Shown here in pieces: positions 1-64,000 of a DNA stretch of 64,000 nucleotides (its first letter is position 1; each line of letters starts with the position of its first letter). The position numbers and the translations under genes were made by a program. Location of the stretch: contig LR590468.1 in assembly GCA_901472505.1 (NCBI GenBank), forward strand, positions 2,641,501 to 2,705,500, read 5' to 3'. The notes beneath the pieces were generated by a model. It was not told the DNA's origin, made no database searches, and saw only the letters and a list, made by a program, of their open reading frames with translations. This DNA comes from Proteus vulgaris. Lineage in GTDB: Bacteria > Pseudomonadota > Gammaproteobacteria > Enterobacterales > Enterobacteriaceae.

Positions 1-169
1 ATGTAATGTTATTTTCCGCTTTTATCGTAAAAAATGCTGTGTAAATCAAAGAATTATTGTTTTAAGCTAATTACGATAACCACCTTTGTGGATTTTTTAT
101 ATTGCGGTTTTTTGCCTGCATTGAGAGAATCAGCTATCTAGATGCTTTTTATCCGACTTGGAGTAGAAA
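1..169 (+). other. tktA upstream region
   Basis: This is the leader of tktA. It holds a weak hairpin at 80-91 (CCAC, CTTT loop, GTGG) followed by a T-run at 93-98, which may be the terminator of a gene left of the window. A GGAG element at about 160-163 is suitably placed as ribosome binding site for the ATG at 170. I could not assign a convincing sigma-70 promoter. Confidence 0.35.
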
Positions 170-2165
170 ATGACCACTCGTAAAACCCTTGCTAATGCGA
201 TCCGTTTTTTAAGTATGGATGCTGTGCAAAAAGCGAAATCAGGACACCCCTGGCGCCCCTATGGGTATGGCTGATATTGCAGAAGTATTATGGCGTGATT
301 TTTTAAATCATAACCCGACTAACCCTAACTGGGCTGATCGTGACCGTTTTGTATTATCTAACGGCCATGCTTCAATGCTGATTTATAGCTTACTGCACCT
401 GTCTGGTTATCAAGTTTCTTTAGATGATTTGAAAAACTTCCGTCAATTGCATTCTAAAACACCAGGTCACCCAGAATATGGTTATACCCCGGGTGTTGAA
501 ACAACAACGGGTCCTTTAGGTCAAGGTATTGCAAATGCAGTGGGTTTTGCAATTGCAGAACGTACATTAGCGGCTCAATTTAACCGTCCTGGTCATGATA
601 TCGTTGACCACTACACCTACGCCTTTATGGGTGATGGTTGTATGATGGAAGGTATCTCTCACGAAGCGTGTTCTTTAGCTGGAACATTACAGTTAGGTAA
701 ACTGATCGCATTTTATGATGACAATGGTATCTCTATTGATGGTCAAGTGCATGGTTGGTTTACCGATAATACAGCAGAGCGTTTTGACGCTTATGGTTGG
801 CATGTCATCAGTGGTATTGATGGTCACGATGCAGCAAGCATCAAAGCAGCTATTGAAACTGCAAAACAGATCACTGACAAACCTTCACTGCTGATTTGTA
901 AAACCACTATCGGTTTTGGTTCTCCTCATAAAGCAGGTACTGCAGATTCTCACGGTTCTCCATTAGGTGATGCAGAAATCGCTGAAACACGCAAAGCGTT
1001 AGGTTGGGAATACGGCGCATTCGAAATTCCACAAGAAATTTATAAAGAGTGGGATGCGAAAGAAGCAGGTAAAGCAAAAGAAGCAGCATGGGATACTAAA
1101 TTTGCAGCCTACGCAGCACAGTTCCCTGAATTAGCGGCTGAATTCAAACGTCGTATTTCTGGTGAATTGCCAGCTAATTGGGAAAAAGATTCCAAAGCAT
1201 TTATTGAAAATCTGCAACAAAACCCTTCAAGCATTGCAAGCCGTAAAGCGTCTCAAAATGCATTAGAAGCATTTGGTAAAGTATTACCAGAATTCATGGG
1301 TGGTTCTGCGGACTTAGCACCAAGTAACCTGACTATGTGGTCTGGTTCTAAAGCATTAAACGAAGATAAAGCGGGTAACTACATCCATTACGGTGTACGT
1401 GAATTCGGTATGTCTGCAATCATGAACGGTATTGCATTACACGGCGGTTTTGTTCCTTACGGCGCAACCTTCTTGATGTTTATGGAATATGCACGTAATG
1501 CTGTACGTATGGCTGCTCTGATGAAGATCCGCAGTATCTTTGTTTATACTCATGACTCTATCGGTCTGGGTGAAGATGGCCCAACTCACCAACCTGTTGA
1601 GCAAATGGCAAGTCTGCGTGTAACACCAAACGTGAGCACATGGCGTCCATGTGACCAAGTTGAATCAGCTGTTGCATGGAAATATGCAATTGATCGTAAA
1701 GATGGCCCAACAGCTCTGATTTTCTCTCGTCAAAATCTTGCACAGCAACCACGCACTCAAGAGCAATTGGCAAACATCGAGAAGGGTGGTTACATCCTGA
1801 AAGATTGTGACGGTACGCCAGAGCTTATCTTTATCGCTACGGGTTCAGAGGTTGAACTAGCCGTCAATGCTTACGATCAATTAACTGCAGAAGGTCGTAA
1901 AGTTCGAGTGGTTTCAATGCCAGCAACGGATGCGTTTGATAAACAAGATGCAGATTACCGTGAAGCAGTATTACCAACATCTGTGAAAGCACGTGTTGCT
2001 ATCGAAGCCGGTATTGCTGACTACTGGTTCAAATATGTTGGTTTAGATGGTGCGATTGTAGGTATGCACAGTTTTGGTGAATCAGCTCCTGCAAATGAAT
2101 TATTTGAAGAGTTTGGTTTCACTGTTGAAAATGTGGTCACACAAGCAAAATCTTTACTGAAATAA
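170..2165 (+). pseudogene. tktA: Transketolase, frameshifted near the N-terminus
   Basis: Transketolase moves two-carbon ketol units between sugar phosphates in the non-oxidative pentose phosphate pathway, using thiamine diphosphate and a divalent metal in the cytoplasm. Translation from the ATG at 170 (GGAG upstream) gives [20 protein letters not shown] and then stops early. A CCCC run at 247-250, where CCC is expected after KSGH, shifts the frame by +1. The remaining 640 or so residues continue cleanly in the other frame with the GDG...N thiamine-diphosphate motif (around residue 155), the [14 protein letters not shown] segment with the catalytic Glu, and a normal C-terminus. Corrected length is about 664 residues, normal for the family. 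The following epd-pgk-fbaA order fits tktA rather than tktB. The break is probably a sequencing error, because this enzyme is central to metabolism. Confidence 0.9.
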
Positions 2166-2180
2166 TCAATAAGTGTTAAC

Positions 2181-2226
2181 AAGAGCACATTTTTGGGAAG
2201 AATTTCTCAGATGTGCTCTTTTTTTA
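2181..2226 (+). terminator. Rho-independent terminator of tktA
   Basis: A 10-bp perfect stem (AAGAGCACAT at 2181-2190 and ATGTGCTCTT at 2211-2220) with a 20-nt loop runs directly into a T-run, 16 bases after the tktA stop codon. Confidence 0.8.
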
Positions 2227-2422
2227 TCCTTCCATCTTTGTTTACTATTGCGATCTTCTCGCATTTCTCGTAATCTGATTATCAGTAAGCTGAACCGTTT
2301 CAGTTATCTCTAAAATGTCGGTGACTGCACAATTCCTAGATTTACTTGATTTATCGTTGTTGATTAGTATCGTGCTCTATTATTCTAAGCGGTTGCAAAT
2401 TACTAGTTATCAAGGAAGTCAC

Positions 2423-3442
2423 ATGACAATCAGAGTCGCTATTAACGGTTTTGGTCGTATAGGGCGTAATGTGTTAAGAGCGCTTTATGAATCAGGTAAA
2501 CGGGCTGAAATAACGGTTATTGCAATAAATGAATTGGCTGATGCGCAAGGTATTGGGCATCTTCTCAAGTATGACTCCAGCCACGGACGTTTTGCTTGGG
2601 ATGTACGAATTAATAACGATTTATTGCAAGTAGGTGATGATACTATTCGTCTCTTTCATCACGCTGATATTACTGATTTACCTTGGGGTGAACTTGGTAT
2701 CGATGTCGTACTTGATTGTAGTGGTGCTTACGGCTCTCGTGTTGATGGCGAAGCGCATATTGCACAAGGTGCCAAAAAAGTGCTCTTTTCTCATCCCGGC
2801 ACAACAGATTTAGATGCAACAGTGGTTTTTGGTGTTAATCAACATGAACTTAAAAAAGAGCATCGTATTGTTTCAAATGCATCTTGTACAACAAATTGCA
2901 TTATTCCCATCATTAAAATGATGGATGATGCGTTTAATATAGAATCAGGAACAGTAACAACAATCCATGCAGCCATGAACGATCAACCCGTGATTGATGC
3001 ATATCATAAGGATTTACGCCGTACTCGTGCCGCAGGACAATCTATTATTCCTGTTGATACGAAATTGGCCGCAGGAATTACTCGGATTTTCCCAAAATTT
3101 AAGGATCATTTTGAGGCAATTTCTGTACGAGTTCCTACAATTAATGTGACGGCAATTGATTTAAGTGTGACTGTAAAAACAGCTGTAAATGTGTTAGATG
3201 TCAATCGGTTAATTCAAAAATCAGCAACTGGCGCATTTCGTGGTATAGTGGATTACACAGAATTGCCATTAGTCTCAACTGATTTTAACCACGATCCTCA
3301 TAGTGCTATCGTTGATGGCACACAAACAAGGGTCAGTGGGCAACACCTGATCAAGACGTTAGTCTGGTGTGATAATGAATGGGGCTTTGCTAATAGAATG
3401 CTTGATACAACGTTAGCTATGGCTGCAACTGGTTTTAAATAA
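2423..3442 (+). CDS. epd: D-erythrose-4-phosphate dehydrogenase
   Basis: Oxidises D-erythrose 4-phosphate to 4-phosphoerythronate with NAD, the first step of the DXP-dependent pyridoxal phosphate pathway; it is a relative of GAPDH. The N-terminal Rossmann motif GFGRIG, the catalytic SNASCTTNC segment (active-site Cys near residue 155) and a C-terminal [12 protein letters not shown] segment are all visible. I chose the ATG at 2423 ([11 protein letters not shown]), preceded by AAGGAAG, because it gives 339 residues, the usual Epd length. An upstream in-frame extension to 2315 has no homology. It lies 87 bases upstream of pgk, as in other enterobacteria, and is probably cotranscribed with pgk and fbaA. 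Retention of FSHPG-type residues and the epd-pgk-fbaA order favour Epd over a true glycolytic GAPDH. Confidence 0.93.
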
Positions 3443-3529
3443 TCATGTTTTAATGACGGTGTCGCGTAATATTACAACGCACTGAACAGAAGATTACTAA
3501 ATTTTAGAGAATCAATGAGAGGATTCATC

Positions 3530-4693
3530 ATGTCTGTAATTAAGATGACCGATTTAGACCTAGCGGGTAAACGAGTTCTTATCCGTGCTGACCTGAACGT
3601 TCCAGTTAAAGATGGTAAAGTGACTTCAGATGCGCGTATCCGTGCTTCTTTACCAACAATTGAAGCCGCGTTAAAACAAGGCGCTAAAGTGATGGTAACT
3701 TCTCACTTAGGTCGTCCTACCGAAGGTGAGTACAACGAAGAGTTCTCTTTAAAACCAGTTGTTGACTATCTGAAAGACAAATTAACCGCACCAGTTAGCC
3801 TTGCTAAAGACTATTTAAATGGTGTTGAAGTCAATGCAGGTGAGTTAGTTGTTCTTGAAAACGTTCGTTTTAACAAAGGCGAAAAGAAAGACGACGAAAC
3901 ACTGTCTAAACAATACGCTGCATTATGTGATGTATTCGTAATGGATGCATTCGGTACGGCTCACCGTGCTCAAGCATCAACTCATGGTGTAGCTAAATTT
4001 GCACAAGTTGCTTGCGCGGGTCCACTGTTATCAGCAGAGCTTGAAGCATTAGGTAAAGCATTAGACAAACCAGCTCGCCCAATGGTTGCGATTGTTGGTG
4101 GTTCTAAAGTTTCAACTAAACTGACTGTATTAGATTCTTTATCAAAAATTGCTGACCAATTAATTGTTGGTGGTGGTATTGCAAATACCTTTATCGCAGC
4201 AGAAGGTCATCCAGTAGGCCGCTCTTTATATGAAGCAGACCTTGTTGATGATGCCAAAAAGCTAATGGAAAAATGTGATATTCCAGTACCAAGCGATGTT
4301 CGTGTTGCGACAGAATTCTCTGAAACAGCTGAAGCTGTTTTAAAATCAGCAAGTGACATCAAAGATGATGAACAAGTACTGGATATCGGTGATGTAACAG
4401 CTGAACGTTTAGCTGAAATTCTGAAAAATGCAAAAACTATCCTGTGGAATGGTCCTGTAGGTGTGTTTGAATTCCCTAACTTCCGCAAAGGGACAGAAAT
4501 TATCGCGAATGCGATCGCAGAAAGTGAAGCGTTCTCTATCGCTGGTGGTGGTGATACGCTGGCTGCGATTGATTTATTTGATATTGCAGACAAAATCTCT
4601 TACATTTCAACCGGTGGTGGTGCTTTCTTAGAGTTCGTTGAAGGGAAAAAACTGCCCGCTGTTGCAATGTTAGAAGAACGCGCTAAACAGTAA
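3530..4693 (+). CDS. pgk: Phosphoglycerate kinase
   Basis: Transfers phosphate from 1,3-bisphosphoglycerate to ADP in glycolysis, in the cytoplasm. Start at ATG 3530 ([20 protein letters not shown]) gives 387 residues, identical to the usual enterobacterial length; a 5-codon in-frame extension upstream is not needed, and GAGAGG lies just before the chosen start. Visible family features are [11 protein letters not shown] near the N-terminus, the SHLGRPTEG substrate-binding segment, GGSKVSTK in the hinge region, WNGPVGVFE, and the nucleotide-binding GGGDTLAA segment near residue 350. It is the second gene of the epd-pgk-fbaA cluster, and its codon use looks like that of a highly expressed gene. 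Confidence 0.97.
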
Positions 4694-4710
4694 TTAAGTC
4701 AGCTCATTTA

Positions 4711-4735
4711 CAGGTAGAAAGTTACTTTCTACCTG
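4711..4735 (+). promoter_or_regulatory. Perfect 12-bp hairpin between pgk and fbaA
   Basis: CAGGTAGAAAGT at 4711-4722 is exactly complementary to ACTTTCTACCTG at 4724-4735, leaving a one-base centre. No T-run follows, so it is not a classic terminator. A processing site or 3'-end stabiliser that sets the pgk:fbaA mRNA ratio is a reasonable inference. Confidence 0.6.
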
Positions 4736-4758
4736 TTCCAAATATAGGATCTTATTAC

Positions 4759-5838
4759 ATGTCTAAAGTTTTTGATTTCGTGAAACCGGGTGTCATCACG
4801 GGTGATGATGTACAAAAAGTATTTGCAGTAGCAAAAGAAAATAAATTTGCTCTACCTGCGGTTAACTGTGTAGGTACTGACTCAATTAATGCTGTGTTAG
4901 AAGCTGCGGCGAAAGTTCGTTCTCCTGTTATTGTACAGTTCTCTAACGGTGGTGCTGCATTTATCGCAGGTAAAGGCCTTAAATCAGATGTACCACAGCA
5001 AGCTGCTATTTTAGGCGCAATTTCTGGTGCGCATCATGTACACCAAATGGCTGAATATTACGGTGTGCCTGTTATTTTGCATACTGACCACTGTGCAAAA
5101 AAATTATTACCATGGATTGATGGTTTGTTAGATGCAGGTGAAAAACACTACGCGAAAACAGGTAAACCTCTGTTCTCTTCTCATATGATTGACTTATCAG
5201 AAGAGTCATTAGAAGAAAACATTGAAATCTGTGCTAAATATTTAGCGCGTATGGCTAAAATCGATATGACTTTAGAAATCGAATTAGGCTGTACTGGTGG
5301 TGAAGAAGACGGTGTTGATAACACGGGGATGGATAGCTCAGCGCTTTATACTCAACCAGAAGATGTTGCTTACGCATACGAAAAACTGAGTGCAGTAAGT
5401 CCTCGCTTCACTATCGCTGCTTCTTTCGGTAACGTTCACGGTGTTTATAAACCAGGTAACGTTCAGTTAACGCCAAAAATTCTCCGTAATTCACAAGACT
5501 ACGTATCAGAGAAATTCAACCTGCCACACAATAGTTTAGATTTTGTTTTCCACGGCGGTTCGGGTTCTTCAGCAGAAGAAATCAAAGAAGCAGTTGATTA
5601 CGGTGTTATCAAAATGAATATCGATACTGATACTCAGTGGGCAACTTGGGATGGTATTTTACAGTTCTACAAAAAGAACGAAGGCTATCTACAAGGTCAG
5701 TTAGGTAACCCAGAAGGTGCAGATAAACCTAACAAGAAATACTACGATCCACGTAACTGGTTACGCCAAGCACAATCATCTATGGTTGTTCGCTTAGAGC
5801 AAGCATTTAAAGAATTGAATGCGATTGATGTTCTGTAA
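4759..5838 (+). CDS. fbaA: Fructose-bisphosphate aldolase, class II
   Basis: Zinc-dependent cleavage of fructose 1,6-bisphosphate to dihydroxyacetone phosphate and glyceraldehyde 3-phosphate in glycolysis. The 359-residue length equals that of E. coli FbaA. Class II hallmarks are HTDHCAKK (zinc and catalytic region, about residue 108), the ELGCTGGEEDG segment, NVHGVY and the HGGSGSS phosphate-binding loop near residue 265. The gene starts 65 bases after pgk, separated only by a palindrome, and is followed by a strong terminator, so it is the last gene of the cluster. Confidence 0.97.
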   Translation: MSKVFDFVKPGVITGDDVQKVFAVAKENKFALPAVNCVGTDSINAVLEAAAKVRSPVIVQFSNGGAAFIAGKGLKSDVPQQAAILGAISGAHHVHQMAEYYGVPVILHTDHCAKKLLPWIDGLLDAGEKHYAKTGKPLFSSHMIDLSEESLEENIEICAKYLARMAKIDMTLEIELGCTGGEEDGVDNTGMDSSALYTQPEDVAYAYEKLSAVSPRFTIAASFGNVHGVYKPGNVQLTPKILRNSQDYVSEKFNLPHNSLDFVFHGGSGSSAEEIKEAVDYGVIKMNIDTDTQWATWDGILQFYKKNEGYLQGQLGNPEGADKPNKKYYDPRNWLRQAQSSMVVRLEQAFKELNAIDVL

Positions 5839-5858
5839 TTAATTCGTTCTTTGAAATG

Positions 5859-5889
5859 AAAAAAAACCCGCTTATTTTGCGGGTTTTTT
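5859..5889 (+). terminator. Terminator after fbaA
   Basis: CCCGC, loop ttatttt, GCGGG, flanked by an A-run before and a T-run after, 21 bases past the fbaA stop. It is a compact bidirectional-looking rho-independent terminator. Confidence 0.88.
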
Positions 5890-6043
5890 ATGCTTGATAG
5901 AAAGTTATCAGGTAGCCTGGCTATGATGACATTTATATTCAAAAAATTAGGTATGAAATTGTGTCGATAACCAATATCTTTAGTCTCTAGTCGTGATATT
6001 TGACCCACACGAAAGAAGATCTAATATTGAGATAAAGCAGACA

Positions 6044-6074
6044 TAAAAAAGCGCCTATCAATAAATAGACGCTT
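6044..6074 (-). terminator. Terminator of dtpB
   Basis: Read on the minus strand, AAGCGTCTAT and ATAGGCGCTT form a 10-bp stem with one G-U pair and a 6-base loop, followed by a T-run, 28 bases after the dtpB stop. Confidence 0.8.
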
Positions 6075-6101
6075 AAATTTAGTAATCTATTAACTGAAAG
6101 A

Positions 6102-7589
6102 TTAGCCCGTGACTTTAACGCTTTTGCTTTCTTCTTTCATCATTCGGTTAAGTAGAGGCACTGTTGCCCACATAACCAGACCTACAATTAAGGTCACCAT
6201 ACCAATTTTACCAAATACATCGGTATAAATAGGTAAAGTCTGTAGCGGATCTGTAATACCTTCTGGTGCAGCGGTGAAGGTGGCAACATAACCACCTAAT
6301 AAATAGGCTGTTGCTTGAGTCAAGAACCACATACCTAAAATAAAGCCCATCATATATTGCGGTACAAAAGCCGCAACCATAGCTAAGCCTAACGCACTGA
6401 TCATTAGCTCACCTAAACTCTGGAATAAATAAACCAGAACGATAAACCAAGGTGATGTTAAGCCTTGAGCATCTGCAAACCACATCCCCGATGCAGCAGC
6501 TGTAAGGAATCCTAACGAGCACAGAAGCATACCTGCGGTAAACTTCGCTGGCATTGAGAAGTCTTTGCCTTTCGCGCCTAAACGGCTATATATGATCGCT
6601 AAGATTGGGCTCGCAATAATAATCCAGAATGGGTTTAAAGCTTGGAAGCTTACAGGATGGATCTCAAAACCCAATAAATTATGATGAACGTTGTGAATAG
6701 CAAAGAAGTTTAGTGAGGTTGGCATTTGTGCGTAAAGGATGTAGAAAATAACGGCTTCTAACATCAGAACAAAGGCAACATACATTTTATTGCGCGCAAC
6801 TCTGTCTTTTTGTTTAAAGGCTTCACGGAAATAAATGAAGACAACAATAATAGACAAGCTAACTAAAACAATATTCGCAATCATTACGTTGTGCAGTAAC
6901 CATGCACAAGCAAATACCATAGCTACAGAGCCCGCGATGACTAATAGCAGTTTGTTGTAATTCATTGGTAAATGGTCTGGTTCAGACCCAATATTTGCCA
7001 CCATCTTACGACAGAAGAAATAAACCAATAAAGCGATAATCAAGCCAATACCACAAATATTATAAGTCAGGCTATATCCATAACGATCGGCAAGCACTGG
7101 CGCAATAGATAAAGAGATTAGTGAGCCGACATTTATCGACATATAAAATAGTGTAAATGCACCATCAAGACGAGGATCTTTAGGGGGATAGCATTTTGCT
7201 AATAAGCTTGCAGGATTAGCTTTAAATAAACCGTTACCTACAGCGATAGTTCCTAATGCGTAGAAAATTAAATTAGGGTACATGATTGACATACCCGTCA
7301 TGAAATAACCGATAGCCAGAACAATAGCACCTAAAACAATTGTTCGTTTTGTTCCTAATAAGTGATCACCAACATAGCCACCAATAGAAATAAGCCCATA
7401 AACCAGTGCTGAGAATGCACCAAAAGTAATAAAAGCTTGTTCTTGAGAGAAACCGAGTTTACTAACAAAATAAACGGCAAGAATACCTTGTACGCCGTAG
7501 TAACCAAAACGTTCCCATAATTCTACAAAGAAAATCATAAAGAATGGTTTAGGTTGTTGTAATAAACCGACTTGAGCGGGTTTATCCAT
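6102..7589 (-). CDS. dtpB: Proton-dependent di/tripeptide transporter
   Basis: POT/PTR-family inner-membrane symporter that imports di- and tripeptides with protons. The 495-residue product has the family hallmark [10 protein letters not shown] early in the protein, the PTR2 signature region [25 protein letters not shown], and about 14 hydrophobic segments. The N-terminal [20 protein letters not shown] and the closing segments match DtpB better than DtpA as remembered. The ATG at 7589 is the natural start. It stands alone, with its own terminator downstream and a long AT-rich region upstream. Confidence 0.88.
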
Positions 7590-8187
7590 ATCTGTAATGC
7601 CCCTAATTATTATTTATTTTCAACAACGATGTTATTTACTCAAACTGATGAGATATGTTACACGACGATAACATTATCTGCCGTATTTAGAGTGATGTTT
7701 GCAAATTTAAGAAGGTAATCAGCAAGTCGAGTAGACTAATATATTGATAGAATGACTTCTCAAAGGTTGATCACACTGTAAGGAAGATTAATACCAGATT
7801 GAAAAAAATATTCATTAATTTATTTTCAAATAAAGTCATTTAATGGATTTTTGGTATAAAATATCACCTGTAAAATTATTCTTTGTGCATGTTTTAATCT
7901 GATCAAATTAAATAGAGATGAATGATTAAAGCGAAAAGAAAATATTTTTTATGATATGACTGATTGATTATAAGAAGAATTTTTTCATTATAATTAAAAT
8001 ATATTCTTTTATAACAAACGGATGTTAATAAAAGTTTAATAAAGACTAAAAAATTAGGAATCATTACTTAAATAAATAAGTATTCACTTATTTTAGATAA
8101 ATATTTATTTTTATGAAGACATTAATAAAAATAAAAAACGCCCTTATTAAAAGCGCGTTTTCATCTTGAGCCAGAAATAGTCAACGT
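7590..8187. other. AT-rich intergenic region between dtpB and hpaC
   Basis: About 600 bases without a supportable gene. The part next to 7589 must hold the dtpB promoter. An 8-bp A/T stem (AAATAAGT 8074-8081 and ACTTATTT 8086-8093) lies near the right end, followed by the hpaC terminator. Confidence 0.5.
8133..8162 (-). terminator. Terminator of hpaC
   Basis: On the minus strand AAAACGCGC, loop, GGGCGTTTTTT: an imperfect GC stem with A- and T-runs, 25 bases after the hpaC stop. Confidence 0.75.
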
Positions 8188-8706
8188 TTAAATGGAGATA
8201 GGCACCAATTCATTTTTAACAGAATGGAAACGACGTTTAAAATAAATGAGTCCGTCACCATCTTCACGTACAGCAATATTTTTAATTTCAGCCATATAAA
8301 CAAAATGTGTGCCAACTTGGCGAACATCATAAATATCGCCTTCTAAGCAGGCGAGTGCATTTGTTAATACCGGTTGTTGTAATTGACCGTTTTGCCATCC
8401 TGGTTGGGTAAAACGTTCTGCCATCGCAAGCCCAGTCATTCCGGCGAAATGACAGGCCATTTCTTCCTGTTCATGATTCAATATATTAATGCTTAATTTT
8501 CCATTTTCTTGAAAAATGGTATTCATCTGACTTTTACTGTTGATACAAACCATCACGGTTGGTGGGGTGTCAGTCACTGAGCATACTGCTGTTGCGGTTA
8601 AACCACAGCACCCAGCATGGCCATTTGTTGCAACGATATTGACCGCAGCACCTAAGCTTGCCATTGCATCCCGAAAAAGTGGGTTAGCCTGTTTTTCCTC
8701 AGACAT
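8188..8706 (-). CDS. hpaC: 4-hydroxyphenylacetate 3-monooxygenase, flavin reductase component
   Basis: Small NADH:flavin oxidoreductase that supplies reduced FAD to the HpaB monooxygenase in aromatic degradation. The 172-residue protein has the typical N-terminal FRDAMASLGAAVNIVATNG, the CGLTATAVCSVTDTPP flavin-binding block, LSINILNHEQE, HFAGMTG and the closing YFKRRFHSV. Length equals the family norm (about 170). The divergent neighbour hpaR encodes the matching MarR regulator. The expected partner hpaB and the meta-cleavage genes are not adjacent, so this is a reduced or orphan hpa locus and the reductase may serve another flavin-dependent monooxygenase. Confidence 0.9.
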   Translation of the reverse strand: MSEEKQANPLFRDAMASLGAAVNIVATNGHAGCCGLTATAVCSVTDTPPTVMVCINSKSQMNTIFQENGKLSINILNHEQEEMACHFAGMTGLAMAERFTQPGWQNGQLQQPVLTNALACLEGDIYDVRQVGTHFVYMAEIKNIAVREDGDGLIYFKRRFHSVKNELVPISI

Positions 8707-9297
8707 TCTTTACTCCTACTGCCAGACTTCTCGTCTGTGGGCGTCTTCACTTAAAATAATGATTAGTTAAGGTCGTTAAAACATGTTCTAACGACTTCGC
8801 TTAACAAAGTTGTTATGAACGCTGGTTTCTTTGCTACACGAGTTTAAAGCCGTAACGCTACCGCGCATAAACAAAGATAGCAATCTTTCTTTGTTACAAC
8901 CTGTTAACTTTATCTCAAAAAAACGTGAGTCAACCTTATCGCTATGATTATTATTCCTAATTTATCGCTAAGGTAATAGGTAAATTAGGCGACTTTTTTT
9001 GATTGATAGAGGAATAACACAAATTGCAAACTAATAATAATTGCAGATAAGCCAAATGGTTGTGAAAAGAGGAGTTAAAATCAATAAAAGGAAAGGGTGA
9101 TAAATTGCACAAAGAGAATAAAATTGCAAAAATTGAGTCAACTTTATTTATTTGTTAATATGAATAATTGTAACAAATAGTTTATTCTTAGAATATAGTC
9201 ATTTTTATAAACCATAAATAGCGGTACTTTTTCACTGTCTATACTGAGTGATTTTTCGTCCATTCACCTATAGCACCATATAAAGAGCTTCTTGATT
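8707..9297. other. Divergent control region hpaC-hpaR
   Basis: No gene is supported in these 590 bases. Two dyads lie on the hpaC side: GTCGTT...AACGAC around 8772-8794, and AACAAAGA (8870-8877) with TCTTTGTT (8888-8895). They are candidate binding sites for HpaR or another regulator. The half next to hpaR is AT-rich and featureless to my eye. Confidence 0.4.
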
Positions 9298-9735
9298 ATG
9301 CATGAATCATTAACTATCGCGCTATTGCAAGCTCGGGAATCTGCGATGGGGTTTTTTCGACCTGTTCTTAAAGAGCATAATCTGACAGAACAACAATGGC
9401 GGATTATTCGAGTGCTTGCTGATAAGCGTTCTATTGATTTTCACGAATTAGCACAAAAATCGTGTATTCTTCGACCAAGTTTAACGGGTATTCTTATTCG
9501 AATGGAAAGAGATGAGCTTATTTGTCGACTAAAACCCGTTAGTGACCAACGAAAGCTTTTTGTTTCACTTTCTACCAACGGTCAGAACTTATACGATAAA
9601 ATTCAACCTAAAATTGAAGAAGGTTATCAATTACTTGAGCAAAAGTTTTCAACTGAAAAGTTACAACAGTTATCAGGATTATTAAAAGAGCTGATGGCAC
9701 TTAATTCAGATAGTGTAGAACGTTCAGAAAAATAA
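9298..9735 (+). CDS. hpaR: MarR-family repressor of the homoprotocatechuate pathway
   Basis: Winged-helix MarR-type repressor that in enterobacteria controls the hpa meta-cleavage operon in response to aromatic acids. The product (145 residues) starts MHESLTIALLQARESAMGFF and contains LTEQQWRIIRVLAD, the recognition helix region SCILRPSLTGILIRMERD and the wing SDQRKLFVSL, all close to HpaR. I took the ATG at 9298; an in-frame TTG at 9292 would add only two residues. It diverges from hpaC with 590 bases between them, but the degradative operon itself is not in the window. Confidence 0.88.
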   Translation: MHESLTIALLQARESAMGFFRPVLKEHNLTEQQWRIIRVLADKRSIDFHELAQKSCILRPSLTGILIRMERDELICRLKPVSDQRKLFVSLSTNGQNLYDKIQPKIEEGYQLLEQKFSTEKLQQLSGLLKELMALNSDSVERSEK

Positions 9736-9758
9736 AAGATTGAGAGTTGATTGATAAT

Positions 9759-9789
9759 AAAAAGGAGATGCTAGAGCATCTCCTTTTTT
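9759..9789 (+). terminator. Shared terminator of hpaR and betT
   Basis: AAAAAGGAGATGC, loop taga, GCATCTCCTTTTTT: a 9-bp GC-containing stem with both A- and T-runs between two convergent genes, so it can serve both directions. Confidence 0.9.
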
Positions 9790-9809
9790 GCTTTTTCATG
9801 TAGATAAAA

Positions 9810-11814
9810 TTATTGCTTACCTAACACATGTAAAAAGTGAATGTGTTTTTCATACTGATCAAGAATATCGTGAATGATTTGTTCTTTTGTCCAACCCATG
9901 ACATCGTAATCTTGTCCACCTTCTTTTAAGTGGATTTCCGCACGATAATATTTATGTTCTTCGTCTCTTTCTTCATCACTTAATCCAGCTAAAGCAAAGG
10001 CTGGTTGGGTATAAAAACGCAGACGAACTTCATAGAAGAAATTCATGTCATCGCCTAAATCGACTTCGAAGCCAATGCGATCATCTTCTTCATTATGTAT
10101 ATAGCATTGAGTTGCTTGTTTGCTTAATTCAGCAGAGACCATTTCCATTGAAGGTTGAATTACTTCATCCATAAAACGTTTTACATGGGAACGTTTTGGA
10201 AAATAAGCAATATTTCTTAAACGACGTTGCCAAGGAATTGGATTACGGCTTGCTGGTGGTGCAATCGTAGTTAACTGTTGGCTGTCTCGTTTATACACAT
10301 CAACTCTTAGTGCTTTTATTAACCCATAAATAGAAGCGAGTAATACAATAGAGAAAGGTAATGCACTTGCAATCGTAACAGTTTGAAGTGCCGTTAATCC
10401 ACCCGCTAATAATAAGGTGATGGCTGAAATACCCATTAAGGCAGCCCAGAAAATACGTTGCCATACAGGTGTTTCACTATCTCCCCCTGATGCTAACGTG
10501 TCTACAACCATAGCTCCAGAGTCCGCAGATGTTACAAAAAAATACAATGACCATCAGCATCGCAACAAAGGATAATACGGTTGAAAATGGAAAATAGTTT
10601 AAGAACTCAAATAAAGCCAAGGAAACATCTTGTTGCACAATATTGGCAAGTGTTTCGGCACCTTTGTCTTTGATTAAATGGATTGCTGTGTTACCAAACA
10701 CTGTCATCCAAAGTAAAGTAAAGCCAGCAGGAACAAACAGAACACCGACAACAAATTCGCGGATAGTACGGCCACGAGAAATACGAGCAATAAACATACC
10801 GACAAATGGGGACCATGATAACCACCAACCCCAATAAAGTAGTGTCCATCCTCCTAACCAATCGCTCGATTTTGGTTCATAAGCATAAAGATTAAAGGTT
10901 TTACTCACAATTTCAGATAAATATCCACCAGTATTTTCAACAAATGATTTTAATATCAATACTGTTGGGCCGAGAATGATCACTAATAAAAGAAGAATAA
11001 CGGCTAAACCTAAGTTGAGCTCGGATAAAAAGCGGATCCCTTTTTCTAATCCAGACACAACGGAAATAGTAGCAAGAGCCGTGATTACAACAATTAAAAT
11101 AACTTGAACAGTTGGATTAATCGGAACACCAAAAAGGTGATTTAAACCGGCATTCACCTGTAAAACACCAAAACCCAGAGAGGTTGCAACACCAAATACC
11201 GTTCCCATAACAGCAAAAATATCTACAGCATGGCCAATAGGGCCATGTATGCGATCACCAATAATAGGATAAAGTGCTGAACGTAATGTTAATGGCAAAC
11301 CATGGCGATAAGAGAAAAAAGCCAAGATTAAAGCGACAATGGCATAAATAGCCCATGCATGTAATCCCCAGTGGAAAAAAGTAAGTCGCATAGCTTCTTT
11401 GGCTGCTTCTATGGTTTGGGCATCGCCAGTAGGAGGCATTAAATAATGCATGACGGGTTCAGCCACACCAAAGAACATTAATCCAATACCCATTCCCGCA
11501 GAAAAGAGCATGGCAAACCAGGCAAAATAGCTAAAGTGAGGGCGTGCATGATCGGGACCTAGTTTTATTTGACCAAAACGGGAAAGACCTAAATAAGTCA
11601 CACTCAGCAAAACCAATGCTACGGCTAGAATGTAGAACCAACTTGCATTCGTGAAGAGGTTTTCCTGAAGATGACCTAATTTATCATTAGCCAGCTCTGG
11701 AAATAACGCAGAGAAGCCAACGACCAATAAAATTAACAGCGCTGATGTATAAAAAACGGGAGGATTAATTTTCATCCTAACTTTTTGAGGGGTTATATCG
11801 TTTTGTTGACTCAT
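9810..11814 (-). pseudogene. betT: High-affinity choline/betaine transporter (BCCT), frameshifted
   Basis: BCCT-family symporter that imports choline or a related betaine, usually for osmoprotection. N-terminal part (11814 to about 10540): 12-helix core with the BCCT motif GWWLSWSPFVGMFIARIS and a GMGIGLMFFGVAEP segment. An A7 run at 10535-10541 (A6 expected) shifts the frame inside VIVFFVTSADSGAMV; the rest continues in the neighbouring frame from about 10547 down to 9810. That part holds a long cytoplasmic C-terminal domain ending in an EQIIHDILDQYEKHIHFLH segment, typical of BetT and implicated in osmosensing. Corrected length is 667 residues, like E. coli BetT (677). betIBA is not adjacent, so the true substrate is uncertain. 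The single homopolymer change suggests sequencing error. Confidence 0.87.
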
Positions 11815-12174
11815 AGTTAACCTATTTTTTGTTATCTTCCTACAAATAAACTTTCCACTATCTGATTGCTTACGTTATCAGAAAAGAAAAGTTCATAAGA
11901 AAATTTGAATAAAATATCAAATCAATCTGATATTTTATAAAAGAACGGAAATAAATTGTTTTTTCCGTAAGGTGAAGAAAACTATATTTAAAATCAATTA
12001 ATTACTATTGTTGTGATATAAGTGCTTTCGCTCTTTAATAGGTTTCTCCTGTTGAAAAAAGGATAACATGGTTACATTTTTTGCTTAATCGATCAACCCT
12101 TGTCTTTTTTTTTGCACAAAAAAAAACAGTGGAGAACCACTGGCTTTCAATTCATCAAAAATTCTGAAATCTGA
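11815..12174. other. Intergenic region upstream of betT
   Basis: A 360-base AT-rich region containing the betT promoter side on the left and the terminator of the next gene (12117-12145) on the right. No gene is supported. Confidence 0.5.
12117..12145 (-). terminator. Terminator of the lipoprotein gene
   Basis: On the minus strand CAGTGG, loop ttct, CCACTG is followed by a long T-run (the A-run at 12117-12126), 30 bases after the stop codon. Confidence 0.85.
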
Positions 12175-12810
12175 TTATTTGTTCTCAGCTTTTAAATCAT
12201 CAATTTTTTGTTTTGCTTGATCGGTCAATTGATCAGCTTTATCAAGTGCTTGATTTTCTGTCTCTTGAGCTTGTTGCTTTATATCGCCACTTGTTTTTGA
12301 AGCATCACTTTTTAGCTGATCAACTTTATTGTCAGCTTCTTGCATTAGGTTATCAGCCGTTTTGCTGGCGTCTTGTTTTAGCTCCGCAGCTTTTTCAGAG
12401 AGTTTATTACTTTCAGCTTCTAGACTTTGTTTGATCTCTTCCACTTTTGTTGCACTTGTATCTTTTAATTCATCTGTTTTTTGTGAAATATTCTCTTTTA
12501 GCGCATCTGTTTTTTCATCAGCTTGTGCTTTTAATTCTGCAGCTTTTTGTTCTGCCTTATCTTTGAGCTCTTGAGCTTGTTGTGATAATTCATCAGCTTT
12601 TGCTGATGCATCCTCTTTCAAGTCGGTTGCTTTATCTTTTGCTTGCTCTGTCAACTCGTTGGCTTTATCTTGCGCTGTTTCAGTGACTTGAGTTGCTGTT
12701 TCTTTTGCCTTATCAATACCTTCATCCACTTTTTTAGATGAATCATCACAGCCTGCTGTGATAGTAACAAGACCCGCTAGAACCAATGAAGTAAGTAGTT
12801 TTTTATTCAT
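12175..12810 (-). CDS. Lysine/alanine-rich coiled-coil lipoprotein
   Basis: Predicted lipoprotein of 211 residues: MNKK start, hydrophobic signal, lipobox ending TAGC (Cys about residue 21), then a highly charged, helical region rich in K, A, E, D and Q. The mature part is built from imperfect 11-residue units such as AxDKATDLKEDA and KADELSQQAQELK, resembling LEA-type or apolipoprotein-like repeats, without Gly, Pro or aromatic residues. I start at 12810 because GGAG lies 7 bases upstream; an in-frame TTG at 12822 would place the Shine-Dalgarno inside the gene. Function is unknown. The low-complexity helix could associate with envelope lipids or protect proteins under stress, but that is inference. 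No operon partner is visible. Confidence 0.75.
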   Translation of the reverse strand: MNKKLLTSLVLAGLVTITAGCDDSSKKVDEGIDKAKETATQVTETAQDKANELTEQAKDKATDLKEDASAKADELSQQAQELKDKAEQKAAELKAQADEKTDALKENISQKTDELKDTSATKVEEIKQSLEAESNKLSEKAAELKQDASKTADNLMQEADNKVDQLKSDASKTSGDIKQQAQETENQALDKADQLTDQAKQKIDDLKAENK

Positions 12811-13077
12811 TTTTTTCTCCAAAATGTGTGTTCAAAAACAATTCAGTGATATCCCGCGTAAGTAGTAGAAAAGGCGAGAAGCTATTACGCTGATAGTAAG
12901 ATATTACAGTCAAACTATCGTAATAAGTATAGTGTCAGTCTTAAAATCAACAAACCTTAAGTATATTAAGTGTTTCTTCTTAGTCAAATATCATGAAAAA
13001 TAATTTGAATTTTATCAGGATAGCGTTTTCTGCTTTATAATAATGAGGGCAGACATTATTGAAAATGTGAGATACAA

Positions 13078-13752
13078 ATGGAATATTACTTTCTGGTTAT
13101 TATTAAATTTATTATTGGTTTCACTATTATATTAGTTCATATGAATTTATCAGGGAAAACACAACTTTCTCAATTAACTCCCATTGATTTTATTGGTAAT
13201 TTTGTTCTAGGGGGAATTATGGGAGGGGTGATCTATACGGATGCTATTCCTCTTTATCAATATATTACTGTCTTTTTAATTGGTGTTTGTTTTATTTCTT
13301 TGCTCAATTATATCAGCAAACGATTCAATTTTTTTCGTGCAGTTGCGATTGGAAACCCCATTCCCATAATAAAGAAGGGGGAATTTATTATGGAAAATAT
13401 TACGGAAAAGAAAAATAAAATAGATATTCTTAATATTACTTCACGTCTTCATGCTCAAGGTATTCATACATTTCAAGAAGTTAATTACGCACAAATCGAA
13501 CCTGACGGACAAATCACCGTAGTGTGTGATGGGGCAAAAATGCCTTCCTTGATTGTGATGAAAGACGGCATTATTCGTACTTCAGAATTAGTACAAATAG
13601 AAAAAGATGAAGCATGGTTACAAGAAGAGATGAAAAAACAACATATTGATAAACCTGAAGATGTTTTTTTAGCTGAGTTTTGGGATGGAAAAGTGAACTT
13701 TATTTTGCAAGATGGCAAGATAAAACGTACCGCATCACTGCAGGAGCATTAA
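13078..13752 (+). CDS. YetF-like (DUF421) membrane protein
   Basis: 224 residues with three N-terminal membrane segments (about 4-21, 36-56 and 60-77) and a soluble C-terminal half. The TPIDFIGNFVLGGIMGGVIY segment and the later IIKKGEF and soluble domain with SLIVMKDGII are typical of DUF421/YetF proteins, whose biochemical role is not established. Its first codon ATG at 13078 follows GTGAGATACAA, a weak ribosome site. It is a single gene between the lipoprotein and the convergent rbn. Confidence 0.75.
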   Translation: MEYYFLVIIKFIIGFTIILVHMNLSGKTQLSQLTPIDFIGNFVLGGIMGGVIYTDAIPLYQYITVFLIGVCFISLLNYISKRFNFFRAVAIGNPIPIIKKGEFIMENITEKKNKIDILNITSRLHAQGIHTFQEVNYAQIEPDGQITVVCDGAKMPSLIVMKDGIIRTSELVQIEKDEAWLQEEMKKQHIDKPEDVFLAEFWDGKVNFILQDGKIKRTASLQEH

Positions 13753-13836
13753 CGAAAATACAAGCGATGCTCCTGTGCTTTGTGTAGAGTAACAACGGCA
13801 ACATCATGTCGCTATTGTTACTGTGTGATTGTAAAG

Positions 13837-14754
13837 CTACAACCTAAAAATGGCAAAATCAGACGCAATTTCCGTATGGCTAAAAACGTGTTGGCTTTCT
13901 TTGAGTAACTCAACATAATCTTCTGGTAAATAACGGCTACTAATATGCGTAAGAATCAACTTTTTGACATTCGCGTTTTTTGCTAACGTTGCTGCTTGTA
14001 CTGTTGTTGAATGCCCACGGCTATTTGCTTGCTCTGCCATTTCATGCTTGAACGTTGCTTCATGCACAATGACATCTGCATTATTGGCAAGATTTAATGC
14101 ATTTGGTGTGGGTTGCGTATCACCAAAAATAGCAATACATCGTCCTTTTATTTCGGGGCCAATATACGCTTTGCCATCAATGGCTCTTCCATCTGGCAAT
14201 GTAATGGTTTTACCTTGTTTTAAATCTTGTAACCAAGGGCCAGTCGGAATATTTTCAGCTTTTAGCTTCTGGGCATCGAGTTTACCCGGACTATTTTTTT
14301 CTTCTAAGCGATAACCAAAACAAGGAACGGGATGAGAAAGCGCTTCACAACTGACTTTTATGCCTTCTTCATCAAAAAGAAAACCAGCATCTTCTATTTC
14401 CATAATATCAAGAGGATAAGTCAGATAAGATTGGCTTAATGTCAGGGCTGTTTCTATAAAGGCTTTTATACCTTTAGGGCCATATACCGTTAAGCGAGTC
14501 TCAGTTCCTCCCATTGAACGACTACACAGTAATCCTGGCAAACCAAAAATATGATCACCATGTAAGTGGGTAATAAAAATTTTATTTAAACGCGGTAATT
14601 TCACGCGGGTATGCAATATCTGATGCTGTGTGGCCTCACCACAATCAAACATCCACATACTTTTTTGTTTATTTTGTAAATCAAGTACCATACTGGTGAC
14701 GTTACGATCTTTAGAAGGTACACCTGCATTAGTGCCTAAGAAGATAAGCTCCAT
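13837..14754 (-). CDS. rbn: Ribonuclease BN/Z
   Basis: Metallo-beta-lactamase-fold zinc phosphodiesterase that trims tRNA 3' ends. 305 residues with the metal-binding motif THLHGDHIFGLPGL (about 62-75), the FDCGEATQHQ segment, an FGDTQPT second metal site near residue 210 and the THISSRY motif near the C-terminus; this is the ElaC/RNase BN pattern. It starts 9 bases after the rtcR stop on the same strand and is therefore probably cotranscribed with rtcR. This places a tRNA-maturation nuclease in the same transcription unit as the regulator of an RNA-repair operon. Confidence 0.93.
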   Translation of the reverse strand: MELIFLGTNAGVPSKDRNVTSMVLDLQNKQKSMWMFDCGEATQHQILHTRVKLPRLNKIFITHLHGDHIFGLPGLLCSRSMGGTETRLTVYGPKGIKAFIETALTLSQSYLTYPLDIMEIEDAGFLFDEEGIKVSCEALSHPVPCFGYRLEEKNSPGKLDAQKLKAENIPTGPWLQDLKQGKTITLPDGRAIDGKAYIGPEIKGRCIAIFGDTQPTPNALNLANNADVIVHEATFKHEMAEQANSRGHSTTVQAATLAKNANVKKLILTHISSRYLPEDYVELLKESQHVFSHTEIASDFAIFRL

Positions 14755-14763
14755 AATGATATA

Positions 14764-16352
14764 TTATTCTCCATGTTGAATTTGTTCCCAGCTTAAGCCA
14801 AATTTTGCAAGGTATTTGCGTAAGCGATCGGCATCGTTGGGTTGTTTTTTGTTTTGCCTTGATACAGCGAAAAGTTTTCTACCAGCCTCTGAGAGCGTTG
14901 ATGATTGCTGGCAAGTTTGGATAACCGTATTCAGTTGACTGAGATCGAAAAGATCGATATCCGAGTCCTTTAATAAAGAAGAGCTTATTCCCCAATTATG
15001 TTTTAAACGGCCAATTTCTTCCTCAACAAGTGTTAGAGTAATACGACCATTTTCGGCAAGTGTTGCCATTCGCGTTATGCTCGCACTTAGTTCACGAAAA
15101 TTACCACGCCATAATGCCTGCTCAGATGTAGCAAACCGAATATAGTGAGATTTTGCATCTGAATTAAAGCGGATCGCTTTTTGATAGTGTGTTGCAAAAT
15201 GATGTAGTTCATAGTCAATATTGGGTTCAATATCCTCTTTGCGATCGACTAATCCTGGTAGTGAAAAAGACCACATATTAATCCTTGCATAGAGATCTTC
15301 GCGAAAAAGCCCTTCCTTAATGTGCTTATCCATATTTCGATGTGTACCTGCTATCAACTGGAAATCGCTTTGTACTTCAGTATCTGAGCCATACGGATAA
15401 AACGATTTTTCTTCTATTGCTTTCAGTAACATCGCTTGCTCATCAAGCCCTAATTCTGCAATTTCATCCAGAAATAAAATCCCTTTATCGGCTTCTCTTA
15501 ATAATCCTTGTCTTGCTTGTAATGCGCCTGTAAATGCGCCTTTGACATGGCCAAATAAGGTAGACATGGCATTATCACCACGCAATGTTGCACAGTTAAC
15601 AGCAATAAAACGCCCTTTTACAAAATGGCGAGATTGCCGTAATTCATAAATACGTTGAGCAAGAAATGATTTTCCTGCACCGGTTGGGCCTGTTAATAAA
15701 ATGGGGGCAAAAGAGCGCAATGCGACTCGTTCAATTTGAGCAATTAAGGTATTGAATCGTTCATTACGTGTGGCAATCCCCGATTTTAAGAAAGAGAGTG
15801 ACTCTTTATGGTAGTGTTCAAATCGGCTCGTTAATTTTGTATAACGACTTAAATCGAGATCAATAACAGCATAACTGCCTGTGGCTGACGGTATGGTTTT
15901 GACACCGTCTTTATTGTCTACTTTAGAGGAGGGAGAGGTTTGTAATAGTTTTGCTGGTAAGTAATGTGCTTCTGTCAGTAAAAACCAACAAATTTGAGCA
16001 ATATGTGTTCCCGTTGTGATATGCACATAATATTCTTCATTTTCAGTATCAAATGGATAATTTACTGCAAAATCAAGAAAATGGCTGTAAACCTCTTCAA
16101 GATCCCACGGATCACAAATAGCAATTTCATAAGGACACACCTCAGTATTAGGCGAGATAGTATGGATATCTTGTGTAATTTTAGATGCTAGCATTGTGTC
16201 ATTAGGCTGGTGGATCATCACTAATCGGCTAACAGGGAAATCCTTTTGATGACAAATGGAAATTGTTGGCGCCATGAGTTCCACCTTTTATGGCTTTTGC
16301 CTCTTTTATCTAATGTTGTGCCTAAAACACCAATCACGACTTTACGTTTCAT
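14764..16352 (-). pseudogene. rtcR: RtcR, sigma-54-dependent activator of the RNA-repair operon (one frameshift)
   Basis: Bacterial enhancer-binding protein that senses RNA damage through an N-terminal CARF domain and activates a sigma-54 promoter. Reading starts MKRKVVIGVLGTTLDKRG at 16352. One base is missing at 16268-16269 (CC where CCC is expected on the coding strand, within W-R-P-T); downstream the frame continues as ISICHQKDFPVSRL to the end. Domains of the corrected 529-residue protein: CARF about 1-180; AAA+ core with Walker A GPTGAGKS, the sigma-54 contact GAFTGA and Walker B GILFLDEIAELG; and a C-terminal DNA-binding region. It is divergent from the sigma-54 promoter at 16517 and followed by rbn at 9 bases. 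The length matches E. coli RtcR (532), so the lesion is probably a read error. Confidence 0.92.
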
Positions 16353-16516
16353 TAAGTTATCCCTACTTATCTTTTTATCTATTTTTATAAATATATAGAT
16401 AAAAAGATAGTGATCTGTTGTTTTTAATTTAATGGGTAAATATCTAAAAATAGGCATTCAAATATTTTTGTCAATAAAAACAATAAATTAAAAATATTTT
16501 TTGTGTGTTTTAAAAA

Positions 16517-16533
16517 TTGGCACGATATTGGCA
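16517..16533 (+). promoter_or_regulatory. Sigma-54 promoter of the rtc operon
   Basis: TTGGCACG-ATAT-TGGCA: the invariant GG (16519-16520) and GC (16531-16532) doublets are exactly 12 bases apart, as required for -24/-12 recognition. It faces the slipin-rtcB operon and lies about 165 bases from the divergent rtcR start. The predicted transcript start is near 16544. The -15/-14 bases deviate slightly from consensus (TG for TT). Confidence 0.85.
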
Positions 16534-16543
16534 ATGTTATGAC

Positions 16544-16676
16544 TGTCTTGAGCAGATTTTAAATCTGGTAGGCACATAAAGAACACGCTGTGGTGTTATC
16601 CAAATGTGTTCCTCCACATCGAGACTCTGTAGGTGAAGAGGGTTATTTTCAGGTTCGATTCCTGACACCAAAACCA
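16544..16676 (+). ncRNA. Candidate tRNA-mimic (YrlA-like Y RNA) at the head of the rtc operon
   Basis: A T-arm identical in form to tRNA, TCAGG-TTCGATT-CCTGA at 16649-16665, is followed by CACCAAA, A, CCA at 16666-16676. A D-arm-like hairpin (CTCT 16625-16628, loop GTAGGTGA with GG, AGAG 16637-16640) precedes it. A 5' acceptor candidate TGTGGTG (16589-16595) pairs with CACCAAA at 6 of 7 positions. Other hairpins are CAGATT/AATCTG near 16554, AACAC/GTGTT near 16582 and ATGTG/CACAT at 16604-16619. No anticodon arm lies between the D- and T-like arms. Such D/T/acceptor mimicry lacking an anticodon is known for YrlA RNAs of the rsr-yrlBA-rtcBA operons. The 5' boundary is inferred from the sigma-54 site. 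No Ro/Rsr gene is in the window, so the Y RNA assignment is provisional. Confidence 0.55.
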
Positions 16677-16897
16677 TTACAAATCCAAATGTAAAATTAA
16701 CGATAAAAAACCGTTGTGACAGCAGTACCGTCACCTTACTTATCCACCAGTAACTGAGCCGGGTTGAAAGCAGAAGAAGAGACAAACAAAGTATCGTTCC
16801 TCTCTTGTTTACCTTTCAGTTTCGCAAAGCTTGCCCGTGGAAAAGTAAGTTACGATAAATTGCACGATATAAAGAAGAAAAGAAGAAGGAACGAAAA
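16677..16897 (+). other. Leader between the tRNA-like RNA and the slipin gene
   Basis: 221 bases without an ORF I trust. It contains a short hairpin GTGAC (16715-16719) with GTCAC (16729-16733), and ends in the purine-rich AGAAGAAGGAACG that serves as ribosome binding site for the ATG at 16898. Confidence 0.4.
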
Positions 16898-18040
16898 ATG
16901 ATAAAAACAACAATAGTAGTAAAACAGGGGCAATTAGCACTTCTAAAGAAAAGAGATGAGTATATTGATGTGCTAATGGCAGGTGAACATAAATTTTTTG
17001 ATTTAGGGCGTCAGCTCAGTGCGGATATTTTCCCTTTAAATGGTGGGGCATTAGAAAGTGAGAAAGCAGAATTTTTGCGTCAATATTATCCTCAATGGGT
17101 GACTGAGTATGGTTTTGATATCGTGTTATCGGATGAAGAAATTGGTCTTTTATATGAAAACGGCTCTTTAAAAGAGATCTTAGCGCCGGGAACGCGACGT
17201 TTATATTGGCGTTATGCTGACCGTTATTTGGAAATTGTATCTATCGATGAACTTGAAGTATCTGCAACATTGATGAAAAAACTTCAGCATCCCAAATTAC
17301 GAAATCAAGTCATAAAGGGAAGCGAAGGGGTACTCAATGTGGATATACCTGCTTGGCACGCAGGTATTATTCGAATCGACGGTGAAACGCAAGCTTTATT
17401 GCCACCAGGATCAAAAGGCTATTGGCGTTATCAGCATAAAGTGGATGTTGAAGTAGTCGATATGCGTTTACAAACACTGGATGTTAGTGGGCAGGAGATC
17501 CTAACGAAAGACAAAGTGACACTGCGTATTAATTTATCAGCTAACTGGCGTTATAGCGAGGTGCTTTTAGCATATCAACAACTAACTTCACCGTTGGAGT
17601 TCTTATATAAAGAGTTGCAATTTGCTTTACGTGAAGCAGTAGGAACAAGGACGCTTGATGAATTATTAGAAAATAAAAGCCTGATAGATAGTTTAGTCAG
17701 TGAAAAAATCAGTGAAGTCACTCAAGGATATGGTATTGAAGTGGCTTCATTAGGGGTAAAAGATATCGTTTTACCCGGTGAAATGAAAACGATTTTAGCG
17801 CAAGTCGTTGAAGCGGAAAAATCAGCACAAGCTAATGTTATTCGTCGAAGAGAAGAGACATCGGCAACACGTTCTTTATTAAATACCGCGAAAGTGATGG
17901 AAAATAACCCGGTCGCTTTACGACTAAAAGAGCTAGAAACGGTGGAACGTATTGCAGAACGTATTGATAAGATCTCCGTTTATGGCGGTTTAGATCAAGT
18001 ATTAAACGGATTAGTCCAAATTAAAGGAGCACAAGCATGA
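16898..18040 (+). CDS. Slipin/SPFH (band 7) family protein of the rtc operon
   Basis: 380 residues, uninterrupted. The central part (about 150-320) carries an SPFH/band-7 domain: GVLNVDIPAWHAGIIRIDG, QEILTKDKVTLRINLSANWR, an ALREAVGTRTLDELL segment and IEVASLGVKDIVLPGEMK, followed by a helical tail with an EAEKSAQANVIRRREE segment typical of slipins. Unlike membrane stomatins there is no obvious N-terminal membrane helix, so it is probably soluble or peripherally bound. Its stop overlaps the rtcB start (ATGA at 18037-18040), so the two are translationally coupled. Association with RtcB suggests a role in RNA-damage response, perhaps as a scaffold; that is inference. It is the first protein gene after the sigma-54 promoter. 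Confidence 0.82.
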   Translation: MIKTTIVVKQGQLALLKKRDEYIDVLMAGEHKFFDLGRQLSADIFPLNGGALESEKAEFLRQYYPQWVTEYGFDIVLSDEEIGLLYENGSLKEILAPGTRRLYWRYADRYLEIVSIDELEVSATLMKKLQHPKLRNQVIKGSEGVLNVDIPAWHAGIIRIDGETQALLPPGSKGYWRYQHKVDVEVVDMRLQTLDVSGQEILTKDKVTLRINLSANWRYSEVLLAYQQLTSPLEFLYKELQFALREAVGTRTLDELLENKSLIDSLVSEKISEVTQGYGIEVASLGVKDIVLPGEMKTILAQVVEAEKSAQANVIRRREETSATRSLLNTAKVMENNPVALRLKELETVERIAERIDKISVYGGLDQVLNGLVQIKGAQA

Positions 18041-19265
18041 TATTGGATCACCAAATAGTAAAAGAAGCAGGGACTGCTGAAATAAAAATGTGGACGAATG
18101 GTGTGCCTGTTGAAGTAGATGCTCTAAAGCAGCTTATTAATACCGCCAAGATGCCATTTATCTTTAAACATATGGCAGTCATGCCTGATGTTCATTTAGG
18201 TAAAGGTTCAACAATAGGGAGTGTTATTCCAACCAAAGGGGCGATTATTCCTGCCGCTGTTGGTGTGGATATCGGTTGTGGAATGATTGCCGTAAAAACA
18301 TCATTACACGCAAATGATCTACCTGATAATTTATTTGCCATAAGAACGGCAATAGAGCAAGCCGTTCCTCATGGAAGAACAAGTTATCATTCAGGGAATG
18401 ATCGTGGTTCATGGAAGGAGCCACCTAATATTGTCGATCAACATTGGCAACAGCTTGAAGGGCGTTTTAACGCTTTAACCGATAAGTATCCATGTTTACG
18501 TAATACCAATAACTATCGTCATCTCGGTACGTTAGGAACAGGAAACCATTTTATTGAATTGTGTCTTGATGAATCGGATAACGTTTGGGTAATGCTACAT
18601 AGTGGGTCTCGTGGTGGTTGGTAATGCGATTGGTACGTTATTTATACAAATGGCGCAAGACGATATGAGAGAACATATCGCTAATTTGCCAGATAAAAAC
18701 TTAGCGTACTTAAAAGAAGGAACACTTTTCTATGATGACTATATAGAAGCGGTCGAAATGGGCACAGGATTTTGCGCGACATAATCGAGAAATCATGATG
18801 GAACGCGTGTTAGTTGCATTATCAACACAAATTGCTAAACCTTTCACGACACAGCAACAAGCTGTCAATTGTCACCATAACTATGTGCAAAAGGAAATGC
18901 ATTTTGGTGAGGAAGTACTGGTAACACGAAAAGGGGCTGTTTCAGCGCAGCGTGGTGAAATGGGGATCATTCCAGGTTCAATGGGGCTAAGAGCTTTATT
19001 GTAAGAGGAAAAGGAAATGCCGAAAGCTTCTGTTCATGTAGTCATGGTGCCGGACGCGTAATGAGGTCGAACGGCTGCGAAAAAAGCTTTTAGTGTTGAA
19101 GACCAAATTCGAGCTACAGCGCATGTGGAATGTCCGAAAAGATAAAGATGTCATTGACGAAATTCCAATGGCTTATAAGGACATTGACGCTGTTATGAAG
19201 GCACAATCAATCATTAGTTGAAATTGTTCATACTCTAAGACAGGTAGTTTTGTGTGAAAGGATAA
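18037..19265 (+). pseudogene. rtcB: RtcB RNA 3'-phosphate ligase, seven frameshifts as given
   Basis: RtcB joins RNA 3'-phosphate or 2',3'-cyclic phosphate ends to 5'-OH ends, using GTP and Mn2+. The first 190 residues read cleanly and include PDVHLGKGSTIGSV and the metal-binding DIGCGM motif. Downstream the family sequence continues through seven indels: extra G near 18612, extra A 18756-18758, missing G 18983-18986, extra G 19065-19066, extra C 19135-19136, extra A 19209-19210 and extra T 19248-19251. In the right frames one reads SHGAGR with the guanylated His, DQIRATAHVECRKD, EIPMAYKDIDAVM and the terminal VCVKG. Corrected length is about 408 residues, equal to E. coli RtcB. Conservation between indels, with no extra substitutions, suggests poor sequence quality rather than decay. 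No rtcA follows. Confidence 0.9.
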
Positions 19266-19692
19266 CAAGGCGTTACACGAAATAATTACATAACTATCCC
19301 CAAACAATTATGTAGGGGATAGTGAGATATGATAGCGTGTGCATGAAATGCAAATGAATAAAAATTTTAAGAATGGAATTTTTCTTTAAATAAGATCCTT
19401 ATTTTTTTGATTAAAAATCAAACAAAGAATGTTTAGTATTATTAATAAATAAAGATTGATATTAAATTTATTTCTCTCAAATAAAGATAATCAAAAATAG
19501 AATACTAATATTGAATTACTCTTTAATTAGAGAAAGATTATTAATAACAATAATCGTGATTATTTATTTAGTATAAAACAATTCTAATTTTCTTAATTAT
19601 ATTAAAATTAACTTTATTCTTATTGAAAAAGTATAGCCTACTCTATTTAGTGTATTAATTTTTCAGCGAGTATATTAATTAAACACTACTTG
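19266..19692. other. AT-rich region between rtcB and mrpI
   Basis: Apart from the dyads at 19287-19323 just after rtcB, this stretch is strongly AT-rich and has no supportable gene. mrpI ends at 19693 on the opposite strand, so the two units converge here. Confidence 0.5.
19287..19323 (+). terminator. Hairpin region after rtcB with two alternative stems
   Basis: ACTATCCCC (19293-19301) pairs perfectly with GGGGATAGT (19315-19323). TACATAA (19287-19293) also pairs perfectly with TTATGTA (19308-19314). The two helices cannot form together because no linker bases remain. No T-run follows, so termination would not be classical. Confidence 0.45.
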
Positions 19693-20256
19693 TTAATTCC
19701 TTGCATCCCAAATGTGAACAAAACGTTTTGAATTACTTGCAGTATAGATAACAGTATGTGAAATATTTCGATGTCCCAAGTAATCTTGAATTAAACGGGT
19801 ATCTCTACCTAAATCTGCTAGTGCATAGCCACATGCATGGCGTAGCATATGGGGATGAGGAGAAATGGATACATTAGCATCTTTACCTAAACGGCGTAGT
19901 AATCCGTATACTTGTTGACGAGAGATTGGACCTGTTTTTTTGGGATAAAAAGACCCATTCTGAATCTGATTCTCGCCATGTTTCCCTTTTTTTCAACCAG
20001 TTAACTAATGCTTCATATTCCTCTTCTATAATTGGTTGTGTTGTTGATAACCCCCCCTTTTAAGCGCCTGACATAGAGTATTCGACTTTCTAAATCAATG
20101 TCGCTTAAGGTTAATCTGCATAACTCACTCACGCGAAATCCATGTAAAAAACACATTAAAAACATGCAGTAATCTCTTTCTGGATACCGGCCTTCCCTTT
20201 GCTTGCTTCAAAATAGAATTGATCTCAAAACGTGTAAGAAACTTTCGTTGCTTCAT
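19693..20256 (-). pseudogene. mrpI: MrpI, fimbrial phase-switch tyrosine recombinase (three frameshifts as given)
   Basis: FimB/FimE-type site-specific recombinase that inverts the mrp promoter element. Translation from 20256 begins MKQRKFLTRFEINSILKQA; the frame is then broken by a +1 change near 20190, an extra C in the C7 run at 20051-20057 and an extra A equivalent in the run at 19936-19942. Across frames one reads PERDYCMFLMCFLHGFRVSE, the catalytic HMLRHACGYALADLG (H-x-x-R), LGHRNISHTVIYT with the nucleophilic Tyr, and the closing VHIWDARN. Corrected length is about 187 residues, as expected for Mrp/Fim recombinases. It lies next to the inverted repeats, transcribed away from mrpA. Homopolymer lesions suggest read errors. 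Confidence 0.85.
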
Positions 20257-20482
20257 TTTCATAACCTTTTCAATGAGATAACAAGGAACAAACGTCAATT
20301 GGTGCATCACTATAACAAGTAATATACATCAATAAAGAGTTGTGTTTTTTTTATGCATTTACTTTTACTTGTTCATTTTAAACAAGTTTATTGAAAGTTT
20401 ATTTGTTTTTAGAAAATGAAAGTGATTGATAAAAAAAGTGAAAAATGACTATTGATAGGAGTTTGGTCATCTTTAGAGAAAT

Positions 20483-20781
20483 AAACAGAATACACCAAAT
20501 TGTTTACTATTATTCTCTGGCTTCTCACTTAAGTCAAATTTAATGTTAATCACATATCTTCATTTATTTAAAAATATTGATATTTATCATAATTCTAAAA
20601 AACAAACACGATTGGTTACTTTGTTTAAAATCCAGAAATAATTTTTTTTACTTTTTTCACAAATTATAGTATTTGCACTTAGAATTATAAACTCTTTTTC
20701 TGTCATTTAAAGTTTGATTATCTAAATACGTTTAATTTCGAGATGAAAATTTTTAACAAAACAATTTGGTGTATTTTGTTT
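20483..20781. repeat. mrp invertible element with 23-bp inverted repeats
   Basis: Left arm 20483-20505 and right arm 20759-20781 are inverted copies differing at one base, sharing the core aatacaccaaattgttt. They enclose 253 bases between mrpI and mrpA. The published P. mirabilis mrp switch is about 250 bp with 21-bp arms, an excellent match. Inversion by MrpI turns fimbria expression on or off. Confidence 0.9.
20509..20537 (-). promoter_or_regulatory. Sigma-70-like promoter inside the mrp switch, pointing away from mrpA
   Basis: On the minus strand TTGACT (20532-20537), a 17-base spacer and AATAAT (20509-20514) make the best -35/-10 pair I can find in the invertible segment. It points toward mrpI. 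No comparable pair points toward mrpA, so the sequence appears to be captured in the OFF orientation. This was judged by eye, not by a scoring matrix. Confidence 0.55.
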
Positions 20782-20934
20782 TGTTTCTAACGATATTTAA
20801 TTTCGTTTAGGACGGGCAAAAGTATACCAAAATTCAAAAACTCAATAAATGAGTCATTCAATTAGGAATAATTCATTCCTAATGAATTTATTATTTTTAA
20901 TGTCTTCGTCCTTTATATTTTAGGAAACAAAAAG

Positions 20935-21462
20935 ATGAAATTAAATAAATTAGCGTTAGTTCTTGGCTTAGGTTTATCTGTTGCTGCGGGTTCTGCATTT
21001 GCTGCTGATCAAGGTCACGGTACTGTTAAATTTGTTGGTTCAATTATTGATGCTCCTTGCTCAATTACTCCAGATACAGAAAATCAAACAGTTCCATTAG
21101 GTCAAATTTCTACTGCTGCATTAAAAGATGGTGGTCGTAGTAATTCTCGTGACTTTAAAATTTCTTTAGAAAATTGCACAACTGAAACTTATAAAACAGT
21201 TCAAACAACCTTCACTGGTTCAGAAGATGCAGACATTTTAGCAGGCTCTTTAGGTATTGAAGGTATCGCTAAAAATGCTGCTGTTGTTATCACTGATGCG
21301 GGTGGTAAACAAATCAAATTAGGCACACCAAGTGCTGCTCAAAACTTACGTGATGGTAATAACGATCTGAACTTTGCTGCTTACTTACAAGGTTCTTCTG
21401 CAGAAGCTGCTGTTCCTGGTGACTTCACTGCAATCGCAACTTTCGCACTGACTTATCAGTAA
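20935..21462 (+). CDS. mrpA: MR/P fimbria major structural subunit
   Basis: Major pilin of the MR/P fimbria, secreted through Sec and assembled by chaperone-usher. 175 residues: signal peptide ending AFAADQ (about residue 23), pilin Cys pair in DAPCSI and LENCTT, and the C-terminal penultimate-Tyr pattern TFALTYQ needed for donor-strand contacts. The sequence closely matches remembered MrpA except for a few positions around the GSEDADILAG segment. It is the first gene after the invertible switch and has a strong ribosome site (AGGAAAC) 6-10 bases upstream of the ATG. An attenuating hairpin follows. Confidence 0.97.
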   Translation: MKLNKLALVLGLGLSVAAGSAFAADQGHGTVKFVGSIIDAPCSITPDTENQTVPLGQISTAALKDGGRSNSRDFKISLENCTTETYKTVQTTFTGSEDADILAGSLGIEGIAKNAAVVITDAGGKQIKLGTPSAAQNLRDGNNDLNFAAYLQGSSAEAAVPGDFTAIATFALTYQ

Positions 21463-21470
21463 GAAAAAAT

Positions 21471-21498
21471 AAGTTCTGTACAGGGATGTACAGAGCTT
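21471..21498 (+). terminator. Hairpin/attenuator between mrpA and mrpB
   Basis: AAGTTCTGTACA (21471-21482), loop GGGA, TGTACAGAGCTT (21487-21498): a 12-bp stem with one G-U pair, then TATTT. This could cut mrpA mRNA off from the assembly genes and favour major pilin over usher. It resembles the hairpin at 30557-30582 in loop and flank. Confidence 0.7.
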
Positions 21499-21546
21499 TA
21501 TTTCCTGTGTCTATTTTTAAACGATTTTTTTCTTACGGAGAAAAAT

Positions 21547-22107
21547 ATGAATCGCAAGATGACACCACTATGGCTATGCCTTATTGCCAGCTTACTGACA
21601 ACATCGGTAATAGCAAGTGATGTAAAACAAGATAAAAACATGCATCAGCGATTTGGGGTACTTAATCTTTCAGGTTCTATCTTAGAACCCTCTTGTACGA
21701 TTGCAGCAGGAAGTGGTGAACAAGTTATTCCACTGACAACGGTGTCTATTCCAATGCTAGTGACTGAAGGACAAGGGCCTATTGAGTATTTTTCTATCAG
21801 ATTAACGGAATGTACGCTAATTGAACAAAAAGGTCAGGAAGCGGACAACCCTCGTTTTATTGCAACGTTTGAAGGACCTTCTAACGAAAATGGTAATTTT
21901 GCACTTTCTGGTGAAGCAAGAGGTGCGTCATTAGCGATAGCTGATCGTTATGGTAGACAAGCTATTCCAGGGCAACCATTGCCTCCTGTTGGTATTGATT
22001 CGAAATCAATGGCGTTACTTTATCAAGCGCGAATAGTCAAAAATAACGAAATACCCAAAGCAGGGAATTACCGTACAACGCTGCGATTTAAGCTGGAATA
22101 CTATTAA
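21547..22107 (+). CDS. mrpB: Fimbrial subunit MrpB
   Basis: Predicted minor pilin, 186 residues: signal peptide (MNRKMTPLWLCLIASLLTTS) and fimbrial Cys pair in LEPSCTI and LTECTL, with the terminal FKLEYY aromatic motif. In other fimbriae a subunit at this place acts as anchor or terminator that controls fibre length and adhesion to the usher; that role is inferred from family and position. A good ribosome site (CGGAG) lies just upstream. It starts 84 bases after mrpA, beyond the attenuator, and ends 21 bases before mrpC. Confidence 0.92.
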   Translation: MNRKMTPLWLCLIASLLTTSVIASDVKQDKNMHQRFGVLNLSGSILEPSCTIAAGSGEQVIPLTTVSIPMLVTEGQGPIEYFSIRLTECTLIEQKGQEADNPRFIATFEGPSNENGNFALSGEARGASLAIADRYGRQAIPGQPLPPVGIDSKSMALLYQARIVKNNEIPKAGNYRTTLRFKLEYY

Positions 22108-22128
22108 ATGGATCGGGTTGGATAATTT

Positions 22129-24744
22129 ATGGCGAGATCATTCAAAACCGTTGGTTTAGGGACGGGAAAAAAGAAAAAACAACATACTATTCGGCCTGTT
22201 GCTGTACTGATCTATTTAATTCTTACTGGGGCTTCCAGTATTTCAAGTTCAGCTTTAGCAAATAGTGATATTGAATTTAATGCCGATATTCTGGATCTAA
22301 AAGATAAGCAAAATATTGACTTATCAGATTTCTCTCGTGCAGGCTATATTATGCCTGGCCGATATGAGTTTGTTGTTCGTGTTAATAATAATGAACTCCC
22401 TGAACTTTATAATATTAGTTATGTAGTGCCTGCCAATGATCCTAAAGGTAGTGAACCTTGCTTGCCTCCAGAATTGATCCATCAAATAGGGCTCAAACCT
22501 GAATGGGCTGAAAAAGTTAAATATCAAGATAATGGAAGTTGCCTTGATATCTCGTCCATTCCAGGAATGACGGTAAGTGCAAGCCTGGGAAGTGGCAATC
22601 TTATTTTGACTATTCCTCAAGCTTATCTTGAATATTCAGCACCAAACTGGGATCCACCTTCTCGTTGGGATCACGGTATATCTGGAGTACTTTTTGACTA
22701 TAACGTCAATGCTAACGTGACAGACCCTGCTAAAGGGAAACAACGTCAACAAGTGACAGGCTTAGGAACCGTGGGAGCAAACCTGGGGGTTTGGCGTTTC
22801 CGTGCTGATTGGCAAGCGAGCTATCAGCACACAACGGGTCTTCCTGATAGTACTGAAAATAATTGGAAATGGAACCAACTCTATCTTTATAGAGCAATCA
22901 CCCAATTGGGTGCTCGTCTTGTTATGGGGGAAACCTTCTCGCGTTCTGATATTTTTGATAACTTCCGCTTTACTGGGATTAATTTATCCACAGATGACAA
23001 CATGTTACCACCTAATTTAAGGGGGTATGCACCTGAAGTTACTGGTGTTGCGAAAACAAATGCCAAAGTCACCATCAGTCAACAAGGTCGTGTAATTTAT
23101 GAAACACAAGTTGCACCGGGACCGTTTCGAATTCAAGACATTAATGATGCGGTGAGTGGCAAATTAAATGTTCGTGTCGAAGAGCAAGATGGCTCAGTCC
23201 AAGAATTTCAAATGGATACAGCGAGTATTCCTTATTTAACACGCCCTGGACGAGTGCAGTATAAGCTATCTGCGGGTAAACCGTCTGATATGAATCGCAA
23301 CACAGAAGGCCCCGTTTTTGGTATGGGTGAGTTCTCGTGGGGGATTAGTAACGGTTGGTCACTTTATGGTGGTTCATTAGTGTCTGGCGACTATAACTCA
23401 GTGTCTGCTGGTATTGGCCGTGATCTAATGATGTTTGGTGCTATCTCTTTTGATGCCACACACTCTTGGGCCAAAATCCCAAGTGATAATAAACGTTATC
23501 ACGGTGGTTCTTATCGTTTAAGTTACTCAAAACGCTTTGAAGAAATAAATAGCCAAGTAACCTTCGCAGGCTATCGATTCTCTGAGCGTGACTTTATGAG
23601 TATGAATCAGTATTTAGACCGTCGTTATCGTGATGGTGAAGAAGATAACAATAAAGAACTGTACACCATTATGTTCAGTAAGCAATTTCCTGAATGGGGA
23701 TTAAGTGCTTACTTAAACTATAGCCATCAAACTTATTGGAATAAACCTAATAACGATAACTATAACTTGTCGTTAGCAAAAACAATGGATATTGGTGATT
23801 TTAAAAACATCAATCTCAGTTTGTCGGCATTTCGTAATAAATTCAATGGCACTAATGATAATGGTGTTTATATGAATGTCAGTATGCCTTGGAGTGATCG
23901 CGCAACAATTAGCTATAACACTGTGATCAATAAACACGGTAATTCACATAATGTCAGCTATTACGATCGTATTGATAACAATAGTAGCTATCGTGTTGGT
24001 GCGGGTTTAAGCAGTAATGGTAAGCCATCAGCAGATGCTTATCTCATGCATTATGCCGATACCGCATTAGTGACAGCCAGTGCGAGCCATATTACTGGTG
24101 AATACACTTCTGCAACATTATCACTACAAGGTGGAGCAACAATTACACCAAAAGGTGGTGCTTTACACCGTACCAGTCGTACAGGTAGTACTCGTTTACT
24201 TATTGATACAGATGGTATTTCTGATGTACCAGTGAAAAGTATCGGTGCTATTACTCGTACTAATGCTTTTGGTAAAGCAGTATTGCCTGATATCAATGAT
24301 TACTATCGTAGTAGTGCCAGTATCGACCTTGATCAAATGCCAGATAATGTTGAAGCATTACGCTCAATTCAACAATTAACACTCACTGAAGGTGCTATAG
24401 GTTACCGTCATTTTGATGTGGTTTCAGGACAAAAAGCGATGGCTGTTATTCGCTTGAAAGATGGTTCTAATCCTCCGTTTGGCGCCACTGTGACAACAGA
24501 GAAAGGACGTGAGTTGGGTATTGTGAATGATGGCGGAAATGTTTATCTGACAGGTATTAATACTGGTGATGTATTAAGTGTGCGTTGGAATGGAGAAGAA
24601 CAGTGTAAAGTCCGCATTCCTGCCTTAGTTGAAGGGCAAGTCCTCTCTTCATTTTTGCTGACCTGTGGTGATGGCGATATCGCGCCATCAACCTCTAATC
24701 CAAGAACCGAACCCTTACCTCAACCTCAATTGATCACTAAATAA
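22129..24744 (+). CDS. mrpC: Outer-membrane fimbrial usher MrpC
   Basis: PapC-family usher, 871 residues, forming a 24-strand beta-barrel that exports and assembles pilins. Signal region is long and basic (KKKKQHTIRP, then a hydrophobic core), followed by the N-terminal chaperone-binding domain (IEFNADILDLKDKQNIDLSDF), the barrel with the plug, and a C-terminal domain with a GDGDIAPSTSNPRTEP-type Pro-rich tail. The typical usher signature around VMGETFSRSDIFDNFRFTG is present near residue 265. No frameshift occurs over 2.6 kb, in contrast with its neighbours. It sits between mrpB and the chaperone gene mrpD (54-base gap). Confidence 0.96.
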   Translation: MARSFKTVGLGTGKKKKQHTIRPVAVLIYLILTGASSISSSALANSDIEFNADILDLKDKQNIDLSDFSRAGYIMPGRYEFVVRVNNNELPELYNISYVVPANDPKGSEPCLPPELIHQIGLKPEWAEKVKYQDNGSCLDISSIPGMTVSASLGSGNLILTIPQAYLEYSAPNWDPPSRWDHGISGVLFDYNVNANVTDPAKGKQRQQVTGLGTVGANLGVWRFRADWQASYQHTTGLPDSTENNWKWNQLYLYRAITQLGARLVMGETFSRSDIFDNFRFTGINLSTDDNMLPPNLRGYAPEVTGVAKTNAKVTISQQGRVIYETQVAPGPFRIQDINDAVSGKLNVRVEEQDGSVQEFQMDTASIPYLTRPGRVQYKLSAGKPSDMNRNTEGPVFGMGEFSWGISNGWSLYGGSLVSGDYNSVSAGIGRDLMMFGAISFDATHSWAKIPSDNKRYHGGSYRLSYSKRFEEINSQVTFAGYRFSERDFMSMNQYLDRRYRDGEEDNNKELYTIMFSKQFPEWGLSAYLNYSHQTYWNKPNNDNYNLSLAKTMDIGDFKNINLSLSAFRNKFNGTNDNGVYMNVSMPWSDRATISYNTVINKHGNSHNVSYYDRIDNNSSYRVGAGLSSNGKPSADAYLMHYADTALVTASASHITGEYTSATLSLQGGATITPKGGALHRTSRTGSTRLLIDTDGISDVPVKSIGAITRTNAFGKAVLPDINDYYRSSASIDLDQMPDNVEALRSIQQLTLTEGAIGYRHFDVVSGQKAMAVIRLKDGSNPPFGATVTTEKGRELGIVNDGGNVYLTGINTGDVLSVRWNGEEQCKVRIPALVEGQVLSSFLLTCGDGDIAPSTSNPRTEPLPQPQLITK

Positions 24745-24798
24745 GGTTAGGAAAAAGGGAAAGATAAAAATAATTTCAGACAAAAAGAGTAATTTAAA

Positions 24799-25557
24799 AT
24801 GATGTTATTAAAGCGCTTATTTGTTGTAACAACCACTTTATTAACTGGAATGATGTTTACTAGTCAAGCCATTGCTGCGATTGCTTTAGATAGAACTCGC
24901 GTCATTTTCAATGGTGCGGATAAATCGATTAGCTTAAATGTCAGTAATCAAAATAAAGAATTACCTTATTTGGCACAAGGTTGGATGGAAAATGAGAATG
25001 GGGAACGTATCGATTCTCCATTGCTGGTTTTACCACCGATCCAACGTATTGAACCTGGTGATAAAAGCCAAGTAAAAGTGCAGTCATTGCCAGATATTGC
25101 CAAGTTACCCCAAGATAGAGAAAGCGTTTTCTATTTTAATTTGCGTGAGATCCCACCTCGCAGTGACAAACCCAATGTGTTGCAAATTGCATTACAAACA
25201 CGAATTAAATTGTTTTATCGCCCAGCAGCGATTTATGCCACTCAAACAGATTTGACTCATCCTTGGCAAGAAAAAATCATCTTAACCAAAAAAGGGGATC
25301 GTTACGAAGTGAATAACCCGACACCTTATTATGTGACATTGGTTGATGGATTAACGGGATTACAAGGAAAAAGCCTTGATGGTTTTCAGCCATTAATGAT
25401 AGCACCTAAAAGCACAGGAACGATAAATCTAAATGCCTCTGCATTTGGTGCATCACCAGTATTAAGTTACATCAATGATTATGGTGGACGTCCACAGATG
25501 AAATTTAGCTGCAATGGCAATGAATGCAAAGTGACAGAAACATCAGCAGGATACTAA
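24799..25557 (+). CDS. mrpD: Periplasmic fimbrial chaperone MrpD
   Basis: PapD-like chaperone that donates a beta-strand to pilins in the periplasm. 252 residues: signal peptide ending SQAIAAI (about 27), the family start IALDRTRVIFNGADKSISLNV, and the signature FYFNLREIPPRSDKPNVLQIALQTRIKLFYRP near residues 118-149 (FYFNLREIPP core). It also has a C-terminal Cys pair, CNGNECK. It lies 54 bases after the usher and is followed by minor pilins. Confidence 0.95.
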   Translation: MMLLKRLFVVTTTLLTGMMFTSQAIAAIALDRTRVIFNGADKSISLNVSNQNKELPYLAQGWMENENGERIDSPLLVLPPIQRIEPGDKSQVKVQSLPDIAKLPQDRESVFYFNLREIPPRSDKPNVLQIALQTRIKLFYRPAAIYATQTDLTHPWQEKIILTKKGDRYEVNNPTPYYVTLVDGLTGLQGKSLDGFQPLMIAPKSTGTINLNASAFGASPVLSYINDYGGRPQMKFSCNGNECKVTETSAGY

Positions 25558-25570
25558 ATAGGTCTATTTT

Positions 25571-26118
25571 ATGAAAATGGAACAGCGGTTTAGCCCAAGC
25601 AAAGCAGTGTTGATTTTTATTCTGGCAACATTTTACTGGAGGCCTAAGTTTTACTGCTGTTGCGAATTTACCCGCGAGAGCGGTGAACAATGCTATTCCT
25701 GGAATTGTTTATATCAATATTACTGGAAATGTTATTGCACCACCGCCTTGCTTGATCAATGACGGCAAAATGATTGAGGTAAATTTTGGCGAGGTGATGA
25801 GCACGCGTATTGATGGCACCAATTATAAACAGCCAGTTCATTATACAGCGACGTGTCAAAAAATGCCGACAAATGCGATGAAGGTTTATATCACTGGTAG
25901 CGCAACGGGATTCGATTCAAATGCACTACAAACAGATATTACGGGATTAGGGGGTGCGTATTTTATATAAAGGCCAACTATTAGATTTAGGTAAAGCGAT
26001 TAATTTTACCTATCCTAATTTGCCTGATTTAGAAGCGATCCCTGTTCGTGATCAGAGTGCCACATTAATTGGTGGTGATTTTGTCGCCAGTGGCACACTG
26101 CATGTGGATTATCAGTGA
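25571..26118 (+). pseudogene. mrpE: Fimbrial subunit MrpE, two frameshifts as given
   Basis: Minor pilin; corrected length is 181 residues. MKMEQRFSPSKAVLIFILAT is the signal region, then an extra G in TGGAGGCC (near 25640) shifts the frame. The middle reads NNAIPGIVYINITGNVIAPP, CLINDGKMIEVNFGEV and TATCQKMPTNAM in frame until a second extra G in the GGGGG run near 25952. The end reads LYKGQLLDLGKAINFTYPNL and finally SGTLHVDYQ with the terminal pilin Tyr. Both lesions are single-base duplications with full conservation across them. MrpE, F and G are homologous minor subunits of MR/P fimbriae; their exact places in the tip are known mainly by analogy with Pap E, F and K. Confidence 0.85.
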
Positions 26119-26129
26119 GAGGTCAGAAA

Positions 26130-26615
26130 ATGAATAAATTAAAATACATGTGTCTGATTATATTACTGAATTCTTACTCTGTTATGAGTGCTGACACACC
26201 AAATATGAAATTATTTGGCACATTATTAGTACCACCACCTTGTGTTATCAGTAATAACGAACTGATTGATGTCTATTTTGGGCACAACGTAGGTATTCAT
26301 AAAGTGGATGGCATTAATTATACCGAATCAGTGAACTATCAATTGGTGTGTGACCCAAATTTAAAAGGTTGGGATTTGGGACTTTCTATTATTGGTCCCA
26401 AGACACAATTTGACGAGGCTGCATTACAAACCAATATTCCCGATTTAGGTATTCATCTCACTCAGGATGGTCAGCCTTTTAAATTAAATGAACGCATTGC
26501 GATATCTCCGGATAAGCCACCGGTGATCCAGGCCGTACCTGTTAAAAGACCGGGAAGTACTTTACCCGAGGGTGCATTTGAAGTTTCAGCAACACTTCTT
26601 GCTGAATACCAATAG
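26130..26615 (+). CDS. mrpF: Fimbrial subunit MrpF
   Basis: Minor pilin of 161 residues with a signal peptide (MNKLKYMCLIILLNSYSVMS), the Cys motif VPPPCVISNNELIDVYFG and a second Cys in YQLVCDPNLKG, plus the C-terminal SATLLAEYQ motif for subunit contacts. ATG 26130 was chosen over the upstream GTG at 26115 because it begins the signal peptide; GAGAGGTC precedes it. It overlaps the region just after mrpE and is itself followed by mrpG 10 bases later. Clearly paralogous to MrpE (APPPC versus VPPPC segments). Confidence 0.9.
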   Translation: MNKLKYMCLIILLNSYSVMSADTPNMKLFGTLLVPPPCVISNNELIDVYFGHNVGIHKVDGINYTESVNYQLVCDPNLKGWDLGLSIIGPKTQFDEAALQTNIPDLGIHLTQDGQPFKLNERIAISPDKPPVIQAVPVKRPGSTLPEGAFEVSATLLAEYQ

Positions 26616-26625
26616 GAGCGCATTG

Positions 26626-27175
26626 ATGAAAATAAAAAGATTGTCGATCCCGTTCGTTTTGGGTTTAGCCACATTTATGGGATTAACACCAACTGCGTTC
26701 TCTGCACCAGACAATATGTACTTTCACGGGATATTAGTTGATGAACCTTGCACCATAAAACCGGGTGATGAAACCGTTGAATTAGATTTTGGCAATATTC
26801 CCGATAAGAACCTTTATGCGTATCAAAGAACACCGGAGCAAATTATTTCAAATTCGCTTATCTGAGTGTGATTTAACGATTGGTAAGAGTGTCAAAATTA
26901 CCTTTAAAGGTGATGAAAATCAAGCCATGGCAGGACAAGGCTTTTTAGCTATCAGTCCAAGTAGTCAAGCAGCAGGCATTGCGGTTGGATTGGAGTCTGA
27001 AAATGGAAATGCGTTACCTGTTAATAAAGAGACAGACAAACTTTCATTAAATGCAGATGACACGATTTTGAATTTTTATGCCTTTATTCAAGGTGAGCCG
27101 GATGCGATTGCCAACCAATCCATAAAACGCGGTCCATTTAGTGCAATAGCCACATTCCATTTGAATTATGACTAA
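26626..27175 (+). pseudogene. mrpG: Fimbrial subunit MrpG, one frameshift as given
   Basis: Minor pilin or adaptor, 182 residues when corrected. Signal peptide MKIKRLSIPFVLGLATFMGL, then VDEPCTIKPGDETVELDFG with the first pilin Cys. An extra G near 26836 (CCGGAGC for CCGAGC) shifts the frame; the product continues as KLFQIRLSECDLTIG (second Cys), GFLAISPSSQAAGIAVGLE and ends SAIATFHLNYD with the terminal aromatic pattern. In fimbriae of this type a subunit before the adhesin gene joins adhesin and shaft, so MrpG is likely the tip adaptor. Confidence 0.85.
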
Positions 27176-27196
27176 TTAGTAGGATTGAGGTTTTAC

Positions 27197-28024
27197 ATGT
27201 TGATATTAAAACGATTTCCGGCTCTATGTATCGCATTAGGCTTGTTATTTTCAGCGCCTGCGATGGCATCTATTTTTTCTTATATTACACATTCTGAAGG
27301 TGAACCTGCTCACGCCACTTATACCTATGTTATTCAGCGTTGGGATCCCGAAGATCCCTATACCCCAAATCCTTGTTATGGATGGAGTAAATGTTGGATA
27401 ACAATTAACCATAAGCATGATGCAAATGGTTCCCCAGGTTCTGCGGTAAGAAGTATTGTTCGCGTTGAAAAAGAACGCTATTTAGCGGGTGTTCGTGATG
27501 CGGTCATGAGGGTTGAAAGTTTTCCAATACAAGGAACTGCGCGACATGATGGTGATCCACTGACCTCAAACCAAGAATGTGTCGGGCTATTTTATGAATC
27601 AAGGGAAGGGGGATGGTCTCCAAATGGACGCTTATTACCGGGATCATTATGTGGTATTGCTCCGCCACCTGTAGGGGCCTGCAAAATAACGGAAGGAGCT
27701 GTAAACCTTAATTACGGGGATATTGACGAAGCAAGTTTAGACAATGCAGCTCGTGCTCAAAATATTAATGTGACTTGTAACTTAGCAATGAAAGTTTTGG
27801 TTATTGCATCAGGCTCAGACAGTGGCCGAGTTCCATTACGACCAGATAACAGTCTCTATGCTGATTTATTTCTTGATGGTTATCCTGGTGAAAAAGGCTC
27901 CGTTATTAATGTACCTAAAAATGGAACAATACCCGTAGAGGTTAAATCAATTCTACACACCAATGGCCGAGTTGCACCGGGCTATTTCTCTGGTTCTGGC
28001 TCAATTATTTTAACAATGCCTTAA
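27197..28024 (+). CDS. mrpH: MrpH, tip adhesin of the MR/P fimbria
   Basis: 275-residue tip adhesin with a signal peptide ending AMASIF (about 23-24), an N-terminal receptor-binding domain and a C-terminal pilin domain from about residue 155 (APPPVGACKITEGAVNLNYG). His72, His74 and His117, the zinc-coordinating residues reported for MrpH, are all present when numbering from the ATG at 27197, which also decides that start over the TTG at 27185. Cys pairs in the adhesin domain (PCYGWSKCW; NQECVG...GSLCG) are kept. No frameshift. It lies 21 bases downstream of mrpG and 20 upstream of mrpJ. Confidence 0.95.
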   Translation: MLILKRFPALCIALGLLFSAPAMASIFSYITHSEGEPAHATYTYVIQRWDPEDPYTPNPCYGWSKCWITINHKHDANGSPGSAVRSIVRVEKERYLAGVRDAVMRVESFPIQGTARHDGDPLTSNQECVGLFYESREGGWSPNGRLLPGSLCGIAPPPVGACKITEGAVNLNYGDIDEASLDNAARAQNINVTCNLAMKVLVIASGSDSGRVPLRPDNSLYADLFLDGYPGEKGSVINVPKNGTIPVEVKSILHTNGRVAPGYFSGSGSIILTMP

Positions 28025-28044
28025 TCATGATAATGGATGAATAT

Positions 28045-28365
28045 ATGAAGAATTACGATTTTACAGATATTGATGTTAATGCGTTAGTTGGCAAAAGAAT
28101 TCAGAAAAAACGTAAAGAATTAGGTTATACCGGTGTGCAGATTGCTGAGAAAATCGGTGTAAGCCAACAGCAATTTTCTCGCTATGAGCGCGGGATGAAT
28201 AAAATAGATTTAAGTTATCTCGTTTTGTTGGCGAATTACCTTAATACGCCTATTTATTGGTTTTTTGAAGACTGTTTTATACCAAAGACCTCATCTGAAA
28301 ATCAGCGTATTGATAAACGCAGTAGTATTATTGCGGAAGCGACGCCTGATGTTTTTTTATACTAA
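28045..28365 (+). CDS. mrpJ: MrpJ, XRE-family transcriptional regulator
   Basis: Small helix-turn-helix regulator (106 residues from 28045; 112 from the ATG at 28027) known in Proteus to repress motility (flhDC) when fimbriae are made. The HTH is VGKRIQKKRKELGYTGVQIA, then GVSQQQFSRYERG, recognition helix in SQQQFSRYERG. The internal GGATG before 28045 is a better ribosome site than the bases before 28027, so I use 28045, with moderate confidence. It is the last gene of the mrp operon, and a paralogue lies at 50748. Confidence 0.92.
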   Translation: MKNYDFTDIDVNALVGKRIQKKRKELGYTGVQIAEKIGVSQQQFSRYERGMNKIDLSYLVLLANYLNTPIYWFFEDCFIPKTSSENQRIDKRSSIIAEATPDVFLY

Positions 28366-28440
28366 TACATACCACTAGTGCGATCTAAACTTGGTGTTTT
28401 AGTGTGTATGTATTTCTTTGATTGATTACCTGATTGGTAA

Positions 28441-28466
28441 GGCAAGGGAGACCTTGCCCTTTTTTT
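28441..28466 (+). terminator. Terminator of the mrp operon
   Basis: GGCAAGG, loop gaga, CCTTGCC followed by a T-run, 76 bases after mrpJ. Seven-bp GC-rich stem. Confidence 0.9.
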
Positions 28467-28961
28467 ATCGTTACTCTTTAAGATTATTGTGTTTTTATGT
28501 TTTTCATATTAATACGTTTAATTTCTGCCATAAAACCACGAGTTAATGTTACAAAAAAGCTAAAATTTTAACCTGTCATGACCATTTATTTGTCATTATT
28601 TCCTCTTTAATAGTAATTACAACCGTTACTATCAGGTTTGGCAGAGTGTTTAATCGTTTCTGAGTATTTATTCAAGAGATTTCTAGCGATAAAAGGTTAG
28701 TAAATAATCACAATAATGTTAAAAAATGTTATCTTGTGCACATTTTTTAATTTTAGATGTTATTAATTAGTTTTTATATAAGTGATTTGTAATTGAATTA
28801 TTTTGTTTTATCTTATTGTTTTTTAACTTAATAAATAATTTATTTGCTCTGTTTATTCCGATGATTATCTTAAATAACCTATTAATAATTGGTATTAACA
28901 GATAGTCATAATAAAAAAGCTTGTGTACTGTGCATTTTCTGTTTTTTTATAAAAAGGATAA
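28467..28961. other. Intergenic region before the AbgT-family transporter
   Basis: About 495 AT-rich bases. No gene or structured RNA is supported by eye; the right end contains AAGGATAA, the ribosome site for 28962. Confidence 0.5.
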
Positions 28962-30539
28962 ATGATGCAAACAAAAAAACAGGGAGGCAGTCGCTTTCTA
29001 CGCACAGTGGAATGGTTAGGAAATGCGCTACCCCATCCCGTTATTTTATTTATTATTTTAATTGCTATATTACTTGTCTCTTCAGCGGTTGGTGAATATT
29101 TTGGTGTAACAGTACAAGATCCTCGACCTGAAGGCGCTAAAGGCCGTGCAGAAGATGGCTATATTCATATTATTAGCTTGTTAGATGCTGATGGTATTCG
29201 TCGCATATTAGCCAATGTTGTCACGAACTTTACAGGATTTGCCCCTTTAGGTACGGTGCTGGTGGCATTATTAGGTGTCGGTATTGCCGAACGTGCAGGT
29301 TTATTATCTGCAGTTATGCGTTTAGTCGTCATGAAAGCACCTCGTAAAATGACCACGATGGCCATTGTATTTGCGGGTATTATGTCAAATACTGCTGCTG
29401 AATTAGGTTATGTGGTATTAATTCCATTATCCGCGATTATCTTCCATTCGTTGGGACGACATCCTTTAGCAGGTCTTGCCGCTGCATTTGCGGGGGTTTC
29501 TGGAGGTTACTCTGCAAACTTGCTCTTAGGTACGATAGATCCATTGTTATCGGGTATTACACAGCAAGCAGCGCGTATTATTGATCCAACCTATATCGTG
29601 GGTGCTGAAGCGAACTGGTACTTTATGTTTGTCAGTACATTCCTAATCACTTTCTTAGGTTACTTCATCACAGAAAAAATCGTTGAACCTCAATTGGGGC
29701 CATATAACGGTAATGAACTTGATGAAGAAGAAAATGATTTAAGGAATGCAGCAGAAGTTACACCACTAGAAAAGAAAGCGTTATGGGCTGCCACAGGTAC
29801 ATTCATTGTTATGGGCGTGATTTTGGCGCTCACTGTTGTTCCTGAAAATGGTATATTAAGAAACCAAGAAACAGGACTAATTGGTAACTCACCTTTCTTA
29901 AAATCTATCGTTGTCTTTATTTTCTTGTTCTTCGCAATCCCGGGTATTATTTATGGGTGGATTGCTAAGACAATGCGTACCGATAAAGACATTGTTGATG
30001 CTATGGCGAATTCAATGAGTACACTTGGGCTCTATTTAGTGATCATTTTCTTTGCCGCTCAGTTTGTTGCTTTCTTTGGCTGGACAAACATAGGACAGGT
30101 TATTGCTGTTAAAGGTGCCGCATTACTTAACAGTATTGATATGCCAAGTGGTTTGTTGTTCTTAGGGTTTATTTTAATCTGTGCCTTCATTAATTTAATG
30201 ATTGGTTCTGCATCAGCACAGTGGGCGGTAACTGCCCCTATTTTTGTCCCCATGCTAATGCTTGCAGGTTATGCACCAGAAACAATTCAAGCCGCATATC
30301 GAATAGGAGATTCTGTCACTAATATCATCACACCAATGATGAGCTATTTTGGTTTGATATTAGCGGTTGCGACAAAATATAAGAAAGACACAGGTATTGG
30401 CACCATGATCTCTATGATGCTACCTTATTCTGTCATTTTCCTCATTGGTTGGTCACTCTTATTCTATTTATGGGTATTTGTATTCCATTTACCAGTAGGA
30501 CCCGGTTCACCAATCTATTACACACCAACAGCAGGTTAA
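28962..30539 (+). CDS. AbgT-family transporter
   Basis: Predicted inner-membrane protein of 525 residues with about 12 helices. It belongs to the AbgT/MtrF family, which transports p-aminobenzoyl-glutamate or exports sulfonamide-type antimetabolites; the substrate here is unknown. Family marks are the TVEWLGNALPHPVILF start, GVGIAERAGLLSAVMR, GIMSNTAAELGYVVLIPL, GGYSANLLLG, and the conserved INLMIGSASAQWAVTAPIFV and GDSVTNIITPM near residues 400-450. ATG 28962 follows AAGGATAA; a second ATG immediately after is equally possible. No neighbouring abgAB genes are present, so a folate-related role is not assured. Confidence 0.83.
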   Translation: MMQTKKQGGSRFLRTVEWLGNALPHPVILFIILIAILLVSSAVGEYFGVTVQDPRPEGAKGRAEDGYIHIISLLDADGIRRILANVVTNFTGFAPLGTVLVALLGVGIAERAGLLSAVMRLVVMKAPRKMTTMAIVFAGIMSNTAAELGYVVLIPLSAIIFHSLGRHPLAGLAAAFAGVSGGYSANLLLGTIDPLLSGITQQAARIIDPTYIVGAEANWYFMFVSTFLITFLGYFITEKIVEPQLGPYNGNELDEEENDLRNAAEVTPLEKKALWAATGTFIVMGVILALTVVPENGILRNQETGLIGNSPFLKSIVVFIFLFFAIPGIIYGWIAKTMRTDKDIVDAMANSMSTLGLYLVIIFFAAQFVAFFGWTNIGQVIAVKGAALLNSIDMPSGLLFLGFILICAFINLMIGSASAQWAVTAPIFVPMLMLAGYAPETIQAAYRIGDSVTNIITPMMSYFGLILAVATKYKKDTGIGTMISMMLPYSVIFLIGWSLLFYLWVFVFHLPVGPGSPIYYTPTAG

Positions 30540-30556
30540 ATATCTGCTTATGCCTG

Positions 30557-30582
30557 AAGCTTATACAGGGATGTATAGGCTT
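30557..30582 (+). terminator. Hairpin after the AbgT-family gene
   Basis: AAGCTTATACA (30557-30567), loop GGGA, TGTATAGGCTT (30572-30582) form 11 pairs with one G-U, then TTATTCTTTTT. It shares the ACAGGGATGTA centre with the hairpin after mrpA, which suggests a recurrent terminator type. Confidence 0.75.
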
Positions 30583-30597
30583 TATTCTTTTTGTTTT

Positions 30598-30981
30598 TTA
30601 CTCATTTCTTTTTTTGTGATTTGCCAATTTTTCAGTTAGTTGAATGGCATAGTCTGCATGTAAAAACTGAGTATCTAAACCTGCTTGTTGTAGTTTCAAC
30701 TCAAGTAATGCTAAACGCTTTTGTAGTGATTCATTCTCTTCTCCTGTTTCATTTAGCGTGCTTAGGATTTCGGCTAGCGATAATGCGTCTTTTCTATCTT
30801 GCATTTCAGGTGGCAAAAAACCTGCATTTTTTAATAAATGATAACTTGCTCTAAGTGACTCTGGGACATGGCTATTATCATCAAGGATCAGTGGTTTTCC
30901 TTCACCTTTAAGTGATGATAGCTCACCTTTTTGTAGCGCTTGTTCAATATGGCGTTCAGCCCATTCATCAATAATTGACAT
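30598..30981 (-). CDS. yhdN: DUF1992 (DnaJ homologue subfamily C member 28, conserved domain)
   Basis: 127 residues. The start MSIIDEWAERHIEQALQKGE, the GEGKPLILDDNSHVPESLRA segment (about 26-45) and LLKNAGFLPPEM match the YhdN/DUF1992 family. The domain occurs in a small cytoplasmic protein of enterobacteria with no settled function. The ATG at 30981 gives a length equal to the E. coli protein. It is convergent with the AbgT gene. Confidence 0.87.
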   Translation of the reverse strand: MSIIDEWAERHIEQALQKGELSSLKGEGKPLILDDNSHVPESLRASYHLLKNAGFLPPEMQDRKDALSLAEILSTLNETGEENESLQKRLALLELKLQQAGLDTQFLHADYAIQLTEKLANHKKRNE

Positions 30982-31114
30982 TGTAAACCTCGTTGTTTTG
31001 AGATTGTTTTAAAGAAAAAAGATCACACATACACAATTTACCTTGATTAGATTATATTGTTTGATATTATATTTTTATATTATATGAAAATATATATTAA
31101 ATAAGGGATAGCTA

Positions 31115-31453
31115 ATGAGCAAGTACAAAGAAATAGTAACAGACATTGCAAATAATATGGGCGCACTGTCTCAAAATATTCCAGAAGTGATGAAAGCTTT
31201 TATGAGCACCACTAAAGCAGGGGGAAAAGAGGGGGCATTAGATGTAAAAACAAAAGAATTGATTGCTATTGCAATTGCTGTTGCCAATCGTTGCGATGGT
31301 TGTATTGGATTCCATACTAAAACATTAGTGGAACTGGGTATTACGGAACAAGAACTAGCCGAAGCATTAGGCGTTGCTATTTATATGGGCGGTGGCCCTT
31401 CAGTGATGTATGCTGCTAACACCATGGGCGCTTTTAAAGAGTTTAGTCAATAA
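31115..31453 (+). CDS. AhpD-like carboxymuconolactone decarboxylase family protein
   Basis: 112 residues with an all-helical AhpD-like fold and the redox-type motif NRCDGCIGFHTK (CxxC plus downstream His, about residues 65-76). Such proteins are usually small peroxidase-related or decarboxylase homologues; I see no evidence for a specific reaction. The VKTKELIAIAIAVA segment precedes it, as usual for the family. It is a single gene with a good ribosome site (AAGGGATAGC) and its own terminator. Confidence 0.83.
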   Translation: MSKYKEIVTDIANNMGALSQNIPEVMKAFMSTTKAGGKEGALDVKTKELIAIAIAVANRCDGCIGFHTKTLVELGITEQELAEALGVAIYMGGGPSVMYAANTMGAFKEFSQ

Positions 31454-31487
31454 GATATTTATTATTATATAATTAAATCGAGTAGTA

Positions 31488-31520
31488 AAAAACCAGAATA
31501 AGTTCATTCTGGTTTTTTTA
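31488..31520 (+). terminator. Terminator after the AhpD-like gene
   Basis: CCAGAAT, loop aagttc, ATTCTGG with A-run before and T-run after. Confidence 0.9.
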
Positions 31521-31847
31521 TTTATTGTTGTTTGTTGATTTTCTGTTTAATCTAAGCGTTTATTCTTTAATAAAGAATAAACTACTGACAAAGTCATAAA
31601 GTAAGAAATATTTATTATTAAAAATAGATTAATAATAAATTTAAGTATTATTTTAAAAGCAAAAATATATATTTTTTATATGGTTATATGATTATTTGAT
31701 AAAAACAAAAGGGTTGCATATTTTGTTTTTATCAAGAAGTTACATACCATTTAATTATAAATTAATAAATAATAATTGAATTTTTTATAAGATAACTCTT
31801 CTAAGTACTAGTTTGTGTAAGGCGAATTTTATTTTAATGAGGAATGT
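31521..31847. other. AT-rich intergenic region before the ArnT-like gene
   Basis: About 330 bases with no supportable gene; it must contain the promoter for 31848, preceded by GAGGAATGT as ribosome site. Confidence 0.45.
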
Positions 31848-33494
31848 ATGAGCGTCAATTTTGTAGAAAGGTACAAATGGTTTCTACTTTTTATTTTTAT
31901 ATTATTAACTTATTTCATTCCTTTAGAAACACGATTATTGTGGCAACCAGACGAAATTCGTTATGCTGAAATTAGTCGAGAAATGTTGGCATCAGGTAAT
32001 TGGTCTGTACCTTATTTACTTGATATTCGCTATTTTGAAAAGCCTGTTTTAGGTTATTGGCTAAACAGTGTTGCACAGTGGTTATTTGGATCGGGGCATT
32101 TTTCCGTTCGCTTTGTTGTTGTCACTTCAACATTGTTAACAGGTCTATTTGTTTATCGGGTAGCTTTGTTAGTTTGGCATAATCAAGCGCTCGCTTTTAA
32201 TGCATTAGTAGTGTTTTTATCTTCATTTCTCGTGTTGTCTATTGGCACTTATAATATCCTTGACCCCATTGTGACCATGTTTGTTACTGTGGCAATGTAT
32301 TATTTTTTAAGTGGATTATTGGCAACAGATAAAAAATCAAAAATTTATACTTCTGTTTTAGTGGGTATTTTTTGTGGGCTAGGTTTTTTAACTAAGGGGT
32401 TTATTGCTGTTGTACTACCCGCATTAGTTTTTGTGGTTACGGCAATTAGTCTTTCTCGATTTAAAGAAGTACTTTGTTATGCCCCTATTGCATTTATGGC
32501 TATGTTGTTTATCGCTGCACCTTGGGTAATATCCGTTGCGCTTCAAGCACCTGATTATTGGCATTACTTTTTTTGGATTGAACATGTTCAGCGCTTTATC
32601 GCAAAAGGATCAGCAAGATCACAACCTATATGGTTTTATTTACCTATTGTTATTTTAGGTATTTTACCTTGGTTGGGATTTTTATTCGGTGCACTTAAAT
32701 CGGCACTTTTTTTGAAAAAAGGTACTCTCTATTTTTCATTTTGGTTATTTCTCTTTTTTACGTTCTTTTCCGCTTCAAGTGGCAAGCTATTAACTTATAT
32801 GTTGCCTTGTTTTGTTCCATTATCGATTTTGATTGCGAGCTACATGGAAGAGTTGAAAAGTAAATCAAATGAAAAAATTCATACTCTAAATGCAATAATA
32901 AATACAGTTTTTGGAGTAATAGGTGTTTCTATTATTATCTATTCACTTTATTCCTCTCGATTTACACTATATGAAGCCGATGAGCAATATAAAGCACTAC
33001 TGGCGATAGGGGGATTTCTTGTATGGAGCATGATGGGAATTATTTCATTCTTTAAATCAACACGTTTGTTAACTTTATTTTGTTCTATTGGATTAAGTCT
33101 TGTTATTGGTTATGCCATTCCTCATAAAATTGAAAGTAAAAATACGCCTGAAAAAGTGATAAATGACTATTATAGCGAGTTGGTAGATAAGCCTTATATT
33201 TTAACGGATGAAGTCGGCATTGGAACCTCACTCGCATGGGGATTAAAGCGTACAGATATTCGTTTAACGGAGACAAAAGGGGAGCTAGCTTATGGTTTGG
33301 CATATCCTGATGTGCAAAATAAATACTATGATATTAAGCAGTTGGTCAACTTAATTGAAGAGAATAACTATCAAGGGATTGCGATTGTTTTAGTTCGGCC
33401 TGAGCGAAAAGAGATATTATCCGTTATAAGCCAATTAAAGGTAAAACCTACTGTGGAGAAACAAGATGATTTAACTTTTGTTTTCTTTAATTAG
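31848..33494 (+). CDS. arnT: ArnT-like lipid A aminoarabinose transferase
   Basis: Predicted 548-residue glycosyltransferase of the GT-C class with about 12 membrane helices. Members transfer 4-amino-4-deoxy-L-arabinose from undecaprenyl phosphate to lipid A in the periplasm, giving resistance to polymyxin and cationic peptides. The catalytic Asp-Glu motif QPDEIRYAEISREML lies at about residues 33-48, with KPVLGYWLN and LTKGF downstream. It is not part of an arnBCADTEF operon here; Proteus may have another copy elsewhere, so this one may have a different or redundant acceptor. The ATG at 31848 follows GAGGAATGT. Confidence 0.82.
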   Translation: MSVNFVERYKWFLLFIFILLTYFIPLETRLLWQPDEIRYAEISREMLASGNWSVPYLLDIRYFEKPVLGYWLNSVAQWLFGSGHFSVRFVVVTSTLLTGLFVYRVALLVWHNQALAFNALVVFLSSFLVLSIGTYNILDPIVTMFVTVAMYYFLSGLLATDKKSKIYTSVLVGIFCGLGFLTKGFIAVVLPALVFVVTAISLSRFKEVLCYAPIAFMAMLFIAAPWVISVALQAPDYWHYFFWIEHVQRFIAKGSARSQPIWFYLPIVILGILPWLGFLFGALKSALFLKKGTLYFSFWLFLFFTFFSASSGKLLTYMLPCFVPLSILIASYMEELKSKSNEKIHTLNAIINTVFGVIGVSIIIYSLYSSRFTLYEADEQYKALLAIGGFLVWSMMGIISFFKSTRLLTLFCSIGLSLVIGYAIPHKIESKNTPEKVINDYYSELVDKPYILTDEVGIGTSLAWGLKRTDIRLTETKGELAYGLAYPDVQNKYYDIKQLVNLIEENNYQGIAIVLVRPERKEILSVISQLKVKPTVEKQDDLTFVFFN

Positions 33495-33723
33495 CTGATA
33501 TTAAACTCTATTTTTATTTTATCAAAGGCTGAAGAAATTTAGCTTAAGCTTAGAGATGACTAAAATTTGATTTTTTGTGTTGTTTTTATGTGATCTAAGC
33601 TAAAAAATAGATTTTGTTGAGAAATATATTTTGCTCTTTTTCGTTTTAATGGTAGGTTTAAAATGTGTCCATTAAATCGGAGTTAGCTAAGCATTATATG
33701 ACAAGTCACTTTACTTTATCAGA

Positions 33724-33760
33724 ACCCCCGCCCAAACAAAATGTACTTATGAATGGGGGT
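33724..33760 (+). promoter_or_regulatory. Possible Shine-Dalgarno-sequestering stem
   Basis: ACCCCC (33724-33729) is fully complementary to GGGGGT (33755-33760), the Shine-Dalgarno of the small gene at 33766. Pairing would block translation, giving a switch or thermometer-like control. The loop is 25 bases, so this is a proposal only. Confidence 0.4.
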
Positions 33761-33765
33761 AATTT

Positions 33766-33858
33766 ATGCTGATTTTTCTTGCTGAATGTTTTATCGGTCT
33801 AGCATCAATTGCTCTTACTCACCGTGTATTAACGTTGTACGGTACTAAAAAGAAGTGA
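33766..33858 (+). CDS. 30-residue small membrane protein
   Basis: Short ORF with a strong ribosome site (GGGGGT, five bases before the ATG): MLIFLAECFIGLASIALTHR, followed by ten residues ending in three Lys. It is a single hydrophobic helix with a positively charged tail, the usual layout of tiny inner-membrane proteins. Its own terminator lies about 50 bases downstream and it is isolated between the ArnT-like gene and zapD, which supports a real gene. I do not recognise the family. Confidence 0.55.
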   Translation: MLIFLAECFIGLASIALTHRVLTLYGTKKK

Positions 33859-33904
33859 TGATCCCCGCTAGCTAAAATAAGTAATCAATGATTATTTATA
33901 ATAT

Positions 33905-33940
33905 AAAGTCCTATATCTATGTATGATGTAGGACTTTTTT
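33905..33940 (+). terminator. Terminator after the small membrane protein gene
   Basis: AAAGTCCTA, loop, TAGGACTTTTTT: a 9-bp stem plus T-run. It can also end zapD transcription from the other side, because the arms carry A- and T-runs. Confidence 0.75.
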
Positions 33941-33955
33941 CTTTATATTAAAATG

Positions 33956-35308
33956 CTATTGAAAATAACCTTCAATGAGCTTTATTTTTTCAAAATCCAG
34001 TGTATTAGTATATTGATGTAATAATGCCCAAGCTTGAATATAATCATATTTAGCTTTCATCAAATCTTGCTGAGCACGATATAATAACTCTTCAGCATTA
34101 AGGACATCTACCATTGTTCGTTGCCCTCCAATATAGCTTTTTTGAGTCGCGTCTAATTGTAACTTAGCAGAGGAAACAGATTGTTCATATGCATTTAGTT
34201 TTATATTACTGGTCGTACAAATTTGATATTGATGATGCAACTCTTGTGTAATTTGCTGAATAATAGCATCTCGTTCAAAAGCACTCATTTGATACAATGC
34301 CGTAGATTGACGCATGGACGCTGTTGTTTTCCCACCATTAAATAAAGGTAAACTGACATAAAAACCGATATTAGCGGATTGATATTTTTGATTTACCGTA
34401 TTATTACTATCGGAATTACTATTAGAGTAAGAAGCATAGAGCTGTACCGTTGGAAAAAACTCACCTCTATTTTTTTCGACTTCTTGTTTGGCAATTGCCA
34501 TTTCATAGCGTGCAGTTTGAATATTGAGATTATTGTGCATTACTTCTATTTCCCAAGCTTCATAATTATTGGGAGTGATGGGTTGTAATATAAAATTTTG
34601 GTTATTTAACTTTGCAATATGTTCATCATTAGGAAGGGGAGTACCAATCATTAAACTTAGCTTATTTTTGGCATTTTCTAGTTCAAGTTGAATATCAGTA
34701 TATTGAGATTGAGTTAAATATAATCGTGTTTGGATTTCTGAAATATCTGTTTTCGTTCCTTCGCCTAATTCAAATAAACGTTGGCTAGAAGTGAGCTGTT
34801 TTTTATAAATCTCTTGCTGAGAAAGATTTAATAATAATTTATCTTGTGCGTAGGCTAGTTCAACATAATGGTCAACTAATCTAATCACTAGCTCAGAGAA
34901 TTTTACTTGATAGCGACTATCTGTTAATAACGTTTGTATAACTGATGATTTGTAATCACTAAATGCGGTGTAATCAAATAGAGGTTGGCTAATAATTGCA
35001 CTGATAGAGTGACTTTGATAATTTTGATATTCCGTTTTTTGAATATCTCCCTGATGAGTATTAATCGGATAAACTTTACGTTGCCAATTTCGTGGATTAT
35101 TTTGGTAATTGACATGTACACTAGGAAGTAACTGGGATAACCCAATATTTTCATACTCTTTACCTGCAACTTGTTCTTTTATCGCAGCATTAAAAGTGGG
35201 ATCGTTTTTTACAGCTAAGAAATAGAGATCAGATAATGAGATAGCAAAAGTGTGAAAACTTAGCATCCATATAAATATAATGGCAGAGAGTTTTTTTATT
35301 AGCATCAT
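33956..35308 (-). CDS. zapD: TolC-family outer-membrane protein of the Zap type I secretion system
   Basis: 450-residue outer-membrane efflux channel. Signal peptide MMLIKKLSAIIFIWMLSFHTFA, then the TolC repeat structure with DPTFNAAIKEQ, a QPLFDY segment, LSLMIGTPLP and the second repeat SLPLFNGGKTTAS, ending with GGQRTMVDVLNAEELLYRAQ, a typical TolC end segment. It provides the outer-membrane exit for the protease. The ATG overlaps the zapC stop (TAATG), so the two are translationally coupled. Gene order zapA-B-C-D agrees with the published P. mirabilis locus. Confidence 0.9.
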   Translation of the reverse strand: MMLIKKLSAIIFIWMLSFHTFAISLSDLYFLAVKNDPTFNAAIKEQVAGKEYENIGLSQLLPSVHVNYQNNPRNWQRKVYPINTHQGDIQKTEYQNYQSHSISAIISQPLFDYTAFSDYKSSVIQTLLTDSRYQVKFSELVIRLVDHYVELAYAQDKLLLNLSQQEIYKKQLTSSQRLFELGEGTKTDISEIQTRLYLTQSQYTDIQLELENAKNKLSLMIGTPLPNDEHIAKLNNQNFILQPITPNNYEAWEIEVMHNNLNIQTARYEMAIAKQEVEKNRGEFFPTVQLYASYSNSNSDSNNTVNQKYQSANIGFYVSLPLFNGGKTTASMRQSTALYQMSAFERDAIIQQITQELHHQYQICTTSNIKLNAYEQSVSSAKLQLDATQKSYIGGQRTMVDVLNAEELLYRAQQDLMKAKYDYIQAWALLHQYTNTLDFEKIKLIEGYFQ

Positions 35309-36636
35309 TATTCTTCCGTCAATGAAGTATGAACTCTATCTAAAACAGGCTTGAAGAGGTAATTGAGTAATGAACGATCACCAGTGTTAATAAATACATC
35401 GACAGGCATGCCCGCCTTTAATTTGTTTTTATTACCAACAAGAAGTGTATTATCTTTTACATTAATAAATACCTGATAATAGGGTTCAGTTGTTCTTTCA
35501 TCGATGAGTCTATCTGCTGAAATTAATGCGACCTCCCCTGGAATTTTAGGTGTTGTATTTTGATTAAAAGCACTAAACATTAAATCAACAGGGAGACCTG
35601 GGATCACTTTATCAATTAGGTGAGGTGCTAAGCGTGCTTCAATAATTAATTGATGATCTTGAGGAACGACTTCCATTAACGTTTGGCCCGTTCTAACAAC
35701 ACCACCTTGTGTAAAAACAGATAAATCCATTACGGTTCCTGAAATAGGAGCAGTAATTTGCATGTTAGCCAGTTTGTCCATTTCAATAATGAGTTGTTTT
35801 TCAGTTTCACTTATTTGTAATTGAATTTGATTCAGTTCAGTACGTGCTGATTGATAGAAATTAGCATTGCGTTGTAATATTTTCTGTTCATATTCTAGTT
35901 TTTGCTTTTCTAAGGTACTTATTTGTCCAAATGTATCATTGAGATGATTATTGTTTTCAGCTAGTTCACGTTCAACCTCTTGAAAACGATGACGAGGAAT
36001 ATAGCCTTCATTTGCAAGAGTACGTAAGTCTTTGATTTGATTTTGTAAACTATTAATTTGATTTTGTTTATTCTGTGTCGATCTTTTTAGATGAACTAAA
36101 CGATTTGAAATTCCATCAATAATGGCTTTATAGCCATTTATTTCACTATGTAATTCAATATATTTTTCATTTAGTAATCTATTTTGTAATTGCAATAATT
36201 GATTTAGGCTTTCTGAAGATGAGTAGTATTTTTCATCAGGATCTAAAATAAATTCTGTTCTTTCATTAAGTTGAGCGTAGAGACGTTGCTGAGTAATAAG
36301 TAAATTATCATATTGATCTGATAAGGATTTTACTAAGGCTTTTGATTGAGTAGTGCTTAACTGAATCAGTGTTTGACCTTTAGTTACACTATCACCATTT
36401 TTCACTAAAATATCAGTGATAATACCTTCTACAGATGCTTGAACACTTTTTTTATTGCCTGAAATTGAAACGTTACCCGTAGCTGATACACCTTTATCTA
36501 AAGGTGCAAATGCAGCCCAAAAAATAAATATAGTTAAACCTAAAAGAATTACAGACCATCCTATTATTAAGAATTTTCTAGGATCATCGGAAATGTTTTT
36601 GGTTATATCGATTTCATTTTTTTCTGTGATCATCAT
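35308..36636 (-). CDS. zapC: Membrane-fusion (HlyD-type) protein of the Zap secretion system
   Basis: 442 residues: short cytoplasmic N-terminus, one membrane helix (about 29-47), a biotinyl-lipoyl type segment (VSISGNKKSVQASVEGIITD and VKNGDSVTKGQTLIQL), a long coiled-coil with many Gln and Leu, and the beta-barrel signature APISGTVMDLSVFTQGGVVR followed by TLMEVVPQDHQL. PrtE-type periplasmic adaptor linking ZapB and ZapD. It starts 13 bases after zapB and overlaps zapD by one base. Confidence 0.9.
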   Translation of the reverse strand: MMITEKNEIDITKNISDDPRKFLIIGWSVILLGLTIFIFWAAFAPLDKGVSATGNVSISGNKKSVQASVEGIITDILVKNGDSVTKGQTLIQLSTTQSKALVKSLSDQYDNLLITQQRLYAQLNERTEFILDPDEKYYSSSESLNQLLQLQNRLLNEKYIELHSEINGYKAIIDGISNRLVHLKRSTQNKQNQINSLQNQIKDLRTLANEGYIPRHRFQEVERELAENNNHLNDTFGQISTLEKQKLEYEQKILQRNANFYQSARTELNQIQLQISETEKQLIIEMDKLANMQITAPISGTVMDLSVFTQGGVVRTGQTLMEVVPQDHQLIIEARLAPHLIDKVIPGLPVDLMFSAFNQNTTPKIPGEVALISADRLIDERTTEPYYQVFINVKDNTLLVGNKNKLKAGMPVDVFINTGDRSLLNYLFKPVLDRVHTSLTEE

Positions 36637-36649
36637 TATTTTCTCAATA

Positions 36650-38390
36650 TTAAGAATTACTTTGAGTAATAGGTGTACTTGGTGATGTTGGCGTGTTTTT
36701 TATTATTGATGAGTTATTTAATTCAGCAATAACAGCGGTTGTGGAACCGAATAATTTAGAGTGCCCATCAAAAAGAACTAAGAGTTTATTGGTCACGGAG
36801 AGCAATTGTTTTTGATGAGTAATTAAAATGACTGTTTTTTTATTTTGCTTGAGCGTTTGAATTGCCTGTATTAATGCCTTAATACCTAAATCATCTAAAT
36901 TAGAATTAGGTTCATCTAAAACGATTAATGCAGGATTTCCATATAATGCACGAGCTAACGCAATACGTTTGTCGTTGTCCACCCGATAAACCTTCACCAT
37001 GAGCGCCAATAACGGTTTCATAACCTTCAGGAAAACGTAAAATCATTTCATGAACATTGGCCATTGTGGCGGCTTGGATAACTTTTTGTGAGTCTATTTC
37101 TGAAAAACGAGCAATATTCTCGGCGATAGTACCTGGAAAAAGAGCTATTTCTTGAGGTAGGTATCCAATATATTGGCCTACTTCATTTTTATTCCATTGA
37201 TATATATCTGCATTATCAAGACGTATGGAACCTGTTTTAACTTCCCATATACCCACAATAAATTTAGCTAAAGAGGATTTACCTGAAGCACTAGGACCTA
37301 TCACACCCAACACGTCACCTGGGCTTAGTGAGAAATGAATATTATTTAATAGTGTCCGCTCTGTTTGAGGGTAATGCGCCTGATTAATATTAACGACTAA
37401 TTCACCTTTAGGTGCAGGTAACGCCATTTTTTTATTTTCTTTAGGATAGGTTTGTAATAATGCCGTCAATCTTTTATAGGCTTCTTTACTGCTATCCCAG
37501 TTTTTCCAGACGCCAATAACTTGTTCAATCGGTGCGAGAGCTCGACCTAATAATATGGAGCCTGCAATCATCATTCCTGGGCTAATCGTATTGTCTATTG
37601 CAAGCCATCCTCCTAGGCCTAACATCAAGGATTGTAATGCCATACGAGTGACTTTAGTTATTGCATTAACACTCGCAGCATTATCACTTGCATGAGTTTG
37701 TGCTTGTAGATATTTAAAATGGGCAATTTGCCATTGGTTACGTAAATGTCCCAGCATACCCATTGCTTCAATGGGTTGTGGATGTTCAAAATGATGCCCC
37801 TGTATTATTTGTGCCTGATTAGCAAATTTGTTGGCTTCTTTTAATGATGATCTGGATAAATACTCATTAAGAATAGCTAATGAAAATAAAATGAGTGCAC
37901 CACAAAATGCAAATAATCCTAACCAAGGGTTAAATAAAGCAATAACGAGAAGATAAATAGGAAACCAAGGTAAGTCAAAAAAGGCAAAAATAGCATGGCT
38001 TGTAATAAATTGGCGAATTGTGACTAAATCATTAAAAGCTAAGGAAGAGTCAATTCCCTGTGTTTTATTTAATTTAGCTTGATATGCGGCAGTATAAATA
38101 CGTGAATTAAGTGATAAATCAAGCTTATTACTCATTCTAATTACAATAATGCTTCTTAAATATTCTAATCCTCCCATAAAAATAAAGAGAGCTAACATAA
38201 TAAGAGTTAGCATCAATAATGTCATTTCATTACCAGAAGGTAATACGCGATCATAAACTTGCAACATATAGATTGAAGGAACTAGCATTAAAATATTTAT
38301 TAGCGCTGTAAATATACCAATAGAAAGAAACACTTTCTTTCTTTCTTTTATAATACTGGTTATTTCATTGTTATGTTTTCTTTCTGGCAT
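36650..38390 (-). pseudogene. zapB: ZapB, ABC transporter of the protease type I secretion system (one frameshift)
   Basis: PrtD-type ABC exporter, corrected length 579 residues. Membrane domain with about six helices at the N-terminus (KVFLSIGIFTALINILMLVP onward), no C39 peptidase domain, then the ATPase: Walker A GPSASGKSS (about residue 360), GEGLSGGQRQ and Walker B LIVLDEP. At 36968-36970 an extra A on the coding strand (CAAACG for CAACG) in GGQRQRIALARA breaks the frame; the last 110 residues continue in frame from about 37000 down to 36650. Single-base duplication, residues conserved, so a read error is likely. It starts 165 bases after zapA, with a terminator-like hairpin between them. 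Confidence 0.9.
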
Positions 38391-38504
38391 AATGTTATTC
38401 CTGATTTTATTTTTATCTACTTGTTTATACTTGTGATTTTTTATCTATACGCATGATAATTTATATTTATTTTTTTTAAAAAATATAAAAATAACTCCAT
38501 GTAA

Positions 38505-38542
38505 GTAAAAAAGAGGGCAGGAGAATACTATTTCTCCTACCC
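38505..38542 (-). terminator. Terminator/attenuator between zapA and zapB
   Basis: On the minus strand GGGTAGGAGAA and TTCTCCTGCCC form 11 pairs with one G-U and a six-base loop, followed by a T-run, starting 13 bases after the zapA stop. It probably ends most zapA transcripts, leaving low read-through into the transporter genes. Confidence 0.85.
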
Positions 38543-38555
38543 AATAAATCACGAC

Positions 38556-39956
38556 TTAAACAATAAAATCAGTTTCGTAATTAACAAATCCTACAATATC
38601 AATTTTGAAATCAGCGCTAGAGTCATAACCATAAGCATTAATAGCGAGTTCACTTGAGTTTGTTGATTGATTATATTTTATGGTTGCCTCACCTGAGTGA
38701 CCTGTAAATTTATCAACAAAATTAAGGAATTTATGACTGAAGGTATTTTCGATTAGCTCTGATAGATCAATCTTATCAATGCCTGATTTGAAATCCATTA
38801 TCTTGTCCGCGGCTGAGACTAGAGAGTCGGAGATTTCTTTATAGACAAAGGTATTGCTACCTGTACCGCCCCATAATGTATCTTGGCCGCCACCGCCGAT
38901 GAGAATATTATCAGCATCATTTCCATAGATAATATCATTACCAGAGCCACCGATTGCGTTTTCTATTGTAACGCCTTGGGCAATAGAAACGTTTTTCTGT
39001 AGTCCGCCAACATCAGAGAAATGACCCTCACGTAAATCAATCACTTGATCTTGATAATATCCTGAGAAGTCAAATGTATCGTTACCACCACTGTCCCAAA
39101 CGGAGAATATTAATTTATCGTTACTGCTTGTTGCAGTGTAATAATCAATACCCGTATTTGAGTTGAAGCCGTAAACATCATCACCTGTTCTGGTTGTTGT
39201 ATTTGCACCATAGAGGTATTGCATTGCTGAAATATCATGAAGTAAAGGAGCACCAGCATAAGCACCTTGGAAGTGTGCACCAGTTTCATATTCATCCCAA
39301 TAACTCATTACAGTATATTGGCGACTATCTTCAGCATAATCAGATTTTAAATAACCCGGTACGTTTTCTCCTGCGTTATAATCTCCAGGATGCATTAAAC
39401 CAAGTGCATGACCAATTTCATGAATAATAGTTAAGCGACCATAATTTCCTAATTCAGGCGTTGTATTACCCGCATAATAATAATCACTAAACCAAGCTTG
39501 GCCTGAAACATCACGCCCATAATAATCATGAGTGTTTGGTAATGTTGCATAAGCTTGGAAATTGCCATATGGATCAGTAATGTTCCCAAAAGTAATGTCT
39601 GATTTTACATTTGGCCCTACTTCTGTAAATTTAATATTTGCGATATCAGACCATGCATCTAAAGATTGTCTTGCATGTTCTTTCTGGGTTGAATTAAATC
39701 CATAGGGATTTTTATCACCAAAATCATTAAACTTTTTACCCGCCCAAGTTGGGAATGAATACGTCACTTCAGCCGCTTTTCCAATAACATATTTTCCATT
39801 CCATGTGGAATTTTCGCGTGCAATATGTTTTCCTGCGGTATCATAATCAAAAGAAGGTAGAGTTTTAGTTGAAAAATTATAAAAAATTCCACTTTTATCT
39901 AATAAATCAGAAATATTAGATAATCCAGCTGCTTTTTTTAATAAAGAAGAACCCAT
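38556..39956 (-). CDS. zapA: ZapA serralysin-family secreted metalloprotease
   Basis: Extracellular zinc protease of the serralysin family, 466 residues, exported by ZapBCD without a signal peptide. N-terminal propeptide, then catalytic domain with HEIGHALGLMHPGDY (HExxHxxGxxH, about residues 180-194) and the Met-turn SYW segment TVMSYWDEY. C-terminal RTX block: GGSGNDIIYGND, ILIGGGGQDTLWGGTGSN (about residues 340-375), and the closing FVNYETDFIV with the type I signal pattern (hydrophobic end after an acidic residue). GGAGG lies five bases upstream of the ATG. ZapA of P. mirabilis degrades IgA and other host proteins. The length is near the lower end of the family. Confidence 0.92.
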   Translation of the reverse strand: MGSSLLKKAAGLSNISDLLDKSGIFYNFSTKTLPSFDYDTAGKHIARENSTWNGKYVIGKAAEVTYSFPTWAGKKFNDFGDKNPYGFNSTQKEHARQSLDAWSDIANIKFTEVGPNVKSDITFGNITDPYGNFQAYATLPNTHDYYGRDVSGQAWFSDYYYAGNTTPELGNYGRLTIIHEIGHALGLMHPGDYNAGENVPGYLKSDYAEDSRQYTVMSYWDEYETGAHFQGAYAGAPLLHDISAMQYLYGANTTTRTGDDVYGFNSNTGIDYYTATSSNDKLIFSVWDSGGNDTFDFSGYYQDQVIDLREGHFSDVGGLQKNVSIAQGVTIENAIGGSGNDIIYGNDADNILIGGGGQDTLWGGTGSNTFVYKEISDSLVSAADKIMDFKSGIDKIDLSELIENTFSHKFLNFVDKFTGHSGEATIKYNQSTNSSELAINAYGYDSSADFKIDIVGFVNYETDFIV

Positions 39957-40267
39957 AATATCCTCCGGATATCAAGTTTAGCTTAAGTTTATTTTCATGT
40001 TGAAAATAGTTTATTATCTGGCGAGCGCCAGCGATAATAAAGATAGCTATTTATTGATATTAATCTAGAGGGGGAAATATGTTTTTAAATAATTGTGAAG
40101 TGAGGTGTGTTTTAAGTCAGAATAATTTAAATAAGTAAATAGAATTAAAGTTACTTTTCCGGATGGTATTTTTTTCATTGTTATTATTTTTTTTGTTATC
40201 TCTATTTAAAAAATGAATATAACTTAAATTCTATAATTTAGTCATCTAAGTTATATCATTAAGTTAT
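39957..40267 (-). promoter_or_regulatory. zapA upstream region with long imperfect palindrome
   Basis: Between zapA and the next protease gene. At 40011-40040 the arms TTATTATC and GATAATAA flank CTGGCGAGCGCCAG (40018-40031, 6+2+6 palindrome). It lies 55-85 bases before the zapA start and could be a terminator of the upstream gene or a leader structure. The rest is AT-rich with no gene. Confidence 0.45.
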
Positions 40268-41880
40268 TTACAGGTTGAATATTTCATTAAAAGAAAAATT
40301 TCCAATAAGATCTATAGTGTGAAAAAATTTTGTAGATTGGGTTTCTTTTACAATGAATAGATGAGTGGTATTATTTGTATTGTGATAATTACTTGATATT
40401 ACAACATTATTGTTTTTAATAAAATCTTTAATATTAAAGACATCCTTATTATTATCAGTAAAGAATATAAAATCCTCGTCTTTATCAAAGTCCATAATTT
40501 TATTATGGCTACTAGTATTATTAAGATTTATGATAAATATGTCTTTTCCTTTACCACCGCTGAGTTGGTTATATCCATTGCCTGCCCAGAGGATATCTTT
40601 TCCATCAGAACCGTACAGAATGTCATCTCCTTCACCACCATAAAGCCAATCGCTTCCTTTTCCACCATAAAGTACATCATTGCCACTATCACCATAAATC
40701 ATATCGTTGCCATCGTTACCATAAAGATAATTATTAGCACTGTTACCAAGAATAATATCATTATTACTACCACCAATAGCATTCTCAATGACAGTACCAT
40801 AAGCGATAGATACGTTACCTCGTAATCCTCCTATATCAGAAAAAGCGCCTTCATTTAAATCTATCTTCTGTTTTTTAGTATATTTATGAAAATTAAGGGT
40901 ATCAATTCCTCCTGCATCCCATATACAACTGATGATAATATCATCTGGCGAATTTAAACTATAAAAGTCTCTTTGTGTGTTAGAATCAAAACCATAAATA
41001 GTATCATCATTTCTCGTAGTCATATTAGCTCCATAGAATTTTTTGGATGATAGTATATATCGATTAATAATGGAGACATAGGAAAAAATCCATTAAAATT
41101 AGCATCTTCTATTTTTGGATATCGGTATGCCATTACTGAATATTTGAAACTATTTTCTTCAATATCAGGATCATTTGAATTATTATTAAAGATATGAGGT
41201 AAACCTAGAGCATGTGCTGTTTCATGTATATAATTTTTAGTTTCTCCATTTCCTTTTTCTAATGTTATTGATTGATTATTTATATGCCCATCCATATTTG
41301 TATTTTTATATAAATTAATATGTAAATCTGTTTCTATAAAATAATATTTTATATTGTCTGATAGTTTCTTAAATAAATTTACTTTGTATTTCTGCTCTTC
41401 AGTCATATCATTTTTATTAAATTTTTTGATAAGTACTGTTGAAGATATATTGATCCAAACTTGCCCACTATTACTGTAATCAGTAATCTTCTCTATTCTT
41501 TTATTTTGTTTTATATTATTAACCGGATATGTTGCAACTCCACTGACTAAGTGAGAAGTATCTTTTGTTATTTTATTTACATTATTATAAACACCAAATT
41601 TAATATTAGTATCATAGTTATTTTCTTTTTTTATGAATTTAATATTTGCGACATCTGACCATTGTTGTAACGTTTTTTCTGCAATATTTTGTTGTGACTT
41701 ATTTAATGTGGTGAGAGTTTTATATTCTTTTCCTCTTAACTTACTCCAATCAGGAAAACTATATGATATTTCTGTAAAAATATCTTCTTTATTTTTTTTA
41801 CTCCATCTTTTAAAAGGTGATTTGGTTTTTATTACATCAATAATAATACCTACTCCAGGTGAATATTTATGATGAGACAT
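40268..41880 (-). pseudogene. Second serralysin-like protease gene, frameshifted by a two-base insertion
   Basis: ZapA paralogue. N-terminal part (41880 to about 41020): LRGKEYKTLTTLNKSQQNIA, DVANIKFIKKENNYD and the zinc site HETAHALGLPH (about residues 215-225), with a SVMAYRYPK Met-turn like region. The reading then shifts within the segment equivalent to HDISAMQYLYGAN of ZapA. A TA-repeat ((TA)3 for (TA)2 on the coding strand, near 41040-41046) adds two bases. The rest continues in the other frame ([20 protein letters not shown]) down to 40268 with many RTX-like repeats: [48 protein letters not shown]. It may equal zapE or a related PMI gene, but I cannot decide. Compared with homopolymer errors elsewhere, a microsatellite change could be genuine variation. 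Confidence 0.75.
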
Positions 41881-42000
41881 TTTACTTCCTTTTTAAAAAT
41901 CTATTTTTGTATATATATACTATATGCTAGTCATTATTTTTCTTTTAAAAAAAGAAGTAATTCAACATGTGTTAAATTTAAAATTTAACTGTAAATGAAA

Positions 42001-42036
42001 ATGATAATAAATCTTTTATAGATTTATTATCATTAA
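42001..42036 (-). terminator. AT-rich terminator of xapB
   Basis: ATGATAATAAATC (42001-42013), loop ttttata, GATTTATTATCAT (42021-42033): a perfect 13-bp stem downstream of the xapB stop on the minus strand, followed in that direction by TTTTC. AT-rich but long. Confidence 0.7.
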
Positions 42037-42066
42037 TATAAGGTAGTAAGTGATTTATGATAATTA

Positions 42067-43299
42067 TCAGTAAGCTATTTTTTTATTCTCTTTAAATGCA
42101 AATACAAAGATAATGGCTAATATTAATGTATATGATGCAAAAATTAACCAAATAGATTGCCAATCTTTCATTCCATTTATTGTAAAATGATCTACCACCA
42201 TGCCACTTAAAATAGAACCCGCGTACGCACCGACGCCATTTACCATGGTCATAAATAACCCTTGAGCACTAGCTCTTATTTCAGGTTTAACTTCATTTTC
42301 TATATAAATAGACCCTGAAATATTAAAGAAATCAAACGCACAACCATAAACAATCATTGAAAGTATTAGCAATACAAAACCCCAAGGTGAAGGATCACCA
42401 TATGCAAATAATCCAAAACGTAAAGTCCATGCAACCATACTAATTAGCATGACCTTTTTAATACCAAAGCGTTTTAGGAAGAAGGGAATAGCTAAGATAA
42501 AAGCGACTTCAGCCATTTGTGATACGGATAATAAAATTGATGGGTATTGTACAATTAAACTATCTGCAAATTCAGGATTTTTAGCAAAATCGTGAATAAA
42601 TGGGCTGCCGAAGGTATTTGTAATTTGAAGCACAGCACCTAATAACATTGCAAATAAAAAGAATATTGCCATGACAGGTTTTTTAAATAAGACAAATGCA
42701 TCTAATCCTAAACGGGAAGCCCAAGATGTCGATTGTTTATGCTGTACTGTTGGAATTTTAGGTAAACAGAATGAGTAGAGTGCTAAGCAAAGCGATGCAA
42801 CGGATGCAATATATAATTGAGTATTGCTAAGCTCTAATCTAAATAAGCTGACACACCACATTGCAATAATAAAGCCTATCGTACCAAATACACGAATAGG
42901 GGGAAAATGAGCAACTGAATCTAGTTTATGTTTATTTAAGCAAAAATAGCCAATGGAGTTTGAAAGTGCAATGGTTGGCATAAATGCTAATGCATTAATA
43001 AACATGACCCAAAACATAATAGTTGGATCAGTGACTGAAGCCGCAAAGAATAAAGCAGTAGCACAAATAAGATGACAAATAATATATAAGCGATTTGCAG
43101 GAATAAATTTATCGGCAATGATGCCTAATAAACCAGGCATAATTAGGGCAGCAATACCTTTAGATCCATAAACCAATCCAACTTCAATTCCAGTGAAATT
43201 CAATGTTTGCATCATGTATGCACCCAGGGTAATTAACCAACTTCCCCAGATAAAATATTGCATAAACATCATGCCTTTGAGCTGTATTTTTATACCCAT
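42067..43299 (-). CDS. xapB: Nucleoside transporter (NHS family, XapB/NupG type)
   Basis: 410 residues, 12 predicted helices. It is very similar to XapB as remembered: MGIKIQLKGMMFMQYFIWGS start, MPTIALSNSIGYFC, FPPIRVFGTIGFIIA, FFNISGSIYIENEV and the ASAQGLFMTMVNGVGAYAGS block. Proton-driven uptake of xanthosine or purine nucleosides is the known role of XapB. The ATG at 43299 is preceded by GGAG; an upstream GTG at 43311 would add four residues. It follows xapA by 84 bases on the same strand. Confidence 0.88.
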   Translation of the reverse strand: MGIKIQLKGMMFMQYFIWGSWLITLGAYMMQTLNFTGIEVGLVYGSKGIAALIMPGLLGIIADKFIPANRLYIICHLICATALFFAASVTDPTIMFWVMFINALAFMPTIALSNSIGYFCLNKHKLDSVAHFPPIRVFGTIGFIIAMWCVSLFRLELSNTQLYIASVASLCLALYSFCLPKIPTVQHKQSTSWASRLGLDAFVLFKKPVMAIFFLFAMLLGAVLQITNTFGSPFIHDFAKNPEFADSLIVQYPSILLSVSQMAEVAFILAIPFFLKRFGIKKVMLISMVAWTLRFGLFAYGDPSPWGFVLLILSMIVYGCAFDFFNISGSIYIENEVKPEIRASAQGLFMTMVNGVGAYAGSILSGMVVDHFTINGMKDWQSIWLIFASYTLILAIIFVFAFKENKKIAY

Positions 43300-43383
43300 A
43301 ACAATCTCCACTGTTGGGGATATTGATTTAAGTGGATCATAGGCAGCTATCTATGATCCATTTTTTCTTTTATTGATAAAAAG

Positions 43384-44206
43384 TTATAAGCGAGCGATCA
43401 CTTCGCTGATAAGTTTTAAAAAGGTAGATTTTACGCGTTCTGCGGTTTCAATGACTTCATCATGGCTAAGAGGTTGTTCTAAAATGCCACAGGCCATATT
43501 GGTTAAGCATGAAATACCAATGGTATCAATGCCTGAATGGCGAGCAATGAGTGCTTCTGGAACCGTTGACATGCCCACAGCATCGGCACCTAATGTTCTT
43601 ATCATGCGAATTTCTGCTGGTGTTTCGTAAGTTGGACCTGTCCACCATGCATAGACACCTTGACGTAAGGTAATGTCTTGTTCTTTAGCTGTATCAATAA
43701 CAATTTGGCGCATTGTTTTATTATAAACTTGACTAACATCTAGAAAACGAACACCAAGATCAGGATTATTTGGTCCAAATAAGTGGGTTATTAGCAGTGA
43801 GGTTAATGTGATCTGTAATTAGCATGAGATCGCCCGGATTAAATTCAGTATTTACTGCACCAACATGCGTTAGTGATAATCAGTTTTTCAACTCCCAGTG
43901 CTTTCATTACACGAACAGGGAAGGTTGACTTCATCGAGTGAGACGCCTTCGTAGTAATGAAAACGACCTTTCATAGCTACAACTGTTTTTCCTGCAATTT
44001 TACCAATTACTAATTCATTAGCATGCCCCACGGCACCAGATGCGGCAAAATAAGGAATGGTGTGGTAAGGAATATGTACAGCATCTTCTAATGTATCGGC
44101 AAAAGAGCCTAAACCTGATCCTAAAATGATCCCAACCGTTGGTTTTTTCTGTCGTTTTAGATTGAACAAATTCTTTTGCTTTATTGATTTCGGAAACCTG
44201 ATGCAT
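43384..44206 (-). pseudogene. xapA: Purine nucleoside phosphorylase (XapA-like), four frameshifts as given
   Basis: Phosphorolysis of purine nucleosides to base and ribose 1-phosphate; the XapA type also accepts xanthosine. In order: MHQVSEINKAKEFVQSKTTEK, then extra A in a run at 44143-44148, VGIILGSGLGSFADTLEDAV with the phosphate loop GSGLG, VAMKGRFHYYEG, extra A near 43929, FPVRVMKALGVEKLIITNAC, extra T near 43873, then DLMLITDHINLTANN, extra T near 43786, and MRQIVIDTAKEQDITL to the end with MSTVPEALIARHSG and SCLTNMACG. Corrected length is 272 residues. All four changes are +1 duplications. xapB is directly downstream; a ROK regulator diverges upstream. Confidence 0.85.
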
Positions 44207-44412
44207 GGCTTTCTCCTGTATAAACCGTCATTACATTTTAAATAGTGGTTGAGAATACTTTGCCTGATAAACAGAAATGAACAACTCCCTTTTTCTCATT
44301 TTGAGATTAAGGTCATGTTGTTTGTTTTGATTAAGGAACTATTGCTTTTTTTACAGTAAGATAGCGGTATTCTTCTCTTTTGCTACCCAATAATTAAATA
44401 AAGGAAGTCGCT

Positions 44413-45614
44413 ATGCTATTGAAAAATTTAAAAGAACTTCAGTCTTCTAAGACTTCAAAAGCATTGAAACTTAAAAGTCTTTATAAATTAGTGGCAGAAA
44501 ATGGTCCGATAAAAACAGAAACATTAACCGAATTAGCACAAATGAAGCCTGCGACTTGTGCTCGATTATTGGATGAATTAAATGCTCTTCAATTAATTAC
44601 AACTGGCAGAATTAGGGGAGTCAACCGGTGGACGAAAACCTATTTTGTATAATATTAATACAGAAGGTGTGTTTTTAGTTTGGTATTGAATTAAGTAAAG
44701 TCTATTCAACGATTGTTTTAATGGATTTAAAGCTCAATATGCTGGACAAAAATTAAAATATCACCAGAGCCTTACTTATCTGCATATGAAATGACAGAAA
44801 AGCTATTACCTAAAGTTGATGCCTTATTATTAAAAAATAAAATCAGCTATGAAAAAGTTTTAGGATTAGGTATTTCTATTGAGCATGTTGTCGAACATCA
44901 ATTGGCTTCAAAATCCCTTGATGAAGAATTTTGTGAATTAGAAACGTTATTACGTAAAAAAGTTCCTACTTACGTTACCGTAGGAAGCGGCGTCCATTTT
45001 GCCGCTTTAGCCGAATATCGTTTATATTAATCGCCAAAAAACACAACGATTTTTATTTACCTCTTGTGATACCGAAGTAAGAGGATGTGCCATTATTGGT
45101 AACCAGTTTCTAACTGATACCTCAGCAACGATGAACTGTTTTGGTCATATGACGATTGATGTAAAAGGGCCATTGTGTGAATGTGGCTCTTATGGTTGTT
45201 TTAAATACATTGTGTTCTTTAGATGCCATAAAAAATAATATCATTCATCAAATAAGACGAGGAAAGCATTCTCTATTAACTTCTCTGGTAAGTACTGATG
45301 ATGAAATTAACTATCACACTATTTTTCAAGCAATAGAAATGCGAGATCCTTTATGCATTGATGCATTAGAAGAAGCCGCTTATTACTACGGGCTTGCTAT
45401 TGCAAATACGATTTTAATACTCCGACCTGATATTGTTGTTTGTGGTGGAACATTAATACCTAAATATACGTTTTTTGATACCGTTAAAAAAACGATTGAA
45501 ACTAAACTCGCACTTTTCCCAAATATAAAAACAGATGTTTATTCAGCAAGTCATGCCTATGAAATAGTTTCTCAAGGCGCTGGTGCTATGGTATTAGAGC
45601 ATTTAGTTAATTAA
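44413..45614 (+). pseudogene. ROK-family regulator (NagC/Mlc type), five frameshifts as given
   Basis: Corrected product is about 398 residues. N-terminal winged HTH (KALKLKSLYKLVAENGPIKT, LAQMKPATCARLLDELNALQ), then a ROK domain with the zinc motif CECGSYGC and the segment VLGLGISIEHV. Extra bases: G near 44604, T near 44682, A in the run near 44754, T near 45025 and T in the run near 45204; across them the residues remain NagC-like (ELGESTGGRKPILYNI, then VGIELSKVYSTIVLMDLK). Which sugar or nucleoside signal it senses is unknown. Being divergent from xapA, it is a candidate regulator of the xapAB unit. The all-insertion pattern points to read errors. Confidence 0.8.
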
Positions 45615-45620
45615 ATAATG

Positions 45621-45660
45621 AAAAAGGCGCTGCAATATCAATTACAACGCCTTTTCGTTT
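45621..45660 (+). terminator. Terminator after the ROK-family gene
   Basis: AAAAAGGCG, an 18-base loop, CGCCTTTT and then a T-rich run. Seven bases after the stop codon. Confidence 0.7.
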
Positions 45661-45887
45661 TTTATTGTTGTTTGTTTTTACTGCTTTAACCCTGGTGAGG
45701 TTACCTGCTAGGAGACAGGTTTATTGATATAGACTAACTTTTTACTGCAAACTTTTTTTATTTACCTCATTGTGAGGAAGGTGATTCTTTTTATTTTTGG
45801 TTTAATTTAAACTATCTGAACTAACATCTTATTGTTGTGCCGTTACTTTACCCTGGTACTTTGTGCATTTGGGAGCCAATTATAAAT

Positions 45888-46772
45888 ATGCCTTACATAC
45901 CTAGAGAAAAAATAGATTATCAAGCCATTGGCTATCGCTTGCGTGCTTATCGCATAGCCTCTTCATTAAAAGCGGAAGATGTCGCAGAAAGCCTGGGTAT
46001 TTCTCGCGCTGCTGTATATCGGTTAGAAAAAGGCGAAATTGTTAAAATTGAGACGCTTGACAATCTTGCTCGATTATTAAATACCTCGTTAACGAGTTTA
46101 TTGGGTATTAATACGGAATACTATTCAAGTGCAAATGGCTTTTTTGAACGAATGCGCCAACTTGAATCTCAATCTTCACATATTTACACCCACTTCGAAC
46201 CTTTCTCTTACTTATTAACTTCAGATTGTTATGATAAAACATTGGTTGAAATGCTAACAGAAGCATCGCCTGTAAATCTTTTATCTGAAAAACAACAAGA
46301 AGTTTTGTCTATTTTAAAAGAGCGTAAGAAACATCAGTCCTTACATTCACCTCATATTTATAACCTTATTAGCCAACAGCAAATTGAAAAATTTCTTTAT
46401 GTTGGTATGTTAGGTTCCGTTAATTTAACGAAAACATTGCAACAAGAAAGAAAACAGCGAGCAAAAAGCGAAATTCTTCATTTAATTGAAAAGCTAGAGC
46501 AAAAAAATAATTATCTTAATATTGCAATTATTTCAGATACTATGCCGTCTTTAACTTTCCAATTGTTTTATCAAGATAAAGTACCTCTTTCTTTAGCCGT
46601 TAGCCCGTTCCGTTTAGGTGAATTTCCTAATGTCAGTACGGGCATTGCCACCGTAACTTCTTCAACTGAGGCGATATTTCAATATCAATCTCTCTTTGAT
46701 AAATTATGGTTAAAAGCGACCAAAGGGGATGATGCAATTAACCTTTTAAAACAAATAGTCAGTCATTATTGA
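45888..46772 (+). CDS. XRE-type transcriptional regulator with C-terminal effector domain
   Basis: 294 residues. The N-terminal helix-turn-helix is YRLRAYRIASSLKAEDVAES, then LGISRAAVYRLEKGE with recognition helix RAAVYRLEK (about residues 14-48). The C-terminal two-thirds, with hydrophobic segments such as LNIAIISDTMPSLTFQLFYQ, has no motif that I recognise. The ATG at 45888 is 12 bases from GGGAG; an upstream GTG at 45837 would add an unrelated extension. It converges with the M20-type amidohydrolase with a 7-base overlap, so that gene, or a nucleobase/hydantoin pathway, may be its target; this is inference. In its upstream leader two short dyads (AACC/GGTT near 45699 and ACCTG/CAGGT near 45713) are visible. 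Confidence 0.7.
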   Translation: MPYIPREKIDYQAIGYRLRAYRIASSLKAEDVAESLGISRAAVYRLEKGEIVKIETLDNLARLLNTSLTSLLGINTEYYSSANGFFERMRQLESQSSHIYTHFEPFSYLLTSDCYDKTLVEMLTEASPVNLLSEKQQEVLSILKERKKHQSLHSPHIYNLISQQQIEKFLYVGMLGSVNLTKTLQQERKQRAKSEILHLIEKLEQKNNYLNIAIISDTMPSLTFQLFYQDKVPLSLAVSPFRLGEFPNVSTGIATVTSSTEAIFQYQSLFDKLWLKATKGDDAINLLKQIVSHY

Positions 46773-48022
46773 TTTGCTAATGTGCCTAGTGTTTCTGCTA
46801 ATAAATCTGCAGCGACAGCAATATCACTAAACTCGGTAAATTCATCAGGATGATGACTAATACCGGCAACTGAAGGTGTAAAGATCATCGCAGTTGGATA
46901 AAGTGACGCCATATTCATTGAATCGTGGCCTGCACCGCTTAACATTGTCATATAGTCGATATTGTGTTTTTGGCACAAATTTTCAATAACTTGGCAAATT
47001 GAATCATCTAATTTTACTGGCGATTCAGCAGAAATTGGTTGAACATCAATAGCAACACCAAAATCTTTTTCTGCTTTTTCAACACTGTTATTTAAACGTT
47101 GTACAACACGCTGAATACTTTCAGTATCAATACCACGAATATCAACAGAGAATTTTACTTGCCCTGGAATGACGTTCATGGAGTTCGGAACAACGTTGAG
47201 TTTACCCACTGTACCTACAGTGCCATAAACGGCTTCAGTACATGCTGCACGGTTGATATCGGTAATAATCCCCGCACTTGCCACTAACGCATCTTGACGT
47301 TGATACATCGGAGTTGCACCAGAGTGATCCGCATGACCATTAACAGTGACTGAAAAACGTGTCGGTGCTGCAATACCATTAACAATACCTATGGTTTTCT
47401 TGTCATTTTCGAGGCGTTTACCTTGTTCAATATGAAGCTCAACAAAAGCACTATAACGATCCTCTTTGACTAAACAACTATCCAAATTATCGTGCTGATA
47501 ACCTAATAACTTCAAAACGTCAAAGAAGTTATTGCCATCATCATCTCTATTTTGTTCCCAGCGTGTTCTATCTATTTTTCCTGTTAATACTTTACTGCCA
47601 ATACATGAAAAGCCAAAACGACTAGATTCTTCCGCACGGAACACAACGAGTTCAAGATCACGTTTAAGCTGTTGTGGCTTGTATTGCATTAAAGCATAAA
47701 AGCCCGCAATCACACCTAAAGCGCCATCATAAGCACCACCTTGAGGCACAGTGTCGAGGTGAGAGCCTGTTCCTACTGCGGGTAATGAGCGATCTTTACC
47801 TGGTAAACGTGCATAAAGAGTTCCAATACCATCACGATAAACTTCAAGGCCCGCTTCTTTCATTAAACCCGCAAGATACAAGTGTGCGGCTTCATCTTCT
47901 TCACCATAGGCAATACGTGTGATCCCTTTGCCACTGTTGTCTTTTTTATAAATTTGCATTGTTTCAATTAATGTTTTCATATCATCAATTGAGTAATGAA
48001 TTGCTGTATCTTGTTGAGTCAT
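46766..48022 (-). CDS. Zn-dependent amidohydrolase of the M20 family (allantoate amidohydrolase or N-carbamoyl-amino acid hydrolase)
   Basis: 418 residues, similar to AllC/HyuC/Amb-type enzymes that hydrolyse carbamoyl groups. Metal-binding and catalytic motifs in order: GTGSHLDTVPQGGAYDGALG (about 80-99), VVFRAEESSRFGFSCIGSK, ELHIEQGKRLE, NGHADHSGATPM (about 220) and LSGAGHDSMNMA near residue 380. ATG 48022 is preceded by GGGAG at ten bases; in-frame codons further upstream (to 48103) lack similarity. It stands alone, overlapping the end of the convergent regulator gene. Exact substrate (allantoate, ureidoglycolate, beta-ureidopropionate or N-carbamoyl amino acid) cannot be decided from sequence by eye. 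Confidence 0.82.
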   Translation of the reverse strand: MTQQDTAIHYSIDDMKTLIETMQIYKKDNSGKGITRIAYGEEDEAAHLYLAGLMKEAGLEVYRDGIGTLYARLPGKDRSLPAVGTGSHLDTVPQGGAYDGALGVIAGFYALMQYKPQQLKRDLELVVFRAEESSRFGFSCIGSKVLTGKIDRTRWEQNRDDDGNNFFDVLKLLGYQHDNLDSCLVKEDRYSAFVELHIEQGKRLENDKKTIGIVNGIAAPTRFSVTVNGHADHSGATPMYQRQDALVASAGIITDINRAACTEAVYGTVGTVGKLNVVPNSMNVIPGQVKFSVDIRGIDTESIQRVVQRLNNSVEKAEKDFGVAIDVQPISAESPVKLDDSICQVIENLCQKHNIDYMTMLSGAGHDSMNMASLYPTAMIFTPSVAGISHHPDEFTEFSDIAVAADLLAETLGTLANQ

Positions 48023-48086
48023 AAGAGAATTCTCCCGTGGTTTCAGTAATATCTCTTTGTCTAAAAAATGAGACAATTTAAGGATT

Positions 48087-48109
48087 AAAAAAGCCATCTT
48101 CAAAGATGG
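48087..48109 (-). terminator. Intrinsic terminator upstream of the amidohydrolase gene
   Basis: On the minus strand CCATCTT, loop tg, AAGATGG and then CTTTTTT, ending about 65 bases before the start codon of 46766-48022. No minus-strand gene lies upstream of it. It could be a leader attenuator or a leftover of a lost gene. Confidence 0.55.
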
Positions 48110-48227
48110 TCACTGTTTTTATAATCATTGCTTATTATATTTACTGCTGTAGCTATATTTCGTCAATGACAATTAAGGTGAATTTCATATTTTGTGAGGT
48201 AGGTATTAATTAAAAGGAGATATATAT

Positions 48228-48380
48228 ATGGAGTATTTCTTAAATGAACCTAATTTGTATTATAAATGTTATAAAAGCGATCGTTTTTATTTTAAATATA
48301 TAAAAACTTATATGTTTAAAATTTCAAATAAAAAAATAATTAGTATTAATATTGCTTCTTTACTTTCATTAGGGTTCTAA
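48228..48380 (+). CDS. Possible 50-residue small protein
   Basis: MEYFLNEPNLYYKCYKSDRF is the start of a Tyr/Lys-rich basic 50-residue ORF that ends SLLSLGF. It has a very good Shine-Dalgarno, AAGGAG, eight bases before the ATG. I recognise no family, and the AT-rich surroundings make chance ORFs likely, so this call rests mainly on the ribosome site. Confidence 0.35.
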   Translation: MEYFLNEPNLYYKCYKSDRFYFKYIKTYMFKISNKKIISINIASLLSLGF

Positions 48381-48678
48381 AAATAATAAAAATATCAATG
48401 TATTACTGTATTCTGTTGCCACTTTTATTTTATATAATAGAAATCTTTATTTTCTGTATAAAAGGAGAGTTAGAATTTATTTGCCAATAAAATATTGATG
48501 TTTAAGTTTATTTGTATTTTTATTTAAATAATAATATTAAAAATAATCCAATATACCGTTGAGCATTTATCTCATTATCGTATATGAAAATATATGATAT
48601 CAATTTTTATTTATATAATAAATATTTTATTTATGGTAAAATTACAGATTGAATACCACTAATGGGTTGGGTAACTAA
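48381..48678. other. AT-rich region upstream of the Rob-like gene
   Basis: About 300 bases of very low GC. No gene or clear promoter is supported. Confidence 0.4.
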
Positions 48679-49533
48679 TTGAAAAATAATATAATAAGGA
48701 TTATTTTAGATTGGATAGAAAAAAACATAAACAGTCCATTATCTCAAGATGATGTAATAAATAAGTCTGGGTATAGCAAAAGACATTTTCAAGATATTTT
48801 TTATAATGAAACGGGAAATACGATTGCTCGATATATTTTACTTAGGCGATTATCACTATCTGCAACCTTATTAAGATTAACAAGCTTATCTATATTGGAA
48901 ATATCTGTTAATTATCAATTTAATTCTCAGCAAAGTTTTTCTAGAGCTTTTAAACGTCACTTTAAAGTGACTCCTATTGTTTATAGAAAAGATGCATATT
49001 GGGATTTTACATATTATCTTCCTCAGTATAATTATTTTGATTTTAAAAAATTAGAATCTAAAAAAGTTTTTATTGATATTGCTTTTAAAAAAAGTAAAGA
49101 GAAATTTTTTCATGTTAATATTCCTTTTGAGCTAACTGCATTAATATCAAGAACAGGAATGGGATTTAAAAATAAAGATGGAATAATTAAATTAAAAAAT
49201 CTCATTAAAATGAACCAATATGAATATTTAAATATATATTATCGTTATGAAAAATCGCCATTCACTAAAAATATCTTAACTGTTTTTGACTATTATGAAA
49301 GTATGCATGCAATCGACTCTATTTTTTCTGAAAATGGAGATAAATATTATAAGTTTTCATTTTATGGTACCTGGGATGAATATTTAAACCTATCAAACGT
49401 AATCTATTCTAGAGAGCTTTCTAAATTGAAAGCTAAAAAGAGAAACGGATACGATATTGAAATATTTAACATTAAAGATATGAAGAGTAATAACAATATA
49501 TGTTCATTAGATTATTTTATCCCAATTCTATGA
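48679..49533 (+). CDS. AraC-family regulator of Rob/SoxS/MarA type
   Basis: 284 residues with the two AraC helix-turn-helix units at the N-terminus: IIRIILDWIEKNINSPLSQD, GYSKRHFQDIFYNETGNTIA, RRLSLSATLLRLTSLSILEI and SQQSFSRAFKRHFKVTPIVY, closely following Rob's order. The C-terminal half resembles the GyrI-like effector domain region of Rob in position, but its residues are divergent. The ORF can only start at the TTG at 48679, since a TAA immediately precedes it in frame. The final coding bases overlap the convergent AraC gene at 49512. Very AT-rich, with Lys/Asn/Ile codon preference, suggests acquisition by transfer. Confidence 0.72.
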   Translation: MKNNIIRIILDWIEKNINSPLSQDDVINKSGYSKRHFQDIFYNETGNTIARYILLRRLSLSATLLRLTSLSILEISVNYQFNSQQSFSRAFKRHFKVTPIVYRKDAYWDFTYYLPQYNYFDFKKLESKKVFIDIAFKKSKEKFFHVNIPFELTALISRTGMGFKNKDGIIKLKNLIKMNQYEYLNIYYRYEKSPFTKNILTVFDYYESMHAIDSIFSENGDKYYKFSFYGTWDEYLNLSNVIYSRELSKLKAKKRNGYDIEIFNIKDMKSNNNICSLDYFIPIL

Positions 49534-50303
49534 TTTTTTAATAATTTTTTAGGTGTTGATTTGTAATATTCTTTGAATTTTTTTATAAAATATGAGGTTG
49601 TTTTATAACCTAATTTATTTGAAATAGTATTGATGTTTAGATTTGTCGTTGTTAATAAATTTATTGCGTGCTCCATTCTTGTTTTTGTTAATATTCTTGT
49701 AAAGCTTGTTTTTTCTGTCTCTAGTTTTTTTCTGAGAGATGATGTTCCAATGTATAGCCTTTTACTAATGTCTTTTATTGTCCATTCATAACTTAAATCC
49801 TCACTAATAATATTAATTATTTTTTCTGTATATGAGGAGTTATACATCTCATATATAAAACTCATAATATTTATTTCTAATCCACTTAATAGATATGCCA
49901 ATTTTAATATATGGCTATGCTCTATTTTTTCAGATGTAATAATTTCGTTGTTAAATTTACTTTTCAATTTATTAAATAGCAAGATATCTTCTGGTTGTGC
50001 TTTTTTTATTAAAATATTATTTTCAATGCTGTTTTTGTTTTCTTTTATTTTAAGATGATTAGAGGCAAGGTTTATTTTTAATGCATCTCTAAGCGTATCA
50101 CAAGATAAATAAATCAAAGTAGGTTTGTTTATATTCGAAAAATACACATCAAATTTTATATCTTTTGATATTAAAGCAATACTATTTTTATCTATTGTTT
50201 TTTTTAGGCTATTAGTTTCTATTCGTATCTCACTATCTTTTGTTAAGAGCATAATGTAGTTTGATAGAGTTAAGTTTTTTAAATGAAAATAAGAATTTTC
50301 CAT
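49512..50303 (-). CDS. AraC-family regulator with C-terminal DNA-binding domain
   Basis: 263 residues. The C-terminal AraC domain is visible: WTIKDISKRLYIGTSSLRKK (helix-turn-helix 1, about residues 175-195) and NLNINTISNKLGYKTTSYFI and KKFKEYYKSTPKKLL (second helix-turn-helix and end motif, about 222-256). The N-terminal 160 residues (ENSYFHLKNLTLSNYIMLLT onward) are Asn/Lys/Ile-rich and have no recognised ligand motif. This N-terminal-sensor layout resembles fimbrial or virulence AraC regulators (for example Rns/GadX type), but a specific match is not claimed. It overlaps the previous AraC gene tail-to-tail by 22 bases and lies upstream of the adhesin region. Confidence 0.72.
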   Translation of the reverse strand: MENSYFHLKNLTLSNYIMLLTKDSEIRIETNSLKKTIDKNSIALISKDIKFDVYFSNINKPTLIYLSCDTLRDALKINLASNHLKIKENKNSIENNILIKKAQPEDILLFNKLKSKFNNEIITSEKIEHSHILKLAYLLSGLEINIMSFIYEMYNSSYTEKIINIISEDLSYEWTIKDISKRLYIGTSSLRKKLETEKTSFTRILTKTRMEHAINLLTTTNLNINTISNKLGYKTTSYFIKKFKEYYKSTPKKLLKNHRIGIK

Positions 50304-50747
50304 ATAAATAGACTCACTTTAATCTGGGTTTTATGAATAAAATAGTAATTAAAATTATTAATAATCAGTCTATGATTTTATTTTTATAAATGAAATTGTA
50401 TTTATTACCATGTGATTAATAGTAATACTTTTTTATCTTTTAGTGTTATTTTTCATTGGAATCATCATGTTCAAAGACTAATGACGATATTTAATTTTAT
50501 GCGCGTAAGTATAACGTTTCTCATACGAATGGATTTTAACATTTTTGGCAATTTAATTAAGTTTTATGGTTGTTTTTATTTTTTTCTTTGATTGTATTTT
50601 ATTGATAAATACCAAATTTATCATTTTGTGTTATTTATTTATTTCTTTGTTTGATTTGAGGCGTGATGCTAAATGATACACTGAACTTAAGTAAAATTAT
50701 TTCTGTAATGTTTTTATCTCCATCCCTTATATCGGGCAGGAGTTAAG
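50304..50747. other. Intergenic region before the MrpJ-like gene
   Basis: About 440 AT-rich bases between divergent units: the promoter of the AraC gene on the left and that of the MrpJ-like gene on the right must lie here. No inverted repeats like those of the mrp switch were found. Confidence 0.45.
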
Positions 50748-51029
50748 GTGCATAGATTGAATATTAATTATGTAATAGGAAGTGAGGTTAAAGCTATAAG
50801 GAAGGCGAGGTGTCTGACTGGGCTTAATATGTCAAAGAAGATGAATATAAGTCAACAGCATTATTCTCGCCTTGAACGAGGAGACGTTAAATGGTGTGTT
50901 TCTACATTAGTAGAAGTTTGCTTTATTTTAAACATTTCTATACTTCACTTTATAAAAATATTAGATAGCAAAAAGAAAATAATTATTGATTGTAATTGTG
51001 ATTACGTTTGTAAAGAAGAAATAATGTAA
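50748..51029 (+). CDS. MrpJ-like XRE regulator next to the adhesin gene
   Basis: 93 residues with a single helix-turn-helix: GSEVKAIRKARCLTGLNMSK and KMNISQQHYSRLERGDVKWC, where ISQQHYSRLERG aligns with VSQQQFSRYERG of MrpJ at 28045. GTG start at 50748 with AGGAG nine bases upstream. In Proteus, MrpJ-type paralogues normally sit at the end of fimbrial operons and repress swimming; here one sits upstream of a type I secreted adhesin. Regulation of adhesin versus motility is a reasonable inference. Confidence 0.78.
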   Translation: MHRLNINYVIGSEVKAIRKARCLTGLNMSKKMNISQQHYSRLERGDVKWCVSTLVEVCFILNISILHFIKILDSKKKIIIDCNCDYVCKEEIM

Positions 51030-51141
51030 GGAGAATAAAGAACAAATTAATTTCGTAACTTATTGTTAAAAAATGTTTTTAAATAGGTAGGTGCTTCTCT
51101 ATACAAGTATAGAAGTTCTATTTTAACGCTAGGTAATTATT

Positions 51142-54100
51142 ATGAGATTTATTTTTTCTGAAAAAAATTCAGATACACAAGTGCAGTTAAATCCTAATGT
51201 AAAGCACACCGTAACTGCAAAACCAAATGAAGTTTATCAATTAATTGATACTGAAACCAATCTTTCACCATTAGATATTAAAGCAACTCGTAAATCGGAT
51301 GATCTTATTTTATCGAGTAAAGAACAAGAACTTGAAGTTGTCATTAAAGACTTCTGGGAGGAGTGCAAACCAGGAGAAGAGCAGTGTTATGCAACTTTAA
51401 ATGTATTAGATCAAAATGGGGTAATGGGGGAAGTCACTCTTACTCAAGATGGTCCTGTTTTAGAGCATTTAGTTGCTGGTGAAACAGGGACTCTTTCTGA
51501 TAACGAGGATGGAATCGGCCTATTTTTATGGGTTGCTGGTTCTATCGGCAGTGCATTAGCAATCTTTTTAGCTAATAGAAATCATGGTGGTGACAATAAA
51601 GGTGATGAGGCTGATGTTACTGCGCCAAGTAAACCAGGATTAACCGCTGAAGATGACGGTTCTGTTTCTATTGATTTACCAAAAGATGCAAACAAAGGTG
51701 ATTCTGTAGATGTTACTTTTGAGGATGAAGAGGGGAACTCAAATACTGTCACATTAGAGAAAGGTGATAATGGCTGGACATCGAGTAATCCAGACTTAAT
51801 TCCTGATACAGATAACGATAAAGTCACGATTCCTAATGACAAGATAAAAGATAATAGTGATGTTACTGCAAGTGCGAAAGATCCAAGTGGTAATAAAAGT
51901 GATGAAGTTACTGTAACTGCAAAACCAGATCCTGTAACGGATATGCCTATTTTAAGTATTCCTGAAGTGGCTGATGGTTATGCGAATGCTGATGAACTGA
52001 AAGATGGTTTACAAGCTGAGGTGACACTGCCTGCAGGTACTGTAGAAGGCGCTGAAATTACGCTAACAATTACTCGTCCGGATAAATCCACTGAAACGGT
52101 TACACATACTGTCACTAAAGATGAAGCGACAGTGGGTAAAGTATCAATAGATATTCCGAAAGACGCGGTACAAAATGGTCAAAACAGTGTTGATGTTAGC
52201 TTAACGCAAGGCAGTAACCCAGCCAAACCAGGGAATAAAGTTGAATTTACCGTTGATGGACAAATTCCAGGTGATACGGATGGTGACGGTGTGGTAGATA
52301 CAACACCTGTGGTCACAATTCCTGAAGCGACTAACGGCGTAAATGCTGAAGAGCTGAAAGACGGAGTACAAACTGAAGTCACTGTGCCGGGAGGTAGTGC
52401 TGAAGGTGACACATTGACGCTGACTATCACTAAACCAGATGGTAAGACAGAAACAGTTGAGCACACACTGACTGCAGATGAAGTGAAAGCAGGTAAAGTG
52501 GATGTAACTATCCCAGCAGATAAAGTGACCGCTGATGGTAAATACACTGTTACGGCCGAGATCACAGATCTCGCGGGCAACACCAGCGGAAAAGGACAAC
52601 CAACTGACTTTACGGTAGATACTGTTGCACCATCGGCACCAGTATTAAAAGCCGAGGATGATGGTTCTATTTCTGTTGAGCTACCGAAAGATGCGAATAA
52701 AGGGGATACTGTTGAAATCACTTTTGAAGATGAAAAAGGTGACAAACACACCGTTACCTTGGAAAAAGGTGACAACGGCTGGACATCTGATACACCGGCT
52801 TTAATTCCGGATAGCAATGGCGATAAAGCTACGATCCCTGCAGATAATGTCAAAGATAACAGCGAAGTCACTGCTGTTGCTAAAGATCCAAGCGGTAATG
52901 AAAGTGACCCCGCAACTGTGACGTCAAAAACAGACGGTGTGACTGATGCGCCAGTACTGAATATTCCTGAAGTGGCTGATGGTTATGCGAATGCTGATGA
53001 ACTGAAAGATGGTTTACAAGCTGAGGTGACACTGCCAGCAGGTACTGTAGAAGGCGCTGAAATTACGCTAACAATTACTCGTCCGGATAAATCCACTGAA
53101 ACGGTTACACATACTGTCACTAAAGATGAAGCGACAGTGGGTAAAGTATCAATAGATATTCCGAAAGACGCGGTACAAAACGGTCAAAACAGTGTTGATG
53201 TTAGCTTAACGCAAGGCAGTAACCCAGCCAAACCAGGGAATAAAGTTGAATTTGCCGTTGATGGACAAATTCCAGGTGATACGGATGGTGACGGTGTGGT
53301 AGATACAACACCTGTGGTCACAATTCCTGAAGCGACTAACGGCGTAAATGCTGAAGAGCTAAAAGATGGTGTACAAACTGAAGTCACTGTGCCGGGAGGT
53401 AGTGCTGAAGGTGATACATTGACGCTGACTATCACTAAACCAGATGGTAAGACAGAAACAGTTGAGCACACACTGACTGCAGATGAAGTGAAAGTAGGTA
53501 AAGCGGATGTAACTATCCCAGCAGATAAAGTTACGCCGGATGGTAAATATTCCGTCACAGCCGAAATCAAGGATCCTGCGGGTAATACCAGTGGCCAAGG
53601 TCAACCAACTGACTTTACGGTTGATACCCAAATTCCGGGTGATACCGACGGTGATGGTGTGGTGGATACAACACCCGTAGTGACTATTCCAGAAGCAGCT
53701 AACGGTGTAAATGCCGAAGAGCTAAAAGACGGTGTACAAACTGAAGTCACGGTACCGGGAGGCAGTGCTGAAGGTGATACATTGACACTGACTATCACCA
53801 AGCCGGATGGTAAGACAGAAACACTTGAGCACACACTGACTGCAGATGAAGTGAAAGCAGGTAAAGCGGATATAACTATCCCAGCAGATAAAGTTACACC
53901 AGATGGTCATTATTCTGTTAAAGCTGAAATTACTGATCCTGCGGGTAACACCAGTGGTGAAGGTAAACCAGCAGACTTTATGGTAGACACAGTTGCACCA
54001 TCGGCACCGGTATTAAATGCGGAAGATAATGGCTCTGTTTCCGTCGAACTGCCGAAAGATGCGAATAAAGGGGATACTGTTGAAATTACTTTTGAAGATG

Positions 54101-56334
54101 AAAACGGTGACAAACAGACTGTAACAATGGAGAAAGGGGATAATGGCTGGACATCCAGTGATCCTAATTTGATCCCTGACAGTAATGGCGATAGCACCAC
54201 AATTCCGTATGATAATGTAAAAGATAACAGTGAAGTCACCGCTGTTGCTAAAGATCCTAGCGGTAATGAAAGTGATCCAGCAACTGCGACATCCAAAACT
54301 GATGTGTTACCAACGGTGAGTATTAGTGTCGATACAACATCAACGGATGATAAAGGGGATAAGATTGGTGCAGCTGCCTCTGTTTCTGGGAAAGTTATAG
54401 ATGTTCCAGCAACCATTGAGGATAACGATGATACTACGGGATTAGTGTATACCGTTGCTCTGGATCACGTTGCATCACAGGATGTGACCGTAACAATCTC
54501 CTTAACAAATGGTGCGGGTTATGCGAGTGCGCCAGATTATTCAACGTTGGCTGGTTCTCAACATGACGGAAAAATAACCTTACATGGTGATACAGGCAAA
54601 GTGACATATGATGGAGCCTCAACAGTAACGGTTGTTATTCCTGCTGGCTCTAAGAGCGTTTCATTTATCGTTGATCCAACAATGGAAGCTAACCAGAATG
54701 CATTTAATGCAGAAGGTATGGAGAAAGTGGTTGCAACCATTACGGGAACATCTGATAACGCTACAGCGGTGACGGATACTGTAAATAATGCAGGCGCTTC
54801 AGCCACGGGCGTTATTTACGATGGTAACCCAATTTCATTACGTAATTTAGACGGTGATTTCACACTAAAATACTCATTATCGTCATCAGTGGCAGAAGGT
54901 GGGGATTTTGGATATACCATTGGTGTTAATAGTGGCAAAAATGACCCAATGGTAACCACCAACTATAATGACACACTTTATGTTGGTTATTACCAGGATG
55001 GAATGGAAACAGCATCATATAGTAACGTGGCTAGCTCTCTGGATAACGGTGCTGACGGGGCTAAAACAGACGGTAGTGCGAGTATTACTACGGTTGATTT
55101 AGGCGCGGGTGATGACTTGATGGTTATTCGTGGCAATATGTTAACGAATACAAGAGTCTATGCTGGTGAAGGTAAAGATACCTTTACTATGGATGGCATG
55201 AATACAGCAATGCGTGTTATGTATGCGGGTAGTTATCTCTTTATGGAAGCTGGTGATGACACTGTTACCATTAAACGTACAGGAAATCTGGCGAATGATG
55301 GTCAAATTTATTTAGGGTCGGGTAGCGATACATACATTCAGGGAGATGCGAAGACTGAAAATAATACTGAATTGTCTGGTTTATTAGATCTAGGTAGCGG
55401 TACTCAAGCTAAGTCAAATCTGCCAAAAGAGTATCTTTCTGTTTATCAGGACGGCAGTAATTTAAGCCTGGGTAATGATAATAATATTGACGCGACCACA
55501 GATGTTAATACTGTCACTATTTATGGCTCTGTATCCGGTGAAATTTTAGGTGGATACGGTAGTGATAATATTACGGTAACTAAAAACCTGACTGGTAATA
55601 TTTCTGTCGGCGACAATGCGGATACCTTAACAGCCGGATGGATTTATGGTGGTAATACGGTCTCTATGGGTGACGGCAATGATACTGTTACTGTCCTTGA
55701 TGGTGCATATAACACAACTATTTCACTGGGAGCAGGCGATGATGTATTTGATACCACTTCTGGCGTAATGGGGGATTCTGTTTATAACACCATAGTCAAT
55801 GGTGAAGACGGAAATGACACTTTTAAATTAGGCACAATTGCTAAAAATCTGATCATTGATGCTGGTGCTGGGGATGACACTGTTGTTCTGACAAAAGACT
55901 ATGATTCTACCTCCTCTGGTAATCAAGGTTATATTAAAGGCGGAGAAGGTAGCGATACCTTGGTTCTGACAGGAACAATCTCCGTCAATCTAGCATCCAG
56001 TAAAAATGAAGGTATTACTGGCTTTGAAAAAGTGGATATGACTGTTGGTTCTGATCTGAAGGCTAGTAATGAATCTCAATTAGTCAAATTAACAGCATCG
56101 GATGTATTGGGTATGAATACAAATTCAACCATTTATATTTCCGGTGATGCTAATGATAAAGTTGATTTGGGTGCTGATGGTGCAGGAAGTTTAGGAACAT
56201 TCACTGCAACGGCGACAACAGTTAAAGCAACCGCATTAGATGGAACTGAGCATACTTATACGCTTTACAGCAGTGTAAGTGGGGCAAATGTCTATATTGA
56301 TAATAATATTATCGATAACGGAGGCGTTTTTTAA
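51142..56334 (+). CDS. Large BapA/LapA-like adhesin, type I secreted
   Basis: 1730 residues. The N-terminal prefix (1-150) resembles the BapA/LapA prefix domain and has a hydrophobic helix with Gly/Ala (about 124-147, IGLFLWVAGSIGSALAIFLA) and no signal peptide. About 161-1054 hold Ig-like repeats of three kinds in order A-B-C-A-B-C-C-A; A begins around 161, 496 and 952, C around 387, 722 and 842. A Calx-beta-like stretch follows (about 1055-1230, with VTVVIPAGSKSVSFIVD). About 1230-1730 have RTX-like Gly/Asp repeats such as MGDGNDTVTV, LGAGDDVFD, GEDGNDTF and GAGDDTVV. Very acidic, with Asp-rich repeat boundaries that may bind calcium. The linked export genes 56439-61158 form its secretion system. 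Named family unknown at gene-symbol level. No LapG/LapD homologue is present, so release control is unclear. Confidence 0.88.
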   Translation: MRFIFSEKNSDTQVQLNPNVKHTVTAKPNEVYQLIDTETNLSPLDIKATRKSDDLILSSKEQELEVVIKDFWEECKPGEEQCYATLNVLDQNGVMGEVTLTQDGPVLEHLVAGETGTLSDNEDGIGLFLWVAGSIGSALAIFLANRNHGGDNKGDEADVTAPSKPGLTAEDDGSVSIDLPKDANKGDSVDVTFEDEEGNSNTVTLEKGDNGWTSSNPDLIPDTDNDKVTIPNDKIKDNSDVTASAKDPSGNKSDEVTVTAKPDPVTDMPILSIPEVADGYANADELKDGLQAEVTLPAGTVEGAEITLTITRPDKSTETVTHTVTKDEATVGKVSIDIPKDAVQNGQNSVDVSLTQGSNPAKPGNKVEFTVDGQIPGDTDGDGVVDTTPVVTIPEATNGVNAEELKDGVQTEVTVPGGSAEGDTLTLTITKPDGKTETVEHTLTADEVKAGKVDVTIPADKVTADGKYTVTAEITDLAGNTSGKGQPTDFTVDTVAPSAPVLKAEDDGSISVELPKDANKGDTVEITFEDEKGDKHTVTLEKGDNGWTSDTPALIPDSNGDKATIPADNVKDNSEVTAVAKDPSGNESDPATVTSKTDGVTDAPVLNIPEVADGYANADELKDGLQAEVTLPAGTVEGAEITLTITRPDKSTETVTHTVTKDEATVGKVSIDIPKDAVQNGQNSVDVSLTQGSNPAKPGNKVEFAVDGQIPGDTDGDGVVDTTPVVTIPEATNGVNAEELKDGVQTEVTVPGGSAEGDTLTLTITKPDGKTETVEHTLTADEVKVGKADVTIPADKVTPDGKYSVTAEIKDPAGNTSGQGQPTDFTVDTQIPGDTDGDGVVDTTPVVTIPEAANGVNAEELKDGVQTEVTVPGGSAEGDTLTLTITKPDGKTETLEHTLTADEVKAGKADITIPADKVTPDGHYSVKAEITDPAGNTSGEGKPADFMVDTVAPSAPVLNAEDNGSVSVELPKDANKGDTVEITFEDENGDKQTVTMEKGDNGWTSSDPNLIPDSNGDSTTIPYDNVKDNSEVTAVAKDPSGNESDPATATSKTDVLPTVSISVDTTSTDDKGDKIGAAASVSGKVIDVPATIEDNDDTTGLVYTVALDHVASQDVTVTISLTNGAGYASAPDYSTLAGSQHDGKITLHGDTGKVTYDGASTVTVVIPAGSKSVSFIVDPTMEANQNAFNAEGMEKVVATITGTSDNATAVTDTVNNAGASATGVIYDGNPISLRNLDGDFTLKYSLSSSVAEGGDFGYTIGVNSGKNDPMVTTNYNDTLYVGYYQDGMETASYSNVASSLDNGADGAKTDGSASITTVDLGAGDDLMVIRGNMLTNTRVYAGEGKDTFTMDGMNTAMRVMYAGSYLFMEAGDDTVTIKRTGNLANDGQIYLGSGSDTYIQGDAKTENNTELSGLLDLGSGTQAKSNLPKEYLSVYQDGSNLSLGNDNNIDATTDVNTVTIYGSVSGEILGGYGSDNITVTKNLTGNISVGDNADTLTAGWIYGGNTVSMGDGNDTVTVLDGAYNTTISLGAGDDVFDTTSGVMGDSVYNTIVNGEDGNDTFKLGTIAKNLIIDAGAGDDTVVLTKDYDSTSSGNQGYIKGGEGSDTLVLTGTISVNLASSKNEGITGFEKVDMTVGSDLKASNESQLVKLTASDVLGMNTNSTIYISGDANDKVDLGADGAGSLGTFTATATTVKATALDGTEHTYTLYSSVSGANVYIDNNIIDNGGVF
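51958..53550 (+). repeat. Near-identical tandem DNA repeats inside the adhesin gene
   Basis: The stretch 51958-52545 reappears at 52963-53550, offset 1005 bases (335 codons), with only scattered differences, covering one B plus most of one C module. A third C-like copy begins around 53671, offset 360 bases from the second, and is more divergent. Such identity favours unequal recombination and changes of repeat number. Confidence 0.8.
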
Positions 56335-56355
56335 TTATCAGTTTTAATTAAATCT

Positions 56356-56379
56356 AAGGCTACCCATTCGGGTAGCCTT
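56356..56379 (+). terminator. Hairpin between adhesin and export genes
   Basis: AAGGCTACCC (56356-56365), loop attc, GGGTAGCCTT (56370-56379): 10 perfect GC-containing pairs, 21 bases after the adhesin stop. Only ATTATCC follows, so termination may be partial. It could hold export-gene expression below that of the adhesin. Confidence 0.7.
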
Positions 56380-56438
56380 ATTATCCAATCATAAATTTTT
56401 TATATTTAGATTGCGCTTGCTTATTAGAGGTAATATCT

Positions 56439-57692
56439 GTGTTTTCTATAAATAAACTCAAAATAATAACAATTATTATTTTTGGAGGCGTATTTTTTAA
56501 TTCACATGCAAATTCTTTGAAATATATATTAAATAATTCATTAAATAATGCACCAGAGTTATTAGAAGCTAAGGCTGATGTAGATATAGCTGTTGCTCGT
56601 GTTAATCAGGCTCAAGCTCAGCACTTTCCTATATTAAGTGTGACTGGATATAAATTATTAGGTCAATATCATCGTGATAGCCGTGATTATGATGATAATA
56701 ATTTTATTCCCGGACTTCACGGTGAATTAAATCTCTATTCTTTTGGTGGAATAGAAAGTGATGTTGAACGTAATGAAAAAGAACAGCTTTATTATCAATT
56801 TAAATACAGCGAAACTAAAGAAAATATTGCTTATACTATATCTAATCTCTATTTAAAAGCATTGCTAGCCAAAGAATCTATTACGGTAAAGAAAAGAAGT
56901 TTAGATAGACATAATAAAATTATAGCTGAATTAAATGTGATCGCCCGTAATGATGAAGGGCGTATTTCTGAATATGTTCAGGCAGAAGCAAGAAAAATAT
57001 TAGTAGAACAAGATATTAATCATTATGAAAAAGAATTAATGACAACATTAAGTACGTTATCAAAATATACAGGATTTCCTGTTGGCGAAAGTGATCTTGT
57101 CAATCCTTTTGAAGGAATGACGGTTAGTGATATGTATCGGGAGTTTACTGCAGAAAATAATAATAAAAATCCAGCCTATCTTGTCAGTCAGGCTGATATC
57201 GATGCTAAAAAAATGGGCGTTAAAGTTGAAAATAAAAAACAACTACCAAGAGTTAATTTAACTGGAAATATAACTAAAGATGATCGTCAAATAGGTATTG
57301 ATGTGACATGGGATATTATTAACTTCTCATCACTCTATTCTGTGGATGAAAAAGTAAGTCAGTTAAATGCAGCTCAGCAGAGAATGGATCGGGTTATTAG
57401 AGACATTGAAGAAGCAAGGCGCTTGTCGGTTATTAATATTCAAAAAAGTACCCAAAAATTAAAGATATTAGATGCGCAAATTTTGTCATCGACAAAAGTC
57501 GTTGATTTTTATCAACTGCAATTTAATGTTGCACGCCGTTCTTTGTTAGATGTTTTGAATGCAGAAAAAGAATTATCAGATGTTGAATTATCTTATGCCA
57601 CGACATTGAATGATCTCAGACAAGGGATGCTTGATTATTTGTATGCACAAGGAACGCTTTCTCACTGGGCGCTTAACTCACTCACACACTAA
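56439..57692 (+). CDS. TolC-family outer-membrane channel of the adhesin secretion system
   Basis: 417 residues, LapE/TolC type. Signal peptide of about 24 residues (KIITIIIFGGVFFNSHA), repeat 1 with NNAPELLEAKADVDIAVARV, QAQAQHFPIL, and later the ENIAYTISNLYLKALLAKES segment and NVARRSLLDVLNAEKELSDV, a typical end-of-repeat segment. It is distinct from ZapD and shorter. Start ATG/GTG selection: the frame opens at GTG 56439, preceded by GAGGTAA; the first methionine-like codon is used. It is the first gene of a three-gene transport set, followed by the ABC gene at 25 bases. Confidence 0.86.
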   Translation: MFSINKLKIITIIIFGGVFFNSHANSLKYILNNSLNNAPELLEAKADVDIAVARVNQAQAQHFPILSVTGYKLLGQYHRDSRDYDDNNFIPGLHGELNLYSFGGIESDVERNEKEQLYYQFKYSETKENIAYTISNLYLKALLAKESITVKKRSLDRHNKIIAELNVIARNDEGRISEYVQAEARKILVEQDINHYEKELMTTLSTLSKYTGFPVGESDLVNPFEGMTVSDMYREFTAENNNKNPAYLVSQADIDAKKMGVKVENKKQLPRVNLTGNITKDDRQIGIDVTWDIINFSSLYSVDEKVSQLNAAQQRMDRVIRDIEEARRLSVINIQKSTQKLKILDAQILSSTKVVDFYQLQFNVARRSLLDVLNAEKELSDVELSYATTLNDLRQGMLDYLYAQGTLSHWALNSLTH

Positions 57693-57716
57693 TAAGCTAA
57701 GGTAAATATTGTAGTT

Positions 57717-59882
57717 ATGAAATTGATCATAGAAGGTCTTTCTCTTACAACTCAGTTATTAGGTACACACTTATCTGTGGCTACACTGACTGCGCATACA
57801 ATCCGTACCGCAAAGATGGGAATTGATTTTTCATCGCTGATTGAGTACCTGAAGAGTGAAGGATTTGAAAACACATTATCACAACGTTTGTTGGATGATA
57901 TTCCCTCTTTGGCGATGCCAGTGTTGTTATTATTAAAAAATGAAGAGAGTGCTGTTTTAACTGAAATTTCATTTGATGAAGCCGGACAGCGAAAATATAA
58001 GATTCAACAAGTTGATGGTTTATCTGTATGGTTTACTCAACTTGAATTAAGTGAAAAGTATTTAGGTTATTGCTGGTTTATTAAACCTCGTACTATAGTT
58101 GATGTTCGTTCAGAGTTGCCTGAATATACAATGCCTAAAGCATGGTTTTTTAAAGTGATATGGCGCTTTAAAAAATATTATTATCAAATTATTCTCGCTA
58201 CATTCGTTATTAATTTTCTAGCACTTGTTAGTTCATTATATGTCATGAATGTTTATGACAGAGTTATACCAAATAAATCTTATGAAACGCTTTGGGTTTT
58301 AAGTATAGGGGTTATTATTGCGATATTATTTGAATTTACAGCAAAAATGATCCGAGGGCGGTTAACTGATATTGCAGGCAAAAAAGCAGACTTAATTATC
58401 AGTTCTGCTTTATTTAGAAAAGTGACTAACCTTAAGTTGAAAGAACGTCCTCAATCATCAGGTTCTTATGTTAATAATTTGCGAGATTTTGAATCTGTTC
58501 GTGACTTTATGACGAGTGCGAGTTTATTAACATTAGTTGATATGCCTTTTTTAATTTTATTTATATCTGTAATTGCAGTTGTTGGTGGTAGTTTAGCTTT
58601 TGTACCACTGACGATAATTCCACTAGTTATTGTTGTCGGGTTTTTAGCTCAAATCCCTTTATCTAAATATATTAATGAATCGATGAAGGAATCATCTCAA
58701 AGGCAGGGATTAGCGGTAGAAGCTATTGAGGGAATAGAAACATTAAAAACGAATAATGCCATGAATTGGGCGCAAAAGCGTTGGGACTATTACACCGCAA
58801 AAACAGCATCTTCATCAATGAAAGTTAAAAATATCAGTAATTTTGTCATTTATTTTTCAGTTATGATGCAACAATTGAATACGATATTTTTAGTAATTAT
58901 AGGTACTTATTTAATTCATAGTGACGACCCTGCAAATAAAATTACGATGGGAGCATTAATCGCAACGGTTATTTTATCAGGCAGAGCCTTATCACCATTA
59001 GGACAAATTGCGGGCTTAGCTGTGCGCTTTCAACAGGCTTGGGTCGCCTTAAAAGGCGTAAATGACATTGTTGAACGACCTTCAGAGCGTGAACCGGAAA
59101 GAAAATACATTACGCTGAAACAAATTAATGGAAATATAAAATTCCATAATGTTTCATTTGCTTATAATCAAGATAATAGCAGTGTGGTCAAAAATTTATC
59201 ATTTGAAATAAAACCTGGTGAAAAAGTTGGCATACTCGGACGTATTGGTAGTGGTAAATCAACGACCTTAAAATTAGCTACTGGGTTATATCCGGCGGAA
59301 CAAGGAAGTATCACTCTGGATGATGTCGATATTCGCCAAATAGACCCTCATTATTTACGTAATCAGGTTTTGTTATTAGAGCAGGAGCCAAGGCTGTTTT
59401 TGGGTAGTTTAAGAGAGAATCTTGATTTAGCCCGTATGGATGGTTTTTCTAGTGATCAAGACTTAATCATGGCTTTAAAGCGATTTGGTTTAGATAAAGT
59501 CATTAGAAAACACCCGAGAGGGTTAGATATGCCCTTGGGAGAGAATGGGTTAGGTCTTTCCGGCGGGCAAAAACAAATTGTCGCCTTGGCTAGAATGACG
59601 ATGAGAAATCCTAAAGTTGTCTTACTGGATGAACCAACAACGGGACTTGACCAATATTCAGAAATCCAGGCATTAAATGCTATTTCAGCATGGTGTCGCA
59701 CAAGAACATTATTAGTCGTTACGCATCGGCCTCAGGTACTTAGTATCGTCAACCGAATAATTGTTGTAGATAACGGTAAAGTTGTGATGGATGGGCCTAG
59801 AGATGCGGTTTTACAGCAGTTAGCCAAAAATGAAAAAGAAAAACAAATAACTGTTCACTCAAATGCCCAAATAGATAAGTAA
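57717..59882 (+). CDS. ABC exporter of the adhesin secretion system (LapB type)
   Basis: 721 residues. N-terminal domain of about 130 residues (LTTQLLGTHLSVATLTAHTI) that resembles a degenerate C39-like domain seen in LapB exporters; the catalytic Cys of a C39 peptidase is not apparent. Six-helix membrane domain from about residue 158 (IILATFVINFLALVSSLYVM). ATPase domain: Walker A GRIGSGKSTT (about 508-517), LGLSGGQKQ signature, Walker B VVLLDEPTTGLD, and the switch His in VVTHRP. It would energise export of the adhesin at 51142. It starts 24 bases after the channel gene and ends 16 bases before the HlyD gene. Intact in frame throughout. Confidence 0.9.
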   Translation: MKLIIEGLSLTTQLLGTHLSVATLTAHTIRTAKMGIDFSSLIEYLKSEGFENTLSQRLLDDIPSLAMPVLLLLKNEESAVLTEISFDEAGQRKYKIQQVDGLSVWFTQLELSEKYLGYCWFIKPRTIVDVRSELPEYTMPKAWFFKVIWRFKKYYYQIILATFVINFLALVSSLYVMNVYDRVIPNKSYETLWVLSIGVIIAILFEFTAKMIRGRLTDIAGKKADLIISSALFRKVTNLKLKERPQSSGSYVNNLRDFESVRDFMTSASLLTLVDMPFLILFISVIAVVGGSLAFVPLTIIPLVIVVGFLAQIPLSKYINESMKESSQRQGLAVEAIEGIETLKTNNAMNWAQKRWDYYTAKTASSSMKVKNISNFVIYFSVMMQQLNTIFLVIIGTYLIHSDDPANKITMGALIATVILSGRALSPLGQIAGLAVRFQQAWVALKGVNDIVERPSEREPERKYITLKQINGNIKFHNVSFAYNQDNSSVVKNLSFEIKPGEKVGILGRIGSGKSTTLKLATGLYPAEQGSITLDDVDIRQIDPHYLRNQVLLLEQEPRLFLGSLRENLDLARMDGFSSDQDLIMALKRFGLDKVIRKHPRGLDMPLGENGLGLSGGQKQIVALARMTMRNPKVVLLDEPTTGLDQYSEIQALNAISAWCRTRTLLVVTHRPQVLSIVNRIIVVDNGKVVMDGPRDAVLQQLAKNEKEKQITVHSNAQIDK

Positions 59883-59898
59883 GATTGAGAACGTTGAA

Positions 59899-61158
59899 AT
59901 GGAAGAATTAAATAAAAAACAAGTGACGCCTTCAAGTCATTCTAAAGAAGTCTTTTCTAATAAAGACTTAGCACTTTTAAATGACTTACATGCGGCGCTT
60001 CAGAATGAAAAACATCATAAAAGTTTTATGATGATCACAATGTTACTGATCTTTGTAGTTATTTTTGTTATTTGGGCATGGAATAGTAGTCTCGAAGAAG
60101 TGACTCGGGGGCAGGGCAGTATTATTCCGAGTAGCCGTGAACAGATAATTCAAACACTGGATGCTGGTATATTAAAAAGCATGGAAGTCAAGGAGGGGGA
60201 TATTGTTGAAAAAGGGCAAGTTTTGTTAACGCTGGATGATACTCGCTCATCAGCCATTTTGAGGGAAAGTGAAGCAAAAGTTGATAATCTTGAAGCGATT
60301 CGAGCAAGACTGAAAGCGGAGGCCTATTCTACTGAACTTAAATTTCCAGAGGGGTTAGCTACTGATTTAGTGGCACGAGAAACAACAGTATACAATATAC
60401 GTAAAGAGGCGCTCGAATCAGGGGTAAATAATTTACAAAAAAGCAAAGCCTTATTAGACAGAGAAATAGCAATAACAAAACCTATTGTTGCACAAGGCGC
60501 TATGTCTGCTGTGGAGTTATTGCGAATAGAACGTCAGTCAGCCGATATTCAGTCACAGATAAATGAAAAGAAAAATAAATATTTAACGGAAGCAAGTGCG
60601 GAATTAGTTAAAACAGAAGCAGAATTAGCTCAGGCAAGGGAAAATATGGCTGGGCGTGCGGATCCAGTAGAACGAGCATTAATACGGGCACCATTAAGAG
60701 GAATTGTTAAAAATATACGTATTAATACTGTTGGTGGAGTAATTTCAGCTGGTCAAGATATTATGGAAATTGTTCCATTGGAAGACCAATTATTAGTTGA
60801 AGCTTATATCAACCCAAGAGATGTTGCATATGTTCGTACAGGAATGCCGGCCTTAGTCAAACTGACCGCTTATGATTACGCTATTTATGGTGGATTGGAA
60901 GGTACTGTGACTTTAGTCAGTCCAGATACATTACATGATCAAAAGAGACCCAGTGATTTAAAACTTAATCAGGATGAAGCTTTTTATCGCGTATTAGTCA
61001 CAACGCAGAACAGCCATCTTACTGATAAAAATGGAAAGGAATTACCCGTTATTCCCGGGATGATTGCTGGTGTGGATATTAAGACGGGTGAGAAAACGGT
61101 GTTTCAATATTTGATTAAGCCAATTACAAGAATGAAGCAGGCTATGCAAGAAAGATAA
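59899..61158 (+). CDS. HlyD-type membrane fusion protein of the adhesin secretion system
   Basis: 419 residues, LapC type. Membrane helix at about 40-60 (HKSFMMITMLLIFVVIFVIW), a lipoyl-like segment QTLDAGILKSMEVKEGDIVE and KGQVLLTLDDTRS, a coiled-coil (about 150-270 with long Lys/Glu/Gln runs), and the beta-barrel motif APLRGIVKNIRINTVGGVI followed by IMEIVPLEDQLLVEAYI, then PGMIAGVDIKTGEKTVFQYL. It joins the ABC exporter to the TolC-like channel. It follows the ABC gene by 16 bases. Last gene of the export unit; a perfect hairpin (61176-61202) follows. Confidence 0.9.
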   Translation: MEELNKKQVTPSSHSKEVFSNKDLALLNDLHAALQNEKHHKSFMMITMLLIFVVIFVIWAWNSSLEEVTRGQGSIIPSSREQIIQTLDAGILKSMEVKEGDIVEKGQVLLTLDDTRSSAILRESEAKVDNLEAIRARLKAEAYSTELKFPEGLATDLVARETTVYNIRKEALESGVNNLQKSKALLDREIAITKPIVAQGAMSAVELLRIERQSADIQSQINEKKNKYLTEASAELVKTEAELAQARENMAGRADPVERALIRAPLRGIVKNIRINTVGGVISAGQDIMEIVPLEDQLLVEAYINPRDVAYVRTGMPALVKLTAYDYAIYGGLEGTVTLVSPDTLHDQKRPSDLKLNQDEAFYRVLVTTQNSHLTDKNGKELPVIPGMIAGVDIKTGEKTVFQYLIKPITRMKQAMQER

Positions 61159-61175
61159 CACTATTCTAATACATT

Positions 61176-61202
61176 ACAGCCTTATTAATATAATAAGGCT
61201 GT
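61176..61202 (+). terminator. Perfect 12-bp hairpin after the HlyD-type gene
   Basis: ACAGCCTTATTA (61176-61187), loop ata, TAATAAGGCTGT (61191-61202). Without a T-run, but the position 18 bases after the stop codon suggests the operon end. Confidence 0.65.
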
Positions 61203-61315
61203 AATAGAAATTATCTTATTAAGAAAATAAGGAAAGTAATAAGACAACAAAGGAAATTTTCATGTTTAAACGAGTCGGTATTAGTTTTAATATTGAAAAT
61301 TTATAAACCTAGAAA

Positions 61316-61344
61316 GCAAAAAACCAGCCATAAGGCTGGTTTTT
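61316..61344 (-). terminator. Terminator behind the tRNA-Phe fragment
   Basis: AAAACCAGCC, loop ataa/ttat, GGCTGGTTTT with T/A-runs. On the minus strand it follows the 3' end of the tRNA fragment at short distance, as expected for the original tRNA-Phe terminator. Confidence 0.8.
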
Positions 61345-61351
61345 CTAAAGA

Positions 61352-61398
61352 TGGTGCCCGAACTCGGAATCGAACCAAGGACACGGGGATTTTCAATC
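61352..61398 (-). other. 3' end of tRNA-Phe, likely element attachment site
   Basis: Read on the minus strand, these 47 bases match the 3' half of enterobacterial tRNA-Phe: anticodon-loop region GATTGAAAATC, then CCCCGTGTCCTTGG, T-arm GGTTCGATTCC, acceptor end and CCA. The match starts inside the anticodon stem and diverges at 61399. One acceptor base differs from the E. coli form (TTCGGGC for TCCGGGC, a G-U pair). The 5' half is absent, so this is a fragment left by integration. The proper tRNA terminator is retained next to it, so this is the chromosomal side of the attachment site. Confidence 0.85.
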
Positions 61399-61457
61399 AG
61401 TTATTAGAAAAATATATTTGGCATCTGTCACTGATAATACTTTATCAGGTGACTTAT

Positions 61458-62338
61458 ATGCATGTAATTTCAGTTATTTCTACAAAAGGTGGAGAAGGTA
61501 AATCTACTCATTCTGCGAATCTTGCAGGAATATGTGCTGATGCAGGGTTAAAAACACTACTTATCGACGCGGATTATGCACAGCCAACCGCTTCTAGTTA
61601 TTACTCTTTACTTTATGAGGCTCCTTGCGGTCTCTATGAATTACTAATGCAAACAGTGGATCTTAATCATCCAGAGCGATTAATTTCTCAACACTTGTAT
61701 TCGTAATCTCGACCTTATTATCTCTAATGATCCTCATGAACAATTAAAAACGGCCATGATGCATGCTCCTGATGGTCGAATTCGTCTGCGTAATCTATTA
61801 CAACACCCACTTTTTTACTGCTTATGATGTGATTATCATCGACTCACAAGGTGCTCGTTCTATTATGTTGGAATTGGTACTACTCGCAACTAACCATATT
61901 GCTGTTGCGATGGTTAAGCCTGTATTACCCGATGTTCGAGAGTTTTTGAGGGGAACGGTAACACTAATGGAAGAACTGTTACCGTATCAAGGTTTTGGTA
62001 TTGAATTGCCACCGATAAAAATTCTGATTAATTGTATGGATTATACAGTCTTAGCAAGAAAAGTCCTTAAAGCACTAACTGAAATTATTCATAACAGCTC
62101 ATACAGTCAAGAAAAAATCCCACCTATCTCATTACTGCAAACCCAAGTTTATGATCTCGATATTTACAAATTAGGTCATAGCAAAGGACAACCGGCACAT
62201 CGTCTAGAGTATCAAACAGATCGCAAAAGTTTACCTGCTGCACAAACAATGCATAACTTAGCTTGTGAATTATTCCCTCAATGGGAAGCGCGTTTCGATT
62301 TGGTTTTAAAGCATCAACCAAAGGGGAATGCACTGTGA
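61458..62338 (+). pseudogene. parA: ParA/Soj-family partition ATPase (two frameshifts as given)
   Basis: Corrected length is 292 residues. MHVISVISTKGGEGKSTHSA carries the deviant Walker A (KGGEGKST), followed by LLIDADYAQPTASSYYSL (Walker A' Asp). An extra base near 61692 in LISQTCIRNLDLI, and an extra T in the run at 61811-61816 in HPLFTAYDV, break the frame; residues remain conserved in the alternative frames (YDVIIIDSQGARSIMLELVL, VKPVLPDVREFLRGTV, HRLEYQTDRKSLPAAQTMHN). ParA proteins of this island family support stability of the excised element. It is the first gene at the element end, 60 bases inside the tRNA fragment. Confidence 0.85.
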
Positions 62339-62442
62339 AATTTTATTGCGTAATACTGAATATGCCGAACTCCCTGTGTCGAGGTGATGATTTATTTAAT
62401 TCATCACATATATTCAATGAAATGGGAGATAATAATGAGTAA
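62335..62442 (+). CDS. Possible small overlapping ORF between parA and dnaB
   Basis: A GTG at 62335 overlaps the parA stop and has AAGGGG eight bases upstream; the 35-residue reading ends MGDNNE at 62442, overlapping the dnaB start. It could couple translation of the two genes, or be accidental. I recognise no family. Confidence 0.25.
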   Translation: MKFYCVILNMPNSLCRGDDLFNSSHIFNEMGDNNE

Positions 62443-63787
62443 TCAAAAACAGAAATTACCTCCTCATTCTATTCATGCCGAGCAAGCTATATTAGGTGGA
62501 CTCATTCTTGATAATGAACGTTGGGATGATATTTCATCGATCATTTCTGCGGACTATTTTTACTCTCGCCCTCATAAAATTATTTTCTCTGCAATACAGT
62601 CATTATTTCAACAAAATAAACCTGTTGATTTAATTACATTAACTGAATCAATGGAACAGCAATCTATTTTAAATCAATGTGGTGGTTTTGGTTATCTCGC
62701 GGAACTTTCTAAAAATACACCTAGTTCAGCCAACATTGTGGCGTATGCAGAACATGTCGCCAATTACAGCCAAAAGCGTCAATTGCTGGCATTAGGACAT
62801 GAACTTGTCACTCAAGCGAGTGATGTGAGTAGTGATTTATCTGGATTGTTAGAACAAGCAGAACAACGTATTTTTAATATTACTGAGCAACAACGTTTAG
62901 ATGGCAATGTGGATCTCCCTTCATCAATTGAAACCTTTCTCAATGAACTAGAGCAACGTTGTAGCAATGAAAATCTGATCACGGGAACACCTACGGGATT
63001 TGAGGAATTAAATGATATGACCTGTGGTTTCCAGCCTAGCGATCTAATTTTATTGGCTGGTCGTCCATCAATGGGGAAAACTGCATTAGGTCTTACTTTC
63101 TGTGAAAGTGCATTGAATGAATGTGTTGATAAAACTGTACAAATTTATAGTTTAGAAATGCCAACCACGCAGTTATTAATGCGCTTTACATCCATGTTAG
63201 GGCGAATACCTTTACAACATTTGCGTAACGGCAATATGCAAGATGAAGATTGGGCGCGAACCAGCAGAGCAATGAATGTATTGCTTGAACAATGGAAAGG
63301 GCGATTAATTATTGATGATTCAAGTTATATGACACCAACAATATTGCGCTCTAGAGTTAGAAAAAATATTCGTAAATATGGTTATCCCTCTCTTATTTTA
63401 ATTGATTATTTACAGCTTATGCGGTGCCCAAATCAAGAAAATCGCACTCAAGAAATCGCCGAAATTTCTCGTTCCCTTAAAGCATTAGCCAAAGAAATGG
63501 GATGCCCTGTTGTTGCCCTTTCTCAACTTAATCGCTCATTAGAAAGTCGAGTAGATAAACGCCCTAACAATGGTGATTTACGGGATTCAGGCGCATTAGA
63601 GCAAGATGCTGATTTGATCATGTTTATTTATCGAGATGAAATTTATCACCCTGATAGTACAGAAAAAGGGAACGCTGAAATTATTTTAGGGAAGCAACGT
63701 AATGGCCCTATCGGTACGGTAAAAGTGCAATATCAGGCAAATATCACACGTTTTGAAGATAGATTGAGTGGGCATTATGCAAGCTGA
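62435..63787 (+). CDS. dnaB: DnaB-like replicative helicase of the integrative element
   Basis: 450 residues. N-terminal DnaB domain with LPPHSIHAEQAILGGLILDN and a LITLTESMEQQ segment; RecA-type C-terminal domain with Walker A GRPSMGKTALGL (about 213-224), Walker B LILIDYLQLM (about 315-324), LSQLNRSLE, and the arginine-finger type end GALEQDADLIMFIYRDEIYH. ATG 62435 (MSNQKQKLPPHS) is preceded by GGGAGATA; the longer in-frame start at 62384 adds unrelated residues. Likely an element-specific helicase used in replication of the excised ICE. It overlaps parB by 11 bases. Confidence 0.9.
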   Translation: MSNQKQKLPPHSIHAEQAILGGLILDNERWDDISSIISADYFYSRPHKIIFSAIQSLFQQNKPVDLITLTESMEQQSILNQCGGFGYLAELSKNTPSSANIVAYAEHVANYSQKRQLLALGHELVTQASDVSSDLSGLLEQAEQRIFNITEQQRLDGNVDLPSSIETFLNELEQRCSNENLITGTPTGFEELNDMTCGFQPSDLILLAGRPSMGKTALGLTFCESALNECVDKTVQIYSLEMPTTQLLMRFTSMLGRIPLQHLRNGNMQDEDWARTSRAMNVLLEQWKGRLIIDDSSYMTPTILRSRVRKNIRKYGYPSLILIDYLQLMRCPNQENRTQEIAEISRSLKALAKEMGCPVVALSQLNRSLESRVDKRPNNGDLRDSGALEQDADLIMFIYRDEIYHPDSTEKGNAEIILGKQRNGPIGTVKVQYQANITRFEDRLSGHYAS

Positions 63788-64000
63788 AAAAGTAATTTCT
63801 TTAGATGAAAAAATGCTTCAACGAGGTAGAACACCTAAACAGTTAGCATCAAAAAGTGTATTAACGATAAGTGAAATGCCGATGGTGTTGACCTTAGAGC
63901 AACTTCGACCTAATCCCGATAATCCACGCACTTCACGTAATCCTAAATATGATGATATTAAGGCTTCAATTCGTGCTCGTGGTTTAGATTCTGTTCCTAA
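63777..64000 (+). CDS. parB: ParB-family partition protein (partial, runs off the window)
   Basis: The first 74 or so codons of a ParB-type protein: MQAEKVISLDEKMLQRGRTP, TISEMPMVLTLEQLRPNPDN and PRTSRNPKYDDIKASIRARG followed by LDSVP. The LxxLRPNPDNPR and IKASIRARGL motifs are the canonical ParB box region. ATG at 63777 overlaps the end of dnaB. Completes the parA-dnaB-parB block of PAPI-1-type elements. Confidence 0.88.
   Translation, partial: MQAEKVISLDEKMLQRGRTPKQLASKSVLTISEMPMVLTLEQLRPNPDNPRTSRNPKYDDIKASIRARGLDSVP

What the first reader, a model, noticed from the sequence alone, without database searches (positions are those of the whole stretch)
16517..16897. Sigma-54-driven tRNA mimic heading a slipin-rtcB RNA-repair operon
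Seen: a perfectly spaced -24/-12 promoter, then a T-arm of exact tRNA form (TCAGG-TTCGATT-CCTGA) followed by CACCAAA-A-CCA, and a D-arm-like hairpin with GG in its loop and no anticodon arm between. Known: YrlA Y RNAs in rsr-yrlBA-rtcBA operons mimic tRNA in this way, and RtcR senses RNA fragments. Here no Rsr/Ro gene is present, a slipin gene takes that position, and a CCA end is encoded in the DNA. This suggests a Ro-less version in Proteus. The RNA could act as a repair substrate, decoy or carrier for slipin/RtcB.
Basis: partly seen in the sequence, partly recalled or inferred. Interest (0 to 1): 0.75.

Follow-up and report, generated by a model that had tools for sequence, protein, structure and literature searches.

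The report
tRNA-mimicking leader of slipin RNA-repair operon
Upstream of a bacterial RNA-repair operon lies a conserved, folded RNA of about 300 bases that contains a piece imitating part of a tRNA; the kind was probably proposed in 2016, but here its full shape and spread can be seen and tested.

Summary
Between a sigma-54 site (16517-16534) and the slipin gene lies a conserved structured leader: a three-helix domain I (16545-16625), a tRNA-like part (16632-16676) and a long irregular hairpin, domain III (16738-16845). Covariance models built without Proteus find both halves in the window: 52.2 bits and 52.7 bits. In 198 family genomes all 17 strong hits lie just upstream of this slipin gene. 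It is not YrlA, not a recognised tRNA gene, and reaches no Rfam cut-off. The RNA is not Proteus-specific: it spans enterics, with weaker forms beyond, some with a second tRNA-shaped element. Prior art lowers novelty: a 2026 preprint credits Burroughs and Aravind 2016 with bacterial MVP homologues and operon-sharing ncRNAs in RNA repair (passages); I recall that paper naming a 'tRNA-like molecule' cognate to SPFH/Band-7 proteins. Most likely role: RNA partner of slipin in tRNA repair. Function is inferred; no transcript was seen.

The parts
14764..16275 (-). rtcR: CARF plus sigma-54 activator, divergent from the leader; the start of the family profile is not covered in this frame (match begins at profile position 28) and words like its usual N-terminus lie in another frame (ORF 16221-16457)
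   Evidence: NF038308 749 bits, PF06956; ORF list; other RtcR starts
16517..16534 (+). sigma-54 promoter, -24 GG at 16519-16520 and -12 GC at 16531-16532
   Evidence: a site of this kind before the RNA in 46 of 46 named enteric loci
16545..16625 (+). domain I: P1 GUCUUGA/UCGAGAC, P2 CAGAU/AUCUG, P3 AGG-CACAU/AUGUG-UU-CCU with inner helix (Proteus pairs drawn by eye on the family structure)
   Evidence: blind covariance hit 16524-16683; pair counts
16632..16676 (+). tRNA-like part: acceptor GGUG 16632-16635 / CACC 16666-16669, linker with GG 16636-16648, T-arm 16649-16665, encoded CCA 16674-16676
16738..16845 (+). domain III: long irregular hairpin with conserved internal loops
   Evidence: blind covariance hit, 52.7 bits, E 7.3e-13, only match up to E 10; pair counts
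16898..18040 (+). slipin: SPFH/Band-7 protein with N-terminal beta modules and a long C-terminal helix
   Evidence: PF01145; model and fold comparison
18037..19258 (+). rtcB, RNA ligase, broken over at least three frames in this assembly
   Evidence: PF01139 on the first piece; tblastn pieces; one unbroken match in 8 of 8 other named Proteus loci

Best explanation
The leader is a structured noncoding RNA that belongs to the slipin (SPFH/Band-7) type of RNA-repair operon. Damaged tRNA activates RtcR (known for the Salmonella operon), RtcR with sigma-54 fires this promoter, and the first ~300 nt of the transcript fold into domain I, a tRNA-like acceptor/T-arm part and domain III. I think the RNA works as the RNA partner of slipin, as Y RNA does for Rsr: domains I and III bind or organise slipin, and the tRNA-like part lets the particle dock tRNA-handling enzymes or stand in for a broken tRNA while RtcB and RlaP repair it. 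Shown here: promoter site, conservation, covariation, linkage to slipin. Inferred: transcription as one RNA, release from the mRNA, slipin binding, recruitment.
For: Blind covariance hits on both halves (E-values are rough, by the tool's own note). Pairing 85.8% against 33-50% for slid partners, 31 of 35 pairs with double changes (on an alignment fitted to the structure); 81.0% against 33-50% on an alignment made without structure, though the structure was drawn from one of its sequences; domain III 84.2% against 39-47%, the structure being derived from folds of those sequences. All 17 strong hits among 198 family genomes lie just upstream of slipin, 17 of 18 genomes with a slipin match below E 1e-45 have one, and the next best hit has 36 bits. 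The RNA is kept in 13 of 46 enteric loci without RtcB in the locus, 12 of which have RlaP, which points to slipin as the partner. A sigma-54 site precedes it in 46 of 46, at near-fixed distance in all but L058. A 2026 preprint (passages) credits Burroughs and Aravind 2016 with MVP homologues and operon-sharing ncRNAs in bacterial RNA repair.
Against: No transcript or binding data. The T-loop is lost in 3 of 46 enteric loci (L080, L090, L107) and a GG in the 14 bases before the T-stem is found in only 26 of 43, so tRNA mimicry is not indispensable. The RNA sits in the 5' UTR of slipin, so a cis role would give the same linkage. The named loci were found through slipin, and R2 was trained on such loci; one search looked at whole genomes regardless of slipin, but for one family only, with stricter filters that lose weak matches.
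Confidence: 0.58

Rival explanations
1. Cis-regulatory leader: the RNA senses tRNA repair state or slipin/RtcB level and controls expression of its own mRNA, with no separate life.
For: It lies in the 5' UTR on the same strand, with no terminator-like site on that strand in 16300-19400. All 17 strong hits are directly upstream of slipin.
Against: Domain III ends about 50 nt before the Proteus start codon, so it does not obviously cover the ribosome-binding region. Non-enteric loci add a second tRNA-shaped element, more than a switch would seem to need.
Confidence: 0.22
2. Sacrificial decoy or sentinel: the tRNA-like part draws anticodon nucleases or other tRNA-binding toxins, or is itself cut to feed RtcR.
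For: In beta and Gilliamella loci the second element has a whole cloverleaf with varied anticodon loops: where ARAGORN calls it, the anticodon differs from lineage to lineage, is undetermined in L108 and L125 and a stop in L097. The RtcR signal is an oligoribonucleotide with a 2',3'-cyclic phosphate end, predicted to be a cleaved tRNA (PMC9879122, passages). The authors of PMC7790460 suggest that the YrlA tRNA-like domain could be a competitive inhibitor of the nuclease (passages).
Against: The Proteus and other enteric forms lack an anticodon arm. YrlA fragments were not detected after damage in Salmonella (passage).
Confidence: 0.12
3. Relic of an ordinary tRNA gene or of a tRNA array that once belonged to the operon.
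For: Ten of 34 non-enteric loci have five or more ARAGORN tRNA calls on the same strand upstream of slipin.
Against: Compensatory changes in the acceptor and T stems, and conservation across genera, show selection. ARAGORN calls no tRNA at the leader in any of the 46 enteric loci, and Rfam none in the window or the 8 enteric loci scanned.
Confidence: 0.06
4. A divergent YrlA/Y RNA that has kept the module but lost Rsr.
For: Same regulator, same kind of operon, tRNA-like part.
Against: No YrlA match at the leader up to E 10; the reverse test on six YrlA loci gives at most 16 bits; the 6 genomes with YrlA over the cut-off and the 18 with slipin do not overlap among the same 198. Weaker YrlA matches, E up to 0.001, occur in 155 of those 198, own genome included (E 1.1e-4), and look like tRNA background.
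Confidence: 0.02

Closest known systems
SPFH/Band-7 module with a cognate tRNA-like ncRNA in RtcB operons (Burroughs and Aravind, NAR 2016)
   Same: SPFH protein, RtcB, RlaP-type nucleotidyltransferase, tRNA-like RNA in one operon. Abstract recalled; paper not held. Indirect confirmation: PMC13404743 passages.
   Different: I cannot tell whether domains I and III, the second cloverleaf or the sigma-54 spacing were described there. Proteus lacks RlaP in the locus (8 of 8 named).
YrlA / bacterial Y RNA (RF02553) of rsr-yrlBA-rtcBA operons
   Same: RtcR/sigma-54 control, operon with RtcB, tRNA-like part (PMC7790460 and PMC9879122, passages).
   Different: No covariance match to speak of either way; no Rsr; slipin instead; different genomes.
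tmRNA tRNA-like domain (recalled)
   Same: Acceptor and T-arm without an anticodon arm; GG in an open linker.
   Different: ARAGORN finds no tmRNA in the window; placed in a leader.
Vault particle (major vault protein, vault RNA)
Anabaena TrcR regulon
   Same: A tRNA array, rtcB, a slipin gene (alr0740) and an HNH endonuclease (all8564) respond to TrcR loss (PMC10272220 passages); L098 and L103 here put the same four kinds side by side.
   Different: RHH repressor instead of RtcR; genes scattered; no tRNA-like leader in the passages that I read.

Membership tests
SPFH-linked tRNA-like RNA of RNA-repair operons | SPFH/Band-7 gene directly downstream | tested here: met
   PF01145; 17 of 17 strong hits in 198 genomes
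SPFH-linked tRNA-like RNA of RNA-repair operons | RNA ligase (RtcB) in the operon | tested here: met
   PF01139 on the first rtcB piece; broken in this assembly, unbroken in 8 of 8 other named Proteus loci
SPFH-linked tRNA-like RNA of RNA-repair operons | tRNA-like fold (acceptor plus T-arm) with covariation | tested here: met
   helices 7 and 8; Proteus acceptor change
SPFH-linked tRNA-like RNA of RNA-repair operons | identity with the molecule described in 2016 | not testable with these tools
   paper not held
YrlA / Y RNA (RF02553) | match to the family covariance model | tested here: not met
   no match at gathering nor at the leader up to E 10
YrlA / Y RNA (RF02553) | Rsr/Ro60 gene in the operon | tested here: not met
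   the only gene-sized ORF on the + strand between promoter and rtcB is an SPFH protein
tRNA gene | recognised cloverleaf with anticodon arm | tested here: not met
   ARAGORN and Rfam find none in the window
sigma-54/RtcR operon | -24/-12 site with divergent rtcR | tested here: met
   rtcR divergent in 45 of 46 named enteric loci
major vault protein | repeat domains plus shoulder plus cap helix | tested here: inconclusive
   whole-model alignment 4-336, but N-terminal part alone not matched

The most novel reading that the evidence does not exclude
Domains I and III, not the tRNA-like part, are the core of a three-domain RNA class that forms the RNA component of a vault-like bacterial slipin particle for tRNA repair. 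The tRNA mimic is an exchangeable tip: absent in some loci, one mini-helix in enterics, and doubled with a varied anticodon loop in beta-proteobacteria, where whole spare-tRNA arrays can join the operon.
Probability: 0.2. Interest if true: 0.78.

Novelty: new member of a known kind. Interest (0 to 1): 0.5.

Why it matters
RNA-repair operons under RtcR can come with a Ro/Y RNA pair or with a slipin and its own RNA, and what these RNAs do is open. A covariance-supported three-domain model makes the slipin RNA findable, mappable and deletable. If slipin and this RNA form a particle, the link between bacterial RNA repair and eukaryotic vaults, already raised in print, becomes directly testable.

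Tried and rejected
Single-sequence folding of 16544-16676 was uninformative. Rfam gave only a chance match to TUG1_2 at the leader (E 4.9). A class-level sample of 369 genomes gave no strong hit except the own genome; the rest, at most 35 bits, look like tRNA background. R1's second window hit (61345-61415, 16.4 bits) is a tRNA 3' part, not the family. L017 is a 37-base match taken as chance. Ten genomes with the tRNA-array or a similar layout were searched for RtcR: matches began at residue 138 or later, that is the ATPase part of other activators, and none covered the CARF part (some of these genomes are drafts). The idea that slipin is plainly an MVP was weakened by the N-terminal-only model. 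I thought that encoded CCA might go with absence of RlaP: Proteus has CCA and no RlaP, while several RlaP-bearing enterics read ACCU, but L070 has both CCA and RlaP and the lineages are few, so I do not claim it.

Searches of papers for slipin with RtcB, RtcR with Y RNA, Band-7, tRNA-like with RtcBA, RNA damage and conflicts, tRNA array with RtcB, RlaP, SPFH and vault (listings) showed no paper on this RNA beyond those cited; the key 2016 paper is not held.

Full report
What is there. The window is from Proteus, judging by its relatives and the named records nearest its slipin. It holds rtcR on the minus strand, then a sigma-54 site, a 360-base leader, a slipin gene and rtcB. The leader, searched as DNA, matches in 16 of the 20 genomes of the genus examined, own genome included.

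Chance. The strict sigma-54 site occurs once in the window against 0.03 expected, and the strict T-arm once against none in 100 random sequences; the loose patterns are not rarer than chance, 1 against 1.25 and 2 against 1.73. One fold alone is not unusually stable. The case therefore rests on comparison.

Related loci. A scan with slipin kept its best 80 named loci. Of the 46 enteric ones (L048-L092 and L107), 45 have rtcR divergent, 33 have RtcB and 36 have RlaP in the locus (PF10127). All 46 have a sigma-54 site before the RNA: 7 to 9 bases from its GC to the start of the model hit in 38, 0 to 1 in seven Proteus loci whose hit starts further upstream, and 27 in L058. The T-loop is present in 43 of 46.

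Structure of the first half. From 22 non-Proteus enterics I drew a structure of eight helices. On that alignment, made without structure, 81.0% of cells pair, against 33-50% when partners are slid, and 21 of 35 pairs have double changes; but the structure came from one of these sequences, helix 5 pairs in only 45.5% of cells, and the count of further pair types does not exceed the shuffles. The model R1, with no Proteus in it, finds the Proteus leader at 52.2 bits, E 2.3e-12, in 64 kb. It also finds all 24 enteric loci that were not used to build it. In the 53-sequence alignment 31 of 35 pairs have double changes and 85.8% of cells pair, against 33-50% slid; that alignment is fitted to the structure.

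The tRNA-like part. The acceptor helix is GGUG/CACC in Proteus and CAGUG/CACUG in P. hauseri, and by eye GCGAA/UUCGC, GUGAU/AUCAC or GGUGAU/AUCACC elsewhere. A GG, as in a tRNA D-loop, stands in the 14 bases before the T-stem in 26 of 43; loci of the Klebsiella/Citrobacter type and several Providencia lack it. CCA is encoded in Proteus at tRNA spacing, with one A too many in 2 of 9.

Domain III. A second structure, derived from folds of 24 non-Proteus enterics, has 84.2% of cells paired, against 39-47% slid, and 28 of 35 pairs with double changes. Its model R3 finds 16738-16845 in the window as the only match up to E 10 (52.7 bits, E 7.3e-13), and 21 of 21 other enteric loci given plus 7 of 32 non-enteric ones.

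Linkage. R2, trained on slipin-linked loci, was run over 198 whole family genomes: 17 hits have 76 to 127 bits; the next has 36. Each of the 17 genomes has a slipin match below E 1e-45 just downstream on the same strand; the eighteenth slipin genome, G235, has a fragment of the gene only and no strong hit listed. YrlA over its cut-off is in 6 of the same 198 genomes, none of the 18; weaker YrlA matches in 155 of 198 look like tRNA background.

Beyond enterics. R1 matches domain I with the mimic at E below 1e-3 in 5 of 34 non-enteric loci (L093, L094, L118, L125, L126), in L106 only at the second element, and more weakly at the same place in others. Of 32 loci aligned, 22 show two T-arms 70-79 bases apart and 10 show one. 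By eye the first mimic has up to 6-7 acceptor pairs (L094, L099, L125) and the letters CCA follow in 18 of the 22; the second is a cloverleaf with a 4-5 bp acceptor and varied anticodon loops, and Rfam calls it tRNA in seven of the eight non-enteric loci scanned. Ten of 34 have five or more tRNA calls, the second mimic included in several, and no rtcR in the locus; in the two examined with Pfam an HNH endonuclease lies between array and leader.

Prior knowledge. The RtcR signal in Salmonella is an oligoribonucleotide with a 2',3'-cyclic phosphate end, predicted to be a cleaved tRNA (PMC9879122, passages); that 5' tRNA fragments are bound I recall from PMC7790460, of which I saw the start of the abstract and passages. 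TROVE proteins are described as an RNP platform for RNA repair with a tRNA-like partner, and RlaP as predicted to restore lost nucleotides (PMC7824862, passages). P. aeruginosa has an SPFH gene in its rtc locus (PMC13086221, one passage). A 2026 preprint states that bacterial MVP homologues and ncRNAs sharing their operon were implicated in RNA repair by Burroughs and Aravind 2016, and that RtcB shares operons with MVP homologues (PMC13404743, passages). I recall the 2016 abstract naming SPFH/Band-7 modules with 'a novel tRNA-like molecule'; the paper is not held. The finding is therefore filed as a new member of a known kind, with a fuller structure than I could find in print.

Mechanism. Shown: site, conservation, covariation, linkage. 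Inferred: that RtcR drives this promoter here, that the RNA is made and released, and that it serves slipin. Retention of the RNA in 13 enteric loci without RtcB favours slipin over RtcB as partner; loss of the T-loop in three loci says the tRNA-like part is not the core. A cis-regulatory role is the main rival.

Noticed in passing
window 61345-61415 (-): 3' part of a tRNA (T-arm, acceptor strand, CCA; tRNA-Phe-like from memory) without a complete tRNA gene: possible attachment site of an integrative element.
   Followed up: no
window 14764-16457 and 18037-19258: rtcR start and rtcB are spread over several frames in this assembly; rtcB is unbroken in 8 of 8 other named Proteus loci. Sequencing errors or recent decay.
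   Followed up: partly
window 13837-14754 (-): A metallo-beta-lactamase-fold gene resembling tRNase Z (PF12706; PF13691 just under its cut-off) lies next to rtcR.
   Followed up: no
L098, L099, L103, L111, L115, L126 and others: Five to 17 ARAGORN tRNA calls on the same strand upstream of slipin, without rtcR in the locus (ten of 34 non-enteric loci); an HNH_5 gene lies between array and leader in L098 and L103. The Anabaena TrcR regulon holds the same kinds of genes.
   Followed up: partly
L059, L061, L066, L068, L069, L071, L072, L074, L075, L078, L079, L085, L091: Slipin loci without RtcB that keep the leader RNA, 12 of 13 with RlaP directly after slipin.
   Followed up: partly
L080, L090, L107: Leader with domain I kept but no recognisable T-loop.
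   Followed up: no
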